Assembly: GCA_023205875.1 (NCBI GenBank)
Contig: CP060770.1
Coordinates: forward strand, 246,501-310,500
Direction: 5' to 3'
DNA: 64,000 bases
DNA from: Chloropicon primus
Taxonomy: Eukaryota; Chlorophyta; Chloropicophyceae; Chloropicales; Chloropicaceae
The stretch's first letter is position 1. The number at the start of each line of letters is the position of its first letter. A program made the position numbers and the translations under genes. Shown here in pieces: positions 1 through 64,000 of the stretch. The notes under the pieces are model-generated. The model worked only from the letters and a program-made list of their open reading frames with translations, searched no databases and was not told where the DNA came from.

Positions 1-116
1 GAGGGAACCTGGATGCCGTGGTTCTAATAAATAAATATAAATAGTTCTTGTGTGAATATGGTAATATAGTACAACACAATTTGTTCAAAACATGCAGTTG
101 CTGTTGCTTGATGCAA

Positions 117-1648
117 TCAATCGATCCCATGGATTCTTCCAAGGGCCAACTCGTTGGACCAAGGGGTGTCCTCGTTGGTGTAGGCTTCCGGAGGGAATTG
201 GAAAGGGAGGGGAACGTCCATATCGTCAGCAACCTTGACCGCTACGCTCAGTTCGTAGTGTCTGATACAGAGCTGCGACCCCTGCTTCTGAAGGCACCCC
301 CAGGCCGCCTTGGAGAGGTTGTGGCTGCCGACGACAACCCACGCCAGCTCTGAACCGGAGTAACGCATGTAGGTCTTGATGTGCGGCGCTGCCCGGACAG
401 AGCCCCACTTCCTGTAGTGGGGGAGAAGAAAGTCTTTGCAAACATTTTTCTGGGCCCCGGGGATGCTTGTACCCGCACTCAGGCCTTCCAAACTTGTCGC
501 TACCTCTCTGTACGTGGGCCAGACCAAGTGCAAGTCTCGCTCCAGGTTCGCAGGAGGGCCCAAATGCCCACTTCCAGAGAGCCTTCCTGCTGACAGTGAC
601 GTTACGAACTCCTCTTGCACCCACTTCCTATCCAAGCTGCCTACTGAAGAGTACTGGCAGATCAAAGGCGAGCCAGAAAAACAATACTTGAAGGTCTCCT
701 GGCTCAAAACCCTCCTCAGTTTCATGTGGCCGTAGAGGTTGATGGTGTTCGCTTTATGGTAACCGGGAACAGACGCGATTAAGCACAACGCCTTTGCCGG
801 GGAGAAGTCCACCTTCTTCACGTTTTCCAAGAACTTCATGCAGGTGCGAGGCAGGTTCAAGTGGTTCAGGTACTGGATGAACTCGATCTCAAAGCTGCAA
901 CTCGATCTCTCCTTCTTCAGGAAAAAGTCTTGAAACCAAATTCCTTGCGTCTTGTAGCAACAGTCTTTCTCAATGAGGTTCGCCGTTGTGATGATGAGCC
1001 TCATCTTGTCTCGGAAAAAAAGTATGAAGAACTGCAAGGAAGAGAGAGAGAGAGAGAGAGAGAGAAAGTCAGTCGCTTTTCATGGAACAACTTTTTCAAT
1101 GGTCAACTTACTTTGCTGTGATGGGTGCCGTAAGGGATGGGCAAGGGCGGCGCGTGCAAAACAAGCCTGCTTCTGTCTTGGTCCATCCATCCCCTCTCCT
1201 TCACGAGTCTTTCCTTGATGCACTTGCTCTGCGCATTCCTCTCGTCATAAGCCACGATAAGCTCTGGAGCACGCACCACGTCTGGAAAGTTCTCTATGAG
1301 GAAATCCGCGTCAAGCAAGTAATTGGAGACTAACGCGGCTTTCACTTCTCCCCGGCACAAGTCTTGCAACCGTTTTCCCTTCGGGTGGACACCGCCCACG
1401 TGCATGATTTCAAATGCCTTTGGCCGACACTCCACAGCGTGAACCTTCTTCGCTTCCTTGACCAGGTCCTGCTTCTCGATGAAGCGTGTGAAGTCTGTCA
1501 CCCCCTTTCTTCTCAGCCACTCTTTGAGCTCCTTGATGCTGTACTCATCGAATTGGGGCGAGGACCTCGACCCTGACGAGGATCCAGCGCCACTGGCATC
1601 ACCCGACCCTCTCTTCCTCTTCCTCTCCCTCTCCCTCTCCCCGTCCAT
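117..1648 (-). CDS. TDP1: Tyrosyl-DNA phosphodiesterase 1 (TDP1), two exons
   Basis: Phospholipase-D-superfamily enzyme that removes stalled topoisomerase I peptides and other 3' blocks from DNA in the nucleus. Two exons, 1648-1112 and 1031-117, are joined over an 80 bp GTAAGT...TTGCAG intron (1032-1111) in phase 0, giving about 483 aa. Both HxK motifs are visible: HSK at about residues 177-179, exactly at the splice junction, and HIK at about 396-398, followed by GSHNLSKAAWG as in the family. Residues about 33-68 look like a SAP-type DNA-binding helix pair, after a basic ERERERKRKR stretch. The start is the first true ATG in frame; the frame stays open upstream to about 1933 without an ATG. 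It is divergent from the PrimPol gene. The intron carries a (CT)n tract as its polypyrimidine tract. Confidence 0.9.
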
Positions 1649-2399
1649 CCTTCCTGCCAAGCTCTCGTTCTCGTCCAAACTAAAACCAGGAGGTGGCACC
1701 TTTGGGTCACCCGAAAGGGTCCGAATGAGGACACAACCAAGCGATCCGCATACCAAGCTTCCCAATCTCTCCTTCCCTTCACCGCTCCCTCGTCCTCCAC
1801 GCGGCAACAGCTGCGAGCCCGAGTCTGGGCTCTCCCTTCCCGTCTTCCCAAGCCCTTCACCCAGCCTCAACTCCTTCCTTGGAGAAGAAAATCGGTCATG
1901 CGACCACTCAAACGAAAGAACACAAGACGACAATTCGCTCTATACCTCGTTTGCTCCCTCCCTCTCTCCCCCTCGCCGCTAATCGTCCCCTCCCTTCAAA
2001 CGCTTCGGCCTCCCTTCGTCTTCCTCATCCAATGGAAACACTTCTCGGGAGCCATCCCGGGCGCCAAATGGGTCGAGTGAGAGCTCTTTAGAAAGACCAA
2101 GAGACGGAGCGTCGTTCTACGGTCCCCTCTTGTCCTCTTTCTCCCATCCCCGTCGACCAAACCTTCGAACACCTTGTTCTCCTGCCTGGAAGGAAGCTGC
2201 TTCGCGCCAAAAAGTGACAGACGTCCTAAACGAAGAGGAGAGGCAGAAGAGCGCGAGGCGTGGAGTGCGTTAGCGGGCGGCGAGGGTCGAGAGAGGGGAA
2301 AGGGACCAGTCGAGGAGAATCTTCATCCCTTCCTCTTTCCAAAGAGCCCTCGGTCGAGTATTATGGCGTCCTAGTGAGCCAGCGAAGGGAAGGCGGAAG
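1649..2399. promoter_or_regulatory. Divergent intergenic region between TDP1 and PrimPol
   Basis: About 750 bp separates the two divergent start codons, so it should hold both promoters. It is pyrimidine-rich on the plus strand near TDP1 and purine-rich near PrimPol. The TDP1 frame stays open through part of it, so a longer TDP1 N-terminus cannot be excluded. No RNA gene or repeat was seen. Confidence 0.5.
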
Positions 2400-4410
2400 A
2401 TGGCGGGAAAGAGTTTGCTCTCTGCAATCCTCGCTGCTTCGGAGAGGAAGAGGACGAGGGAGGATGGGAGCGGAGGCCAACGCCGCGAGGGAAGGGTCCA
2501 GCCCTCCTCGATGCTCTCCTCCTCCTTCGGGTCGAGAGCGAAGGGGAGTGAACCCAGAACCAGCGAGGCATCACCATCATCACCATCATCACCAGCACCA
2601 GCACCACCAGCAGGAGGAGGAGGAGGAGGAGGAGGAGGAGGTTGTTTGTGCAAGAAGGATCGTGAGACGTTTTATGGCAGGAGGTGGGAGGATCAGCTTT
2701 GCAAGAAGGGAGTGCCAGGCCACCTGTTTGCCTTCTTTCGATCCTGTTGGGAGTTTCAGAGGGAGGAACTTGGCCAGGTGAGTCACGGACGACGTCGTCG
2801 GGTCGGTAGAGGACTTTGCAGACCTGACGTTCTCTGCTTGTATCGTTCGTTCCAGTCCTCCCCTTTGTCTTCTTCCGTGTTCAGCGATCCCTTCAAGACC
2901 TTCTCGAGGCAGAAGCAAATGTTCCAGTGGGTGGATGGGTTGGGGGCAACGGAGAAGCGGAGCGTGAAGTACTTCACCTTTGAGACCAGCGTGGTGAGAT
3001 CGGCCTCCTCCTCATTCTCGTCGTCGCAGGAGCACAGGAGGACGAAGAGGGTATTCCTGGCAACGACTTTGAGGCGGTTCTGGAGGCACTACAGCATTAT
3101 GCCAGCATTGTCTAGGCATCACTACGGTGAGATTATCCTTCGGGCGAAGAGCCTGAATCCCGGGCGAGCTTGTTCTGACGACGTTCTCTCTCTCTCTCTC
3201 TCTCTTCCTGCGCTTCAGAACTCATCAGAGAAGGGGAGCCTTGCTCCATGTATTTCGATTTGGAGTTTGCGGTGAAGCACAACGCCGGCCTCACCGCTCA
3301 GGGGGATCATCTCGTGGACGTCGTCCTGGAGCTAACCGCGCGTGAGCTACTCGAACGCTTCGGTCTCGGGATCGACTTGGGGAAGGACGTGGTCGAGCTG
3401 GATTCCTCGACAGAAACGAAATGGAGCCGGCACTTGATCATCCACTGGTAAGTTTAGAGTCCCTTCCTCGGGAACCCGATCAAATCCTCTCTGCTGTTGC
3501 CTGACTCTGCTCCCGTTGTTGCAGTGGCGGGAACTCTCTGTTGGCTTCCAACGCCCACGCCGGAGCTATAGCTCTGTCGGTGGTGAACCGATTGTTTTCG
3601 AAACTCGAAGAGGATGGTGGCGACAGGTACAGGAGCCTCCTTGTTCGCAATGGCGAGGGCGCGGAGACTCCGCTGATTGATCTGAGCGTCTACTCGAGGA
3701 ACAGGACCTTCAGAATTTTCAAGTCGAGCAAATTCGGGAAGCACGCGGAGCTGCGGTCCACCAGCCGTTTTGTGGGAGGGGATTACCTGAAGGAAGAGGC
3801 TGGCCAGGTAAACGCAGATCAGAAAGACAAGACCTTTTTCCTCAGCAGCCTTGTTTGTGGCCAATGCCCGAAGGAGAAGAAACTCTTGCACTGCGAGGAG
3901 GTTCTTAGGGTAGCCTCAGAATCAAAGCCATTCAATCCAACGAGCCGTTCCAATGCCAGGGCGGGTTGCGCGTCCGCTCCAGCGAGGATCGAGGAGGGCG
4001 ATGGACATTTGGCGAAGTTTCCATTGCTGGCAAGCTTCATCGCGAGGACAATGAGTCCCGATGGCCAGCCCCTGGGAAGGATCCGGTCGCACGTTCACTT
4101 TGTAGAATCCGGGACAATCATTCTGAACCTCGCGACGAATCGGTACTGCTCTCGCATCAAGAGGCAGCACAAGTCCAACGGAGTGTTCCTGGTCGTAGAT
4201 TGCAGCTTGGGTTACTGGTGGCAAAAGTGTTACGACCCGGATTGCAGGAGTTACCGTGGCGACCCCCAGGCGCTTCCTTTGGACGTTCTCGTTGAAGTCT
4301 CCGAAGAGATTCAGCAAGTCGCGGAGGACGAAGACTTTCTGAGAGCGATCGACGAGATCGAGGAGAGGCACTTGCACTGCCAAAACAAACATGTTGTAAG
4401 TAAATATTAA
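2400..4410 (+). CDS. PRIMPOL: PrimPol-type DNA primase-polymerase, four exons
   Basis: Archaeo-eukaryotic primase that reprimes stalled forks and bypasses lesions. Exons 2400-2777, 2856-3126, 3219-3447 and 3525-4410 (introns 78, 92 and 77 bp, all GT-AG) give 587 aa in a consistent frame. Visible motifs: catalytic YFDLEF (D230, E232), the SSTETKWSRHLI block with SxH at 286-288, the LIDLSVYSRNRTFR block with D345, and a zinc-binding set C~501/H~508/C~528/C~533 ending CYDPDC. The acidic C-terminus (EDEDFLRAIDEI) resembles the RPA-binding motif of the human protein. The first exon (Gly-rich, reading frame of ATG 2400) is the least certain part, because an alternative frame and acceptor (about 2884) could also splice. 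The stop lies only 20 bp from the convergent CFAP91 stop. Confidence 0.88.
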
Positions 4411-4430
4411 TAACATTGTATTAACAATTA

Positions 4431-6617
4431 TCAACTGAAACTCAGCGTGAGCTTCAGAGATCCTTCCTCCTCGGGACCCACGTTAACTGCGAGCTTCACT
4501 GGACTTTTTTGTGCTTCCTCGATCGACTCCTGGCTCACCTCCTCTACGAGATTATCCACGAGGTCGTCGATATTGTCTGAGCTCAACTCCTCGATAAGGC
4601 CGTCCACCAGGCTGTCGATGTATTGGCTGTTTTCGTCTGTCTGACCCTCCAGAGGTTCCTCTCCCATCATTTGGTCGGGGCTCTCTTCCGCCAAGTCCGG
4701 GTTGAGAGGGCCGAAGCCAGCTGAGCCTCGGCTCATCATTCCCATGGTGCCCCTGCTCGTCGCCCTGCTTGACGCGTTGGCAGTGGTCGCACGAGAGGTG
4801 CTGCCGCTCGTGCTCGGCGGCGTGTCGTACAAGCCGTTCACCCGATCCATCTCAGCCCACTTGTCTTGCCCCTCGTACAGAAGAACCGTCTGCTGCTTGG
4901 CATCGTGAATGGCCAAGATGTCCAAGAGCTCGGCAAAGTGCACTCCCAAGATGGCATCTTTCTCCACCTCCTCGGGCACGGAGACGATCGCAGGCAAGTC
5001 CTGCTCCTTCTTGGTCTGCAACTCCTCGATGAGGTCCAACCGCCTCTCCTTGCCGCTGTACATCTCGTTCTGGGTCGCCCTGCCCCTCAGGAGCCTCTGA
5101 AGGAGAATGATGGCGTTCTCGCTCGCCACTTGGTTTGGATCCGGAATCTCCACCATCACCACCTCCTCCTTCTCCAGCTGGACCTTCTTCTTCTTCTTGA
5201 CCTGTTCGAGGGCAGACGGCGCGGATGCCTTCTGCTGGTTCGTCGCAGCGAGTGGCTGCGGCCAGCAAGAACCGATGCCCCTCCTGCCGTTGTCCTCCTT
5301 GCTCTTCTCCAAGAGATCCATCACGTGCTCAAGCTGCTTGGTCACCACCTTGGCTGCCTTCTGCCCCAAGTCCCTGTCCTTGTGGCCAGGGATGTCATTG
5401 GCCTTCTCGTTCTGCAACGCCCTGTACTCCTCCGGAGCGAGAGACTCGAAGTTCAGAGTGTTCTGCATGGAAACGAAGTTGGTGATCTCGCGCGGCTGGT
5501 AAGGCACCGGATCGATCGTGGTCTCGTCCATCACGGCATCGGCGGCCTTGCCCTCCCTCGTGAGGGGGGCGTAGACCTTGCTGCCGTAGTTGGCGTACTC
5601 CTCTGCCCTCGTGGGCTTCTCTGGCTTGAATGCGGAGAACTGCCTCTTCTTCTCCAGCTTCCTCATCGTCTTGATTCGCCTCTTCTGGATGTCAGCGAGC
5701 AGGGACTGGTTGTCCGCGATCTTCTGCCTCTCCAGCTTCTCCAGCCTCTTCTTCGTCTCGGCCTCCAGCCTCCTCTCCCTCTTCAGCAGCTGCTGCTCCA
5801 TCTTGTCCAGCCTCTCGTCCTGGACGATCTTGATCTCATTCTCGCGGTACGCCCACTCCTTGGACTCCCACTCGTCCAGCATGCGCTTCCTGACGTGAAT
5901 CTTGGATTGGTCCGACAATGGAGGCAAGCTCGCCTCGAAAGCACGCTTCTCTCTCATTTTCTCGATCTTCTGCACCTCGTACAAGCCCACCGGAAGCTGA
6001 AGCTTCTCGTCCGTGCCGTACTTGAAGTCCTTGAGGGTGAGCACCTCAGGCATGCCATTCAGATGGAACTTGTCGTCCAGCTTCTGCTGCTTCAGGGACA
6101 TGTCCTTGGGCAACACGTAGTCCGGCTCGTAAGGCTGCGTCTGCGTCTCCATCTCACGGTAGTCCGACTGCGTGCCGAACGTCCGGGACAACTTGGGCAG
6201 GCCCACAGGCTTCACCTCGTTGTCTGGAATGGGGTCCTGCGGCTCAAGCACGACGTTTGGTGGCGGCTGATCCAGCATCTGGTTGCTTGGTGCATAGAGC
6301 GGCCGCCTGAAGAACATGTACCGGTTGTTCCCACTCACGCGGTCCGCGTTTGACTTGTGTGTTACCTCTGCCAACGTCGCCGAAGCGTTGCCTTGGAACT
6401 CCCGGTTCACCGTGGGTGGCACCTTGTCCACATTGCGAAAGCGAACAGTCTGTGACGGATACGTCGGTATCTCACTGAACAGGTTGCCATACTGAGGCAC
6501 ACGTTCCAGGGTGAACCCGCCTGCTCTTGCCTGGTCGCGGTAAAAGTCTCTCGAGCCCGACACCGTATAGTCCTTGTCGTACAACGAGTCATAAGCTCTC
6601 GTCGGTTGGGACGTCAT
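4431..6617 (-). CDS. CFAP91: CFAP91 (MAATS1/AAT1), radial spoke-associated protein
   Basis: Axonemal protein of the calmodulin- and spoke-associated complex, needed for radial spoke assembly in cilia. The 728 aa product keeps the family landmarks: RTFGTQSDYREMETQTQPY, then a VLTLKDFKYG block, EKMREKRAFEASLPPL, and the KRMLDEWESKEWAYRENEI coiled-coil entry. A long charged coiled coil follows (about residues 250-340). The C-terminal third is acidic and low-complexity. The start is ATG 6617; the open frame extends five codons further to a TTG. No intron is needed, which is remarkable for a gene that is intron-rich in many eukaryotes. It implies that the organism has, or recently had, motile flagella. 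Confidence 0.9.
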   Translation of the reverse strand: MTSQPTRAYDSLYDKDYTVSGSRDFYRDQARAGGFTLERVPQYGNLFSEIPTYPSQTVRFRNVDKVPPTVNREFQGNASATLAEVTHKSNADRVSGNNRYMFFRRPLYAPSNQMLDQPPPNVVLEPQDPIPDNEVKPVGLPKLSRTFGTQSDYREMETQTQPYEPDYVLPKDMSLKQQKLDDKFHLNGMPEVLTLKDFKYGTDEKLQLPVGLYEVQKIEKMREKRAFEASLPPLSDQSKIHVRKRMLDEWESKEWAYRENEIKIVQDERLDKMEQQLLKRERRLEAETKKRLEKLERQKIADNQSLLADIQKRRIKTMRKLEKKRQFSAFKPEKPTRAEEYANYGSKVYAPLTREGKAADAVMDETTIDPVPYQPREITNFVSMQNTLNFESLAPEEYRALQNEKANDIPGHKDRDLGQKAAKVVTKQLEHVMDLLEKSKEDNGRRGIGSCWPQPLAATNQQKASAPSALEQVKKKKKVQLEKEEVVMVEIPDPNQVASENAIILLQRLLRGRATQNEMYSGKERRLDLIEELQTKKEQDLPAIVSVPEEVEKDAILGVHFAELLDILAIHDAKQQTVLLYEGQDKWAEMDRVNGLYDTPPSTSGSTSRATTANASSRATSRGTMGMMSRGSAGFGPLNPDLAEESPDQMMGEEPLEGQTDENSQYIDSLVDGLIEELSSDNIDDLVDNLVEEVSQESIEEAQKSPVKLAVNVGPEEEGSLKLTLSFS

Positions 6618-7740
6618 CTTGATGTTACCCAATGGGGCAAGGAACTGGTGAGTTAAGAGAAGCTCTGCCTCCTCGGTAGGTCAACAACCTCTTCTGCTTC
6701 ACCAAGGTCCTTGGTGGCCACGAAGCCTCTGCTGTATCCTTATGGCCCCTCTCTCCACTCTCTCCCTCTCCACTCTCTCTCTCTCTCTCTCTTGGGCCGG
6801 CTCACCGAAGCCAATGGGTAATGAGGAGGGGACTCGTTCCAACGCCGGTCAACACCTTCCGCTTCCCTTGGCTCCTGCCTTGCACCCTATGCTCCTCCTC
6901 TCTCCACCCTGGCTCAAGGACTCTAATACCTTGGAGATGGAATCTTTCCAAGAATGCCGGGACCAAATCACAAGAGTGAGGGGTCTATGGAAAGGTACCG
7001 AGTTGCTCTACAATCTTGCGCAATCTTTTTGCGGTATCACTGCGTCTTTCCTCGTCAAAGGTGTCGTCCAAAGTGACCCCTTTGGCCCTCCGCCGGTGGC
7101 CTCGATCTCCCTAGAGTCAAATGAATTTTTGGTGAATTTCTCGAACGCGAGAAATCGGCACAAAAAAAACGCGGAAATGTTGAAGACACACTGGAAAATC
7201 TACTCTGGAAATCTTCGAAAAGAAACAAAAAAAAAAGGGAAAACGAAGGAGGAACCATTTAATGCGGGATTTCTACTGTGGGGCCCCCAAAATTGAAATT
7301 TTGACCGTAGCGTTCGATTATAGTGTTAACACGTGTACACTCGTTCTCCATTTTTGAGAGAGAGAGAGTGAGAGTGGCTGAGGGCTAGAGAGGTTTGAAG
7401 ACAAGTCGGCGCCTTTTCAAGGGTTTCTGGTCGACAAGAGGGAGGAGGAAACCGCATTGTTCGATAGATCATCTTCTTCTCTTTTGAATGAGCCCCTCCT
7501 GAACGATTTTGGCTCTCGGACGGCTCGGCAAAAGTTGGTTGAAGGCATTGTTTCGTCTTGGCGAGTGAGGAGGCTTCAGAGGGAAGTCGGCGACGTCAAG
7601 GGAAGAGGTCGATATCGTGAACAACGGCATCAGAGAGATCATCTCACGATCTTTCGATTGATCGTTTCCTCGTTCGATTTGGCTTCGTACTCGATCCGCT
7701 GGAGTGTGATGATCAGCGAGTGAGCGCCAGCGTGGTCGCC
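6618..7740. promoter_or_regulatory. Divergent flank between CFAP91 and XPB
   Basis: About 1.1 kb with CT-rich tracts (6755-6792), an A/T-richer stretch around 7130-7330 and a GAGAGAGAG run near 7357. An open frame at 6742-7296 has no recognisable content and I do not call it a gene. The CTTTCGATTGA element described separately lies at the XPB side. Confidence 0.45.
7641..7687 (+). promoter_or_regulatory. Recurrent CTTTCGATTGA element upstream of XPB
   Basis: The sequence has CTCACGATCTTTCGATTGA followed by CCTCGTTCGATTTGG. It sits 54-100 bp before the XPB ATG and in the same orientation. It matches elements before other genes in this window. Function is unknown; a core-promoter or transcription-factor site is the simplest reading. 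Confidence 0.5.
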
Positions 7741-10206
7741 ATGGGAGGAGCGAAGAAGAGGAGGCCGGAAGAGGCCGAGGAAGGGGATCCAGCGGTGAAG
7801 CGGCTGAGGGTGACGATCAGGAGGCCCAAGGAGGATGCTGCCCGAGATTCAAGCCATTTGGACGAATGGAGCGACGAGGAGGGGGAGAGAACTTCGTACT
7901 CGTTTCTGGACCTGGCACTGAAGCCGGACCACAGGAACAGGCCGGTGTGGGTGACGCCGGACAGGAGGGTGTTCTTGGAAAGCTTCTCGCCCCTTTACCG
8001 CCAGGCCTACGACTTTTTGATTGCGATTGCCGAGCCGGTGAGTCGACCCCAGTGCGTGCACGAGTACATGCTCACGGCGCACTCGCTCTACGCGGCGGTG
8101 TCCATAGGCTTGGACGCGGACACGATCGTCAAGGTGCTCGGCAAGCTGTCCAAGGTGAGCGTGTCGAAGAGCTTGGCTGATTTCGTCCACGTCACCACGC
8201 AGAACTGCGGGAAGCTAAAGCTCGTGATTCAGGACAACAAGTTCTTGCTCGAGTCCCCGTACCCAGAAGTGCTGAGAGAGATCGTGAAGGACGAGGTCAT
8301 CGCCAAGGCCGTCAAGGACAAGAGCTTGCTGGCGAGGATCTTGGGCAAGGGCGAGGGGGCGGAGGCAGCGGGCGGCGGGGGCCAAGAAGCCGGGGCGGCC
8401 GCGGATTTTATCGTCAAGAAAGACGTGGGGAAGGGCAAGGTGGCGGACGAGATCACTGCGATTGATTTGGAGGGCGATGAAATCGAAGAGATCTTCGACG
8501 AGAGGGGGGGGGGAAAGGCCGCGGAAAGGGGCGGCGGTTTCACCCACGCCATCGAAATCCTGCCGAGCATGATCGAGCACGTGAAGCAGAGGTGCTTGCC
8601 GGGGAGCGGGAGTCTGAACTACCCCATCCTCGAGGAGTACGACTTCCAGAACGACAAGAAGAACCCGGACCTCCTCATGGAGCTCAAGCCAACGGCCAAG
8701 CTCAGGAGCTACCAGCAGAAGTCTCTCAGCAAGATGTTCTCGAATGGAAGGGCCCGGAGTGGCGTCATCGTGCTGCCTTGCGGCGCAGGCAAGTCCCTCA
8801 CGGGCGTGGCCGCCGCGAGCAGGGTGAAGAAGTCGATCATATGCCTGTGCCTCAACTCCGTTTCCGTGGACCAGTGGAGGCACCAGTTCTTGCTTTGGAC
8901 GAATCTGCAGGAGCACCAGGTCACCAAGTTCACCGCAGAGAACAAGCAAATGTTTGCGACCGACTCTGGCGTGCTTGTCACGACCTACTCGATGCTGACG
9001 CACGAGGGAAGAAGGTCGGAGGAGGCCTCGAGGATACTCAGGGAGATGCAGTCCAAGGAGTGGGGGCTTATGCTGCTGGACGAGGTCCACGTGGTGCCGG
9101 CGGAAACGTTCAGGAAGGTCATCGCCATCGTCAAGTCCCACTGCAAGCTAGGTCTCACCGCGACCCTTGTGAGGGAGGACAACCTCATCGATCACCTGAA
9201 TTTCCTCATCGGGCCCAAGCTGTACGAGGCAAACTGGCTTGACTTGGTGAGCCAGGGCTACCTCGCCAACGTCCAGTGCGCGGAGGTGTGGTGCGAGATG
9301 ACAAAGGAATTCTTTGCCGAGTACTTGAAGAAGGACAACAGGAGAAGGAGGGAGTTGCTTTATGTGATGAACCCTATCAAGTTCATGACCTGCCAGTTCC
9401 TCATCGAGTACCACGAGCAGCACAGGAGGGACAAGGTCATCGTGTTCAGCGACAACATTTTTGCCCTGCGCGAGTACGCCATGAAGCTGAGGAGGCCTTT
9501 CATTTACGGTGCCACGGCTCATAACGAGAGGACGAGGATCTTGCACCACTTCAAGCACTCGAGCGAAGTGAACACCATCTTCATCTCCAGGGTCGGGGAC
9601 AATTCGATTGACATTCCCGAAGCCAACGTCATCATTCAGATCGCGTCGCACGCTGGTGCGAGGAGGCAAGAGGCCCAAAGGCTAGGAAGAATTCTTAGGC
9701 CCAAGCAATCCATGGCGATTGGTTCCGGGAACACCGGCGAGTTCAACGCCTTTTTCTACTCTCTGGTCTCGAAAGACACGCAAGAGATGTTCTACTCCAC
9801 CAAACGGCAGCAATTCCTCATCGATCAGGGTTACGCGTTCAAGGTTGTCACGGGGCTGTTGGACAACATGGACAAGGCCGAGTACGACAGGCTCTCGTAT
9901 TCCAAGAGGGAGGACCAGATAGACCTCTTGTCGAGGATATTGACCGTGGGGGAGGCTGACCAGGGAGACGAAGTGCTGGCGACGGACAAGGAGCAGCAGA
10001 TTCAAGAGAAGAACTTGCTTTCTGCGGCGAGAAGAAACGTCTCTTCCCTGGCCGGCCTTTCTGGTGCCCGGGGCATGACTTACATGGAGTACCAGACGGG
10101 AACCCAGCCCAAGCAGCTGTCGGAGGCGCAAAAGAGGAGGAACAAGATCAACCCTTACAAGGAGAGGCACCACCTCTTCAAATTCAGGAAAAAGTACCAG
10201 AGGTGA
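7741..10206 (+). CDS. ERCC3: TFIIH helicase subunit XPB/ERCC3 (Rad25)
   Basis: Superfamily 2 3'-5' DNA translocase of TFIIH, acting in promoter opening and nucleotide excision repair. The 821 aa single-exon product shows the XPB N-terminal DRD-like region, a low-complexity Gly/Ala/acidic insert near residues 200-270, Walker A (PCGAGKSLTG), the DEVH box, the family-specific RED motif (TLVREDN), the thumb region after it, and motif VI (QRLGRILRPK). The C-terminus ends in the basic FRKKYQR tail usual for XPB. The start is ATG 7741 in good context (GCCATGG); the frame is open seven codons upstream without an ATG. It is a long intronless copy of a universally conserved gene. Confidence 0.97.
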   Translation: MGGAKKRRPEEAEEGDPAVKRLRVTIRRPKEDAARDSSHLDEWSDEEGERTSYSFLDLALKPDHRNRPVWVTPDRRVFLESFSPLYRQAYDFLIAIAEPVSRPQCVHEYMLTAHSLYAAVSIGLDADTIVKVLGKLSKVSVSKSLADFVHVTTQNCGKLKLVIQDNKFLLESPYPEVLREIVKDEVIAKAVKDKSLLARILGKGEGAEAAGGGGQEAGAAADFIVKKDVGKGKVADEITAIDLEGDEIEEIFDERGGGKAAERGGGFTHAIEILPSMIEHVKQRCLPGSGSLNYPILEEYDFQNDKKNPDLLMELKPTAKLRSYQQKSLSKMFSNGRARSGVIVLPCGAGKSLTGVAAASRVKKSIICLCLNSVSVDQWRHQFLLWTNLQEHQVTKFTAENKQMFATDSGVLVTTYSMLTHEGRRSEEASRILREMQSKEWGLMLLDEVHVVPAETFRKVIAIVKSHCKLGLTATLVREDNLIDHLNFLIGPKLYEANWLDLVSQGYLANVQCAEVWCEMTKEFFAEYLKKDNRRRRELLYVMNPIKFMTCQFLIEYHEQHRRDKVIVFSDNIFALREYAMKLRRPFIYGATAHNERTRILHHFKHSSEVNTIFISRVGDNSIDIPEANVIIQIASHAGARRQEAQRLGRILRPKQSMAIGSGNTGEFNAFFYSLVSKDTQEMFYSTKRQQFLIDQGYAFKVVTGLLDNMDKAEYDRLSYSKREDQIDLLSRILTVGEADQGDEVLATDKEQQIQEKNLLSAARRNVSSLAGLSGARGMTYMEYQTGTQPKQLSEAQKRRNKINPYKERHHLFKFRKKYQR

Positions 10207-10309
10207 TCACACCCGGCAAAGCTTCTTCTTCCTATTATTTCTCTGTAGATTACATTTACGTGTATACAAAGCTCTGCGTCCGTCCGTCCTTTGCGAAGGG
10301 CTGCCTTGG

Positions 10310-11662
10310 TCAACCCGAACCTTCCTTGATAGCTCGTAACTTGTGCAACAGAGCCAAGAAATCCTTGCACGACATGTCCTGCGGCCTTGTCTCTGGCTTG
10401 AGGCTCAAACTTTCCATCGCCGTGGCCACGGCCTCCCCCTCGTACATGTTCGAAGGGATGTTGTTCTTGACCATCTTCCTTCTCCTGCTGAAGCACTGGT
10501 TCACGAAAGTGTGGAATTGCTTGGCAGAGATCCCAGTTCCAGCGCTTTCCTCGTGTGCACCAGAGGAGAGAGAAAGCGCGCGTTCGTGGGGCATGATCTT
10601 GAAGTGAACCATCGCGCCGTCCACGTTCGGTGCCGGAAAGAAAGCCTTCCTGTCAATCTTGAAGAGGTACTCTCGGCCAGAGCAGAAGCAATCCACGAGA
10701 ACATTCATGGCTCTGTAGTTCGCATCGCCGACACTGCAGTTGCAAAGTCTGTGAGCGGCCTCGTCCTGCAGGAGCAGGTAGACGTCTCCGGAGGGCTCGG
10801 CGGACAAGGAGTCCTGCGCAGGGCGGAACAAGCTGTTGCACCTCGGCAGGAGGAACTTCAGAAGATCCGTCGTGATGTTGAAGGGGAGGTTCGCCACGAC
10901 CTTGTCGAATTTCCGCAACTGAGGTTTGCCTTCGCCGTCACCCCTCCCCTCCCTTTCCACTTGATCCCTCTGTGCCAGCCACCTCATCACATCGGCGTGT
11001 ACAATTCGAAGCTGCTTGCTTTCCAGCTCCTTCTCGAACTCCTTGGCGAAAGCCTCGAAAAGCCTGTCGTCCTTCTCCACGCACACCACCTCACAACCCT
11101 TGGCCAGCATGTACCTCGTCAAGTTCCCCGTCCCACTGCCTATCTCCAGCACCCTGTCCCCAGCACTGAGGTTCGCGTACGCAACAATCTTGTTCAGCAC
11201 TTTCTCTTGCACCATGAAGTTTTGTCCCAAGGATTTCTTCGCCCTGAAGTCCATCTTCCTCAAGTAAGCATCCGTCTTCTCAATCCCAGGCCAAAGCACT
11301 TTGGATGGATAGTACTCCTCATCCTGCTGGTCTGACACTGCACCACAGCGAAGGGTTGACTTCCGAGCACGACCACGTTCCCTTCCGAGGAGACCAAGAC
11401 CACCACCACGGCGTCCAGAGCAAGCTGAGGACCTAAACATGGTCTCTCTTCCTCTCCTCGTCAACCTTCGCGTGCCATGATGGCATGAGGACTGAAGCAT
11501 TGCATCAACATCATCATCAGCTTCATCAGCAGCAGCAGCGTGGGATGGAAACCGCTTGAGGATGGAAACGCGTCGTCTGTTTCCGTGAAAAAAAGAGGAG
11601 GAGGAGGAAGGGGTGAGATGACGGGAGGTGACGCGGTGTCGCGTCCTTCCGGTGCACGTCAT
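10310..11662 (-). CDS. Organellar rRNA adenine dimethyltransferase (KsgA/PFC1-like)
   Basis: KsgA/Dim1-family enzyme that dimethylates the two adjacent adenines near the 3' end of small-subunit rRNA. The catalytic part has KKSLGQNFM, the SAM loop LEIGSGTGNLT, the acidic EKDDR after strand 2, the NLPFN catalytic motif, LLLQDEAAHRL, and FFPAPNVDGAMVHF. These blocks resemble the plant plastid enzyme PFC1 more than cytosolic Dim1. The first about 140 residues are Ser/Arg-rich, typical of an organellar transit peptide. The start is ATG 11662 (450 aa); the frame is open for 90 further codons upstream through low-complexity DNA, which I leave out. A plastid is the likely destination, a mitochondrion possible. 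Confidence 0.85.
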   Translation of the reverse strand: MTCTGRTRHRVTSRHLTPSSSSSFFHGNRRRVSILKRFPSHAAAADEADDDVDAMLQSSCHHGTRRLTRRGRETMFRSSACSGRRGGGLGLLGRERGRARKSTLRCGAVSDQQDEEYYPSKVLWPGIEKTDAYLRKMDFRAKKSLGQNFMVQEKVLNKIVAYANLSAGDRVLEIGSGTGNLTRYMLAKGCEVVCVEKDDRLFEAFAKEFEKELESKQLRIVHADVMRWLAQRDQVEREGRGDGEGKPQLRKFDKVVANLPFNITTDLLKFLLPRCNSLFRPAQDSLSAEPSGDVYLLLQDEAAHRLCNCSVGDANYRAMNVLVDCFCSGREYLFKIDRKAFFPAPNVDGAMVHFKIMPHERALSLSSGAHEESAGTGISAKQFHTFVNQCFSRRRKMVKNNIPSNMYEGEAVATAMESLSLKPETRPQDMSCKDFLALLHKLRAIKEGSG

Positions 11663-12079
11663 GGTCGCCGTCCCTCGTTCAGAAAGTGATTTCGATTTTA
11701 TCCAAAAAAAGGAAAAGGAGAGGAGAGGAGAAGAGGAAGAAAAAATTGGATTGGATTGGGATTGGATGGGATTGGGATGGGGCTTGGCTTGTGTGGAGGA
11801 TCCCAAAGCCTTCCTTTCCTTTCCTTTCACCCATTCCTCTCTTTCACTTTCTCGTTTTCTTTCTCTCTCAGCAGCAGCAGCAGCAGCAGTAGAAGAAGAA
11901 GAAGAAGAAGAAGAAGTTTTGAAGATCACCAAGATGAGGATAACGGATGATCCATTGCATTGCCATTGGATTGGATTGGATGGAGCTTGGCATGGGTATA
12001 CAAGCAGTTACTATTACACTACAAAGCAAGTGGGGAGAGCAAAAACGGGCCCTCGGGTCGACATGGTACGCGGTTGTAT
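11663..12079 (-). promoter_or_regulatory. KsgA promoter region with clustered CCAAT-like motifs
   Basis: About 417 bp before the methyltransferase gene. On the gene's strand the motif CCAATCC recurs at about 11744-11777 and again near 11967-11978. It also has (CAG)n at 11870-11888 next to (GAA)n at 11890-11915 on the plus strand. No gene is seen. Confidence 0.4.
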
Positions 12080-13334
12080 CTATCCCGTCGCCTCCACGAC
12101 GTCTTTGATGAGTTTCGCCAGGACCTTCGCATCGTCCGATTCCGTGGACTTACTCTTCTCCCTAAGGGCATTCAAGACGCGCTTCTTTGTGTCCTCCTGC
12201 TCTTTCTTCCTCTTGGCAACGGCCTTGAGCTCTTGATCCAGAATTGCCGTGGGACTCACCTTCCCGGCCTCGTCTGAGCATGCATCCGAAGCAGGAGCTT
12301 GTGAAGGTGGTCCCGCAGGCGCCGCTCTCTTCGTCGCCTTGCTCCAAAACTCCATCGCGGGCTGAAGCATCATACCAACCAGGGTGGACTTCTTCTTTTT
12401 GGCAGGCGGCGCCGGAACCGGGTCGTCGGCAGCCTTGTGCGGCCTTTTGCACCCCTTTACTTTAACAGTGACCTTGTTTTCCTTTCCCCCTCCCCGGTGA
12501 TTCTGATTTGCTCTCTTCTTGTGTTCTCGTTGCTCTGGCCTCTGGCCTTTCTTGTCGCTGGTCAATTTTGGCTTGGGCTTTGAGCTTTCAAGCCCTTCCT
12601 TCATGTGGTCCCTGACGTCCAAGAGGTCCAAATCTATTTCCACGCCCGTTTCTTTCCTCCTCCTCGCGAGATCCCGCCGGAGCGCCGTCAGCTTGTCCTG
12701 TGATGGCTTAACGCGGTGCTTGTAAGCACAGTACGTGATCTCGCTGACAGCTTGCAAGTAAAGCTTTTTACTGCTCTCGTCCTTCATCCTGTGGAGCTTC
12801 TTTACAGCTCCTTCGATGGTTTTGTCGTTTCTGCTGCTGTCGCACCACAGCTTCATCATCCCTTGCAAGCGGATCACGAATACAACAAGTAACAGGACAG
12901 AGAGAAATAAACAGGTCAGAACGAATCGATCGGCCGAGGCAATGGCCCCACCCCGGGTGCGCGGATGCTCCCGAGTGGCGGTCACTCCACCGCAGTGTGG
13001 ACCGACACCTCCGCTGTCGTCGTCGTCGTCGTCGTCGTCGTCGTGCGTAGGCCACTTTACCTTTCTGGACGAATTCCCACGAACCATCGCCGTAAAATCG
13101 CACCAGGAACGTCTCAGTCGACTTCTTGTTCATCCTCAGCTTCGCCCTGTGGTCCTCCTGCACCTTGAGGACGTCAGCCTTGTCCAAGCCCAAAACAAGT
13201 TTCGAGAGATCTAGGGGTATGACTTGAGCTGGCCACATGGGAAACGGCTTGAGCTCGCACAAAACCAAGTCACCGTCATGAATTTCACTCGAGGAGGTGC
13301 TGGACTGTCCCTTCCCCCTCTCTCCGTCCGTCAT
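12080..13334 (-). CDS. PWWP-domain chromatin protein, two exons
   Basis: A PWWP domain binds methylated histone tails and DNA. Exon 1 (13334-13061) encodes DGDLVLCELKPFPMWPAQVI and FLVRFYGDGSWEFV, the PWWP barrel. Exon 2 (12861-12080) joins in phase 1 over a 199 bp intron (GTAAAG...TTGCAAG), giving QKGMMKLW and a helical segment. The product is about 351 aa. The C-terminal two thirds is basic, with KKKKS-type nuclear signals, and no second domain is recognised. The layout recalls HDGF-like proteins (PWWP first, basic tail), but I cannot assign an orthologue. The intron contains a (GTC)n microsatellite at about 13016-13043. Confidence 0.75.
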
Positions 13335-13359
13335 CCCCTTCACGTTGCTGTTGCAGTTG

Positions 13360-13408
<49 letters not shown>

Positions 13409-13419
13409 CTATTCCTCAA

Positions 13420-13655
13420 ATCTTCTTCACGACGCTTCTCGAGGCAAGCCACCGATCGATCGAAAGATAATGAAGAGATGACCACTTCAGTGATGGTCTC
13501 CCTCGCTCTCACCTCCTCCTCGCGCTCTCTCCCTCCCTCGGAACGACAACCTCCTATCTCTCTCTCTCTGTCGACCGTTTCACTTGGTCAAAATCCTCTT
13601 CACGACGCTTCTCGAGGCAAGCGACCGATCGATCGAAAGAGAATGAAGGGGCGAT
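13420..13655 (-). repeat. Direct duplication, period 173 bp, upstream of the PWWP gene
   Basis: A segment of about 50 bp (CTTCACGACGCTTCTCGAGG onward, then CGATCGATCGAAAGA) at 13425-13475 recurs at 13598-13648. Read on the minus strand, each copy contains CTTTCGATCGATCGG pointing at the PWWP start. Confidence 0.7.
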
Positions 13656-13880
13656 CACTTCTGTATCGGTCTCCCTCGCTCTCCCCCTCCGCCTCGCGCG
13701 CCCTCTCTCTCCCTCTCTCTCTCTCTCTCTTGTCCTCCGATCGATCGCGATGATCCCGCCAAAAAGGTGATCGACAGAGGAGAGAGAGAGAGAGAGAGAC
13801 CATCGCGATCGCGATCGATCGGAGGACGAGGATCGCGAGAGGAGAGAGAGAGGAGTTGCTAAGAAGACGACGCGTCCGTA

Positions 13881-14100
13881 GATCTTTCGAACGCTACCTC
13901 GGTTGGCAATTTTGGATCATTCCGGAGTGATTTGCACCTCGGAGGAGCATCGAAGCAGAGCATATAGCATTGACATAACTTTTGTCTTTCGAGGCAGTGG
14001 CGACGAGAGCGAGAGGGAGGGAGAGGAAGGGGACGAGGTGCAGCTCTTTCGAAAGACAATCTCGCGATCTTTCGAAAGAGTGGTCGCTCGACTCGTTTGG
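13881..14100 (+). promoter_or_regulatory. Two CTTTCGA elements upstream of QueA
   Basis: 13881-13908 reads GATCTTTCGAACGCTACCTC then GGTTGG. 14061-14100 reads CTCGCGATCTTTCGAAAGAG then TGGTCGCTCGACTCGTTTGG. The second matches the copy before the ABC1 kinase at about 31 of 40 positions by eye. Confidence 0.5.
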
Positions 14101-14278
14101 ATCATGGGAGTGAATGATACGGCGGCTTGCTTCGAAGACGTAAGGTGCAGGAGAAGTGTGCAGTGAGGGTGGCAGAGGTTTCGCTCACCGTGTTATAGAG
14201 GGAGCATGCGGCGTTGTGGCATCGAGGAGTATCGTGCTCATCGGATTGAGTAGCTCCTTTCCTTTATTTTTTTCCGTG

Positions 14279-15910
14279 ATGGCTGTCTTCTTCAGAGCTG
14301 GTTTCAACGCCGTGAGGAGGAAGGGGAGCCTCCTGGGTTGGAGCGGCCCTGGTCACGTCCAGCCATGCTTGTTTGGGTTTCACAGAAGTTTCAGCCGCGA
14401 TGCCGATGCTTCGGACGTCGTAGGAAACGCGGATGCTTACGACTATGACCTGCCAGAGGACCTAATTGCTCAGAAGCCGATCACTTGGCTCGACACCGAC
14501 CGGGCCGAGGTTCGACGCAGGGACGCTTCGAGGCTGCTGTGCGTGGACGTCACTGACGAGGGGAGTCATCCAATTCAGTTCCTGAGGCAATGCAAGTTCA
14601 CTGACGTGGCCTCGTTCTTGCCCAAAGGAAGCTTGCTTGTCGCGAACAACACAAAAGTTGTCCACGCCAGACTGCAGATGAGAAAGCGCACGACTGGGGG
14701 AGCGGTGGAGCTGCTGGTGGTCTCCCCCGCGGAGGGGTCGTGCGAATCGGGCCTGAGCTCCGGTCCAGCAGAGGCATCTGCGACGTGGAAGTGCATGGTG
14801 AAGGGAAAGAATGTGAATGAGGGCACTGTTTTGATCAAGCAGCACAGCTCTGGAGTGGTTCTGAGTGCGACCATTCTGAAGAGGAGTGAGGAGAGCAGCA
14901 AGTTTGCGGACGTTGAATTCAATTGGTCGGTGGAGGGCTCCTCCGATTCGAGTGGAAGGAAGTTTGGGGACGTCCTTGAGGCCTTGGGCTCGATCCCCTT
15001 GCCGCCGTACATGAAGAGAGCGGCGGAGACTCGGGACGCGGAATCGTATCAGACGATATACGCCGGAGTGCCGGGAAGTGTCGCTGCACCAACCGCAGGT
15101 CTTCACTTCACGGAGGACCTCGTGGGGAAGCTTGAGAGGTCCAGGAGCATCTGCTTGGAGAAAGTCACTTTGCACACCGGCCCTGGGACATTTGTGCCGC
15201 TGCAGTCGAGCAAAGTCCAGGACCACCATATGCACACAGAAACATTCTCCGTCACCAGAGAAGCTCTGGCCAACGTGTGCGAGTACTTGAGGGAGGGCAA
15301 AGACGGGGCGAAGAACCTCATTGCAGTCGGAACGACGACAGTCCGGACCCTGGAAACGCTGTACTGGCTGGGTCTGCGAAGGATGCTGCGAGAACCGGGG
15401 GGGAAGCCGATGGATGATGCCACACCGCTTGATCAGCGCGATGATGAGGGGAAGTCAAAGGTCTTAACTTTTAGCCTGGACCAATGGGAACCCTACGACG
15501 TGGTTCGAGACGCTTGCGGCCAGGATTGGAGCAAGCTGCCCGATGCCTGGGCTTGCTACCAGAACCTTTTGGAGGAGTTGGACGACCAAGGAAAGGACGG
15601 GGTTTTGGGCCAGACATCCTTGCTGATCATGCCGGGCTACAGGTTCCGGGTCTGCGACCAGCTCTTCACCAACTTTCATGCGCCGAAGACGACTCTGATG
15701 CTTCTCGTTTCGGCCTTTGCCTCGTCCTCGTGTGGCACACAAAACGACCTCGGCTTGCTCGACAGGCAAGGGAGGCAGAAAGTCCTCCATGCTTACGAGC
15801 AAGCAGTGAAGCACCGGTTTCGATTCCTCAGTTACGGCGATGCTTGTTTTTTCGCCAGGTTCAAAGACCTCCCATCACCCATGTTTGAGCAAGCCACAAG
15901 TTTGCTGTAA
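14279..15910 (+). CDS. queA: QueA: S-adenosylmethionine:tRNA ribosyltransferase-isomerase, organelle-targeted
   Basis: QueA transfers and isomerises the ribosyl part of SAM onto preQ1 in tRNA, making epoxyqueuosine, the penultimate step of bacterial queuosine synthesis. The 543 aa product shows family blocks: YDLPEDLIAQKPI, LVANNTKVVHARL, VAAPTAGLHFTEDL, HTGPGTFVPL, AVGTTTVRTLETL, and LIMPGYRFRVCDQLFTNFHA. A long insert before the last block (LDQWEPYDVV... region) and the ending RFRFLSYGDACFF recall the longer QueA type I associate with Bacteroidetes; that is from memory. The N-terminus (FRAGFNAVRRKG ... FHRSFSRD) looks like a mitochondrial or plastid presequence. QueA is unusual in eukaryotes. 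It converges, 80 bp apart, with a queuosine-precursor transporter gene. Confidence 0.93.
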   Translation: MAVFFRAGFNAVRRKGSLLGWSGPGHVQPCLFGFHRSFSRDADASDVVGNADAYDYDLPEDLIAQKPITWLDTDRAEVRRRDASRLLCVDVTDEGSHPIQFLRQCKFTDVASFLPKGSLLVANNTKVVHARLQMRKRTTGGAVELLVVSPAEGSCESGLSSGPAEASATWKCMVKGKNVNEGTVLIKQHSSGVVLSATILKRSEESSKFADVEFNWSVEGSSDSSGRKFGDVLEALGSIPLPPYMKRAAETRDAESYQTIYAGVPGSVAAPTAGLHFTEDLVGKLERSRSICLEKVTLHTGPGTFVPLQSSKVQDHHMHTETFSVTREALANVCEYLREGKDGAKNLIAVGTTTVRTLETLYWLGLRRMLREPGGKPMDDATPLDQRDDEGKSKVLTFSLDQWEPYDVVRDACGQDWSKLPDAWACYQNLLEELDDQGKDGVLGQTSLLIMPGYRFRVCDQLFTNFHAPKTTLMLLVSAFASSSCGTQNDLGLLDRQGRQKVLHAYEQAVKHRFRFLSYGDACFFARFKDLPSPMFEQATSLL

Positions 15911-15990
15911 AGCCACGCAACCTTCCCACACAAAACCATCTGATTATATTATATATTATTATATTCTACACTGCTGTACAACAAACAAAC

Positions 15991-16809
15991 TCAAACCTTT
16001 CCCTTGCGGCTCCTCTGGACGAGAGCTCGGAAGGGCAAGAGGGATGCCAAGGCCACTGCAATTTTGATGGCGTAGTCCCCAGTTGCGAGCGTGGCCCAGT
16101 GAGGCATACTCGCGTCGCCATAAAAAGCCAGGAACTGTTTCATCCGGCAAGGCAGGAGCGTCGCGGTTAGCAAAGAATCGTGGTATCGAGGACTTGCAGG
16201 GTGTGCTGCGCTTGGCACTTACCGTGAATAAATAGCTATCGACGCAAGAGCTGATGCTCGTGCTGACCAGCGGAGCCTTCCACCATTCCTTGTCCCTTAA
16301 TTTGCTGAATATGTAAACGTCAAGAAGCTGGGAGAGCAGGAAGGAAGTCCCAGAAGCTGCTGCGATGCGCACTGGACTCAACAGCAGTGAGGCAGATACT
16401 CCCGCGCCGAATCCAAAGTAGACCACTTGACGCGCGCGATCCGCACCGTAGAGTCTGTTCGTAACGTCTGTGACGAGGAAAGCAACCGGGTAAGTGAGCG
16501 ATCCGACGGTGAGCCAATCCGACAACGGGAATTGCGCGAGGTAATTGCTTGCCACGACACTGACGACCATCGCACCCGTGGGAAACACGGGAAGGTCGGG
16601 CAGGCGAGGTCCCTCCCCCTCGACGGCGGCCTCTTGTCCATCCACCTGCTCGTTCTCCTTGGTCTTGCCACTGAAGCAGACTCCGTGGCCACTTCTCGTG
16701 CTGTAACAACTCGTGCTGTAACAAGACCGTCCTCGATTGAGATCAGGAGAGTTGGCCCCGAGCAAGCGCCTCCGAACAGCAACCACGCCCCCTCGACTCG
16801 CCGTCACCA

Positions 16810-16841
<32 letters not shown>

Positions 16842-17074
16842 TCGGTCGACGCCACTCTCGACCATGAAGCGGAGGAGGCAACGGAAGTGTGCTGATGCCT
16901 CAATCGGGGTTCACATGCCGCAGCTGCTGCTGCTCTTTCAACTCCTCCTCCGCCGTTGTGGAGGCACAGCAGCCGGTGAGCTGGTAAAGACTTGTCCCCT
17001 TGAAGGGATGAAAGCCAAACTCCTGGAGAGCATCGAGTCAAGAAGGCGACTCCTCTTGACAGGAATTCCGCCAT
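15991..17074 (-). CDS. YhhQ/VUT-family queuosine precursor transporter, two exons
   Basis: Member of the VUT/DUF165 (COG1738) family; YhhQ imports preQ0/preQ1 in bacteria. Exons 17074-16223 and 16134-15991 join over an 88 bp GTAAGT...AACAG intron in phase 0, giving 331 aa. After a Ser/Ala/Arg-rich leader of about 155 residues, the family core is clear: AMVVSVVASNYLAQFP, LTYPVAFLVTDVTNRLYG, GTSFLLSQLLDVYIFSKLR, WWKAPLVSTSISSCVDSYLF, then TGDYAIKIAVALASLLPFR. Five or six membrane segments are expected. The short spacing between the third and fourth segments resembles alphaproteobacterial homologues, in my memory. The leader suggests an organellar inner membrane. It is convergent with QueA, which supports a joint role in Q synthesis. 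Confidence 0.87.
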
Positions 17075-17309
17075 GATGAAGCGTCTAGGAGACCAACCTC
17101 CACTGGGATCAATCCACCACCTTCCTCCTCACCAGTTTGGGACGCTTCCCTGAGTTGTTGTTGATATTGTTGCTGATGATGAACCCAGGAGGATGAGGAA
17201 CGTCATCCTCCCTCCCTCCTCCTTCACAGCGTCAACCCCTTCGAAAGAGGCGTCAATCGAAAGATCAAAACACGAAGCTTCTTCCTCTTAACCTCTCCTC
17301 CTCCTCCTC

Positions 17310-17350
<41 letters not shown>

Positions 17351-17531
17351 CCCTCTAACTCTCTGTCTCTCTCTCCTCCCTGCTCCTCATCCAAACCTCA
17401 ACCTCATTCCCTCACCCGAGCGCCGTTCGTTTCGTGCGAGACGTCGATTTGAAAAGCTATTCGTAACGCTTGCGAGCGTCAACCTCCCTCACGCCGTAAC
17501 GCCCGCCCTCCTCTTCCACCAAACCCTAACG

Positions 17532-17563
<32 letters not shown>

Positions 17564-18277
17564 AGTAGCGTAGCAACTTGTGGCTGTCGAGGGAGGAGAG
17601 CCAAAGGGGGTTTGTTTGAGCCGAGGCAGAGAGCGGAGGAGGCAGAGAGAGTGGAGGAGAAAGGTACGAGCGGAACTGTCGCGTTTTCCTCTTTCGAACG
17701 ACCGGTCACTCGAAAGGAATGGCGCAAGGGTGAGGATGAAAAGGGACTGATGGATGGATGCTCTTCTTCTCTTTTGTCTTGATGGTGGTGGTGGTGGTGG
17801 TGATGAGCAGGTGAAGCGACGAGGGAGAGGAGGAGAGGGAGCAAAGGATCGAAGAGGCTTCTCACGATCTTTCCATCAAGTGGTCACTCAACTGGTTTGG
17901 TGAGCGGAGGGATCGGGAGGAGTTGAGTGAAGCGGGATCAAGGCATCAGGATAGAGAGAGAGAGAGGGAGAGAGGTGAGTTCGTGGTGGAAGGGACAGTG
18001 AAGGGGATGGGTGGTGCGTCGGGTGAGATGCTTCGATGCTTCGGTGCTTCGGTGCTCCGTGTCTTCCTCTTTCGCTTGACATGAGTGATGACCCGGTGAA
18101 GGAGTTTGCTGACTTGTGTGTCTCGGACCCATCATCTTCACCCACAGGTGACAGAGAGACCAGAGCGAGCGTTTTCGTGCGATTGAGGCGGAGAGGAGGG
18201 GCGAGCGCACAGGCAGAAAGTGGAGGTTCTCTTCACGTTTCCATTGACCCCGGGATTGCCCAGGGCTCGTTGCCTCG
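17075..18277. promoter_or_regulatory. Divergent flank QPTR / ABC1 kinase
   Basis: About 1.2 kb of non-coding DNA with (CT)n tracts at 17321-17342 and 17533-17556, a telo-box AAACCCTAAC at 17521-17530, GTAACG motifs near 17464 and 17496, a (GGT)n run near 17785-17802, and CTTTCGA elements facing both genes (minus at 17241-17270; plus at about 17690-17715 and 17861-17900). No gene was seen. Confidence 0.45.
17861..17900 (+). promoter_or_regulatory. CTTTC...GTGGTCACTC element upstream of the ABC1 kinase
   Basis: It reads CTCACGATCTTTCCATCAAG then TGGTCACTCAACTGGTTTGG, the closest relative of the copy at 14061-14100. It lies about 380 bp before the start codon in gene orientation. AGTGGTCACT is an imperfect dyad. 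Confidence 0.5.
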
Positions 18278-20008
18278 ATGGCATCATCATCCAGTGTGGT
18301 GATCCATGGGCTGAAGCAGCGAGGCCTTCGAGTGAGGAGGAGGCCCGCAGTGGAGTCGAAGAAGGTTGTGTGGACGAGTTCCAGTGCCGCCAGAGCCTTC
18401 GGTTCCAAGTCTGAGTTCGGTTTCCCTGACTTGGAGAAGGCAAGAAAGCTGGCACAGGATGCCTTTCAAACGATTATCGTGGACAGCGACGACCCCATCG
18501 CTGGGGCCAAGAGAGTGGCCCAGGCTCTGCAAGCTGGGGCCTCTGTCTTGGGCGAGGCCATTGAGTCCGGAGAGTCCGAAGCTTTGATAAAGGACGCAAC
18601 GGACGCGTTCCGGCAAGCCGTCGCGGAGATTGAGCAACAACAGGACCCCGCATCGCCGACGACTGCGTTGATGTCAAGCTCGGAAGAGTCGCTGAAGAGG
18701 TCAGCAAAGTTGTTGAGAAAGTTTTTCGAGAAGATGGGAGCAGCTTACGTCAAGCTCGGCCAATTCATAGCGTCATCGCCGACTTTGTTCCCAAAAGTCA
18801 TCGTGGACGAGTTTCAAGAGTGCTTGGACTCGGTACCTCCGCTGAGCTACGACGAGGAGATTTACAAGATCATCCAGCAAGAGTTGGGCGGCGAGTCAAG
18901 GGTGAGGGAGGTATTCACGAGAATCGACAAGGCCCCGTTGGCAAGCGCGTCGATTGCGCAGGTGCACAGGGGCACCTTGAGATCGACGGGGGAGAGCGTG
19001 GTCCTGAAAGTCTGCAAACCTGACGTGGCGAAGTCCCTCCGGACGGACTTGGATGCCGTGTACCTTGCTTGCAGGGCGTTCGAGCTCTTTGATCCAACCC
19101 TCGAGGAGAGGGTTGGCCTCTCAAGCATCATTCAGGACGCCAGGGACTCAATATTGGCGGAGACCAACTTGGAGCAGGAAGCGAAGAACATGCAGGTGTT
19201 CAGAGAATTTTTGAGCGCAAGTTCAGGGGCGGGTGCCTTTCGGGATGTTTACGTGCCAAAAGTGTACAAGCAGTACAGCACGAGGAAGGTCCTCGTCATG
19301 GAAGAGCTCCGGGGCGTCTCCTTGTCGGATTACCTTGAAGGGGATGCCGGCTACAAGAGAATGGCGAGTTCCATGGGCACGGAGGGGCTTATCATCGAGG
19401 CGTTGAACGCGTGGATTGCTTCCGTGGGCATGTGCGAGTCCTTCCATGCAGATGTCCACGCCGGCAACCTCTTTGTCCTCAGCGACGGAAGGCTGGCCTT
19501 CATTGACTTCGGCTCGGTGGGTAGGATCTCTCCAAAGACGAAGAGGTCCTTGGAGAACTTGGCGTACTGCCTCCCAAGGGGAGACTGGAGGGGAGCCGCG
19601 AGTGCTCTGGTGGGGATGGGGGCCATCATGGGAACCGAGGCGGAGACTAGCGCTGTGATCGACCCCCTGGCAAGGGACCTGGAGTACATGACCGACAGGG
19701 TGGACAGGTTGGTGCAAGATATGATGGTCATGGAAGTCAACGTCACCACGGCCTCGATTGGGGCTCTCTCTGGTGACATTGACCCGAGCTCCATGCCTCC
19801 GCCACAGCTGAACTCTTTGGACATCGCCGAGAGGATCAACAGGCTTGTTCTTGACGTGGTCGACATTGCTGAGAAGAGAGGTTTGAGGTTCCCAAGGGAA
19901 TTCGCTTTGCTGATCAAGCAAATGCTTTACTTCGACAGGTTTGTTCAAGAGCTGGCGCCCGAGCTCGACGTGCTGACCGACGACAGAGTCGACAAGACTC
20001 TGACGTGA
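18278..20008 (+). CDS. ABC1/UbiB-family atypical kinase (ABC1K), probably organellar
   Basis: Atypical protein-kinase-like ATPase of the ABC1/ADCK/UbiB family, which supports quinone and isoprenoid-lipid metabolism in plastids and mitochondria. The 576 aa product shows the KxGQ motif (YVKLGQFIASSPTLFP), the Ala-rich loop replacing the Gly loop (APLASASIAQVHRG), the VVLKVCKP lysine, and the catalytic region FHADVHAGNLFVL with LAFIDFGSVGRI. The Ser/Arg-rich first about 45 residues look like a transit peptide. The ATG follows a 5' region with a CTTTC element. I cannot tell which plant ABC1K subgroup it belongs to. Confidence 0.9.
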   Translation: MASSSSVVIHGLKQRGLRVRRRPAVESKKVVWTSSSAARAFGSKSEFGFPDLEKARKLAQDAFQTIIVDSDDPIAGAKRVAQALQAGASVLGEAIESGESEALIKDATDAFRQAVAEIEQQQDPASPTTALMSSSEESLKRSAKLLRKFFEKMGAAYVKLGQFIASSPTLFPKVIVDEFQECLDSVPPLSYDEEIYKIIQQELGGESRVREVFTRIDKAPLASASIAQVHRGTLRSTGESVVLKVCKPDVAKSLRTDLDAVYLACRAFELFDPTLEERVGLSSIIQDARDSILAETNLEQEAKNMQVFREFLSASSGAGAFRDVYVPKVYKQYSTRKVLVMEELRGVSLSDYLEGDAGYKRMASSMGTEGLIIEALNAWIASVGMCESFHADVHAGNLFVLSDGRLAFIDFGSVGRISPKTKRSLENLAYCLPRGDWRGAASALVGMGAIMGTEAETSAVIDPLARDLEYMTDRVDRLVQDMMVMEVNVTTASIGALSGDIDPSSMPPPQLNSLDIAERINRLVLDVVDIAEKRGLRFPREFALLIKQMLYFDRFVQELAPELDVLTDDRVDKTLT

Positions 20009-20149
20009 GTATAATGATAAAGTACACGAAAATCGATTGAAGTGGTGGTGGACGCCAAATAATTATGGTCTTGAGCCTTTTCACGCGTAGTCCATCTGCG
20101 AAGGAAGGAAGCGAGAGAGAGAGAGAGAGAGAGAGAAACGGAAATAATG

Positions 20150-21088
20150 TCAGTCCATCCACGTTCCTTGGCACGGAAGAAAGCAAAAACGTACCACCTC
20201 GTGAGGGGCTTGTTGCCCAAGGGAGCAGCGCTGCTGGTTCTGGCCCCTCATCAGCATCTCCCTCGCGGTCGTGAACCCAGCTCTCGGGACGGCCGCTCCA
20301 CCACTCTGAGAATTGAAAGTGAAGTCCTCTTCCTCTTCATTCTCGGAGGCGGCTCTCGCTCGATGGCTGCCCCTCGCCGCACTGCTGGCAGCACTCGCTC
20401 CGCTCCACCTTCTCGATCCGTCTGCTCTCCCACCTTCCCTCCCGACTGGGCTTCCACCGCTCCTGTCCGGCAAGTTACTCAGGTGGTTGGTGAGGTCCAA
20501 CTCAGGCCCCTCCCCCGCCAAGTCGCTCGGGTCGTTGCCGTGATTCTCCTCCGCGAGCCGCAGCATAAACCCCGCGCTGTCGTTCAAGTTTGCAGTCATT
20601 GGCGAAGCACTGCCAACCGGTCTCTGTGGAAGCTTCCACTGCGGCGATTTGAGCTCCAAACGAGGGAAAAGCATCTGAATCACGTTCCAAAGCGCCGAGT
20701 TCACCGCAAACAAGTTCTCCTTCTCTTCCTTGGTCGCTCGCGCCAATACCTTTCTGCACTTTGGACACTCCACAGTCTCCTTCCCTTGAGTGAGACACGT
20801 CTTCTGCAATGCCTTGATGCAGTTCTGACAAAAGTTGTGTCCACATGGAGTGGAGCATGGCTTCACACATACCTCAAGACAAATCCCACAAGTCAACTCT
20901 CCCTTCAAGTCACTGATGCACTTCAACCTGGATGGCGTAGCCAAACAAGTTCCTGCTGCTGTTGTTGGATGATTCATCGAATCCTTCCTGCAGGATGAGA
21001 GAGAGAATGGCGTAGGAGTCACACAATCGTCGAGCACGACGCTTCGACGAGAACGCTTCGAAGACGTCGACGTTGGCGTCGTGAACAT
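20150..21088 (-). CDS. RING-finger protein, probable E3 ubiquitin ligase
   Basis: A C3HC4 RING is visible at residues 67-111 (C67, C70, C82, H84, C87, C90, C108, C111) with the typical PCGHNFCQNC centre. After it comes KENLFAVNSALWNVIQMLFPRLEL, the helix often seen after RINGs of BRCA1/BARD1- or ORTHRUS/UHRF-like proteins, but no BRCT, SRA or PHD follows. The remaining about 170 residues are low-complexity. The start ATG 21088 was chosen because the upstream 33 codons of the open frame look like leader DNA. The stop is uncertain if a 3' intron exists. E3 activity is inferred from the RING only. Confidence 0.75.
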   Translation of the reverse strand: MFTTPTSTSSKRSRRSVVLDDCVTPTPFSLSSCRKDSMNHPTTAAGTCLATPSRLKCISDLKGELTCGICLEVCVKPCSTPCGHNFCQNCIKALQKTCLTQGKETVECPKCRKVLARATKEEKENLFAVNSALWNVIQMLFPRLELKSPQWKLPQRPVGSASPMTANLNDSAGFMLRLAEENHGNDPSDLAGEGPELDLTNHLSNLPDRSGGSPVGREGGRADGSRRWSGASAASSAARGSHRARAASENEEEEDFTFNSQSGGAAVPRAGFTTAREMLMRGQNQQRCSLGQQAPHEVVRFCFLPCQGTWMD

Positions 21089-22121
21089 CTTCCCCAATGG
21101 AATCCAAAAGGAAAAAAAAATCCAACTTGGATTCCCAAAGCAATGTCTTGAGAGATTCGAAACCAATGAGGTCAAATGAGGTACCAATGGAAAGGTCTCG
21201 AGTCAAGGAATCGTTTTGTGTAGCGCTTTGGACCACCTCTTGCCGTCCTTGTCCTCGAAATTGCTCCGAAACCTCTCCGCTTTTTCAAAAACTCTGCAGC
21301 TGTCTTCCCCCCTTTTTGGTTCCTGGAGACCAACGGCCATATGGGTGCACTCATCCCACAGAAACGTTTCAGCCCGTTTTGAGGCCAAAGGGGGTGGAAA
21401 GAAAGGCAAAGGACGCGCAACAAGGAGCGTATCGGCGCGAAGGGATCACGCACGTCCATGATACGTTTCACGAGCATTCCAAAGACCGCTCACTCGAAGC
21501 GGTTGGCGTCGTTTTGAGGTATTTATAGCCTAATACTTTTGGGAAAAGTTTCAGCCCGTTTTGAGGCCAAAGGGGGTGGAAAGAAAGGCAAAGGACGCGC
21601 AACAAGGAGCGTATTGGCGTGAAGGGATCACGCACGTCCACGGTACGTCTAACAAGCATTCCAAAGACCGCTCACTCGAAGCGGTTGGCGTCGTGGTGAA
21701 GGATTTTGTCGCTGACATCTACATCTAGTCGTGTGTCTGTCATACAGAGTTGGAGCCAACCCAAGGTGAGTGGGGACGGGGGTGGAGGGCAAGGGGGAAG
21801 AGGTGGGACGGTGGAGTTGGTCACCAACAGGTGTGATCACTCGTGTCACGAGTTCTCGAAAGGGGCGCTCGCTCGAAGCCGTTAGCGTCGTTGGTGAAGC
21901 AGTTTGAACTAATACTTGGAGTTGTTGTGTTCCCCTCGCAGCAGGGAGGGTAAGCTTGCTGCAAGCAGGCTGGAGGAAGTCCGCCATGAGGAGAGCAGAG
22001 GGACGGAAGCCGCTTGGCAGGAGAAGTGGATGCGATCCCTGCAAGCATTAGGTCGGGAGCCTTGCCGTTGTTTCATCCATCCCATCCTTCTGGTGGGTGA
22101 AGTGCTTGGGGGGAGAGGTGG
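21089..22121. promoter_or_regulatory. Divergent flank RING protein / WWE-like orphan
   Basis: About 1 kb of non-coding DNA with a duplicated 150 bp block and three elements of the CTTTCGA/TTCCAAAG family, all oriented toward the plus-strand gene. Small open frames here fall inside the duplicated block and are not called. Confidence 0.5.
21362..21696 (+). repeat. Direct duplication of about 150 bp, period 182 bp
   Basis: The block beginning TTTCAGCCCGTTTTGAGGCC at 21367 recurs at 21549 with only a few changes, and runs through CCGCTCACTCGAAGCGGTTG to about 21513 and 21695. Each copy ends with the recurrent promoter-like element (TACGTYT...GAGCATTCC, GCTCACTCGAAGCGGTTGG). A third, diverged element is at 21841-21896. 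Confidence 0.9.
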
Positions 22122-24038
22122 ATGACGAAGAACAAAAGCAGCAGAAGCAGGCCTTCGAGTCGTAAGTCTTCCCGTGGACGTGTGACCGCAATGCCGAGCT
22201 CCTCGTCCATCGACGTGAAAGAGAAGCTTCACCAGACACATCTGAAGAAGATAGTCGTGCCGCTGGACGAGGAACACGAAGAGAGTTGCGACATGCTCAG
22301 GACGAACTGTTGCAACGCTTTCTTTCATTACCTTGCGGACAGAATCGAACAAGTGTACGATGTAACCGACAAGAATCGGGAAGCCACAGCCAACGCTTGT
22401 GGCATCAGTGACGGCAGTGCGAAGCCAAAGAAGTACAGAAAGGTTCGGACCAAGTTGAAGCTCCAGATCCCGATGACGTGCATGCGGAGGAATGGCGGCT
22501 TCTCGCTTTTGTACACGAACGAAACAAGCGGCTGCTTGGAACTCAAGATCTGCATGACAAGGAAGACGTTGCACAAGTGCTTTGCTTCGTTCGGCTGCCA
22601 CGATGGCAGGGCAGTGGCTGCCGTGGCAAAGCAGCAGGACACGAGGAACTCGAACACGAGCGCAGGAGTGCGCGTGGGAAACCTTGCATCGATCTTAGGC
22701 TTGCAGCAACCAACAGCAACAGCAGCAGCAGTGAGAAGTGACGAGGCCGGGGAAGGTGCTGGAAGTCAGGAATGTTTTGACTTTTCGTTTTGGACGAAAG
22801 AGTCCATCCTGCAGCAGTACGTTCCGTCCAAGGGACCAAGCAATACACTGTACCGGGTCTCGTGGCAACAATCCTCCTCCTCCTCGTGCACTCCCCGGCC
22901 CTCAAAAGTCTGGAAGCTCTCATCGCTCCTGCCGTCGGCACAGCACCCTCTGGTTGACGTCTACAGCGCCAAGAAGTGCAGTATTCAGGACGTGAGCGGG
23001 AAAAAGTTCGTACAAGGCGCCGTCGAGGTCACAGCAAGGTTTGCCAACAGCATCGAAGCGATCTCTTGCCGTGGACCCAAGCGCATCAAGGTGGTCGAGA
23101 TGGTGCTGGACTTGGTCCTGAGCGATGCCGAGGACTGGAACGTGATTCAGGTGAAGGCAATCAAGTGCGCCAGCATTACCAGCGCGTCGAGGAGGACCAC
23201 GGGGACTCCGAGCAAGTGCTTTGGTGATTATTGCGGGAGATTGAGCTTGAGAGAGAACCAATTCAGCGCAGCGGGGTACAAGCCCGCGTCCTCACCCCAT
23301 GGCAGGAAGAATGTAGTGACAGTGAGGCCCTTCATGCACAACAACAGCGTGAAGCCAGGATATGGGACCCTCTCGCTTGCTGCCAAGAAGAGCGGGGGCT
23401 TTGTCTTGTGCGAGGAAGAGAACGATCCGAACGACAAGGTCTACTTCAAGATTCCGTACAAGTTGATCCTGAACGACAGGTCGGGCGTGTACCGCGAGAG
23501 CGACAACACGGTGAAGTGGATGTACAAGAGCGAGGGCGAGGACAGGTTCGGGCGCTCGGAGTGGGAGACCTTCAAGAGCGGCGAGTCCACGCTTATCGAG
23601 GATGCTTTCCAGAAGGGGTGCAAATTCTTCAGACTTCGCGAGGGCGCCTCGATCTCCTTCGTGGAGGAGAAGATGGAGTGCCTTGGATCCCATCACAACA
23701 CTCCTCCTCCGTGCTCAAGGGATGCCGTGACGCACGACATTAAGAGGCACCCACCCTTCGTGACCCAGCAGTACATTCTGGATCGAAGCAAAGCGTCAAA
23801 GGAGAAGGCATCTGCCGTGGTCAAGAATAACGAGGGGGAGTTCTCGCCGAGCAAACCCAGATCGCCCCTCCGGTACGTTGACGGCAAGCCCTTCGTTCGA
23901 CACCTTGGCGTCTCCGTGGCAAGGCCCCCTGACCTGGAGAAGAAGAAGGTCTACGACATGGTCACCGTGTGCAGAGATTGTTACAGAATCTACTTGTGCA
24001 AGGAGCACATGAAGCTCCAAGGTATGCTGAGAGAATGA
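22122..24038 (+). CDS. Uncharacterised protein with a WWE-like C-terminal segment
   Basis: 638 aa, single exon. I do not recognise the family. The first about 25 residues are Lys/Arg/Ser-rich. Residues about 455-515 (from VKWMYKSEGEDRFGRSEW through STLIEDAFQKGCKFF to ISFVEEKM) fit the WWE pattern: aromatic-X-Y, W-x-x-F, acid-IE-x-AF-x-x-G, and a final I-x-F strand. WWE domains bind ADP-ribose polymers or act in ubiquitin ligases. The C-terminus has MVTVCRDCYRIY, a CxxC motif I associate with some flagellar proteins of protists. Another start at ATG 22191 is possible. Function is unknown. Confidence 0.7.
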   Translation: MTKNKSSRSRPSSRKSSRGRVTAMPSSSSIDVKEKLHQTHLKKIVVPLDEEHEESCDMLRTNCCNAFFHYLADRIEQVYDVTDKNREATANACGISDGSAKPKKYRKVRTKLKLQIPMTCMRRNGGFSLLYTNETSGCLELKICMTRKTLHKCFASFGCHDGRAVAAVAKQQDTRNSNTSAGVRVGNLASILGLQQPTATAAAVRSDEAGEGAGSQECFDFSFWTKESILQQYVPSKGPSNTLYRVSWQQSSSSSCTPRPSKVWKLSSLLPSAQHPLVDVYSAKKCSIQDVSGKKFVQGAVEVTARFANSIEAISCRGPKRIKVVEMVLDLVLSDAEDWNVIQVKAIKCASITSASRRTTGTPSKCFGDYCGRLSLRENQFSAAGYKPASSPHGRKNVVTVRPFMHNNSVKPGYGTLSLAAKKSGGFVLCEEENDPNDKVYFKIPYKLILNDRSGVYRESDNTVKWMYKSEGEDRFGRSEWETFKSGESTLIEDAFQKGCKFFRLREGASISFVEEKMECLGSHHNTPPPCSRDAVTHDIKRHPPFVTQQYILDRSKASKEKASAVVKNNEGEFSPSKPRSPLRYVDGKPFVRHLGVSVARPPDLEKKKVYDMVTVCRDCYRIYLCKEHMKLQGMLRE

Positions 24039-24101
24039 CCCCGCCGCCGCCGCCGCTTGTTGCCCGACGGCGAGTGCAACCAACGATGAAAAAAACCTGT
24101 A

Positions 24102-25088
24102 TTATACAATTCTTTCAATCTCCTTGGCGTAGTACAAGGTGTTCTTAATCAATGCCATCGAGTCAAGCTCCACGCTCTCCGAGGCGGCCTCGTTCTTGAA
24201 CAGTATGCGGTCTCCTTCCACCTCCCAATCGCTCTCCTTGGCGTAGTCGAGAAGAGCCTGCTTTGTGTCGAAGCGCATGATCTTCTGCGCCTCCGCTATT
24301 GTCAAGGAGTTGTACGCCTCCTCGCTGCAAGCGCAGATCTCGTCCCTCACCGTCTCGATAAGCTTCTCCGCGAACGGCACGTACAACTGGCTCGGGCAGT
24401 CCTTGGACGAGTTCAAGATCTTGTTGTACGCTCCCTCCATGTGAGACTGCTCGAGCTGGATCACATACTTGATGTAAGGCGAACTGTTCTGCACGTGAGG
24501 AGGGATAGTCTCGAGCTCGGTGTGGAACTCCGCTATTCTGTTCTGCACCAAAAGCCTCAGCAAGTTCAACCCTCTCACCACGAGCTCCTGCTCCGATGGC
24601 GGCACCAGATCCTTCGTGTCCGTGTAGTACGTGTTCAGCTGCAAGAAGTTCCTCTCAAACGCTGCTTCATCTCTGAACTGCACGGAGCAAAGCACAGCTT
24701 GTTCGAGACACTCTCTGCCAAGAAGGATCTCCTCTTGAGCGGTAGCCGTCTTCTCAAAACGTGGAGGCAATCCGCGCAAGTTCGTCAAGTGAAGCTTGAT
24801 CTCCACAAGAGTCTCCTCGCACAAGGACGCCTTCCCTTTCGACGCCTCGGCCTTCGTATTCGTGACGAGAACAAAAGTATGAATGAGGTCAGTCCATCAA
24901 CGACACGGCACTAGATCACGCTCGAGGAAGGGAGGAAGATGGCCACGAAAGGGCGCGAGACTTGGCAGGATGGTAGATCGTGAGCATCTCCTTCGATTGA
25001 TGTGCGCCATGATCGGTTCGGGTACCTCCTTGTCTCTTACCTTGAGCTTCTCAAGAAGGCGCTTTCCTCTCTGCAAAACGTTCGCCAT
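24102..25088 (-). CDS. RPN12: 26S proteasome regulatory subunit RPN12 (PSMD8), two exons
   Basis: Lid subunit of the 26S proteasome. Exon 1 (25088-25041) encodes MANVLQRGKRLLEKLK, exon 2 runs 24851-24102; the 189 bp intron is GTAAGA...CGAAG, phase 0, and the product is about 265 aa, matching the family. Strong plant-like blocks: LRGLPPRFEKT, FLQLNTYYTD, GLNLLRLLVQNRIAEFHTEL, LEQSHMEGAYNKIL, and the end YYAKEIERIV. It has a PCI-domain core. A longer start at ATG 25130 (14 more residues) is possible. The acceptor is weak and is the least certain point. Confidence 0.9.
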
Positions 25089-25149
25089 CTCGTGAGTTCT
25101 CTCTGAATTTAAAAACTCGATCACCATCATCTCATCGTCGTCATCAGAT

Positions 25150-25450
25150 CAGGGGGGAGGAGGAGGGGACCTGGCAACATGATGAGAAGATGGGCGACGA
25201 AGGAGGCAAGGGATGCCAAAGTGAAGAGTGATCAGGGATAGTACGTCTCACGGGCTTTCGGTGGATCGGTCATTCGACCTGTTTGGTGGCCTGAGTCGTT
25301 CACGAGAGCGTGATTACGAGGATACATCATCTGAGGAGGAGGAGGGGACCTGGCAATACGATGAGAAGATGGGCGACGAATGGGGCGAGGTATGCCAAAG
25401 TTAAGAGTGATCAGGGATAGTACGTCTCACGGGCTTTGGTTGGATCCAAA
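25150..25450 (+). repeat. Direct duplication of about 110 bp, period 179 bp, upstream of RPN12
   Basis: The block GGGGACCTGGCAAC... at 25165 recurs at 25344 with a few changes, and continues through AGTGATCAGGGATAGTACGT to the CTCACGGGCTTT element (25251 and 25430). The first copy goes on with GGATCGGTCATTCGACCTGT TTGG. These two elements are the only copies in the window that point away from the nearest start codon. Confidence 0.85.
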
Positions 25451-25606
25451 GTCCGCCGAGTTTGACGCCCCGAGTCGTCTGGAAACTCCATAGCGAGGAG
25501 GAGAGGTGCAGCGGACTCCCCCAGCACCCGCGGTCGTCGCCAAGCGTACTACAGAGGCTGCGTCGGTGAGCTCAAAAGTGAGAGACATGATTACGATTCC
25601 GTGTTT

Positions 25607-26510
25607 TTACGTCTGCGACACTTGAAGCTTTTCGCACGTTTGTTCCAGGACAGAAATAAGGGATTCCTCCGTGGTGTCCCTCTCCTTCTTTTCCCCTTCA
25701 AGCTCCTTCTGCAGGTGCTCCGCAATGTCCGAAAGCATCCTCAAGATCGCCTCTTCGAGCTCCTCCCTCAAGTGCTTCTCTTCCAAGATTGCAGTCTTCA
25801 GTCTGTTTGTTACGTCTTGCCTCTTCCTCGCCACCCTCGCTTCCATACCATCCCGCTCGGACTGAAACAGGTTCAGGGAAAGAGCAAGCAAACGCGGTCA
25901 GCTCAGCTCCGAGGAGGCTGCAGACCCCAAGACACGCACGCACGCACGCAACCCCCTTACAGCAGGGGTCACTCACTCACTCACTCACCTTGAGACGGTT
26001 CAGTTTCTCTTGCAGCAAGGGAAGGTCCTTCTCGGCTACCGTGGCCATATCCCTCCTTGCTTCGTCCAGGAGACCCATCTCCTTGACGAATTCTGCCCTG
26101 AGAGACCCCGTGGCCTCGTCCAAGACCTTAGAGACGTAAGCCTCGCTCTCCTTGCGACTGATGGTGACTTCCTTTAGCTCGTGTGCCAAGTTCTGTTGCA
26201 AGGTCTTGATACCACCCAAGTATCGACTGAGGAGGGCCTCCCTCTCCTCCCTCTCCTCCCCTATCAGCTTCTCGATGCCGTACACCTCGGTCTGGACATC
26301 TCTGGACACTGCAGTCTCTTGCTGCCCAACCTCCACGATCCTCTCCTCGGCGTGCAACAGCTTTACCTCCAAAGCTTCTGTCCTCTTTTGACTATCCAAC
26401 TCCAAGTTCGCTTGCAGAGTCTCAAGCCTTTGGGACAGGGCCAGTATCCTCTGCCGATGAGGCTCTCGGTCAACCTCCTCGTAGGTGGACGAGTAGGACG
26501 GGGGCGTCAT
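25607..26510 (-). CDS. SF-assemblin / beta-giardin family protein, two exons
   Basis: Coiled-coil protein that forms striated microtubule-associated fibres in the flagellar roots of green algae (SF-assemblin) and other protists. Exons 26510-25989 and 25861-25607 join over a 127 bp intron (GTGAGT...TTTCAG) in phase 0, giving 258 aa, close to the family's 270-280. Nearly the whole product is heptad coiled coil after a short SSTY head, with the characteristic RILALSQRLETLQANLE opening and no proline in the rod. The open frame extends 10 codons upstream of the ATG. The assignment rests on length and rod pattern rather than a catalytic motif. Confidence 0.75.
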
Positions 26511-26690
26511 GGTCGTGATGCACTTCCTTGGCCTCCTCACTGCTCACTGCTCACTGCTCTCTCTCTCTCTCTCTCTCTCTTTCTTAAAGTGTCCAAGTAG
26601 GTGCTGCTATGAGAACATTATTTCATCAACACCAACTGGACAAGTGGAGGGATGACGTGAGGAGGCGATGGATGGATGGCGATGGATGGG

Positions 26691-27935
26691 TCAATCGACA
26701 TCCATGACACCGAATGAGTCTATTTCCCTTTCCCCTACATCTTCCTCCTCTGTGGTCTCTTCTTCGTCGGAGTACGTGGAAGAGGCCACGTCACCGTAAT
26801 CATTTCCCCCCTCTCCCTCGTTCTTCTCGTCGTTGGGCAGCGCGAGGGCGTCCCTCCGAAGGCCCCAAAAGCATTCCAGCTGGGGTCCCCCTCCCTGTGA
26901 GCACCGGGTGAATCTCCAGCCCAAGTGGTTGCCACAGTGGTCGCAAACGGCGATGGTCCACGCGTAACCTGGAAACCACGAGTGTGCTGTCTCGGGGCCG
27001 CCTTGGAGATCGACTCCTTGCACCTCATGAATGGTCACGATATCGTGGAGCGCGCCGTGGTTGTTCACAAACACGCCCGTTGCGCCTTCCCTGTTCATTT
27101 TGAAGATGTCGCTGCTCGTCGCGACTCGCCTGTGGCACCAACAGCAATTGAGCTGCTTCCTTTCCAGCATCTGCGTCATCCATTTCATCTCCCTGAGGAG
27201 CCTCAGGCTGCAATGCCGAGCCTCGAGCAGTCTCTGCTGCTTGTTGGCGTTCAAGGGCAGCCTGGCAGCGACAAAGAAGGAGAACTGGACAGGGTCGTCC
27301 ATGAGTAGTGAAAGCTCCGCGTTCTCACCGCCGTGGTCCGGGAAGAGGTCTGCGTACAACCTCTCCACCTCTCTCAGCATTCGCCAAGCGTCGAACGGCC
27401 TGTAGAAATCCTTCGCCCAGAAGGACGAGGACTCGCGGACGTGGCGAGGAATTCTGTTCGGGGGCTCGTCCTCCAGTATGGTGACCCCGCACCTCAGAAG
27501 CCCCGACCGGTCTACCCGGATCATCGAATCCAAGGAGATGTCACGGATCTCGAACCTTTGGTGCGCTCTCACCAGTATCGAAGTGCCCCCTCCCCCGTCC
27601 TCGCCCCCCTCGGCGTTCACGTCCCCCACCTGCAAGAGCTCTACCGTGCAGCCCACCCGCGACGACAAGTTGAAGTGAAGCATGCCAAAAAGCCTCTTGT
27701 ACGGGTTGGGCGCGTTGAGAACCGATTCCATGAGCAAGCGCGCCCTGTCGGACGGCATTATCAGTGGACAGCACTCCCCTGGGAATATCACCGTCCTCTG
27801 CATGGGATAGATGGACAGCTCCGTCCTCGTTCCGGCTTGAAGGCACGAACCGTTTCCGCTCCCGGCGCCGTCCACGTCCCCCGTCTGACCCAAGTAAGCA
27901 TGCCGGTGGCTTGCCTCGCCCACCGAGGCCTCCAT
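26691..27935 (-). CDS. CRBN: Cereblon-like CRL4 substrate receptor (Lon-N plus CULT domain)
   Basis: CRBN is a substrate receptor of CUL4-DDB1 ubiquitin ligases. The 414 aa single-exon product has a Lon N-terminal-like region (ELSIYPMQRTVIFPGECCPL, about residues 38-250) and a C-terminal CULT domain (about 265-390). The CULT zinc ligands are CCWCHRRV and CDHCGNH. The tri-tryptophan pocket that binds cyclic imides in human CRBN is preserved by context (HSWFPGYAWTIAVC and LGWRF). An acidic Ser/Glu tail follows. The upstream region contains a duplicated block with CTTTCGATTGATACCTCG elements on the gene's strand. Confidence 0.9.
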   Translation of the reverse strand: MEASVGEASHRHAYLGQTGDVDGAGSGNGSCLQAGTRTELSIYPMQRTVIFPGECCPLIMPSDRARLLMESVLNAPNPYKRLFGMLHFNLSSRVGCTVELLQVGDVNAEGGEDGGGGTSILVRAHQRFEIRDISLDSMIRVDRSGLLRCGVTILEDEPPNRIPRHVRESSSFWAKDFYRPFDAWRMLREVERLYADLFPDHGGENAELSLLMDDPVQFSFFVAARLPLNANKQQRLLEARHCSLRLLREMKWMTQMLERKQLNCCWCHRRVATSSDIFKMNREGATGVFVNNHGALHDIVTIHEVQGVDLQGGPETAHSWFPGYAWTIAVCDHCGNHLGWRFTRCSQGGGPQLECFWGLRRDALALPNDEKNEGEGGNDYGDVASSTYSDEEETTEEEDVGEREIDSFGVMDVD

Positions 27936-28049
27936 CGATGACCACGATCGAATCCCTTCCCCTCTCGACCTGTTCTCTCTCCTGAAAGGTCAACCAGGAG
28001 GACTACTGCCACGGGGCATGGCGCCTGTTGGACTGATGCTGGAGGGGAT

Positions 28050-28300
28050 GATGTCAATGAAGTCGCCACCAGCGTCCCAAGTGGCGTCAAAATCGGGCAA
28101 ACGAGGTATCACTCGAAAGCATGGAGACCCACGATTGATATCTGTAACGTTCTCGGGCTCTCACCGCCGTTCCTTTCGTCCAGGGGCGTTACAAACCGAG
28201 TCCTGCACCAAACTTAGAGGTGTTGACGTTGATGAAGTCGCCACCAGCGCTCCAAATCGCGTCCAAATCGGGAAAACGAGGTATCAATCGAAAGCCAGGA
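28050..28300 (-). repeat. Direct duplication, period 175 bp, upstream of cereblon
   Basis: The blocks at about 28054-28122 and 28229-28297 share AGTCGCCACCAGCG, ATCGGG..AACGAGGTATCA and TCGAAAGC with scattered changes. On the minus strand each ends in GCTTTCGA.TGATACCTCG TTT, facing the cereblon start codon. Confidence 0.85.
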
Positions 28301-28710
28301 AGATCACTCACCACCTTTAACGACTCAAATTGAGCTCTTACCACCGTTACTTCTGTTCAGGAGCGTTACAAACCCAGCCAAAGGCTTCACTCCCTCTCTC
28401 TCCTCCTCCTCCTCCGGGTCTATCATCGAGTGTACCAAATCTGTACACTCCAACGGAGGTATCTATTATATAGTGTACCGTACACTACAAGTAAAATTCG
28501 TCGAGAGGCGGTACAATGAGTGTTAAGATCCCATATGATGTATGACGTCTTGTGAAGAATCTTCTGGCGGCGCTGAAAAACGCGTTTTCGTGTGGGTTCC
28601 TCTCTCTCACTGTGTTTGAGGCAGGACTCGCGCAGGGAGAGAGTGTTTATTGGCTTAGTTTCAGAACGAAGTCTTCCATCCATCACGTCGTGTGACCTAT
28701 CATTGGAAAC

Positions 28711-28750
28711 TACGTTTCACGAGCTTTCGATTGAGTGGTCCCTTGCTCCA
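28711..28750 (+). promoter_or_regulatory. CTTTCGATTGAGTGGTC element upstream of GAR1
   Basis: It reads TACGTTTCACGAGCTTTCGA then TTGAGTGGTCCCTTGCTCCA, 110-150 bp before the GAR1 ATG in gene orientation. It is one of the clearest copies of the family. Confidence 0.5.
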
Positions 28751-28859
28751 TTACGTTATCATTGAAGTACCGTGATTGGCGTTTCAAGGTGTTGAGTCTC
28801 TTGGGCATCCCTTTTTTTGAGGAGGAGCGGATAGTTTCTGTTTCTTTTGTTCGTGCGTT

Positions 28860-29498
28860 ATGAGGGCACCGATGGGACGTTACGGCGGCGGAGGCGGCAG
28901 AGGTCGAGGTGGAGGAGGTTACGGTCGCGGAGGTGGAAGGGGTGGTCGTGGTGGGTACGGTGGACGCGGTGGATACGACCAGGGTCCACCTTCTCAAGTG
29001 ATTGAGGTTGGAACCTTTTCTCATGCTTGTGAGGGTGAAGCTGTGTGCAAGCTTACGATTAAGGACAAGGTGCCTTACTTCAATGGATATATATTTTTGG
29101 AGAACAAGACGCAGATTGGCAAGGTGGAAGAGATCTTTGGTCCCATCAACTCTGCTATGTTCACGATAAAGATGCAGGAAGGTGTGGTGGCGACGTCGTA
29201 CAAGGAGGGAGACAAGTTTTACATCAGTCCGGACAAGCTTTTGCCCCTGGATCGCTTCTTGCCCAAGCCAAAGGGATCGGGCGGTGGGTCCCGCGGAGGA
29301 AGAGGGGGAGGAAGAGGAGGAAGGGGAGGAAGAGGAGGTGGAAGAGGAGGAAGAGGGGGCTTCGGAGGTAGAGGAGGAAGGGGAGGCCGGGGAGGAGGGT
29401 TCAGTCCTCGCGGTGGGAGAGGAGGGTTCAGCCCTAGAGGCAGGGGCGGATTTGGTGGAAGGGGTGGGGGAAGAGGAGGAGGTGGTGGAAGGTGGTGA
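28860..29498 (+). CDS. GAR1: H/ACA snoRNP subunit GAR1
   Basis: Core protein of H/ACA ribonucleoproteins, which pseudouridylate rRNA in the nucleolus and belong to telomerase in some lineages. The 212 aa product has the standard layout: N-terminal RGG box, a central six-stranded Gar1 fold (residues about 45-130; [45 protein letters not shown] cut here into two blocks, [16 protein letters not shown]), and a long C-terminal RGG box. Length is normal. The upstream flank carries a CTTTCGATTGA element. It is convergent, 137 bp away, with the next gene. Confidence 0.97.
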
Positions 29499-29635
29499 AA
29501 AGGTGATCTCTTTCTCGGCAACTGTATTTCCTACGACGACGATTAATCCAACCAAGAAAAGATCCGAACGAAAACCTAAACTCTGTAAATCTACGCTAGA
29601 ACTGCTTTCTGAAAAAAATGTCGCCGTGTGGTGCC

Positions 29636-31267
29636 TCACAAGTTTTTCTCCAAGTGCTTGTCGATCCTCCCGAGCAGGAGGAGGGTGCTCGCGCTGGGCT
29701 TGAAGTTGAGCCTGGCGAGGCAGCGCAAGAACGTCGCGAGATCCTGGTTCTCCGCGTGGTCAAGCTTCTTGCTGAAGTACGTCACGATCTTGTCGATGTA
29801 GGCCTCGTCCACCCGGGTTTCCATGATGGAGAGGGAGTGTATGGTCGTCAAAAGCTCCGCGGAAGTCGTCTTGAACCGGTTTTCGTAGGACAGCTGGTGG
29901 TTCAGACACTTCTGCAGCGGAACCTTGTGCGGGCTGAATCCCATGTCCGCGGCGATGCCCAGCATCTCCGAAACCGCACCCGGCCCCCTCGTCAGCTTCA
30001 CCTTGTTCGCGAACACGCCGAAGACCTCCTCGATCACCTGGTACGCCAGCTTCCAGTGCAACTTCCTCACGGCTTGCAGCGTGGGCAGAAGCGACGAGTC
30101 CCTGATTTGGGACACTCTAAGGCTCCCCACAAGCTCCTCGATGCCGTCGTGGGTGTAAGGAAGGGAAAGGTTGGCGATGGCCATGAGCACCGTGGCCACG
30201 TGATCCCCCGATTGGCCTGCAGCCCCTCTCCCCCCCTTTCTCATGGAGGACAAGAACTCCTCCACCAGGTCCTCCACCGGCACTTTGTGCCCCAAATCAA
30301 ACGCGTCGATCGCGCTCACGACCCGGCTCAGGGTCTTTGACGCCGCCTTTGCCCTCAAGTCGAGAAACTGCACCAGGAGCCTCTCCACGTCCCCGGTGTC
30401 CAAGCTGACGCTTGCCCTGGAGGCGGTGTACAGCAAGTCCGCAATTCTCTGGGCCTGGAGCACGTGGTCCTGCTCCGATGATTCAAGGAGGGACATGTAC
30501 TCGCGGCAAAGGCTTTCGAGCATGGCGTCCGAAATTTCCCGCCGCATCCAGTCCGTGCTGTCGACGAGATCCCCGAGGCACCGGTGGCTGTACGCGTAGC
30601 GGGCCACGGCGCCCACGTGTTTCGGGTCCATCCTCCTCTCCTTGTCCGAGATGAAGCTGACCATGTAGGCCACGAAGGAGAGGTCCAACCGGCGGCTACC
30701 CCCCTCCTCGAGCTTGGCCACGAAGGAATCGATGTGCTCGAGCTGCCGAGAGCGCTGAAGATCCCTCCAAACCATGGTCTTGCGCAAAAAGTGCGCGTAA
30801 ACCTCCACCACCTCCGCCTTGCCCTGTTCGGAGGAGTTGTCGGAGGACTCCAAGGCGTGCTTCAACACCTCCCTCACGCACTTCTTGTCCTCCCTGTTCT
30901 GGGGAATCCACCCCACCCCACCGATCTCTTGAAGGCTCCTTGGCTTCGTGCTCAGGCTCTCGGGACACGAATCCGGCTTGAGGAGGTCCTCCACCGCCTC
31001 TTCCACGCGCTCCCTCCTTCTCGCGCCCTCGGTCGAGTCCCAACCTTCCTCCTCCCCCTCCCCTGGAGAGCCTCCCTTCCTCGCCAGCGCAAAGGATTTG
31101 GTCCACGAGGACGAGGACGACGCGAGGCCCCTCTGAGACCCCGGAAACCTGCGCAGGGGTGGGCGAAACGACGATGGAGGCCAAGCACCCCAGCCAGGAG
31201 CTCCGAGGCCAAGGCGAAGCACCAGGCCCAGAGGAAGCCTCAGCCTTGTTGACATCGCGATAATCAT
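29636..31267 (-). CDS. Presequence-bearing helical protein, probably organellar RNA-related
   Basis: 543 aa, single exon, not firmly recognised. The N-terminus (MSTRLRLPLGLVLRLGLG ... FRPPLRRFPGSQRGLASS) is an Arg/Leu/Ser-rich organellar targeting sequence. The rest is a run of amphipathic helices of about 35-40 residues without cysteines or catalytic motifs (for example DHVATVLMAIANLSLPYTHDG and HWKLAYQVIEEVFGVFA), the look of FASTK/OPR-type RNA-binding helical repeat proteins. No RAP domain is seen at the C-terminus. A role in organelle gene expression is inference only. A second ATG four codons in is an equal start. Confidence 0.65.
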   Translation of the reverse strand: MIIAMSTRLRLPLGLVLRLGLGAPGWGAWPPSSFRPPLRRFPGSQRGLASSSSSWTKSFALARKGGSPGEGEEEGWDSTEGARRRERVEEAVEDLLKPDSCPESLSTKPRSLQEIGGVGWIPQNREDKKCVREVLKHALESSDNSSEQGKAEVVEVYAHFLRKTMVWRDLQRSRQLEHIDSFVAKLEEGGSRRLDLSFVAYMVSFISDKERRMDPKHVGAVARYAYSHRCLGDLVDSTDWMRREISDAMLESLCREYMSLLESSEQDHVLQAQRIADLLYTASRASVSLDTGDVERLLVQFLDLRAKAASKTLSRVVSAIDAFDLGHKVPVEDLVEEFLSSMRKGGRGAAGQSGDHVATVLMAIANLSLPYTHDGIEELVGSLRVSQIRDSSLLPTLQAVRKLHWKLAYQVIEEVFGVFANKVKLTRGPGAVSEMLGIAADMGFSPHKVPLQKCLNHQLSYENRFKTTSAELLTTIHSLSIMETRVDEAYIDKIVTYFSKKLDHAENQDLATFLRCLARLNFKPSASTLLLLGRIDKHLEKNL

Positions 31268-32315
31268 GCCGTGCTTCGCTTCACCGGTGCGGTGACTTCA
31301 ATCGGAACACGGCACAAGAAGCAGAAAAACATTCCTCATGACGGTGACGAACTCAATCCCTTGCTCAAGCAACAACGCTGTCCATGGGAGTTGGTGACCT
31401 GATTGATGCTCCCTTGCGTAGTGTCTCGCCCCGCTAACCGATGCCAGCGTCTGTGGAACGGTCGTGAGACAATCTACCGCTTCAGAATGGGCCACTCTCC
31501 CGAGATGTCGAGAACCAAAAGAGATGCGACGCCAAACAAACTTTGTTGGAGATGATGCTGGTGCTGGTGCTGATTGACGATGTTCCTCAAGTATCGTCGC
31601 GAATCCGAGGCAAAACCCAAGCAATGCCGGGTGGAATCGAAAGACCGAGAGATGATCTACCACTTGATCGTGCTCTCTCTCCCTCTGCTGCGCTCCCCTT
31701 TCTTCCAGAGGCGCCCAAACCCAAGCCAATCGCCGCCTCGCTCGCAAGGCTCCAATGGTACACTCAGGAAACGCCTCCCTCGCTTCCCACCTTCAGATTT
31801 AAAAAACGTCTCCTGAAGAATATTGAGGTCTACATAACGATGTACCAAGATTTCCACAAAAGTTCAGATTACGAAACGTCTCGCGAAGAAATTGAGAAGA
31901 TTTCCGAATTGACCTTTGACCTGAAAATTGAAAATCCGTTGAGGGGGTTCACACCATCGAGGCCCGAGGCTGCCAAAGGGATCAGGTGAGTTGGCGCAGG
32001 TGTATCGAGCGAGCCAAGGCGTTCCCGAGCAAGTCACTCCCTTGATTCGAAAGTTCGCATCTTTGTCTTTCGTTTGACCCATCTTTGGGTCGATAGGGTC
32101 CCTTGGTTTGTTGTGACAAGTGTCCTTTATTGACTCTTTTCGTCTCGTGTGTTTGGTACCTTTGCCTCTTGGTAAGCGTGGTTCACCAGAGGCCCAGCCA
32201 GAGGAAGGGAGAGGGGACCGTGGATTCTCTGAAAGCCATTCGTTTGCTGATGGTTTCCATCGCCTTTTAGGGTTTTTTTCTTTATTGGCAGCAGTACCAG
32301 TCAGTGGACCCAACT
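31268..32315. promoter_or_regulatory. Flank before CFAP44 with a probable 5' UTR intron and a telo-box
   Basis: About 1 kb between divergent genes. Near 31985 lies a good donor (ATCAG then GTGAGT) and at 32291 an acceptor (TTTATTGGCAG), so a 306 bp 5' UTR intron is plausible. Just before the acceptor is TTTTAGGGTTTTTTT (32265-32279), a reverse-orientation telo-box and T-run. Two imperfect copies of TTCAGATT..AAACGTCTC lie at 31792 and 31863. An open frame at 31543-31989 does not join CFAP44 in frame and is not called. Confidence 0.4.
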
Positions 32316-35300
32316 ATGGCAGAAGAAGGGGAGGAGGTGCCTCCACCAGAGGCAGCAAAGGAGGAGGAGGAAGTTGTGGGCGGGGAGGAGGAACAAGCGT
32401 CGGCGGACGCCGTGGAGGGGGCAGGAGAGGCACCAACTGAGGAGGAGCTTCAGCTTCAAAGGGCTCAGTCTGCGGTGTCTGCCCAACAGGAGGCAGAGGA
32501 GCCACAGGAGGAGCCACAGGAGGCTGCTCCAGCGGAAGCAGAAGCAGCAGAAGAAGCGGCTGCTGCCGCTCCAGCAGAAGCAGCAGCGCAAGGAAAGGAA
32601 GAAGTAGTCGCTGCCGCTCCAGCAGGAGCAGCAGAAGAAGAAGCTGCTGCTGAAGCTGCGGGTGACGAGTCTGCGGGTGACGCGGACTCTGGCTCCCCTG
32701 CGGAGAAGGAGGCCGACCTCGCGGACGAGGAAGCCGCTGCGATCAAAATTCAGGCGGCTGCCCGGTCCAAGGCGACGCGCAAGAAGCTGGCCAAGGAGAA
32801 GCAGGAGAAGGAGGAGGCCCTGTCGCAGTCGCACTGGGCCGAGTCTGGGCTGCCGGACGACAGGTACCTCGCAGACGGGTACTATAAGCGTAGCCAGTTC
32901 GACATCGATGCATCCATTGCCGGCAGCAACGTTGCTGGCCTTTCCCTCAAGCAGGGCCTCGGTTTCGAGTCGACCAAGAGGCACAACACCATGCTGGTGG
33001 AGGACGACGTTCTCCTCTACTCTACTGGAAAGTTCTTGGTGCTCCACAAGTACAGCTTGGGCACGAGGCTCTACCTGCCTAGCTTGGACGGAGGTGGCAT
33101 CGGAAGCTTCGATGTCCACCCATCGCGCAAGTACATCTGCGTCTGCGAGAGGTTGGAGCCGGCCCTGATCGCGACGGGGAGGACGCCAAACGTTTACATT
33201 TACGAGTACCCGAGCTTGAGGATCTACAAGGTGCTGAAGAGCGGCACGGAGAGGGCGTACTGCGCGTGCAAGTTCAACCAGCTGGACCAGGGAGCGACCT
33301 TGGCCACGGTGGGCTGCTACCCTGACTTCCTCCTTTCGGTGTGGAACTGGAAGGAGGAGAAGATGATCCTGAGGTCCAAGGCTTTCAGTCAGGACATTTA
33401 CAGCGTCAACTTCTCACCAAAGTTCGAGGGGCAGCTGACCACCAGCGGGACGGGTCACATTAGGTTCTGGAAGATGGCCGGCACGTTCACCGGACTCAAG
33501 CTGCAGGGAGCGATTGGCAAGTTCGGAAGCGTCGAAATCTCAGACGTAGCCGCCTTTGCCGAGCTCCCGAATGGCAGCGTGGCCTGCGGTACGGAGAATG
33601 GTGACATCTTGGTCTGGGACGGAGGCTTCATCAAGACGTTCTTCACTCTGCCGAACGGCGAGCCTTGCCACAAGGATATGATCGAGGTGGCCCAGATTTG
33701 CAAGGCCAAGGACAACAGCCAGTACTTGATGACGGGAGGAATGGACGGGTACCTCAAGTTCTGGGACTTGAAACTGCTAATGGAGCTCGAGTCGGACGAC
33801 GACGCGGGAATCAATTGCAGCATCGCCCCAGCCAAGCAGGCTCTCATCGAGTGTCCTGGAAGGCCAGGCAAGAAGGTGGCCATCAAGACTGTGATCGAGA
33901 AGGGGAAGGACAGGTACATCATCCAGGACCACAACGGCGCCATCATCGAGTTGGCTGCCAGGAAACCAAAAGACGCCTCAAGCGATGCGTCGGAGGGCAC
34001 ACTTGAGCTCTCCGTTTCATCGTCGAAGGCGATCATGAAGTGCCACAGCGGTAACATCGTCGGCCTCATGCCTTCCCCCGTGTCTCACCACATGGTCACC
34101 GCGGGCGAGGACGGCTCCGTGAGGGTGTACAACTATACCCAGGACACCACCAAGTCCTTGTTCGAGATTTCCTTCCCGGTTCCTGCCACGGCGCTGACGG
34201 GCGTGCCCAAGTCAAGCGATCCTTCGGGCCGAATCGTCATCGTTGGTTTCGAAGATGGCGTTGTCAGAGTCCTACTGAGGTGCCTCGACGGCTTCAAGAC
34301 GTTGTACGTCGGCAAACCGCACAAGGACGCCGTCACTTCGGCTTGCGTGTCCCCAGATGGTTCCTACTGCGTGACTGGCTCCAAGGACAAGACACTTTTC
34401 TTCTTCTCCACCAAGATACCTTTGAGCGACGCCAACGGTGCGGGTGCCATGGGGATGGTAGAGGAAGACGGCAGCGACCAAGCCAAGTCAGAGGACGGGA
34501 CTGGACCAGAGGGAGCGGGAACGGCCACAAATGACTTGGAATTCAAGCCCCTTGCGTACATTCCCACTCCGGACGAGGTGACCACCGTGAGTTGGCACGC
34601 CGAGTCTCAAGTCTTGCTCGTCGGATGCACCAATGGTGACATCCTTGAAGTGGAGCGCCCTCCGCTGGACGTGGATACCTTCAAGACGTTCGAGACGCAG
34701 TGCAAGACGAGGTTTTACGACTTCCAGAAGCCCAAGCTGAAGAAGCCCAAGGAGAAGGAGGAGGAGGAGGGCAAGGAGGAGAAGAAGGGCGAGGGCGATG
34801 CCGACAAGGCGGAAGGAGCCGATGATGGCGAACAGAAGGAGGAGGAAGAAGAGGAGGAGGAGGAAGAGGACGAGACATCGGGTTACCCTGTAAGGGAAAT
34901 CATGTACGTCACCGATAAGGATGGCAATGCGAGCCACAACTTCTACGCTACCTTTGGAGGGAAAGCGGCCGGCCACATGTTCTTGTGCAACGTTGATGAG
35001 GACGAGGTTCTTGAAGCCATTCCCACGCACGACATGCCAATGACCCACCTTTCGTACTCGCACAAGTCCAAGTATTTGGTGTCCGGATCCACGAACGGTG
35101 TCGTGCGCATCTGCTCCCTGGATAGCGAGAAGACAAAGGATTCCAAGGATGAGAGCGGAAAGCTCAGCGATTTTGTTGAGGTGGGCATGCACGGCGGGAA
35201 CGTGTCCTGCGTTGCGACCTCTTTTGACGAATCGGTCATCATCACCGCGGCTTCGGATGGCTCCTGTTTCATCGTGAAGAACTTCCTCGAGGAGGAAACC

Positions 35301-38129
35301 GTGGAGTCCCGAATCAAGATTCCAAAGGCTCCATCGGTGCCGTTGCCCACTATGCTGGCAGAGGAACGCACTCAAACCTCCGAGGAGATTGTCGGCAAGG
35401 AGCACTACAGCATCGAAGAGGCGAAGAAGAAGACTGACAGGGATAAGAAACTGAGCAACGCTGAGGCCAAGAAGGCTGCCTTGCGCGACAAGGTCGCAGA
35501 AATTCGTAACGCTTTCCAGGCCTTGCTGAATGCAAACAAAAGCAAGGAGGATGTGAAGCAGCTGAACAGAGAGGAGTTCCTCATCGACATGAACCTGCAA
35601 GAGATGCTGGACAAGAACCTGGCCAGCGCTTTGAACGAAGTTGAGCTAGAGGAAGCGTATGAAAGCGAAAAGGGTCGCATTGGCCGCGAAAAGCTTCAGC
35701 AGTGGTTCTTCGACAAGGTCGAAGTGGAGCGCATCGAGCTGCATGCTTTCAAGTCGGAGCTCAGCACGTCGACATTCCGAACGACCAAGCTGCCTCCCGC
35801 CGTCCAAGAGGAGCTGGACGCCGCCAGGAAAGAGGCCCAGACAAAGGAGACTGAGGAGGAGGCCAAGGACGGCGCTGCGATGGAGAATGCTGCCGCCGTG
35901 GAGGCGCCGAAGGCAGGTGCAGGGGACAGGAGGGCCTCAAGAACCACGCAGAGCGAGGTGCAGGACAGCAAGGCTGCGAAGAAGGAAGACACGCACGCAA
36001 GGGAGGTCGAAAAGAAGCTCAACAAGCAAGAAATGAGAAGAGAGCAGCGAAGGAAGAGGGACAAGGAATGGCAAGTCTTCAACAAGACGAAGCCTGACGA
36101 GAAGTTTGAGAACCCAGAGGATGTTGCGGCCATTCAGACGGCTGTCGACAACATGGGGGATTTCAAGCTGAAGAGTGATCCGAATTATATCGCCCCTGAG
36201 GAGGAGCGAACCAATGTGGACAAGAAGAGGAGGCAGCTCCATTTGCTCGATGCGAAGATCCACGGCATCAAGATGAGCTTTAACAACAGACTCCTCTCGC
36301 TCCGTGACTTGAAGAAGGATCTCATCGCTCAGATTGACGAAAGCAACAAGAAGCTCACCACTCTTCGAAAAGACTTGAAGCAGTCGGAGGAGCTGTTTAC
36401 CCCCAAGATGCTGCCCACCGAAATGCCGGAGCTGAGGTACGAGGTCAGCAACGAGGAGGTAGCGGAGTTCCTCAACAAGGCGAAGGAATCGGAGAAGAAA
36501 GAGGGTTTGGGTGGAGGCGGCTTTGGTGGGTTTGGCGGGGCGGCCAAGGCAGCGGTGGCTGCAAAGAAGGGGCCTAGCATCGGAACTGCAGCAAAGGTTC
36601 ACAGTTTTGCGAAGAAGATCAGAAGAAGCAGTTTGGCTGGTGAGAGGCGCTACAGTGCCATTGCTGAGTTCCGTGCGTCCGACGTGGAGATCAAGGAGAT
36701 GCTTCTGCAGAAGAGGATGCTTCAGCACGAGATCGAAAACATCGAGGATCAGATCAAGAACAGCATTGTTGACTTCGACAAGAACCTCGACAAGCTGAGG
36801 CAGGACAAGTTCACGCTTCAGGCTGATCTCAAGATGGCCGAAATCAGGAGGATCATCCTGGTCAAAGAGCTCGCGATTCTGAAAGAGTGCGAGAAGAGGG
36901 ACAACTTGCTGATCAACAAGATGGACACCAAGGGGGGGGAGAAGAAGGACATTATTGACAAGATCAAGTCTTGCACCGAGAAGATCGAAGAGAAGGAGGG
37001 CGAGATTCACAAGGTTCTGGAGAAGAAGAACAAGATCTTGTCAGAGTTCGACTCTCTGGTTGAGGATGGGTCCACCTTCAGGGAGCAGCTTCAGAAGATC
37101 TTCTTGAGGAAAATCAAGAGGCACAAGAAGAATGCAAAGAGGACCGAGGACTTCGACTCGGAGGAGGAGTCCGACAGCGAGGAGGAAGACGACGACGATG
37201 ATGACTGGGATGAGGACGAGGCCGAGGAGATTTGCCCACCTGGTTGCGACCAGGCCCTCTACGAGAAGGTCTGCGACCTTCGTGAGAAGAGGCTGGACCA
37301 GGAAGAGATCGACGTGGAGCTGAAGAAGCAGCTGGAAACCTTTAACAAGGAAAGGGAATCCATGAAGAAGAAGCAGAACCTCATCAACCAATCGGTGAAG
37401 GCCATTAACGAGGAGATCATCAGCTTCCAGAAGGAGAAGCAGGCAAAGTTGAACGAGATTCTTCTCGTGGTTACTTTGAAGATGCACCAGATCGAGTATC
37501 TCGTGGAATCTAAACTGCCACTGAACCTCACTGACGCTCTCGTCTTCCCAAAGACGACGTTGAGGAGGCTCGAGGAGCGTGTCGGCGAATTGATAGAGGA
37601 GAAGGCACAGCTGAAGCAGGAGCAGAAGGAGTTGCGGAAGCAGCACAAACAGATGCTTCGTGACAGCAAGGTGAAGGAGGGACGAATCAATGAGCTTCAG
37701 TCCAAGGCAAGAGATATCCAGCTCTTGAAGTTCGGACAGTTGATTGATTTGGACTTGTTGGACAAGATGGGTGTGAACAAAACCACCGAAGACCTCAAGG
37801 CGAATTTGCTAAGGCAGGAGAAGCAGTTCATCCACGACTTGGCTCAGTGGAACAAGAGGATCGAGGGGGCGAAGAGAGAGTTGGCCGATTTCACGCAAGA
37901 GAATACCAACTACTTGAACATGCTCGCCGATTTGACTTCCTCCCAGAGGCAGATTGATCTCAAGTTGCACTCGACCCAGAATGAACTTTTCACCAACCCC
38001 GCGGCTCAGAGGAAGAAGGAGATTGCTGCCAGAGACCACCTCATCGAAGTCATTAACGTGCAGGCCCAGCAGATCGACGCTCTCAAGCACGAGATCAATT
38101 TGTTGAGACACAAGTCGGGCAAGCTTTAA
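32316..38129 (+). CDS. CFAP44: CFAP44 (FAP44), inner dynein tether protein
   Basis: Axonemal WD-repeat protein of the tether/tether-head complex that links the I1/f inner-arm dynein to the doublet. The 1937 aa single exon has an Ala/Glu-rich acidic N-terminus, an IQ motif at about residues 143-155 (IKIQAAARSKATRKK), two blocks of WD40 repeats (about 200-1000) with the family signatures GGGIGSFDVHPSR, IYEYPSLRIYKVL, LRSKAFSQDIYSVNF, SGTGHIRFWKMAGTFTGLKL, then a long coiled coil with an acidic SEEEDDDDD stretch. Length matches animal CFAP44. The first true ATG is 32316; four codons upstream are open without ATG. An IQ motif suggests calmodulin binding. Confidence 0.95.
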   Translation: MAEEGEEVPPPEAAKEEEEVVGGEEEQASADAVEGAGEAPTEEELQLQRAQSAVSAQQEAEEPQEEPQEAAPAEAEAAEEAAAAAPAEAAAQGKEEVVAAAPAGAAEEEAAAEAAGDESAGDADSGSPAEKEADLADEEAAAIKIQAAARSKATRKKLAKEKQEKEEALSQSHWAESGLPDDRYLADGYYKRSQFDIDASIAGSNVAGLSLKQGLGFESTKRHNTMLVEDDVLLYSTGKFLVLHKYSLGTRLYLPSLDGGGIGSFDVHPSRKYICVCERLEPALIATGRTPNVYIYEYPSLRIYKVLKSGTERAYCACKFNQLDQGATLATVGCYPDFLLSVWNWKEEKMILRSKAFSQDIYSVNFSPKFEGQLTTSGTGHIRFWKMAGTFTGLKLQGAIGKFGSVEISDVAAFAELPNGSVACGTENGDILVWDGGFIKTFFTLPNGEPCHKDMIEVAQICKAKDNSQYLMTGGMDGYLKFWDLKLLMELESDDDAGINCSIAPAKQALIECPGRPGKKVAIKTVIEKGKDRYIIQDHNGAIIELAARKPKDASSDASEGTLELSVSSSKAIMKCHSGNIVGLMPSPVSHHMVTAGEDGSVRVYNYTQDTTKSLFEISFPVPATALTGVPKSSDPSGRIVIVGFEDGVVRVLLRCLDGFKTLYVGKPHKDAVTSACVSPDGSYCVTGSKDKTLFFFSTKIPLSDANGAGAMGMVEEDGSDQAKSEDGTGPEGAGTATNDLEFKPLAYIPTPDEVTTVSWHAESQVLLVGCTNGDILEVERPPLDVDTFKTFETQCKTRFYDFQKPKLKKPKEKEEEEGKEEKKGEGDADKAEGADDGEQKEEEEEEEEEEDETSGYPVREIMYVTDKDGNASHNFYATFGGKAAGHMFLCNVDEDEVLEAIPTHDMPMTHLSYSHKSKYLVSGSTNGVVRICSLDSEKTKDSKDESGKLSDFVEVGMHGGNVSCVATSFDESVIITAASDGSCFIVKNFLEEETVESRIKIPKAPSVPLPTMLAEERTQTSEEIVGKEHYSIEEAKKKTDRDKKLSNAEAKKAALRDKVAEIRNAFQALLNANKSKEDVKQLNREEFLIDMNLQEMLDKNLASALNEVELEEAYESEKGRIGREKLQQWFFDKVEVERIELHAFKSELSTSTFRTTKLPPAVQEELDAARKEAQTKETEEEAKDGAAMENAAAVEAPKAGAGDRRASRTTQSEVQDSKAAKKEDTHAREVEKKLNKQEMRREQRRKRDKEWQVFNKTKPDEKFENPEDVAAIQTAVDNMGDFKLKSDPNYIAPEEERTNVDKKRRQLHLLDAKIHGIKMSFNNRLLSLRDLKKDLIAQIDESNKKLTTLRKDLKQSEELFTPKMLPTEMPELRYEVSNEEVAEFLNKAKESEKKEGLGGGGFGGFGGAAKAAVAAKKGPSIGTAAKVHSFAKKIRRSSLAGERRYSAIAEFRASDVEIKEMLLQKRMLQHEIENIEDQIKNSIVDFDKNLDKLRQDKFTLQADLKMAEIRRIILVKELAILKECEKRDNLLINKMDTKGGEKKDIIDKIKSCTEKIEEKEGEIHKVLEKKNKILSEFDSLVEDGSTFREQLQKIFLRKIKRHKKNAKRTEDFDSEEESDSEEEDDDDDDWDEDEAEEICPPGCDQALYEKVCDLREKRLDQEEIDVELKKQLETFNKERESMKKKQNLINQSVKAINEEIISFQKEKQAKLNEILLVVTLKMHQIEYLVESKLPLNLTDALVFPKTTLRRLEERVGELIEEKAQLKQEQKELRKQHKQMLRDSKVKEGRINELQSKARDIQLLKFGQLIDLDLLDKMGVNKTTEDLKANLLRQEKQFIHDLAQWNKRIEGAKRELADFTQENTNYLNMLADLTSSQRQIDLKLHSTQNELFTNPAAQRKKEIAARDHLIEVINVQAQQIDALKHEINLLRHKSGKL

Positions 38130-38237
38130 AGGTCTTGTATTACTATAGTTTCTCTTGTTTGTCTTGATTTTGAGTTTGACCTCCTTGGCCAAGGGGGACA
38201 GCACGCAGCGGTGTTGTTCGTTGTGTGGTGCTGCCCT

Positions 38238-39299
38238 CTATATGTAGATGCCCTTCTTGGTCTTGAGCATCCCGTTCAAGTGTCTCAACTGCTCGGGCGT
38301 GTCGACGCCGTGGACAGCTTTCTCGACGAGGCCGACTTTGATCTTGTATCCGGCCTCGATGACTTTGTTCTGCTCGAGATCCTCTTGCTTCTGCAACAAG
38401 CTTTGTGGCATTTCATTCACGTACGTGTTCAAGAAGCTTGCTCGGTACGCGTAGATCCCTAGCTTGCGCCAGTACAAGCACTTGAGAGTAGGGGAGAGCA
38501 ATCCCAGAGTCAGAAAGAGACAAAGGCGGGCCACATGCCAATGAGAAAAGTCAACAAACAAACAAAAACTTACCTTGGGGTCGTACTTCCCCCTCTTGTT
38601 GTACGGTATCATAGCTCGAGAAAAGTACAGTGCGTTGTTGGTCTTGTCCAAGACAACCTTGACGTTGTTCACATTCGTCACATCTTCAGAATCATTCAGG
38701 TTGGCAGGCCTTGCCAAAGTCCCCATCACAACCGAAGCATCACCAGCTTCTATTCCACTCCTGATACAGTCCACGACCTTCTCCACGTGCTCTGATTCGA
38801 TAAACGGTTCATCCCCTTGAACGTTCACAACGATGTCATAATTCTTCTCACCGAGATGTTGCAGCACCTCCAAGCATCTCTCGGTTCCATTGTTGCACGA
38901 CTCGCTCGTCATCACAACCTTCCCACCAAAGTCTCTGACACACTCCGCGATGCGTTCATCGTCTGTGGCCACCACAAGCTCGTCAAAACAGTTGCTCTTC
39001 TTGGCATTGGTGTACGTGTGCCAGATCATTGGGTTGCCACAGAGGTCTGCCAATGGCTTGCCAGGGAATCGGGTCGAGTTGTACCTCGCAGGGATGACAC
39101 CCAACACCTTGTTGGTTGTCATCCTATTGTGCAACCACTTGTGAACCTTTGGAAGGAACCTTTTTGCCACCACCTCGTACACGAAGGCATGGAGAACAAA
39201 GGTCGCCAAGTGTTTGTTAATTTTGGATGATCTTTCGTGATCTTTCGTGATCTTCGTGGTGTCCTCCTTGGGACTCTTTTTCTTGCCGAAGAGAGACAT
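38238..39299 (-). CDS. kdsB: CMP-KDO synthetase (KdsB), two exons
   Basis: 3-deoxy-manno-octulosonate cytidylyltransferase, activating KDO with CTP for incorporation into pectin (plants) or scales/walls of green algae. Exons 39299-38574 and 38480-38238 join over a 93 bp intron, GTAAGT...TCTCAAG, phase 0, giving 322 aa. Motifs: VIPARYNSTRFPGKPLADL (nucleotide-binding), WHTYTNAKKS, ATDDERIAE, NNGTERC, VNVQGDEPFI, ALYFSRAMIPYN, LGIYAYRASFL. The intron is a multiple of three with no stop, so read-through would insert 31 residues between GKYDPK and CLYWRKLGIY. The N-terminal about 55 residues precede the catalytic fold and may be a membrane anchor, as in plant KdsB. The start abuts a perfect tandem repeat. 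Confidence 0.92.
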   Translation of the reverse strand: MSLFGKKKSPKEDTTKITKDHERSSKINKHLATFVLHAFVYEVVAKRFLPKVHKWLHNRMTTNKVLGVIPARYNSTRFPGKPLADLCGNPMIWHTYTNAKKSNCFDELVVATDDERIAECVRDFGGKVVMTSESCNNGTERCLEVLQHLGEKNYDIVVNVQGDEPFIESEHVEKVVDCIRSGIEAGDASVVMGTLARPANLNDSEDVTNVNNVKVVLDKTNNALYFSRAMIPYNKRGKYDPKVSFCLFVDFSHWHVARLCLFLTLGLLSPTLKCLYWRKLGIYAYRASFLNTYVNEMPQSLLQKQEDLEQNKVIEAGYKIKVGLVEKAVHGVDTPEQLRHLNGMLKTKKGIYI

Positions 39300-39302
39300 A
39301 CT

Positions 39303-39785
39303 GCTCCTTGGTTGTCCTCTCCTCTCTCTGTCTCTGCTTCAGCTGTCCAGAACATCACCAAGGAATCTCCGGGATCATAGGGAGAGGAAGCAGAGAGGAT
39401 GATGGGTGATGGAGGATCAGGGAGGGGTCAAGCAAAGGCGTTCATTCGTTTGCTTTGATTCAGGCTCCTTGGTTGTCCTCTCCTCTCTCTGTCTCTGCTT
39501 CAGCTGTCCAGAACATCACCAAGGAATCTCCGGGATCATAGGGAGAGGAAGCAGAGAGGATGATGGGTGATGGAGGATCAGGGAGGGGTCAAGCAAAGGC
39601 GTTCATTCGTTTGCTTTGATTCAGGCTCCTTGGTTGTCCTCTCCTCTCTCTGTCTCTGCTTCAGCTGTCCAGAACATCACCAAGGAATCTCCGGGATCAT
39701 AGGGAGAGGAAGCAGAGAGGATGATGGGTGATGGAGGATCAGGGAGGGGTCAAGCAAAGGCGTTCATTCGTTTGCTTTGATTCAG
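39303..39785 (-). repeat. Perfect tandem repeat, 3 x 161 bp, at the 5' side of kdsB
   Basis: Copies begin at 39303, 39464 and 39625, each starting GCTCCTTGGTTGTCCTCTCC and ending TTTGCTTTGATTCAG, and appear identical by eye. The first copy starts 3 bp before the kdsB ATG, so each unit should contain its 5' UTR and proximal promoter. Each plus-strand unit ends in CAG. Confidence 0.97.
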
Positions 39786-39857
39786 GAGGCAAGGAGAAAG
39801 GAAAGTGAGGTGTGACAGGTCAAAAACTAGAATGAACGACAAAACTGGCGAGCGAGT

Positions 39858-41369
39858 TCAGCCTTCATCCATGAGCGCATCCACGATGATCCGAGGGCCA
39901 ATTTGCTTGTCCATCAACAGTCGAAGGAGGTCATATTTGTTTCCCTTGTGCCCTAGGCCGGTCAGCCAGTCCAACAGGACTTGAGGATTATCAGACATGC
40001 TAGGAAGGGCATCCTCGTGCATCGTGACCAAGTGATTGGCTTTGGAGGGTGGGAGGGACTCTGAAAGCAGCTTGGCAACGCGGCCCCGGCTTCCTTTTCT
40101 CGAGAACTTGACCTTATGCTCCCTCTTCATCGATCGGCTCCTCACGTTTTTCCTCACCCCCAGCTGCTTGCGCATGTCAGCAAGAACGTCTGATGCTTTC
40201 ACGAGCAGGTTTTGCTTGTTTTGTGCTGCAGACTGTGATGGCGAGCTCATGACTTTGGAGCCTTTGTTGCTCCTGTGCAGCGACTCGTTCATGTCTGTCA
40301 GAACATCCACCAGCTTGACCATGCTTCTGTCGTCCATGTTATTGGTGGCTCCTTCATCCACAAGCAACTTCTCCAGAGCGCCGTACTCCTCGACGGCATC
40401 GTGGGAGACGCGACAGACGTCCTCAGCATCCGGCCAGTTGAACTCCTCCTCCTCCTCCTCCTCTTCCTCTTGGTTCTTCTCGATCCAGTCGAGCTTCAAG
40501 AACTCCCCGAACGAACCCTTTGTGATGTCTGGGTGAAATAATTTACATAAGCGAGCCTGGAACTTGTCCCACTTTTTCTCGAGCGCACCTCCGCTGCCGC
40601 TGGCTTTCTCCCTCGCCACGCCGTAGCTCGTGCTTGCTTCGGGCTGCACATTCATTGGCTTGTCCTTGGCCAAAGGCTCTCTCCTGGTGCATTTTCGCTT
40701 CCCTTTCGAAGACTGTTGCGATTGCCTCGATAGTCCGGGCTCTTTGTCATCGTCCATCATAGTGACGTTCTCGCTCATCCCTCCAAGGTCAGCCTCAGAG
40801 CCTGCAGGGGTCGTGTTCGTGCTCAGGAACCTGCGCCTCACGCCAAATGTGGAGCTCCTTGTCCTCTCCGGGGGGAAGCCATCACCCGTACCGAAGCCGC
40901 TGTGACTCGGCTCGCCGTTGTACACGGTCCGCTCGTGGTGGTACGCCGGCACCGCTGGCCTGCCCGATACGACGCTATTGATCCCCCGATAATGCGGGTG
41001 ATGTTGCCGTACAGAGTGTTGTTGCTCGTTCTCACTCTCTGCATTCCTTTTGGCTCTGCGCAGGAAGCCCGAAGACCTGCCAGCGCCGCTGGGTCTTGAC
41101 CTCCCAACCGCAAGCGGGATGCCCCCCCCACCGACGTTGACGCTACCAGGCACATTGTCCTTGCCAAGCAAAGCGCCAAAACCACCGGCTGGAGGCTCAA
41201 ACACGCCATGGTCACCATTCTCGCCACCGTTGAAGCCGGCCAGAGTGTCACTCAGCCTCCCCAGCGATACCTCTCGCCCGTGATTCCTATTCCTCGCCGG
41301 AGCGACGTCGTTGAACCTGTCCCCAAAGCCCTCCATCCACGAGCCCAGCTGACCCGAGTGTTGAGACAT
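39858..41369 (-). CDS. Uncharacterised, largely disordered protein
   Basis: 503 aa, single exon, not recognised. The first about 250 residues are Gly/Ser/Arg-rich and low-complexity. A more ordered block follows from about 255 (LEKKWDKFQARLCKLFHPDI), an acidic run of nine Glu, a helical region with repeated motifs (LVDVLTDMNESLHR and ASDVLADMRKQLG), a basic RKNVRSRSMKREHKVKFSRKG segment that could be nuclear or nucleic-acid binding, and a C-terminal helical stretch (VLLDWLTGLGHKGNKYDLLR). I see no catalytic motif. The start ATG is clear. Confidence 0.55.
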   Translation of the reverse strand: MSQHSGQLGSWMEGFGDRFNDVAPARNRNHGREVSLGRLSDTLAGFNGGENGDHGVFEPPAGGFGALLGKDNVPGSVNVGGGGIPLAVGRSRPSGAGRSSGFLRRAKRNAESENEQQHSVRQHHPHYRGINSVVSGRPAVPAYHHERTVYNGEPSHSGFGTGDGFPPERTRSSTFGVRRRFLSTNTTPAGSEADLGGMSENVTMMDDDKEPGLSRQSQQSSKGKRKCTRREPLAKDKPMNVQPEASTSYGVAREKASGSGGALEKKWDKFQARLCKLFHPDITKGSFGEFLKLDWIEKNQEEEEEEEEEFNWPDAEDVCRVSHDAVEEYGALEKLLVDEGATNNMDDRSMVKLVDVLTDMNESLHRSNKGSKVMSSPSQSAAQNKQNLLVKASDVLADMRKQLGVRKNVRSRSMKREHKVKFSRKGSRGRVAKLLSESLPPSKANHLVTMHEDALPSMSDNPQVLLDWLTGLGHKGNKYDLLRLLMDKQIGPRIIVDALMDEG

Positions 41370-42188
41370 CGTTCAAGCACTTCAAGCCTCGTGGACCAAC
41401 TGCCAAGCAAGGCAGGCCATGACACAACAACGCGGTTCCTCACACCTTTGACTTCTTCATCGAAGGGTCCTCGAGTTTTTCGAAACAAAAGGCAGGCACA
41501 CCGCCAGACGTTACGAGCAACGGCAGTCCTCGTCCCCCTCCCGGCTTCACAATGGTCTAACTCCAACTCCAACTCCAACTCGTCCCCTGGAGACCAACGA
41601 CAACGATAGACTGCTGTCCTTTCTGTGGGAAGAAGATGATGAAGATGATTGTGTGGTGCAGGCCTTTCGTCAGTCAGTGCATGCTTATGAAGAGGAGGAG
41701 GAAGACAAACTGGAAGCAGGAACCTCCACCTCTCTCTCTCTCTCTCTCTCTCCTCTGTGTGTGTGTGTGTGTGTGTGTGACCAAACTTTCAAAGGTGCTT
41801 CTACTTGTTGTTCAGGCACTTGGAGAGAGAGAGAAGAGAAACAGAGAGGGACAGGGAGAGGGGAGGCGGTGCTGGAAGAGCGAGAAAGAGACAGGCGAGA
41901 ATGACGGCTTCTGACCCTTTCCCTCCCTGTGTCCTCTCCTGCTCCTTGGTCCTGCTCTCGGTCACCCACCTTCACTGACTCGCTACAGTGTTGTTGTCCA
42001 ACCTTCAGCAGTCAATAATACTATGAAGACAGACAGTCAGACAGAGAGAGACAGAGAGAGACAGAGAGAGAGAGAGGAACCAGGTGGCCTGCCCACTCAC
42101 CTCCCTGTCTTGCGTTGCTCCTTGACCCCACTGCCGTTGTCTGTAGCCTGTCCACAGAGTGGTCTCAGTACTCCATAAAACTATCAAT

Positions 42189-42219
<31 letters not shown>

Positions 42220-42629
42220 AGAGGAAGAAGATGACACTGTCCTCGAAAAGAGAGAGAGAGAGAGGAGCAAGATGACCCACCTCCACCTCTACGCGTCCCT
42301 GCTGTGCTCTCCAAAAAATGTTTCCGTGGGATCCATGCACATCGTTTTATTGGTGTCCATATTCCATTACACTCTAAATGCATTCGAGGGTTTTCAGAGG
42401 GTTTCAGCGATCGCGTCGCCGACGAGTGTGGAGAGCGGCGACGGGTTCAAGCGGAGTTTTAGGGCGGAGAACGTTACGGAACGAGGGTAACGCCTGCACC
42501 AAACGAAAGTACGTTTCAAGACCTTTCGATTGGTCCGTCATTTGCCCACGAAAGTCTTCGTGACGTCCATCGTTTCCTTTGGGAAAGAGTACGAGCAAGA
42601 AAGAAGCTTGGGATTGGATACGTACGACG
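41370..42629. promoter_or_regulatory. Divergent flank orphan / beta-COP
   Basis: About 1.26 kb of non-coding DNA with many simple repeats: (CAACTC)n near 41560-41582, (CT)n and (GT)n at 41730-41780, and several (GA)n runs (42040-42075, 42187-42213, 42248-42264). Near beta-COP lie GTTACG/GTAACG motifs (42474-42492) and a CTTTCGATTGG element. Small frames here were not called. Confidence 0.45.
42509..42547 (+). promoter_or_regulatory. CTTTCGATTGG element upstream of beta-COP
   Basis: It reads GTACGTTTCAAGACCTTTCG then ATTGGTCCGTCATTTGCCC, about 80-120 bp before the ATG and in gene orientation. It shares TACGTTTCA and CTTTCGATTG with the GAR1 copy. Confidence 0.45.
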
Positions 42630-45437
42630 ATGGTTCTCGCAGGTCAGACGGAGACGTACTGCACGGTGCTCGTGTCGTACGACAAGCAAGTGAATGGTAA
42701 CCAGATTCAGGAGGCGCTTGAGGGCGGAAGCTCCAAGGACAAGCGCGAAGCCATGAAAAAGTGCGTGTACATGATGCTCAACGGAGAGGACATGTCCCAA
42801 CTGTTCATGACGATCGTGAGATACGTCCTTCCTAGTGAGGATCACACGATCCAGAAGCTGCTGCTTTTGTACCTGGAGCAGCTGCAGAAGAAGGACAGCG
42901 ATGGGAAACTCCTTCCGGAGATGATATTGATCTGCCAGAACTTGAGGAACAACCTCCAGCACCCGAACGAGTACCTGAGGGGAGTGACGTTGAGGTTCTT
43001 GTGCAGGATCAAGGAGCTTGAGATCTTGGAGCCTTTGATTCCTTCGATACTGAGCAACTTGGAGCACAGGCACTCGTTCGTGAGGCGCAGCGCTGCGATG
43101 TGTGTCAAGGCGATATACGACCTGTTCGGAGACCAGCTCCTTCCGGACGCGAGCGAGATGATATTGGAGAACTTTCTTGCGAACGAGCAGGACGTGTCCG
43201 CGAGGAGGAATGCCCTGCTGATGCTTTGCACCACCGCCCCGGATCTCGCCGTCCAGTACCTCATGTCGCAGCTGGACCAGCTCCCGACGTGGCCGGATAT
43301 TTTGCAGCTCGTGGTCCTCGACCTTGTCAGATCGGTCTGCAGGACTCAGCCAGAGAACAAGGGCAAGTACATCAAGCTCATATTGGCCCTCATGTCTTCG
43401 AAGCACACCTCGGTGGCTTACGAGTGCGCCAACACCCTGATACAGCTTTCCAGGGCCAGCTCTGCGATCAGAGCCGCTGCCATGTGCTACTGCCAGCTCC
43501 TGATCAACCATAGCGACAACAACGTCAAGCTTATTGTGCTGGGCAAGCTCGAGGAGATGAAGGCGCAGCACGGAGACATCCTGAAGGACATGGTGATGGA
43601 CATTCTCAGGGCTCTATCTTCGCCAAACGTGGACATCAAGAAGAAGATTTTGGACATCGTTTTGGACCTCCTGTCCTCCAAGAACATCGAGGAGGTGGTC
43701 CTCGCCCTCAAGAAGGAGGTGGTGAAGGTGGACGACCTGAGCGAGAGCGCTGGGGAGCACAGGCAGATGCTGGTGCAAGCTATCCACAAGTGCACCGTGA
43801 ACTTCCCAGACGTCGCGGGAGCTGTGGTTCCACTCTTGATGGGCTTCTTGACCGACTCCAACACAGTCTCGGCCGTGGACGTGATCTATTTCGTCAGGGA
43901 AATCATGGAGACCAACCCAAAGCTGCAGCAGCAAGTGCTCGAGCTCCTTTTGGACGTCTTCCCTCAGATTAGAACTTCAAGGGTCTGCAGCTGCAGTCTG
44001 TGGATTCTTGGGGAATATAGCAACACCGCGGAGGAGGTGATGACGGCTCTCGAGGCCATCAAAGAATGCGTTGGACCCCTGCCTTTCTTCCACACGGACG
44101 AGGAGGACGGAAGCGTCAAGGTCGACATGGCCGAGTCCGTCACGAGCGTCGGCGGCGGAAGTTCCTCGGGACCAAAGATCCTTGCGGACGGATCGTACGC
44201 AACCGAGTCCGCGGTCACCATGAGTGCTGCGACTTCCTTCATGTCGTCTCCCAACCTGAGGGCTCTGATTCTGGCCTGCGACTATTTCTTGGCCTCAATC
44301 GTTGCCAGCACGTACACCAAACTCGTGATCAAGCTGATGAACCTGGGATCTGCGGGACAGGTGAACAAGGAGACCGCAGAGAGCATGCTTTACATTGCGA
44401 GCTTGCTCAGGCTCAGTGAGTCGGGGGCCGTCAGCCACTCGATGGACTTGGACAGCAAAGACAAGATCAACGTTTGCTTGAACATTCTGACGAACCCCTC
44501 GGAGGCTAGCCTCCTGGAGGAGTGCAGGAACTCTTTCGCAGCGATGATCGAGGAGAAGCATAGGGAGGAGGAGGAGGATAAGAAGAAGAACGCCGCCCCA
44601 GTGGTCCAGCCAGACGACTTGATTGACTTCTACCACCTGAAGAACACCCAGGGAATGAGCCAGATTGAGATGGAAGATGCCGTTGCCACTGACTTGAGCA
44701 GGGCGATGGGAGTGAACACTGGTTCCGAGGAGAACGGAGGTGAAGAGAAGGTTGTGCAGCTCACAGGTTTCTCGGATCCGGTCTATGCCGAGGCCTTCAT
44801 GACGGTGCACCAATACGACATTGTCCTTGACATTTACGTTGCCAACAGGCACGACGAGACCCTCCAGGACGTCAGCCTGGAGCTGGCGACCATGGGAGAC
44901 CTCAAGCTTGTAGAGAGGCCCTCTCCAGTGACTCTGGGAGTCGGGGAGTCGGCAATGCTTCGGGCAAACATCAAGGTGTCGAGCACAGAGACCGGGGTCA
45001 TCTTTGGCTCCCTGGTTACGGGGGATATCGTAATTGTGCTGAACGACATCCACTTGGATATTGCTGACTACCTTCACAAGAAGAGCGAGCTTTCGGACGC
45101 CAGCTTTAGAAGCCGCTGGGCGGAGTTCGAGTGGGAGAACAAGGTCGCAATCAACACCACTATTGCGGATCCAGGTGCTTTCCTGGACAAGATCATCAAG
45201 AGCACGTCCTTGCAGCTGCTCACGCCTGATCCTAGCTTGGAGGGAAACTGTGGTTACCTTGCCGCGAACCTCTTCACCCGATCTGTTTTCGGTGAGGATG
45301 CCCTGGTGAACATCAGTGTGGAGAAGAACGCTGAGGGCGAGCTCGTGGGCTACGTTCGGATTAGGAGCAAAACGCAGGGCATTGCTCTTTCGCTTGGAGA
45401 CAAGATCACCCTCAAGCAGAAAAGCTTGACTGCATAG
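42630..45437 (+). CDS. COPB1: Coatomer subunit beta (beta-COP)
   Basis: Subunit of the COPI coat for Golgi-to-ER and intra-Golgi transport. The 935 aa single exon begins MVLAGQTETYCTVLV; the frame opens 17 codons earlier at another ATG (42579), but the family start fits 42630. Strong matches: MTIVRYVLPSEDHTIQKLLL, LQHPNEYLRGVTLRFLC, LEHRHSFVRRSA, ATLVKYE-like VAYECANTLIQLS, HSDNNVKLIVLGKLEE, and the appendage-type C-terminal half with LTGFSDPVYAEAF. An adaptin-like HEAT solenoid precedes it. Length is typical. The upstream flank contains a CTTTCGATTG element. Confidence 0.97.
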   Translation: MVLAGQTETYCTVLVSYDKQVNGNQIQEALEGGSSKDKREAMKKCVYMMLNGEDMSQLFMTIVRYVLPSEDHTIQKLLLLYLEQLQKKDSDGKLLPEMILICQNLRNNLQHPNEYLRGVTLRFLCRIKELEILEPLIPSILSNLEHRHSFVRRSAAMCVKAIYDLFGDQLLPDASEMILENFLANEQDVSARRNALLMLCTTAPDLAVQYLMSQLDQLPTWPDILQLVVLDLVRSVCRTQPENKGKYIKLILALMSSKHTSVAYECANTLIQLSRASSAIRAAAMCYCQLLINHSDNNVKLIVLGKLEEMKAQHGDILKDMVMDILRALSSPNVDIKKKILDIVLDLLSSKNIEEVVLALKKEVVKVDDLSESAGEHRQMLVQAIHKCTVNFPDVAGAVVPLLMGFLTDSNTVSAVDVIYFVREIMETNPKLQQQVLELLLDVFPQIRTSRVCSCSLWILGEYSNTAEEVMTALEAIKECVGPLPFFHTDEEDGSVKVDMAESVTSVGGGSSSGPKILADGSYATESAVTMSAATSFMSSPNLRALILACDYFLASIVASTYTKLVIKLMNLGSAGQVNKETAESMLYIASLLRLSESGAVSHSMDLDSKDKINVCLNILTNPSEASLLEECRNSFAAMIEEKHREEEEDKKKNAAPVVQPDDLIDFYHLKNTQGMSQIEMEDAVATDLSRAMGVNTGSEENGGEEKVVQLTGFSDPVYAEAFMTVHQYDIVLDIYVANRHDETLQDVSLELATMGDLKLVERPSPVTLGVGESAMLRANIKVSSTETGVIFGSLVTGDIVIVLNDIHLDIADYLHKKSELSDASFRSRWAEFEWENKVAINTTIADPGAFLDKIIKSTSLQLLTPDPSLEGNCGYLAANLFTRSVFGEDALVNISVEKNAEGELVGYVRIRSKTQGIALSLGDKITLKQKSLTA

Positions 45438-45568
45438 AGAACTTAACACGAACTTTTGCAAATATATATTGAACCAAAAGTTTTGTATTTACTTTTTTAG
45501 GAAAAGGAAGGAAAAGAAAAGAATAAAATGGATCTCATATTGTTTCTTGCTGTGTAGTTGCGGTCCTC

Positions 45569-47449
45569 TCACCTGGAGCTCAAGCTCACCGTAAGCTCGC
45601 GGTAGGCCGTCTGAAGCATCTCGAGCCTCTTGGAGCACACCTCCCTCCTCTGCATGACCTCCTCGTTCTCTCCCAGGAGCCTCCTGAGGGACTCTGCGTC
45701 CTTGCCAGCGACTTCCTCGACAAACTTGTCGAGGAGAGATTTCTTGGCCTGCAGCACCAAGCAGTGGACAATCGCTTTGGGGATCGTGGCCTTGAGCTGG
45801 TTGCAGACAACCCCGAGGTAAGCAGAAACGTGGTTGGCGATCTGCTTCATGTGGAGGTCCTCCGAGGTTCCTCCATCCGATCCAGGCTTGATGTTTCTGC
45901 CAGAGAAGGTCTTCAAGCCCTGCATGCCCTCCTCCGCGTCTTGGGCTCTCAAGATCTCTCTGAAAAACTCAGCAGTGAGGTAAGAGGCCTCCATGTCGAC
46001 CATCGTCATGACCATGGACTTTGCCTCGTCCCTCATCCTCTCCAGGGCAAGGCCGGATTGCGCCAGGATCTCCGTGCTGAGGAGCGAGTACCTGCTCAGG
46101 CCCTCGCAATCCTTGGAGCCAAGGACGGTCTGAACGAGCTGCTGCAGGATGAGGTAGACCTCCTCGACGCAGATGACCGACGGGTCCTTGAGGAGCTTGA
46201 GGCCGGCCTCGATCAGCCTCCTGTAGCCCATCTCCGGGGCAATGAGGTGAGGCTGGTAGCCATCCGCCTCGTTGATGACCTTCTTGATGTTGGACAAGGA
46301 GTACACCTGCTTGAAGGGAAGCTCCCTGATGTGCTTGGTGAGCTTCCCCTCGAAGACGTCGAGGATGGCCTCCCCCCCGCCCTTGCCGCCATCAAGCATC
46401 GTGGCATACGAGGAGTCGAACTCCCTGCACATGGAAAGGATCTCGTGGACCATCGCGCCCCTGTTGTTCGCTGTCATGGGGCCCAAGGCCTTGAGCTCCT
46501 TCTGCATGTCTTGGACGCCCTTGTTGATGGTCTGCTGGATCTTCGGGATCTGCCTGACGATGGCTTCCTCCAGCTTCCTGCAGAGCTTGTGGGTGAGGGA
46601 AGACATTCCGACGTTCCTCAGGCCCCTGTAGTGAGGGCTCCCGTTGAAGAACTCCATCTCCTTCTTCCTGCACTCCTCCATGGTCATCTTGCTGTTGATG
46701 TCGGCCTGGGCCCTGTTCACCACCGCGATCCAGCCGTGCTTGAGCTGCACGGACCTGCCCTCCAGGACATCCCTCGCGTTGGTCCCCCTGTCCATGATGT
46801 CGAGCTTGGTGAGGACGCCGATGGTCCTCTCCCCGGCAGGGTCCACCTCCCTCGCCAGCCTCAGGCCGTCGCTGGTGGCCATGTCCGCGTTCGCCGGCGA
46901 GACGGCGAGGATGATGGCGTTCTCCCCCTTGATGTACGCCCGGGCCATGTCCTCGATGTCCTTGACGATGGACTTGGGCTGCCCCTCCGTGGCGATCTTC
47001 GTCAGGCCAGGCATGTCCACCAGCGTCAAGTTGGGCACGTCCGGCGAGTGGATGGTCAAGTGGATGGGGTCGGGGGAAACGGCCTTGCCGCTCCCGAGGG
47101 ACCTGTGGGTCTCGGCCTCGATCTCCTGCCTGATGGCGTCGAACTGCGTGAACTTCTCCCCCATCTTGTGCAGGAACTCGCCGTACTCCTTGGCTCCGGC
47201 CTTGCTCTGCACGAGCTGAAGAAGCAAGGGCCTCCTCGTCACGATGCCCGAACCCCTCGGCAGGAAGTCCTTCCCCACCACGGCCTCCAGTACCGAACTC
47301 TTTCCGCTGCTTTGGCCGCCAATCACCACGATGCTCGGCAAGACTTCCCACAAGCTCGGAAGGTTGTCGTCCCTCGAGTTCCCAGCATTGTCGCCAAGCG
47401 AGGTACACACCTGCTGGAGCTTGTTCACGAGCTCACGAAGCTGGTCCAT
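45569..47449 (-). CDS. Dynamin-related GTPase, plant DRP1-like
   Basis: Large GTPase that constricts membranes. The 626 aa product starts MDQLRELVNKLQQVC, like plant DRP1. GTP motifs: P-loop GGQSSGKSS (residues 44-52), a T at GIVTRRPL, switch II DMPGLTK (DMPG instead of DxPG with T), TKLD, and NRAQADI. Middle and GED regions follow, with no PH or proline-rich domain, the DRP1 layout (about 610 aa in Arabidopsis). An endocytic, cell-plate or division role is inferred from the family. The frame is open eight codons upstream. The GED ends at LTVSLSSR. Confidence 0.93.
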   Translation of the reverse strand: MDQLRELVNKLQQVCTSLGDNAGNSRDDNLPSLWEVLPSIVVIGGQSSGKSSVLEAVVGKDFLPRGSGIVTRRPLLLQLVQSKAGAKEYGEFLHKMGEKFTQFDAIRQEIEAETHRSLGSGKAVSPDPIHLTIHSPDVPNLTLVDMPGLTKIATEGQPKSIVKDIEDMARAYIKGENAIILAVSPANADMATSDGLRLAREVDPAGERTIGVLTKLDIMDRGTNARDVLEGRSVQLKHGWIAVVNRAQADINSKMTMEECRKKEMEFFNGSPHYRGLRNVGMSSLTHKLCRKLEEAIVRQIPKIQQTINKGVQDMQKELKALGPMTANNRGAMVHEILSMCREFDSSYATMLDGGKGGGEAILDVFEGKLTKHIRELPFKQVYSLSNIKKVINEADGYQPHLIAPEMGYRRLIEAGLKLLKDPSVICVEEVYLILQQLVQTVLGSKDCEGLSRYSLLSTEILAQSGLALERMRDEAKSMVMTMVDMEASYLTAEFFREILRAQDAEEGMQGLKTFSGRNIKPGSDGGTSEDLHMKQIANHVSAYLGVVCNQLKATIPKAIVHCLVLQAKKSLLDKFVEEVAGKDAESLRRLLGENEEVMQRREVCSKRLEMLQTAYRELTVSLSSR

Positions 47450-48900
47450 GATGAAGACAACCCACGCACGCACTGAAGAAGATGAAGATGCAGATGCTTC
47501 CTTCCTTGGTGTCGCCGCTGCTGCTGCTGCTGCTGCTGCTGCTCGTCGTCGTCGTCGTCGTCGTCGGTCGCACGAACGAAGAATGAACTGAACTGAACGA
47601 AACGAACCGCTCTTTCTCTCTCTCTCTCTCGGGTCGAGGCGTCGAGGGGTTCAAAAAAATAATTTTGAGCGTTACGTCTCCGCCCTCGTTTCCTCAAACT
47701 GATAACGCCCGCCTTGTTGAGCTCGAAAAAATCGGTCGGAGGAATTGTGGAGATGGAAGGAGAGGAAGGGAGGGAGGGGGCAATGCGGGGCGGAAGACGG
47801 GGAGTGGGAGGTGGGGGAGGGGCACGTGTCGATAGAGTTTTCTTTCCTCTTTCCAAAGACTACTCACTTGCCCGCACAACACAAAGTTTAGTTTTGACAA
47901 CCCCAATGTTGGTGGTTTTGCGTAAGGGAGGGAGTCTTCGTGGAACGGTGGGGGGAGGGGCACAACAACGTTTGGGCGCGGAAGATGGGTCAAGAAGTCG
48001 CCAGAGGAGATCATTTCGAGCTCCTGTGCGCGACGATGTTCCGGCTCCTGCGATGGCGCCACCGTGGGTGACAACACGCGCGCACGCACGCCGGTGCCAG
48101 TCAAGTGAGCAGTCCAGCAGCGTGGCATCATGGGGGGTAAGGGGGAGGTGCGCCGCGCCGGCGATGGTTTTCTTTGCGCCTCCACATCACTCGCACTGGC
48201 TGTAGCCAGCACTGCTGCCCGCAACCTTTTCGTGGTGCGCACCGCGAGTCCTCGATAGTGATCCGGAAGCCGTCGGTCCTCGGGAAAAGAGAGCCGACCA
48301 AAGAGTTGGATCCAGGAAGGTGCGAGGAGAACCAAGACTAAAGGCCACCTGATCGAGAGGATGGAGAAGCCTCTGTCCCTCTATCCCTCCTCCTCCATCC
48401 CTTGCAGCACTCACTACTTCCTTCCACCAACTCCCGTGACATCTTCGTCCTTTTGCTCATTCATCACCTTTCTCCTCCTGTTTCCCAGCAAGTGATGACT
48501 CTTTGGAAAGAGGAAGAGGAGGAGGAAGACACAGATACCTGTGCCACCCGTCACCAGCATCTCTCCTGGCTTCATTGCTCTCCTCCATCCCTTGCATCGC
48601 CCACCGCCCTCACCAACTCCCATTGGTCCTCTGATTTCAAATCTGTTGCCTTTGAAGCCTTGGAGCCCAGGAGTTCGAACAGGAGGGCCTTGCGGTTGCT
48701 TTCTTTTGCGGCGGCAGAGGACGTCAGGGGATCTGTTGAGCCTGACGAATCGAATCTTCATCTCTCGAGCTTTCCATTGATACCTCGTTCGAGGCATTGG
48801 GCGACTGGGAACTTCATCTTTGGTGGAGCAAAGGAGCAGAGGAGCAGAGAGAGGAGAGGTGGAGCAGAGGAGCAGAGGAGCAGAGGGGAGGTCCAAGGCG
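47450..48900. promoter_or_regulatory. Divergent flank dynamin / PH-domain gene
   Basis: About 1.45 kb of non-coding DNA. Next to dynamin are (GCT)n (47516-47543) and (CGT)n (47544-47566) microsatellites, then GCGTTACGTCTCCGCCC and TAACGCCCGCC motifs (47667-47715). A (CTCT) run is near 47612-47628. Near the downstream gene are a CTTTCC element and (GAGCAGAG)n DNA. Open frames at 47694-48335 and 48402-49082 look like chance. Confidence 0.45.
48761..48800 (+). promoter_or_regulatory. CTTTCCATTGATACCTCG element upstream of the PH-domain gene
   Basis: It reads TCTCTCGAGCTTTCCATTGA then TACCTCGTTCGAGGCATTGG, 100-140 bp before the ATG and in gene orientation. It is the same subtype as the two minus-strand copies before cereblon. 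Confidence 0.5.
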
Positions 48901-50349
48901 ATGGAGAAGGTGGACCAGGAGACAATTCGCCTCGTGCGCCGCTTGAAGAGCTTGAACAAGTCGGAGAGTTTCCAAGGAGGGCAGGAAGCAGATGCACAAA
49001 AGGACAAGTCATCCAAGTGGAATCGTATCAGGCAAGTGACGCATACTCCGAGAGGGGAGGGGACTGCGGAGGGGACGGGTGATGGAAGGGATGGTATGCA
49101 GGAGCCGAGTGGTGAAGCGGAGAGGCCCACCGGTGAGCGGGGGATCTACAATGCATTGTTTGCTCCGACACCTTCGGTGAGTAGTGCAAGTGGTGGTGCA
49201 GACAAGGATAAGGACAAGGCGTCGGGCCCAGCCTCGAAGGAGGTGGTCTTCCTGCCTCACTTGAACCTGGAGAATCGTTTTCTGGTGAGCGCCCAGACGG
49301 CGGTTCACTACGGCGGTTGGCTGCTGAAGCGAGGGTCTCACATGAAGGTGTGGAGGAGGAGGTGGTTCACGGTGGAGAACGAGTGCATATTGTATAGGAA
49401 AGACCCACAAGACTTTGAGATCAAAGGGAGCATACCTTTGTGCTGCGTGAGAAACATCTTTCGCACGGACAATGTCAAGAGCAAAGCCAAGTACGAGAAC
49501 GCTTGCATCTGCATCAAGACGGATTGGAGGACTTACGTGGTCGTGGCGGAGACCGCGCTTGAAGCCAGGCAGTGGAACTTCTATCTGTTCAGACTCTGGA
49601 GGGAGGTCATCTCGAGGGCGAGGCAGACTGTGCACAAGGTGGAGAACATCTCGAGTTCAGACTTGATCGAGGAGACGAGGCTGCGTTTCGGGGGCGGTGG
49701 TGGCGAAGGGGAGGACCACGAGGAAGCCATCAAGAACGATTTACCGGCGGCCAACGACACCTTTGTGGCTCAGCTGAAGAGTGCGGACGCGACCCGGTCC
49801 ATGCTCGTCCAGAGATTGTGGAAGCTCGCGTACAAGCTCGTGGTGCTGAAGAAGAATGTGGACTTTGCGAAGGATGTTGCGGACTTGTACCAAAAGCAGA
49901 TCGATGTGGTGACCCAGCAGAGGCAAGGGGACACGAAGACGCAGAGGAGGGCGCAGGAAACGATCAAGCTGCTGAAGAAGACGCTGCACAAGGTGAATGG
50001 GTTGTACGAGAAGGAGATGAAGGAAAGGGAGAAGCAGGAAGGGAGGGCGGAGTCCTTGGAAGCAGACTTGAGCCAGGCACGGGAACAGATCAAAGAAAAG
50101 GATGACATGATCGCCGGCAAGGACAAGGAGAACAGGCAGCTGGAAGAGGACGTCCTGCAGTACCAAAAGCAGGTGGAGGACTATTACATGAACCTCAAGA
50201 AGCAGCAGGAGGACCACATCAGGACCAGCCGGCCCTGGCTGGCCAGCACCCTGCAACAGAACACTCCTCTGCTCCAACTGCAGCGGGGCGATCCCGCCAT
50301 GAACGCGGACAGGGAGAGGCAACCGAGGAGAAGGAGCAGTCGGCAGTAA
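48901..50349 (+). CDS. PH-domain coiled-coil protein
   Basis: 482 aa, single exon. A pleckstrin-homology domain lies at about residues 135-240 (GGWLLKRGSHMKVWRRRWFT, IKGSIPLCC, RTYVVVAETALEARQWNFYL) and probably binds phosphoinositides or membranes. The N-terminus is charged and Ser/Gly-rich. After the PH domain comes a coiled coil (about 350-450: KLLKKTLHKVNGLYEKEMKE). No RhoGAP, GEF, kinase or other catalytic domain follows, so the role is probably adaptor or membrane-tether; I do not assign a family. The start ATG 48901 follows (GAGCAGAG)n DNA; an upstream frame reaches 48820. Confidence 0.75.
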   Translation: MEKVDQETIRLVRRLKSLNKSESFQGGQEADAQKDKSSKWNRIRQVTHTPRGEGTAEGTGDGRDGMQEPSGEAERPTGERGIYNALFAPTPSVSSASGGADKDKDKASGPASKEVVFLPHLNLENRFLVSAQTAVHYGGWLLKRGSHMKVWRRRWFTVENECILYRKDPQDFEIKGSIPLCCVRNIFRTDNVKSKAKYENACICIKTDWRTYVVVAETALEARQWNFYLFRLWREVISRARQTVHKVENISSSDLIEETRLRFGGGGGEGEDHEEAIKNDLPAANDTFVAQLKSADATRSMLVQRLWKLAYKLVVLKKNVDFAKDVADLYQKQIDVVTQQRQGDTKTQRRAQETIKLLKKTLHKVNGLYEKEMKEREKQEGRAESLEADLSQAREQIKEKDDMIAGKDKENRQLEEDVLQYQKQVEDYYMNLKKQQEDHIRTSRPWLASTLQQNTPLLQLQRGDPAMNADRERQPRRRSSRQ

Positions 50350-50448
50350 AAAAAATCGATCTACTACGCTACGCGTGTGAAGTAAAAAGTAGTAAGTATG
50401 TTCCATTACACATGATCATTCTCAATGCGAGTGTTGTTTAGAAGCTGC

Positions 50449-52989
50449 TTAGAGCTTATCCTCATAGTCTTTCGTGGATGGGATAATCTCCTTGAGACCC
50501 TTTCTCTTTCTGGCGTCGAGGCAGATCTCGTTAGACTTGGAGCCCTCGTCATGTGGATCAGATCCCATCATCTCCCAATGATCGAACACAGACTGTGGGA
50601 AGGCCTGTCCAGAGGTGGCAGCTCTCAAGACACCGGTGAAACCGAAGGACTCGATGACTGGCAAGTAGGCCTTGATGTTGTAGATAGGGGTACCAGGTCT
50701 CTGAACCTCCTCGAACACAATACCTCTCTTCTGGTTCAGCACAGAGTAGACACCACCAATGGCGTTCTCTGGACACTGGATCTCGACCAAGTAGACAGGC
50801 TCCATGAGCTTTGGTCCGGCGTTAAGCTCGGCGGCGTACATAACCCTCCTGGAGGTAGGGATGATCTGTCCACCACCTCTATGGATCGCATCGGCGTGCA
50901 AGACGACATCCTCGATCTCGAAGGCGATACCTCTCATGTTCTCCTCGGCAAGAGGACCGTCCTTGGAGGCCCACTGCAAGGCGGCGACGACGCTATCCTT
51001 GATCTCATTCAGGTACTGGACTCCCTTGGTCATATCAACAACCATGTTTGGTCCAGTGGTGTCAGGTCCGAAGCACCAAATCTTCCTGGCACCAATATCC
51101 TTGTCCCACTCGAACTTCTCGGCAAGGTATCTTCCCCTGGCCTTAGGCTCGTCTCTTGGTCCAACGAGTCCCTCGTCAATGGCCTCTGGGAGTCCTTCCT
51201 CGAGTGGCCTGGCGGTCATGTATACTCTGTTATGCTTGTTGGGGGACTTGGACATGACGGTCTTCTCGGACGGCTTGGAGACAGTCTCCCTGAAGGACAC
51301 GACAGGATCGGAGACTCTGATAGGGGCTCCTCCCATGAAATCCTCCTGCAGATCCTTGAGGCAAATCTCCAAGTGAAGCTCACCGGCACCGGCGATAATG
51401 TGCTCACCAGTGTCCTCGATGGAGCACTGAACCATAGGATCAGACTTGGCCAAGCGCTTGAGACCCTCCACAAGCTTTGGAAGATCAGAGGCGGTCTTGC
51501 ACTCGACGGCGACACGCACGACAGGGGACACGGAGAACTTCATGGCCTTGATAGGGTGGGCATCCGCGTTCTTCTCGTTGGTCAAGGTGGCGTTCTTGGT
51601 GATGAACTGATCGAGTCCGACCATGGCGACGGTGTTACCGCAAGGGACGTCCTCGACGGCGTCCTGCCTCCTTCCCATGCACAACACGGTTCTCTGGACG
51701 GCCTTGATGTACAAGTCCTTCTTCTGTCCAGGGATGTAGTTTGGTCCCATGATCCTGACCTTCTGGCCAGTTCCGACCTTACCGGCGAAGACACGTCCGA
51801 AGGCGAAGAACCTACCCTTATCGGAGGAAGGAATCATCTTGGAAACGTAGAGCATCAATGGACCGTTAGGGTCGCAGTTGGCGATGGCGGTTCCGTAGAC
51901 GTCATCCGGTGGTCCCTCGTACAAGGTCTCGACTCTGTAAGCCTGGGCGATGGCTGGGGATGGCAAGTGGTAGATCATCATCTCCAGGAGGGCCCTGTCG
52001 GCTGGGAGCCAGGTCTGCATGACACGCTTCATGAGTGGCTTTCCGTCGAGGTCCCTGTCCTCGGCCTTGAGGAGGTCGAAGATTCCCAAGGAGGTCATCT
52101 TCTTGAAGACGTCGTCCTTCTTTCCAGCCATGCAACCGTCGATGATGGCCTTGATCGGGTTGTAGATGAACTGGACGAAGGCCCTCTGGCAGGTTCCGGA
52201 CCCGGTGTCCTTCTTGGTCCACTTCTTGGTCTTAGGATCAAAGAAGTTGTCTCCCCAGAGCTTGCTCATCATCTTCTCCTCGGCGACTCCGAACTTCTTG
52301 GAGTAGAGCTGAGCAAAGGTGGTGAGGGTGAAGGCCCATCCGTGAAGACCGGCCGAGAAGGAGACGGTTCCCTTGTCAGGGTACACCTGAACCTCCCCGA
52401 GCTTCTCGTCGGTGTAGGTGGCCATGATAACGTTGGCGTTCTCGATCACGCGCAAGAAGTTGGTGTACGCCTCCTCTCCCTCAAGCATGAGCTCCAAGAA
52501 GCACCTGTCCATCTTGTTGACGGTCAGCACCGGGCGAATCCTCTCACCCAACGCCTGCCTCAGCACGGTCTCGGTCTGCACGCAGACTCCCTCCACGCAG
52601 TCCACCACAACCAAAGCTCCGTCGGTGATACGCAGGGCCGCAGTCACCTCGGAACTGAAGTCAACGTGACCGGGAGAGTCGATCAAGTTGACAAGGAAAT
52701 CGTTCCCGTCCCTCTTTCCCTTGAAAGCGGCGAGCCACTCCTCCTCCATCTGGTAGTACAGAGAGATTCCGGTCGACTTGATGGTGATGCACCTGTCCTG
52801 CTCGTCCTGCCTCGTGTCGGTAAGCCTCTGGTCACCCGCGTTCTCCACGGCGATGATTCCAGCAGCAGCAACGAGACTATCCGTCAGCGTACTCTTCCCG
52901 TGGTCCACGTGAGCGATCACACTCATGTTCCTAATGTTGTGCTGCTTGTCCATCAAGGCACGGATCTCATCAATCGTGAACTTCACCAT
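50449..52989 (-). CDS. EEF2: Translation elongation factor 2 (eEF2)
   Basis: Cytosolic GTPase that translocates the ribosome. The 846 aa single exon carries the G motifs AHVDHGKS (residues 26-33), [11 protein letters not shown], and NKMD, domain II-V order as in other eEF2, and the diphthamide loop with the conserved His at about residue 703 ([12 protein letters not shown]). The ATG sits in the context CACCATGG. Length and the DKL end fit plant and animal eEF2. Codon use looks strongly biased to C/G-ending and to a few preferred codons (for example GGT-rich), as expected for high expression. No intron. Confidence 0.98.
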
Positions 52990-53957
52990 GGTGGCTGCTG
53001 AATGAAAATGAACTCAAGCGGAAAGGAAAAGGAAAAAAAAAGAAAAGAAAACGCGGACAAGCGTTACAAATTCGTCGAGCGTAGGACGAACGAAAGTGAA
53101 CGCGATTGCGAAGGTACTTCGCGCGCAGTTGTCTTGCGTCTCGCTTGGTTTTGTTTTGTTCTCTGGGCGCCTCGTGCGACGACGGCGGAGGAACAGAATG
53201 AAAACCGGCTTGGCTGCTTGGGGCCTCTGTCGTCCGGATGTTTCGACAGGAAACGTTCGACGTGAGGAGAGAGATAAGAAGAGAGAACAGTTGTTTTGGG
53301 GTGAATCTGTGTGACGCCTCTTGTCGAAAGAGGAGGGGCGAGGAGCGCCGCCACTTGGTGGCTTCGTGTAGAAAACGCTTCTTGTTGGTGGTTCCCCTAT
53401 TTTTTTTGGAATTTTTCGAGGGCGGGGGGCGAGGAGAGCGAGCGAGAAGGCTGCGGAGTGATGGATGGATGGATGGATGGATGGATGGATGGATGGAGGG
53501 AGGGATGGAGGGAGGGATGGAGGGAGGGAGGGAGGGACGGTGGGAGTTCCTTAAGGAAATAGGAGGGTGTTTATGGATGGATTGGGATCTCTCTCTCTCT
53601 CTCTCTCTCATCACTCGAGGAGAATGTGGGTTGGTGGGGGTGACCTCCAAGATGCTTAATTCTTTGAAGAGTGTATACTTCGAGAAGTGTGGATTGAAGC
53701 TGCTGGAGGCCTTGCCATTGATGAGTGTAGTGTAGTGTAGTTGTAGTGTACCACACGGAAGGGAGGAGGAGGAAGGACCGCCATTTCGGAGTGTACACGA
53801 TGTAAACGATGGCTTCTGTTGAGGAGAATAATGTAATAATGGATCCACCATTGCCTTCCACAAGCATGGCAATCGCAAATACCATCCTTGAGTCTCCCTT
53901 GAGTCATCGTGGCAGGAAAGGAAAATGATGAGGGGATGATTGAGGGAATCTTCATTC

Positions 53958-53996
<39 letters not shown>

Positions 53997-54145
53997 ACCA
54001 GACCAGACCAATTTAGTTACGATTACACAAAAAGAGGATCCGAGGAGGAGGAGGTGTGGGCGCGTGTGGGCGTTTCTCTGGCTCTGGCTCCGAATCGCAT
54101 TCCACGTTCGATCCTCCTCCTCCTCCTCCTCCTCCTCCTCAATTA
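52990..54145. promoter_or_regulatory. Region between eEF2 and CNOT2
   Basis: About 1.15 kb of non-coding DNA. It contains the eEF2 promoter side with GCGTTACAAAT (53061-53071), a (GGAT)n then (GGAG)n microsatellite at 53461-53537, (CT)n near 53590-53609 and 53960-53993, (GTAGT)n near 53736-53752, and (CTC)n at 54114-54140 at the CNOT2 3' end. No gene was seen. Confidence 0.45.
53461..53537. repeat. (GGAT)n and (GGAG)n microsatellite
   Basis: About nine GGAT-type tetramers followed by GGAGGGAGGGATGGAGG units. It lies between eEF2 and CNOT2. Confidence 0.9.
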
Positions 54146-55630
54146 TCAGGAAGTCTTGGCCAAGTTGTACTGCAGCACGAAGTTGTCCTTCCTCACGATG
54201 TCCCACGCCATGCTGTCGAAGACGAGGAAGGACCCGCGCTCGTACCTATCTGTTTTTACAACCGGATCCGTGTTCGGCACCCTGGCCAGCCAGAGCTTGT
54301 GCTCCATGTGGTACCACCAGCCCCTGGACCAGAGCTCCTCCGCGGCGAGGGCCTTGAAGTTGTTCGTCCCGCCCCCCTGGCCGTTGGAGTTCGGCACCAC
54401 CACGCTCCCCTCCTCCCCCCTCTCCCCGGTGGAGTAAAACATGTAGAAAAGAGTCTCCAGGGGGAAGCTCTTAATGCTGTTCGGCTGCAGCAGAGGAACC
54501 TGCTGGAGGTAGCACTGGGGGACCTTGAAGTTGGGCTCCTTGTCCGAAGAGGAGGCCTGGTCACCGGGGGAGGACCCCGTGGAGGGGAACCCGCCACCGC
54601 CACCGCCACTACCCTGCTGCTGCTGGGGGATCAGGCCCGCGGCGTCGGACCACGGAGACGCGAAGGACTTGTACAGGCTCCCCAGGGAGTTCAGGTTGAG
54701 GCCCAGGGTCGTGAGGTCCGTGCCGAGAGCCAGGGTCGTGAGGTCGGCGTCGCTCATTCGGATGACGCCCAGGAGACCCAGGAGGCCGAACTTCTCCGTC
54801 GGCTTGTCGCCCGTGGGAGGGGGAGGCACCAACTCGTCCAGGGACTGCTGCTGCTGCTCCTTGGGCGGAGGCGGGGGGGGCATCCCAAGCTGGCCATAAG
54901 GCTGCAGGAACTGCGACCCGAGGCCCCCCGAAGCCTTGGAGCCGCTGCTGTTCGCCTGCTGACCCGCGGCTCCCCCCCCGAGCGCAGGAAACTCCTCGTT
55001 CTGGATACTGAACTCTCCGTTCTGGTTCCCTCCGTGCTTGTGTCGAAGCATCCCGAACTGCAGGCTGTAGGCGTCGGTCATCCCGAGTCCCATGCCCGCT
55101 CCTCCGAGTCCCATGCCCCCCAGACCCCCCGTCGCGGCCACCCCGGGCCCGAGACCTCCCAGGGCACCCCCCGCTGCCGCGCCGGGCGCCGGGCCCGAGC
55201 GAGGGGCCGACGCTCCCCCCGCAGCCCGGTCCAGGGACGGGAAGTCCGACGCATCGAATGGCGTCGTTGTCGTCGTCGTCCCCAAAGTTGGCGACGTGCT
55301 CAACGACGCCGCCGCGAACACCGTCTGCTGGTGAGGTGGGTCAGCCTCGCTACCGCCGAACACCATTTGCTGCTGCTGCTGCTGCTGCTGCTGAGGAGGA
55401 GGCACTTCGACGAAAGGATCTTGGGCATGGCCGACAGGCATTGTCGTCATGTACGATCCACGAGACAAGGCCTGCAACCCTCCGCCGCTTCCTTCTCTCT
55501 GCTGCTGCTGCTGCTGCTGTCCATGACCCACCGGTGGCTGGACGCCAAAACGAAACCCGCCGGTGGTGGTGCCGGGGTAACCACTCGAAGGTCCGGACGC
55601 ACCAGGCGGAGGCGTCGGGTTCTGCTGCAT
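54146..55630 (-). CDS. CNOT2: CCR4-NOT complex subunit 2 (CNOT2/NOT2)
   Basis: Scaffold subunit of the CCR4-NOT deadenylase and repression complex. The 494 aa single exon has a long Gln/Gly/Pro-rich N-terminus (polyQ tracts, low complexity) and the conserved NOT-box C-terminus of the NOT2/3/5 family at about 285-485: FGLLGLLGVIRMSDADLTTLALGTDL cut here to the two blocks GLLGVIRMSD and LALGTDLTTLGL, then IKSFPLETLFYMFYS, AAEELWSRGWWYHMEHKLWL, and the end MAWDIVRKDNFVLQY. This fits NOT2 rather than NOT3/5 because no N-terminal NOT3 coiled coil is present. Glycine/serine inserts sit inside the conserved half. Confidence 0.9.
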   Translation of the reverse strand: MQQNPTPPPGASGPSSGYPGTTTGGFRFGVQPPVGHGQQQQQQQREGSGGGLQALSRGSYMTTMPVGHAQDPFVEVPPPQQQQQQQQQMVFGGSEADPPHQQTVFAAASLSTSPTLGTTTTTTPFDASDFPSLDRAAGGASAPRSGPAPGAAAGGALGGLGPGVAATGGLGGMGLGGAGMGLGMTDAYSLQFGMLRHKHGGNQNGEFSIQNEEFPALGGGAAGQQANSSGSKASGGLGSQFLQPYGQLGMPPPPPPKEQQQQSLDELVPPPPTGDKPTEKFGLLGLLGVIRMSDADLTTLALGTDLTTLGLNLNSLGSLYKSFASPWSDAAGLIPQQQQGSGGGGGGFPSTGSSPGDQASSSDKEPNFKVPQCYLQQVPLLQPNSIKSFPLETLFYMFYSTGERGEEGSVVVPNSNGQGGGTNNFKALAAEELWSRGWWYHMEHKLWLARVPNTDPVVKTDRYERGSFLVFDSMAWDIVRKDNFVLQYNLAKTS

Positions 55631-55851
55631 CGTCGTCGTCGTCGGAGGAGGTTGCTTGCTTGTGCTTCTTCTTTTGAATGAATGAATGAATGAATGAAGG
55701 AAGGAAGGGTCCTCTGCTTCTTCTTTTCAAGGAAGGAAGCGTATGCCGGCTCTTGTAGAGCGTTGCCGGCGAGCAGAGCGGCAAGCAGAGCGAGCGAGCG
55801 AGATTGTTAGTTGCTCTCTCCCTCTCTCTCTCTCTCGTTTGCTCTCTCTCT

Positions 55852-55885
<34 letters not shown>

Positions 55886-56341
55886 TATGTGTTGTATTGA
55901 TAGGGTTTGCTCTGAGAAAATAGAGAAGGATCCTGAGGAGGGAGCAGAGGCAGAGGCAGAGGAGGAGGAGGAGGAGAGGAGGGGGATCAGGAAGGGAAGG
56001 GGCTTGGGTTTGGGTTTGGTTTGGTTTGGATCACACATTCATTGTGTCTCTCGGTTTCTCTCTCTCTGTCTCTCGGTCTCTGTGTGAATGATGAGAATGA
56101 TGAGAGTGATGGAGAGGAGGAGGAGGAGGAGAGGAGGGGGATCAGGAAGGGAAGGGGCTTGGGTTTGGGTTGGGTTTGGGTTGGATCACACATTCATTGT
56201 GTCTCTCGGTTTCTCTCTCTCTGTCTCTCGGTCTCTGTGTGAATGATGAGAATGATGAGAGTGATGGAGGAGGAGGAGGAGGAGGAGAGGAGGGGGATCA
56301 GGAAGGGAAGGGGCTTGGGTTTGGGTTTGGGTTGGGTTGGA
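55631..56341. promoter_or_regulatory. CNOT2 5' flank with microsatellites and a minisatellite
   Basis: About 700 bp of non-coding DNA: (GAAT)n at 55677-55698, (CT)n and (GTC)n at 55813-55886, then the start of the 3 x 155 bp tandem repeat that continues to about 56430. Frames in the repeats are chance. Confidence 0.45.
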
Positions 56342-56432
56342 TCACACATTCATTGTGTCTCTCGGTTTCTCTCTCTCTGTCTCTCGGTCTCTGTGTGAAT
56401 GATGAGAATGATGAGAGTGATGGAGGAGTAGG
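55960..56432 (+). repeat. Tandem repeat, about 3 x 155 bp
   Basis: Units start with GAGGAGGAGGAGGAG, then GGGGATCAGGAAGGGAAGGG, GGTTTGG-rich DNA, ATTCATTGTGTCTCTCGG, (CT) runs and GAATGATGAGAATGATGAGA. The ATTGTGTCTCTCGG landmark lies at 56041, 56196 and 56352, so periods are 155 and 156 bp. Copies differ mainly in the number of GGAGG and TTTGGG units. The minus-strand orphan reads its last about 25 codons from the third copy. Confidence 0.93.
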
Positions 56433-57643
56433 CACCGTTGGACATATATCGAAGTAGACTTGGCGACGTCAGTTCCAGGCGACGTACGGGCAATACCTAC
56501 GAGGAGAAGGGGTTTCCCGTGCTTCTGCTCCCCCGGCTTCTCCAGATTCTCCAGCTTGTGCCTCAGGACGTGCTCGACGTGTTCGACGAGGAGACAAAGT
56601 TCCTCAGAAGTGTGTTGGCCCGATGCTACAGAACAACGGGTGGCGCCGGACTTGAGCATGCAGTGCGACGCCGAGTACACGGCGTGCCCGTCCGAGGTGC
56701 TTGCAGCCTTGCTCATGTACTTTTTGAGCTCCTCTTTCTTTTCCTCCCCAATCAAAGCTGCTGCATGGGACGTCGGGATACACGCCAGTATAGAGGCCTG
56801 CCCTGCGCGCTCAGCAAGGTAGTCGAGGTCCTCGTCAGCTTGTGACCGTCTCGACAATCGCGACAAGGCAGCTACAAGAAGCGCGCAAGGCTCGCCCTTC
56901 TCCTTCGCAAGGGCAAGAGCTTTCGTAAGAACTTTGCGGTCCTTGAGGCATCGCGAGCGGCTGGCGGTCCCAAGCTCCACGAAACGAAATGCTTTCACCT
57001 GTTTAGGAAGATCTTTGCCGAGCAACGCGCTTGAGATCGTGGCCGCCTGACCAGCGAGCTTGTTCCCAAGCCCCTCCTGCGCAAGGGACTCGCGGAGGAA
57101 GACGATGCAGTGGGTCAGTTCTTTCAAGCCCTCAACGCGCTCCAGGTGGACTCCGCCACGGCCTCGGACCACGCGGACCAGGGTCAGCTCCTCAGGCTGG
57201 CGAGTTCGCTCCGCCCGTGTACCCTCGCGTGCAAGGGTGGGCCGCGCGCCAGCTAATTCGTCGTCTGCGAAGCGAAGAGAGGCAATAAGTCCATCCGCAT
57301 TGAGAAGCGTCGTCGGATCCACGTTCTCCTCGATGGCGGCCATCTCCCGCTCCCTATGAGGTCCCGCGGAGATCGCCAGGGCCACTGTGCAAGCGTTGGT
57401 GTCCAGGCTTGTTCCGAGTGCCACCGCGCCGCACGGCTGCCCGCTGCCCTGCAAGTGGGTGAAGACAGAGACATTGGCACCACAATCCTTGGGCGCCACC
57501 CGCCATCCTTGGGCGCCACCCACCTGGAGAACCGCGGCCGGGGTGGCGCCACCAGCCCCTTCTTCACATGACGTCCCAGTATTCGTCAGTCTCCTCTTCT
57601 TCGTCGGCAACCAGTGGCCGAAGTATTCCAGGAGGTAACTCAT
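56342..57643 (-). CDS. Uncharacterised protein ending inside a minisatellite
   Basis: 433 aa, single exon, not recognised. It starts MSYLLEYFGHWLPTKKRR (ATG 57643; the open frame extends further to 57754). The middle is Ala/Leu/Glu-rich with segments such as GLIASLRFADDELAGARP and LTKALALAKEKGEPCALLVAALSRL, plus cysteine-containing stretches. I considered a leucyl-aminopeptidase-like fold and could not support it. The last about 25 residues (HSHHSHHSHRDRETEREK) are encoded by the third copy of the 155 bp repeat, so the stop was probably set by repeat expansion, or the true end is upstream via a 3' intron. A short repeat of the TCCTTGGGCGCCACCC type lies at 57486-57522 inside it. Confidence 0.5.
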   Translation of the reverse strand: MSYLLEYFGHWLPTKKRRLTNTGTSCEEGAGGATPAAVLQVGGAQGWRVAPKDCGANVSVFTHLQGSGQPCGAVALGTSLDTNACTVALAISAGPHREREMAAIEENVDPTTLLNADGLIASLRFADDELAGARPTLAREGTRAERTRQPEELTLVRVVRGRGGVHLERVEGLKELTHCIVFLRESLAQEGLGNKLAGQAATISSALLGKDLPKQVKAFRFVELGTASRSRCLKDRKVLTKALALAKEKGEPCALLVAALSRLSRRSQADEDLDYLAERAGQASILACIPTSHAAALIGEEKKEELKKYMSKAASTSDGHAVYSASHCMLKSGATRCSVASGQHTSEELCLLVEHVEHVLRHKLENLEKPGEQKHGKPLLLVGIARTSPGTDVAKSTSIYVQRCLLLHHSHHSHHSHRDRETEREKPRDTMNV

Positions 57644-58013
57644 CGCTTTCTCTCTGGTCGTGGTCTTCTCGTCCCCACTCGTCGGCCGCCTCGTTCGCGG
57701 CTCTGGCGTTACGGCGGCTCTCTTTCTCTCTCCAGCTCCCGCCAGGTCACACACCTCGCCGTCCTCCGCCGTTACGATCTCGTTGTGATCCTTGTATAAC
57801 TAACGTCAGTCGCCGTCGTCCTCCTCGCCGTCCTCCGCCGTTACGATCTCGTTGTGACCCTTGTATAATTAACGTCTCTCACCGAACCCTTGTCTCACGG
57901 AGCAAGAGGTAAGGCGGCTGTTGTTTCGCCGCGGGGCCCATGTGACTGGGTTTGTTTGTTTGTATTTTTTGCCGGATCAACTTGTTAGTTTGTTGATGCG
58001 AAGTTCGAGCTTC
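57644..58013. other. Non-coding flank with a 69 bp direct duplication
   Basis: Between the orphan and the tRNA. The block CCTCGCCGTCCTCCGCCGTT onward, through ACGATCTCGTTGTGA.CCTTG, at 57754 recurs at 57823 (period 69). Each copy contains CGTTACG. A TTTG-rich stretch lies at 57947-57970. No gene is called. Confidence 0.5.
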
Positions 58014-58086
58014 CGCGGACGCCGGGATTCGAACCCGGGTCTCCCGCGTGACAGGCGGGGATACTGACCGACTATACTACATCCAC
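58014..58086 (-). tRNA. trnD-GUC: tRNA-Asp (anticodon GUC)
   Basis: 73 nt on the minus strand. Acceptor stem GTGGATG pairs with CGTCCGC (two G-U pairs), discriminator G. The anticodon stem is CCCGC/GCGGG with loop CTGTCAC, anticodon GTC. The T arm is CCGGG TTCGAAT CCCGG, a perfect B box, and the A box is TAGTATAGTCGGTC. It is intronless and has no encoded CCA, so it is a nuclear-type gene. It closely resembles tRNA-Asp of other eukaryotes. Confidence 0.96.
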
Positions 58087-58241
58087 TATCGTGTAGATTT
58101 TCCATGGAGAAATGCCACGCCCGGGTGGGGAGGGCCGTGTTCCAATGGATGAAATTTTGTGCGATTTTGTCCTCTATATTCTTCAGGGGACAACGCTACG
58201 CTCTCCAACCTCCGGAGAGCGCGAGCGCGAGCGCGAGAGCG

Positions 58242-58898
58242 GCGCCTCGAGAGGGCGTCCGTCCGATTGAGGCTCCGTACCGATCGACAGATCGTATCCC
58301 GAGCTTCTCATCGACGACCCCTTCATTCGAGCGGCGCCTCGAGAGGGCGTCCGTCCGATTGAGGCTCCGTACCGATCGACAGATCGTATCCCGAGCTTCT
58401 CATCGACGACCCCTTCACTCGAGCGCGAGCGCCTCGAGAGGGCGTCCGTCCGATTGAGGCTCCGTACCGATCGACAGATCGTATCCCGAGCTTCTCATCG
58501 ACGACCCCTTCATTCGAGCGCGAGCGCCTCGAGAGGGCGTCCGTCCGATTGAGGCTCCGTACCGATCGACAGATCGTATCCCGAGCTTCTCATCGACGAC
58601 CCCTTCACTCGAGCGCGAGCGCCTCGAGAGGGCGTCCGTCCGATTGAGGCTCCGTACCGATCGACAGATCGTATCCCGAGCTTCTCATCGACGACCCCTT
58701 CACTCGAGCGCGAGCGCCTCGAGAGGGCGTCCGTCCGATTGAGGCTCCGTACCGATCGACAGATCGTATCCCGAGCTTCTCATCGACGACCCCTTCACTC
58801 GAGCGCGAGCGCCTCGAGAGGGCGTCCGTCCGATTGAGGCTCCGTACCGATCGACAGATCGTATCCCGAGCTTCTCATCGACGACCCCTTCACTCGAC
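58242..58898. repeat. Tandem satellite, 7 x about 95 bp
   Basis: Copies begin GCGCCTCGAGAGGGCGTCCG at 58242, 58334, 58429, 58524, 58619, 58714 and 58809. Periods are 92 then 95 bp. Each has CCGATCGACAGATCGTATCC and CTCATCGACGACCCCTTCA. The copy junction CTCGAGCGCGAGCGCCTCGAG can fold back on itself. The array ends within 6 bp of the next gene's start codon. It has no variable spacers, so it is not CRISPR. Confidence 0.98.
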
Positions 58899-58902
58899 GG
58901 GA

Positions 58903-60006
58903 ATGGATCAGGGGATCGGGCGAAAGGTGAGGGCGAGAGAGAGAGAGCAGCATGGTCAACAACACCATGATCGTTGTTTCGGACCACCTCTCCCTGGCCT
59001 CACCTCGACATCCCGTCGTCGCAAGAGCAAGAGGGCGAAGCATGCCTTCGAAGTCCTCCCAGGAAGCGCATGGCTCCTGGTCGCTACCCATCTTCACCCC
59101 CACGACAGGATCGCGTTCGCCTTGACCTGCCGGACTTTCCTCGATGCGGTGAAGGGTCTTCCCCTGAGAACGGAGACCCTCGGAGACCCTCGCTTCAGCC
59201 TGAGTTGGTACCAATGGGTGTTTCTCTCGTTCAAGAGGAGCCCGACTCAAATGGCTCCACAAGAACCTGCCAAGCTCTTCTTTTACTCCAAGGTGTTGTA
59301 CGACACCGACCTGATGGGCCTCGCTGCTCGCCAGGGAAGCATCAAGGCGATGAAATGGCTGATCAGCCGAGGGATACCTTTGGATCAGGGACTTTGGCAT
59401 TGCGCGGATCGAGCTGCTAGCGGCGGTCACCTTGACGCTCTCAAGTGGTTGAGGAGCGAGGGATGCGAGCTCGATGCATCCACTTGCCAACGTGCAGCTG
59501 GAGGAGGTTACCTTGACGTTCTGCAGTGGCTTCGAAGCCAGGACCCGCCTTGCCCTTGGGACGCGAAGGCTTGTGCTGCTGCAGCTCGATTCGGTCACCT
59601 TCAAGTTCTCCAGTGGCTTCGAAATCAGGACCCGCCTTGTGATTGGGACAAGTGGACTTGTTCTTCTGCAGCTGAAGGAGGTCACCTTCAAGTTCTCCAG
59701 TGGCTTCGAAAGCAGGACCCGCCTTGTCCTTGGGACTCGGATACTTGTTCTTGTGCAGCTGCAGGAGGTCACCTTGATGTTCTGAAGTGGGCTCGAAGCC
59801 AGGACCCGCCTTGCCCTTGGACCGAGGTGACTTGCGAATGGGCGGCCTCGTATGGCCACCTTCAAGTTCTCCAGTGGCTGCGGAGCCAGGACCCGCCTTG
59901 CCCTTGGTACCCAGGGGGTTGCCTGTTCATGCTGCACATCCTCGGCACTTCTGAGAACAAGGACATTATTGACTGGGTGGAGCAGAATCGAAATTCTGGC
60001 ACGTGA
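58903..60006 (+). CDS. F-box-like plus ankyrin-type repeat protein
   Basis: 367 aa, single exon. An F-box-like segment lies near residues 49-80 (FEVLPGSAWLLVATHLHPHD, FALTCRTFLDAV). Ankyrin-type repeats of the algal and giant-virus-like kind follow, with the unit GHLQVLQWLRNQDPPCPW of about 29 residues, at least six in tandem, the last four or five nearly identical at the DNA level (period 87 bp, e.g. GGTCACC at 59593 and 59680). Such proteins may recruit substrates to SCF ligases; that is inference. The start codon follows directly the 7-copy satellite. Alternative starts lie inside the array. Confidence 0.75.
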   Translation: MDQGIGRKVRAREREQHGQQHHDRCFGPPLPGLTSTSRRRKSKRAKHAFEVLPGSAWLLVATHLHPHDRIAFALTCRTFLDAVKGLPLRTETLGDPRFSLSWYQWVFLSFKRSPTQMAPQEPAKLFFYSKVLYDTDLMGLAARQGSIKAMKWLISRGIPLDQGLWHCADRAASGGHLDALKWLRSEGCELDASTCQRAAGGGYLDVLQWLRSQDPPCPWDAKACAAAARFGHLQVLQWLRNQDPPCDWDKWTCSSAAEGGHLQVLQWLRKQDPPCPWDSDTCSCAAAGGHLDVLKWARSQDPPCPWTEVTCEWAASYGHLQVLQWLRSQDPPCPWYPGGCLFMLHILGTSENKDIIDWVEQNRNSGT

Positions 60007-60358
60007 GGACGACGACGACGACGACGAGTCGTGGACTCGTTCTGAAAAAGCAAACCATAGCTCAAGTCGGAACTCTAAAAACCACACGCTCCCCGTGATG
60101 GAACCAACCATTGTGAGACTTTGTGAGACCGCCCCTCTCTCCCCATCCTTCCTTCCTCCTCCCTCCTCATGATCATCACATCACATCACATCATCTCCCC
60201 CTCATTTCTTCCGAACAACCAAAACAAAAACCGCCGTCGGTCGTCGTCGGTCGTCGTTCCCCTCCAGCCGTTACGTTACGTGTTTTTTTGGTAACGGACG
60301 GACGGACGGGACGGAAGAGCAGAGCGTCAGACGCATCGCATCACCTTCGGCTCCTCCG
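60007..60358. promoter_or_regulatory. Promoter region of the kinase gene
   Basis: About 350 bp of non-coding DNA. It contains a short (ATCAC)n run at 60172-60192, GTCGTCGGTCGTCGGTCGTCG near 60237-60257, the GTAACG-type motif group CGTTACGTTACGTG (60262-60275), and (GGAC)n at 60295-60310. No RNA gene was seen. Confidence 0.4.
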
Positions 60359-61267
60359 ATGTCGACTCCTCCTCCTCCTGTTTCTTCTTCTTCTTCTCCT
60401 TCGCCTGGACGCGAGCGGCGGTTCCCTCCTGGGACCTTGCTCGCTTCCGGGCGTTACAGGGTGCTGCGGGAGGTGAACCGGGGTGGGTCGGCGATCGTGT
60501 ACGAGGCGGTGGACCTCAAGGAGTCCACGGCCGTGGCCCTGAAGACCCACGACCTTCGTTCGGCGGACCCGAGGTCGCTGGACAGGCTGAAGCGGGAGAT
60601 CATGAACGCCAAGGATGTGGTGCACAAGAACGTGGTCAGGTTGTACAACGTGGTGCTGGAAGGGGACTGCCTGGTGCTGGTGCTGGAGCTCGTGCGGGGC
60701 TGCGACCTCCTGGAGGTGATCAACCGGGCCGGGGGGAGGCTCAAGGAGGGGGTGGCGCGGTCTTACTTTGTGCAGCTGGTCAGCGGGGTGGCCAAGCTCC
60801 ACGAGTCCAACTTGTGCCACCGGGACCTCAAGCCGGAGAACTGCATGGTGGATCTGGGCTCAAACACTCTCAAGGTCATCGACCTGGGGCTGTCGAAGCA
60901 CCTGACGAGCGCGCACACGCTGGGGGTCGGCACACCGGACTACATGGCGCCGGAGCTCGTCAACTTCACGGGGGACTTCGGGCAGGACAAGGGGCAGCCC
61001 TACAACGCCAGCGCGAGCGATGTCTGGTCCATGGGGGCCACGCTGTACCTCATGGTGGTGGGCGTGTACCCGTTCGAGGACCCGAACAACCCCAGGGACA
61101 TCACGAGCACGCTGCGGAACGTCCTGAGCGGCAGGTACAGGCCCCTCCCCGACCGGATCAAGGACAGGCCCTGCGCGGACCTCCTGAGGAAGATGCTGGT
61201 GCCCCAGCCCCACGACAGGATCACGATGGAAAACATCTGGGAGCACCCTTGGGTCAAGGGAAAGTGA
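60359..61267 (+). CDS. Serine/threonine protein kinase, SnRK/CAMK-like
   Basis: 302 aa, a kinase domain alone after a Ser/Pro-rich head of about 30 residues. Catalytic residues are present: ATP lysine K62 (VALKTHD), helix-C glutamate E80, HRDLKPEN with D156, and APE. The activation-loop DFG is DLG (D175-G177), as in several SnRK/CAMK kinases. The Gly loop is RGGSAIVY rather than a full GxGxxG. The lack of any C-terminal UBA, NAF or Ca2+-binding domain points to a short SnRK-like kinase, not CDPK or CIPK. Substrates are unknown. Confidence 0.85.
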   Translation: MSTPPPPVSSSSSPSPGRERRFPPGTLLASGRYRVLREVNRGGSAIVYEAVDLKESTAVALKTHDLRSADPRSLDRLKREIMNAKDVVHKNVVRLYNVVLEGDCLVLVLELVRGCDLLEVINRAGGRLKEGVARSYFVQLVSGVAKLHESNLCHRDLKPENCMVDLGSNTLKVIDLGLSKHLTSAHTLGVGTPDYMAPELVNFTGDFGQDKGQPYNASASDVWSMGATLYLMVVGVYPFEDPNNPRDITSTLRNVLSGRYRPLPDRIKDRPCADLLRKMLVPQPHDRITMENIWEHPWVKGK

Positions 61268-61510
61268 TGAGGATGCTCGATCCCCCTCCACCCCAAAAAA
61301 AATAAAAGTAAAAGCAAAAAATAAAGGAGAGAGAGCCGACGACGATGTGTCCGCAGTTGTAACAGACCCTCCTCCCCCCTCCAAAAAAAAAATATTGCCA
61401 CTTGTGAATAGCCATATTCCCTTTTATATACTCGCCATCATCCACACCATCATCACCTCTCTCTCTCTCTCTCACTTCTCTCTCATCACCACCACCACCA
61501 CCATCATCAT

Positions 61511-61541
<31 letters not shown>

Positions 61542-61613
61542 CCTCTCTCTTCTTCTTGTGTCCGCAGTTGTAACAGACCCTCCCCCCTCCCCCCCTCCTC
61601 TCCTCCTTCCTAT
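61268..61613. other. 3' flank between kinase and PurD, CT- and CAC-rich
   Basis: About 345 bp with both genes' 3' ends. It contains (CT)n near 61458-61472 and 61514-61539, (CAC/CAT)n near 61485-61511, and a repeated TCCGCAGTTGTAACAGACCC at 61349 and 61561. No gene is called. Confidence 0.45.
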
Positions 61614-63153
61614 TCACTCATCTCTCTCCTCCCTCTGCACGGCCCTCCAGCCGATGTCCCTCCTGCAGAACCCTTGGGGCCAGTCGATCCTGTTGTCCAC
61701 GGCCTCGTAGGCCTTCTTCTGGGCCTCCTTGACGGTGGATCCGGAAGCGGTGACGGCGAGGACCCTCCCCCCGACCGCAAGGGTCTCCCCCTCCTCCCCC
61801 TCCTTGGTGCCCGCGTGGAAGACCTTGGCCCCTCCTCCTCCTTCCTCCTCCTCGATCATCTTGATCACGGTCCCCTTGTCGTACTCCCCGGGGTAGCCCT
61901 CCGCGGCCATGATCACAACCAGGGCCGGGTCGTCTCTCCACTGGATGCCCTCGCCGTCGTCGTCGAACTTGTCCAGGGTTCCGTCGCAGGACGACAGGAT
62001 GATGTCCAGCAGGTCCGTCTGCAGCCTGTGCATCAGGACCTCGCACTCCGGGTCGCCGAACCTGACGTTGAACTCCAGGACTTTGACCGCCCCCTCGTCG
62101 TCGATCATCAGCCCAGCGAAGATGACCCCCTGGAAGGGGCAGCCCTCCTCCCTGAGGCCCCGGACGAGGGGCTCGATGACGGACTCCATCACCTCGGCCT
62201 CCATCTCCGGGGTGAGGACAGGGGCGGGGGAGTACGCGCCCATGCCCCCCGTGTTCGGCCCCCTGTCCCCGTCGTAGGCGGCCTTGTGGTCCTGCGCCGA
62301 GTGGAGGGGCTGGGTGTTCCCCTTGGAGTCCACGATGACGAAGAACGAGGCCTCTTCTCCGGCGAGAAAGTCCTCGATAACGATCGAGCTTCCCGCCGAA
62401 CCGAATCTGTTCCCAAGAAGCATGGAGTCCACCGCCTCGGTGGCCTCCTCCATGGTCTGCGCCACCACCACGCCCTTGCCCGCCGCAAGCCCGTCCGCCT
62501 TGACGACGACTGGAAACTCGTCCTTCCTCCCGAGGTACGCCTTGGCCTTCTCCGGATCCACGAAGACCTCGTACCCCGCGGTGGGGATGCCGTACTTGTC
62601 GCAGAGGTCCTTCATGAACGTCTTCGAGCCCTCCAGCTGGGCCGCTTTCCTCGACGGTCCGAAGGCCCTGATCCCGTTCTCTCGCAGGGAATCCGCCAAT
62701 CCGGCCACAAGCTCCGCCTCAGGCCCAATGACGACGAGGGAAACGCCATTCTCGTTGCAGAACTCGACCACGTCCTCGTGCTTGTCGCAGTCCAGCTCCT
62801 CCTTGCTCACCAGACTCGTCTTCGGTTCTCTCTCGATTCCGGCATTCCCGGGAGCACAAAAGATTCTCGCGCACTGAGAGCTTCGCGCCATGGCCCAAAC
62901 GAGAGCGTGCTCCCTCCCACCGCCGCCCACGACGAGAACCCTCACCGCTTCACCTCCAGAGGCTGCCAACTCGGAGGAGGCGACGACAGCTCTGTGCCTC
63001 CTCCCTCGACGCCGTCCGCCAAAGGAGGAGGAGGAGGACCACCACCCAATCGACGATGATGCGTTCACCATCGAGGACAACGACGACCCTCTCCACCCCA
63101 TCGCCAGGGCGAAACCTCTGCCATCGCCTCTCCCATGCATGGCAACGGAACGA

Positions 63154-63184
<31 letters not shown>

Positions 63185-63281
63185 GATGTTGTTGTTGATG
63201 CGTTCCTCTTCGCGAAGAAGATCTCCTCGTCGCGTGGCATCCTGCCAATGCCCTCCCGGATGTCATAACGCTCGACGCCAT
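61614..63281 (-). CDS. purD: Phosphoribosylamine-glycine ligase (GARS, PurD), organelle-targeted
   Basis: Second step of purine synthesis: phosphoribosylamine + glycine + ATP to GAR. The 555 aa product has the PurD landmarks VLVVGGGGREHAL, APGNAGI, VIGPEAELVAGLAD, SKTFMKDLCDKYGIPTA, the ATP-grasp block FPVVVKADGLAAGKGVVVA, DHKAAYDGDRGPNTGGMGAY, and EFNVRFGDPECEVLM. It is a stand-alone enzyme, as in bacteria and plants, not fused to PurM/PurN as in animals or yeast. About 115 Ser/Arg-rich residues in front are a transit peptide, likely plastid. ATG 63281 is chosen; the frame is open 33 codons further upstream. Confidence 0.95.
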
Positions 63282-64000
63282 CGCTTCGCTTTCGTCAATC
63301 CCTTCCTCTCTGACTCTTCTGCTCCCCCCCCCCCAAAAAAAAAAAAGAGAGAGACAACGCGACTTCGTCAGGGGCTCCAATCCTCATCCCTCGGTCAATC
63401 CTCTCGTCCGAATAGTCATTCGAAAGAGGACATGACGACGCTTCGATATCTCAAGACCCTCGACGCACTCGACCTCGTCCTCGTCCTCGATTGCCGCTCC
63501 AAAGGGAACCCCTTTCCCGTTCCCAGACCTCACCTCCCCACACGCACGTTTTTTGCCAGATGGCAGCTCAGCAAGAGAGAGAGAAGAGAGAGAAGAGAGA
63601 AGAGAGTTTTCGTTGATGGACTGGATGGATCCATTCATTCATTCATTCATTCATTCATTCATTCGATCTCTGAATCTTTCTTCCTTCATCCTTCTTCTCT
63701 CTTACTCTCGTCCTGCTTGAGTTGCTCTCGTCCTCCTTCACCGACAGACCACCTCTCCTCTCTCGTCCTCTCTCGTCCTCTCTCGTCCTCCTTCACCGAC
63801 AGACCACCTCTCCTCTCCTCGATATTATATTACATGGCATGGCATGGCATGGTATGATATGGCGTATGGTGTGTGCCTTTCCTAAACCCTAAACCTCATC
63901 ATCACGTCATCCCCACCACCACAATAATCCATCCCCCAACCTGATGCTCTCCCCTCGAATTCACTCAGGTGCTCTCCATCTCTCCCCAGTTGGTTCAGGC
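63282..64000. promoter_or_regulatory. PurD 5' flank and window end
   Basis: No gene was seen. It holds a poly-C/A stretch near 63326-63346, a minus-strand CTTTCGAATGACTATTCGG element (63401-63432), (ATTC)n at 63632-63664, a duplicated CTTCACCGACAGACCACCTC (63737 and 63790), (GGCAT)n near 63836-63850, and CTAAACCCTAAACC (63882-63895), two plant-type telomere-repeat/telo-box units. Confidence 0.45.

Follow-up and report, generated by a model that had tools for sequence, protein, structure and literature searches.

The closest described system to the locus analysed here comes from the same alga. Turmel et al. 2025 reported a QueA/YhhQ gene pair on chromosome 17 of Chloropicon primus (17p79870 for QueA and 17p79880 for YhhQ), a bacterial-like TGT (BL-TGT) on chromosome 8 and a QueG on chromosome 17 (PMC12301720). 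All four proteins were predicted to be mitochondrial, and the authors proposed that preQ1 is imported into mitochondria and then matured in the bacterial manner. They traced the BL-TGTs to the Chlamydia lineage, citing Manna and Harman 2016, and also discussed the BL-TGT pocket (PMC12301720). This was the only paper that we found on Chloropicon and queuosine. The gene pair and the pathway are already known, and the present finding is an independent rediscovery. A working pathway would be an exception to the textbook view that eukaryotes can use queuine only. Since this exception has already been proposed, the value left lies in testing, above all in testing whether a TGT with a queuine-like pocket accepts preQ1. 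What our analysis adds is small: it gives donor signals for both QueA and YhhQ, and it did not find preQ1-making genes. The main text of PMC12301720 contains neither 'alphaproteobacter' nor 'bacteroid' (0 occurrences), and its supplementary Fig. S5 may show the donor signals.

We analysed a window of 64,000 nucleotides (C17:246501-310500) and searched the whole genome of 17,584,162 bases in 20 contigs. The gene pair is confirmed in the window. QueA and the YhhQ/QPTR transporter gene, both bacteria-derived, are convergent, present and intact, and have bacterial relatives. A reading made from the sequence alone had described them as lying end to end, 80 bp apart, which is what the coordinates give (Table 1).

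Table 1. Queuosine genes of C. primus and neighbouring features. Positions are those of the window unless a contig is named.
Feature	Position	Strand	Remarks
QueA gene	14279..15910	+	543 aa; ATG at 14279, stop at 15910; no intron
QueA N-terminal extension	14279-14428	+	residues 1 to about 50
QueA insert	15362..15610 (approximate)	+	after TTTVRTLETL, before QTSLLIMPGYRF
Spacer between both stop codons	15911..15990		80 bp
YhhQ/QPTR (VUT family) gene	15991..17074	-	331 aa after splicing; exon 1 17074-16223, exon 2 16134-15991
Transporter intron	16135..16222	-	88 nt, GT-AG, predicted
Transporter N-terminal extension	16607..17074	-	about 155 aa; Ser and Ala runs
BL-TGT gene	C8:467299-468486		with N-terminal extension
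QueG gene	C17:191458 onwards		outside the window; distance to QueA about 69 kb
QueG intron	C17:192061-192150		90 nt, GT-AG, predicted
Herpes_UL52-type primase domain	3505-4407	+	44 bits
CFAP91 gene	4434-6680	-
ABC1-type atypical kinase gene	18278-20008	+	head to head with the transporter gene
CFAP43-like gene	32271-38126	+	WD40 and coiled-coil protein
tRNA-Asp gene	58014-58086	-	nuclear; GTC anticodon (Q34 target)

The window also holds genes with other functions. The transporter gene is adjoined by an ABC1-type atypical kinase gene, and the primase domain belongs to what we take to be a PrimPol-like protein. A nuclear tRNA-Asp gene, whose anticodon is a target of Q34 modification, is probably there by coincidence. 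CFAP91 and the CFAP43-like protein are cilia proteins. Vegetative cells have no flagella, and the near-full flagellar gene set was already noted in PMC6731263. The genome is given as 17.4 Mb on 20 chromosomes in PMC12301720, and the figure of 20 chromosomes also appears in PMC6731263. The former also reports that both C. primus strains carry chromosome 17 as three copies, which may raise the dosage of its Q genes.

The QueA protein scored far over the gathering score of PF02547 (306.2 bits against 25, E 3.4e-91), and its relatives in the PDB are 1yy3, 1vky and 1wdi. It stayed under the NCBIfam equivalog cut-offs, narrowly for NF001140 (311.5 of 324 bits) and TIGR00113 (257.5 of 267.45 bits) and by far for NF002398 (174.8 of 588 bits). 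The alignments to these profiles are broken into two or three segments, so the long insert may explain the misses. QueA keeps 51 of the 53 columns that are invariant in 28 bacterial QueAs, and the two changes are V to T and S to T. The algal QueA would carry out the SAM-dependent conversion of preQ1-tRNA.

The open frame of the transporter runs from 17074 to 15959 on the reverse strand. The coding sequence most likely ends after the splice, at 15991, since removal of the intron gives a protein with a C-terminal end like that of its bacterial relatives. The unspliced frame exceeded the cut-offs of PF02592 (76.6 bits against 27.2, E 3.5e-21) and TIGR00697 (68.5 bits against 50.95) and stayed under that of the YhhQ preQ0/preQ1 equivalog NF008406 (77.5 of 252 bits). 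Among the columns invariant in 23 hand-picked bacterial YhhQs the protein keeps 24/29, and among those invariant in 20 alphaproteobacterial ones 35/40. Both proteins mostly keep their conserved residues; a lack of conserved active residues is what the sequence-only reading had named as counting against its proposal.

A genome-wide search gave three TGT-family genes, namely QTRT1 on C5, QTRT2 on C6 and the BL-TGT on C8. The BL-TGT has a 19-column insertion after SGGFQVFSLSN when compared to E. coli TGT, and keeps DSGGFQ and the CxCxxC..H zinc motif. There is one QueG, which aligns to 5d08 with query residues 65-374 (E 1.4e-49) and keeps both 4Fe-4S cysteine motifs, CGSCTKCQVACP and, after splicing, GCDICQEVCP. 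One Qng1 lies on C13. The contigs of QTRT1, QTRT2, BL-TGT, QNG1, QueA, QueG and the transporter carry the same numbers as the chromosomes given for these genes in PMC12301720 (Table 3), and three of the four bacterial-type Q genes are on C17. The search for a bacterial-type Tgt and for QueG or QueH with leaders, which the earlier reading had proposed, gave the TGT with an N-terminal extension and QueG, and no match for QueH. QueF, QueC and QueD/PTPS likewise had no match in the genome in a six-frame, exon-by-exon search, which could miss a gene split by many introns. In 14 control genomes the same families were matched in 8 (QueF), 12 (QueC), 9 (QueD/PTPS) and 2 (QueH) cases. The preQ1 precursor should therefore come from outside, by salvage and not by synthesis. 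Imported preQ0 would lack a known QueF to reduce it and is therefore improbable as the cargo. QueG needs cobalamin. A domain of B12-dependent methionine synthase in the genome makes it probable that the alga uses this cofactor.

We consider it probable that the gene pair serves to finish queuosine in the mitochondrion, by a pathway whose localisation, cargo and reaction in vivo are deduced. YhhQ would move cytosolic preQ1, or a base related to it, into the mitochondrion, and the BL-TGT would swap guanine 34 of the mitochondrial GUN-anticodon tRNAs for the imported base. QueA would then add epoxycyclopentanediol from SAM, and QueG, a cobalamin and Fe-S enzyme, would reduce the product to queuosine. 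From its gene company, YhhQ is expected to carry preQ0/preQ1 rather than queuine only; a QueA is held by 14/15 alphaproteobacterial genomes, hand-picked from 48 with close YhhQ relatives. The sequence-only reading had suggested import of preQ0 or preQ1 into an organelle followed by bacterial-style maturation. The organellar preQ1-to-Q interpretation is supported by sequence, as the preQ1 pathway is the published reading (PMC12301720) and a TGT and QueG are present; preQ0 is made unlikely by the lack of a QueF match, and the TGT pocket is not of the classic preQ1 kind.

This pocket reads GGSLG(RD) in the BL-TGT and GGLAVG(E) in E. coli TGT, and is one residue shorter in the alga. The BL-TGT also has Leu (DEL) where E. 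coli TGT has the pocket Cys (DEC). QTRT1 has GGLAGGE and QTRT2 MGLGLGE, so the preQ1-type pocket GGLAVG occurs in none of the three TGT-family genes of the genome. Queuine users have GG[LS][AS]G, and the pocket Val is said to bar queuine, according to PMC11570991. GGSLG is no exact match to this pattern, yet it lacks the Val. That rule places the BL-TGT nearer to the queuine users than to the preQ1 users. If it takes queuine only, QueA and QueG would be left without a substrate.

The pocket also argues for direct queuine salvage, in which YhhQ would import queuine and the BL-TGT insert it as in Chlamydia trachomatis, with QueA and QueG as leftovers or in a minor role. The TGT and QPTR of Chlamydia use queuine (PMC11570991), and Turmel et al. 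suggest that BL-TGTs can use it, above all in YhhQ-less strains (PMC12301720). QueA and QueG are listed in all five Chloropicon strains (PMC12301720), which together with the clean conservation of QueA (51/53) argues for ongoing selection on preQ1-tRNA maturation, and we regard direct queuine salvage as unlikely. An intact QueA and QueG are sensible only if preQ1-tRNA is formed, so either the BL-TGT accepts preQ1 or the two enzymes are relics. We favour the former, because of the same five strains and the same conservation.

A second alternative has QueA and YhhQ working in the plastid, either instead of the mitochondrion or alongside it. The earlier reading had ascribed targeting leaders to both genes. 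N-terminal extensions do exist, and the bacterial rows of the alignment show nothing that corresponds to the transporter leader. Residue counts over the first 45 positions give only a modest positive net charge, +4 in QueA and +2 in YhhQ. Mitochondrial presequences do not usually look like the transporter leader, with its 155 aa and its Ser run. Turmel et al. stand against a plastid or dual location (PMC12301720), where the mitochondrial predictions are also given, and we consider such a location improbable. Bacterial contamination or chance resemblance, suggested by transporter relatives that are bacterial only, here and in PMC12301720, is ruled out for practical purposes by the predicted spliceosomal intron of the transporter and by the eukaryotic genes of the same window (among them XPB helicase, CFAP91, coatomer beta and dynamin). 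PMC12301720 also lists the pair for two strains of C. primus and the two genes for C. roscoffensis RCC2335.

We keep the mitochondrial pathway as the probable explanation. Against it we counted the modestly basic leaders, the GGSLG/DEL pocket, the NCBIfam misses of QueA, the two of three C. roscoffensis strains in which QueA and QueG are kept without YhhQ (PMC12301720), and the statement of Turmel et al. that, to their knowledge, Q in organelle tRNAs has been shown in no alga (PMC12301720).

The sequence-only reading had taken QueA for the longer Bacteroidetes type and the transporter for an alphaproteobacterial type, of separate bacterial origins, and the comparisons fit this. The insert of QueA carries QWEPYD, a motif common to Bacteroidota QueA (QWxPY in 5/5). 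The stretch from TTTVRTLETL to IMPGYRF has 105 residues in the alga, 77-88 in the 5/5 Bacteroidota, 60 in Collinsella, which lacks QWxPY, and 29-36 in the other 22 of the 28 bacterial QueAs. When the insert was removed, the algal QueA joined the Bacteroidota with support of 100/99 in a tree of 29 rows, two of whose Bacteroidota rows are of unusual composition. The five Bacteroidota QueAs compared, out of eight Bacteroidota-named records, are all Bacteroidales from plasmid-collection records. The best Bacteroidota bit score was 255, and the other listed phyla reached at most 240. Identity to Bacteroidota was 32-35%, while Enterobacter and Listeria QueA reached as much as 37.9% over shorter alignments, so the case for a Bacteroidota-type QueA, which the sequences fit, rests on the bit score, the insert and the tree, with a sampling that leaves out Chlorobiota, Spirochaetota, Chlamydiota and the red algae, named as closest relatives by Turmel et al. 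(PMC12301720). A search of viral contigs with QueA gave 3 pattern matches, none of them a relative.

For YhhQ, a pattern scan matched 98 stretches, of which 48 were confirmed. Judged by their record titles, all 48 were alphaproteobacterial, the best with 60% identity; since the scan favours sequences with exact peptides of the query, the lack of other groups is weak evidence. Among 23 matches in plasmid records, the seven best were alphaproteobacterial. In a tree of 24 rows, hand-picked from 54, the alga groups with 20 alphaproteobacterial rows, and a 100/100 branch separates this group from the 3 gammaproteobacterial rows, with a long algal branch (1.77) and an unsettled bootstrap. The tree gives the alga no resolved place among the alphaproteobacteria. 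A 55-row tree disagrees, with the alga outside all rows but Fusobacterium and the gammaproteobacteria inside Rhodobacterales. We set it aside because of the Fusobacterium branch of 9.6 changes per column and a long-branch warning. The transporter thus fits an alphaproteobacterial type, and the data do not discriminate between descent from the mitochondrial ancestor and a later transfer. The Bacteroidota-like insert is missing in 14/14 QueAs of the alphaproteobacterial YhhQ genomes, so the algal QueA and YhhQ do not look like the gift of one such donor. QueG and BL-TGT matched mixed bacteria in the plasmid collection (15 of 44 and 15 of 69 records listed, identity at most 41%), and among these listed matches there was no clear donor for either.

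Taken further, and only tentatively, a preQ1-to-queuosine line in the mitochondrion may combine parts of three or more bacterial origins, namely a YhhQ of alphaproteobacterial type, a QueA of Bacteroidota type and a TGT of chlamydial type, with a BL-TGT that takes preQ1 besides or instead of queuine although its pocket is nearer to that of queuine users. If this is true, the specificity of the TGT here is not predicted by the pocket rule.

Compared to the mitochondrial Q salvage described for Chloropicon (PMC12301720), our locus is the same linked pair with the same partner genes in the same species, and there is no difference in the finding. Bacterial preQ1 salvage (YhhQ/QPTR, bTGT, QueA and QueG) draws on the same families of enzymes and transporter. 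The alga differs in a TGT pocket closer to that of queuine users and in that no QueF was found, and its genes are nuclear-encoded, have N-terminal extensions and, in the transporter and QueG, predicted introns. With the queuine salvage of C. trachomatis (TGT and QPTR) the alga shares a TGT without the pocket Val. Unlike the alga, C. trachomatis is without QueA and QueG/H (PMC12301720), and the algal YhhQ resembles the alphaproteobacterial ones.
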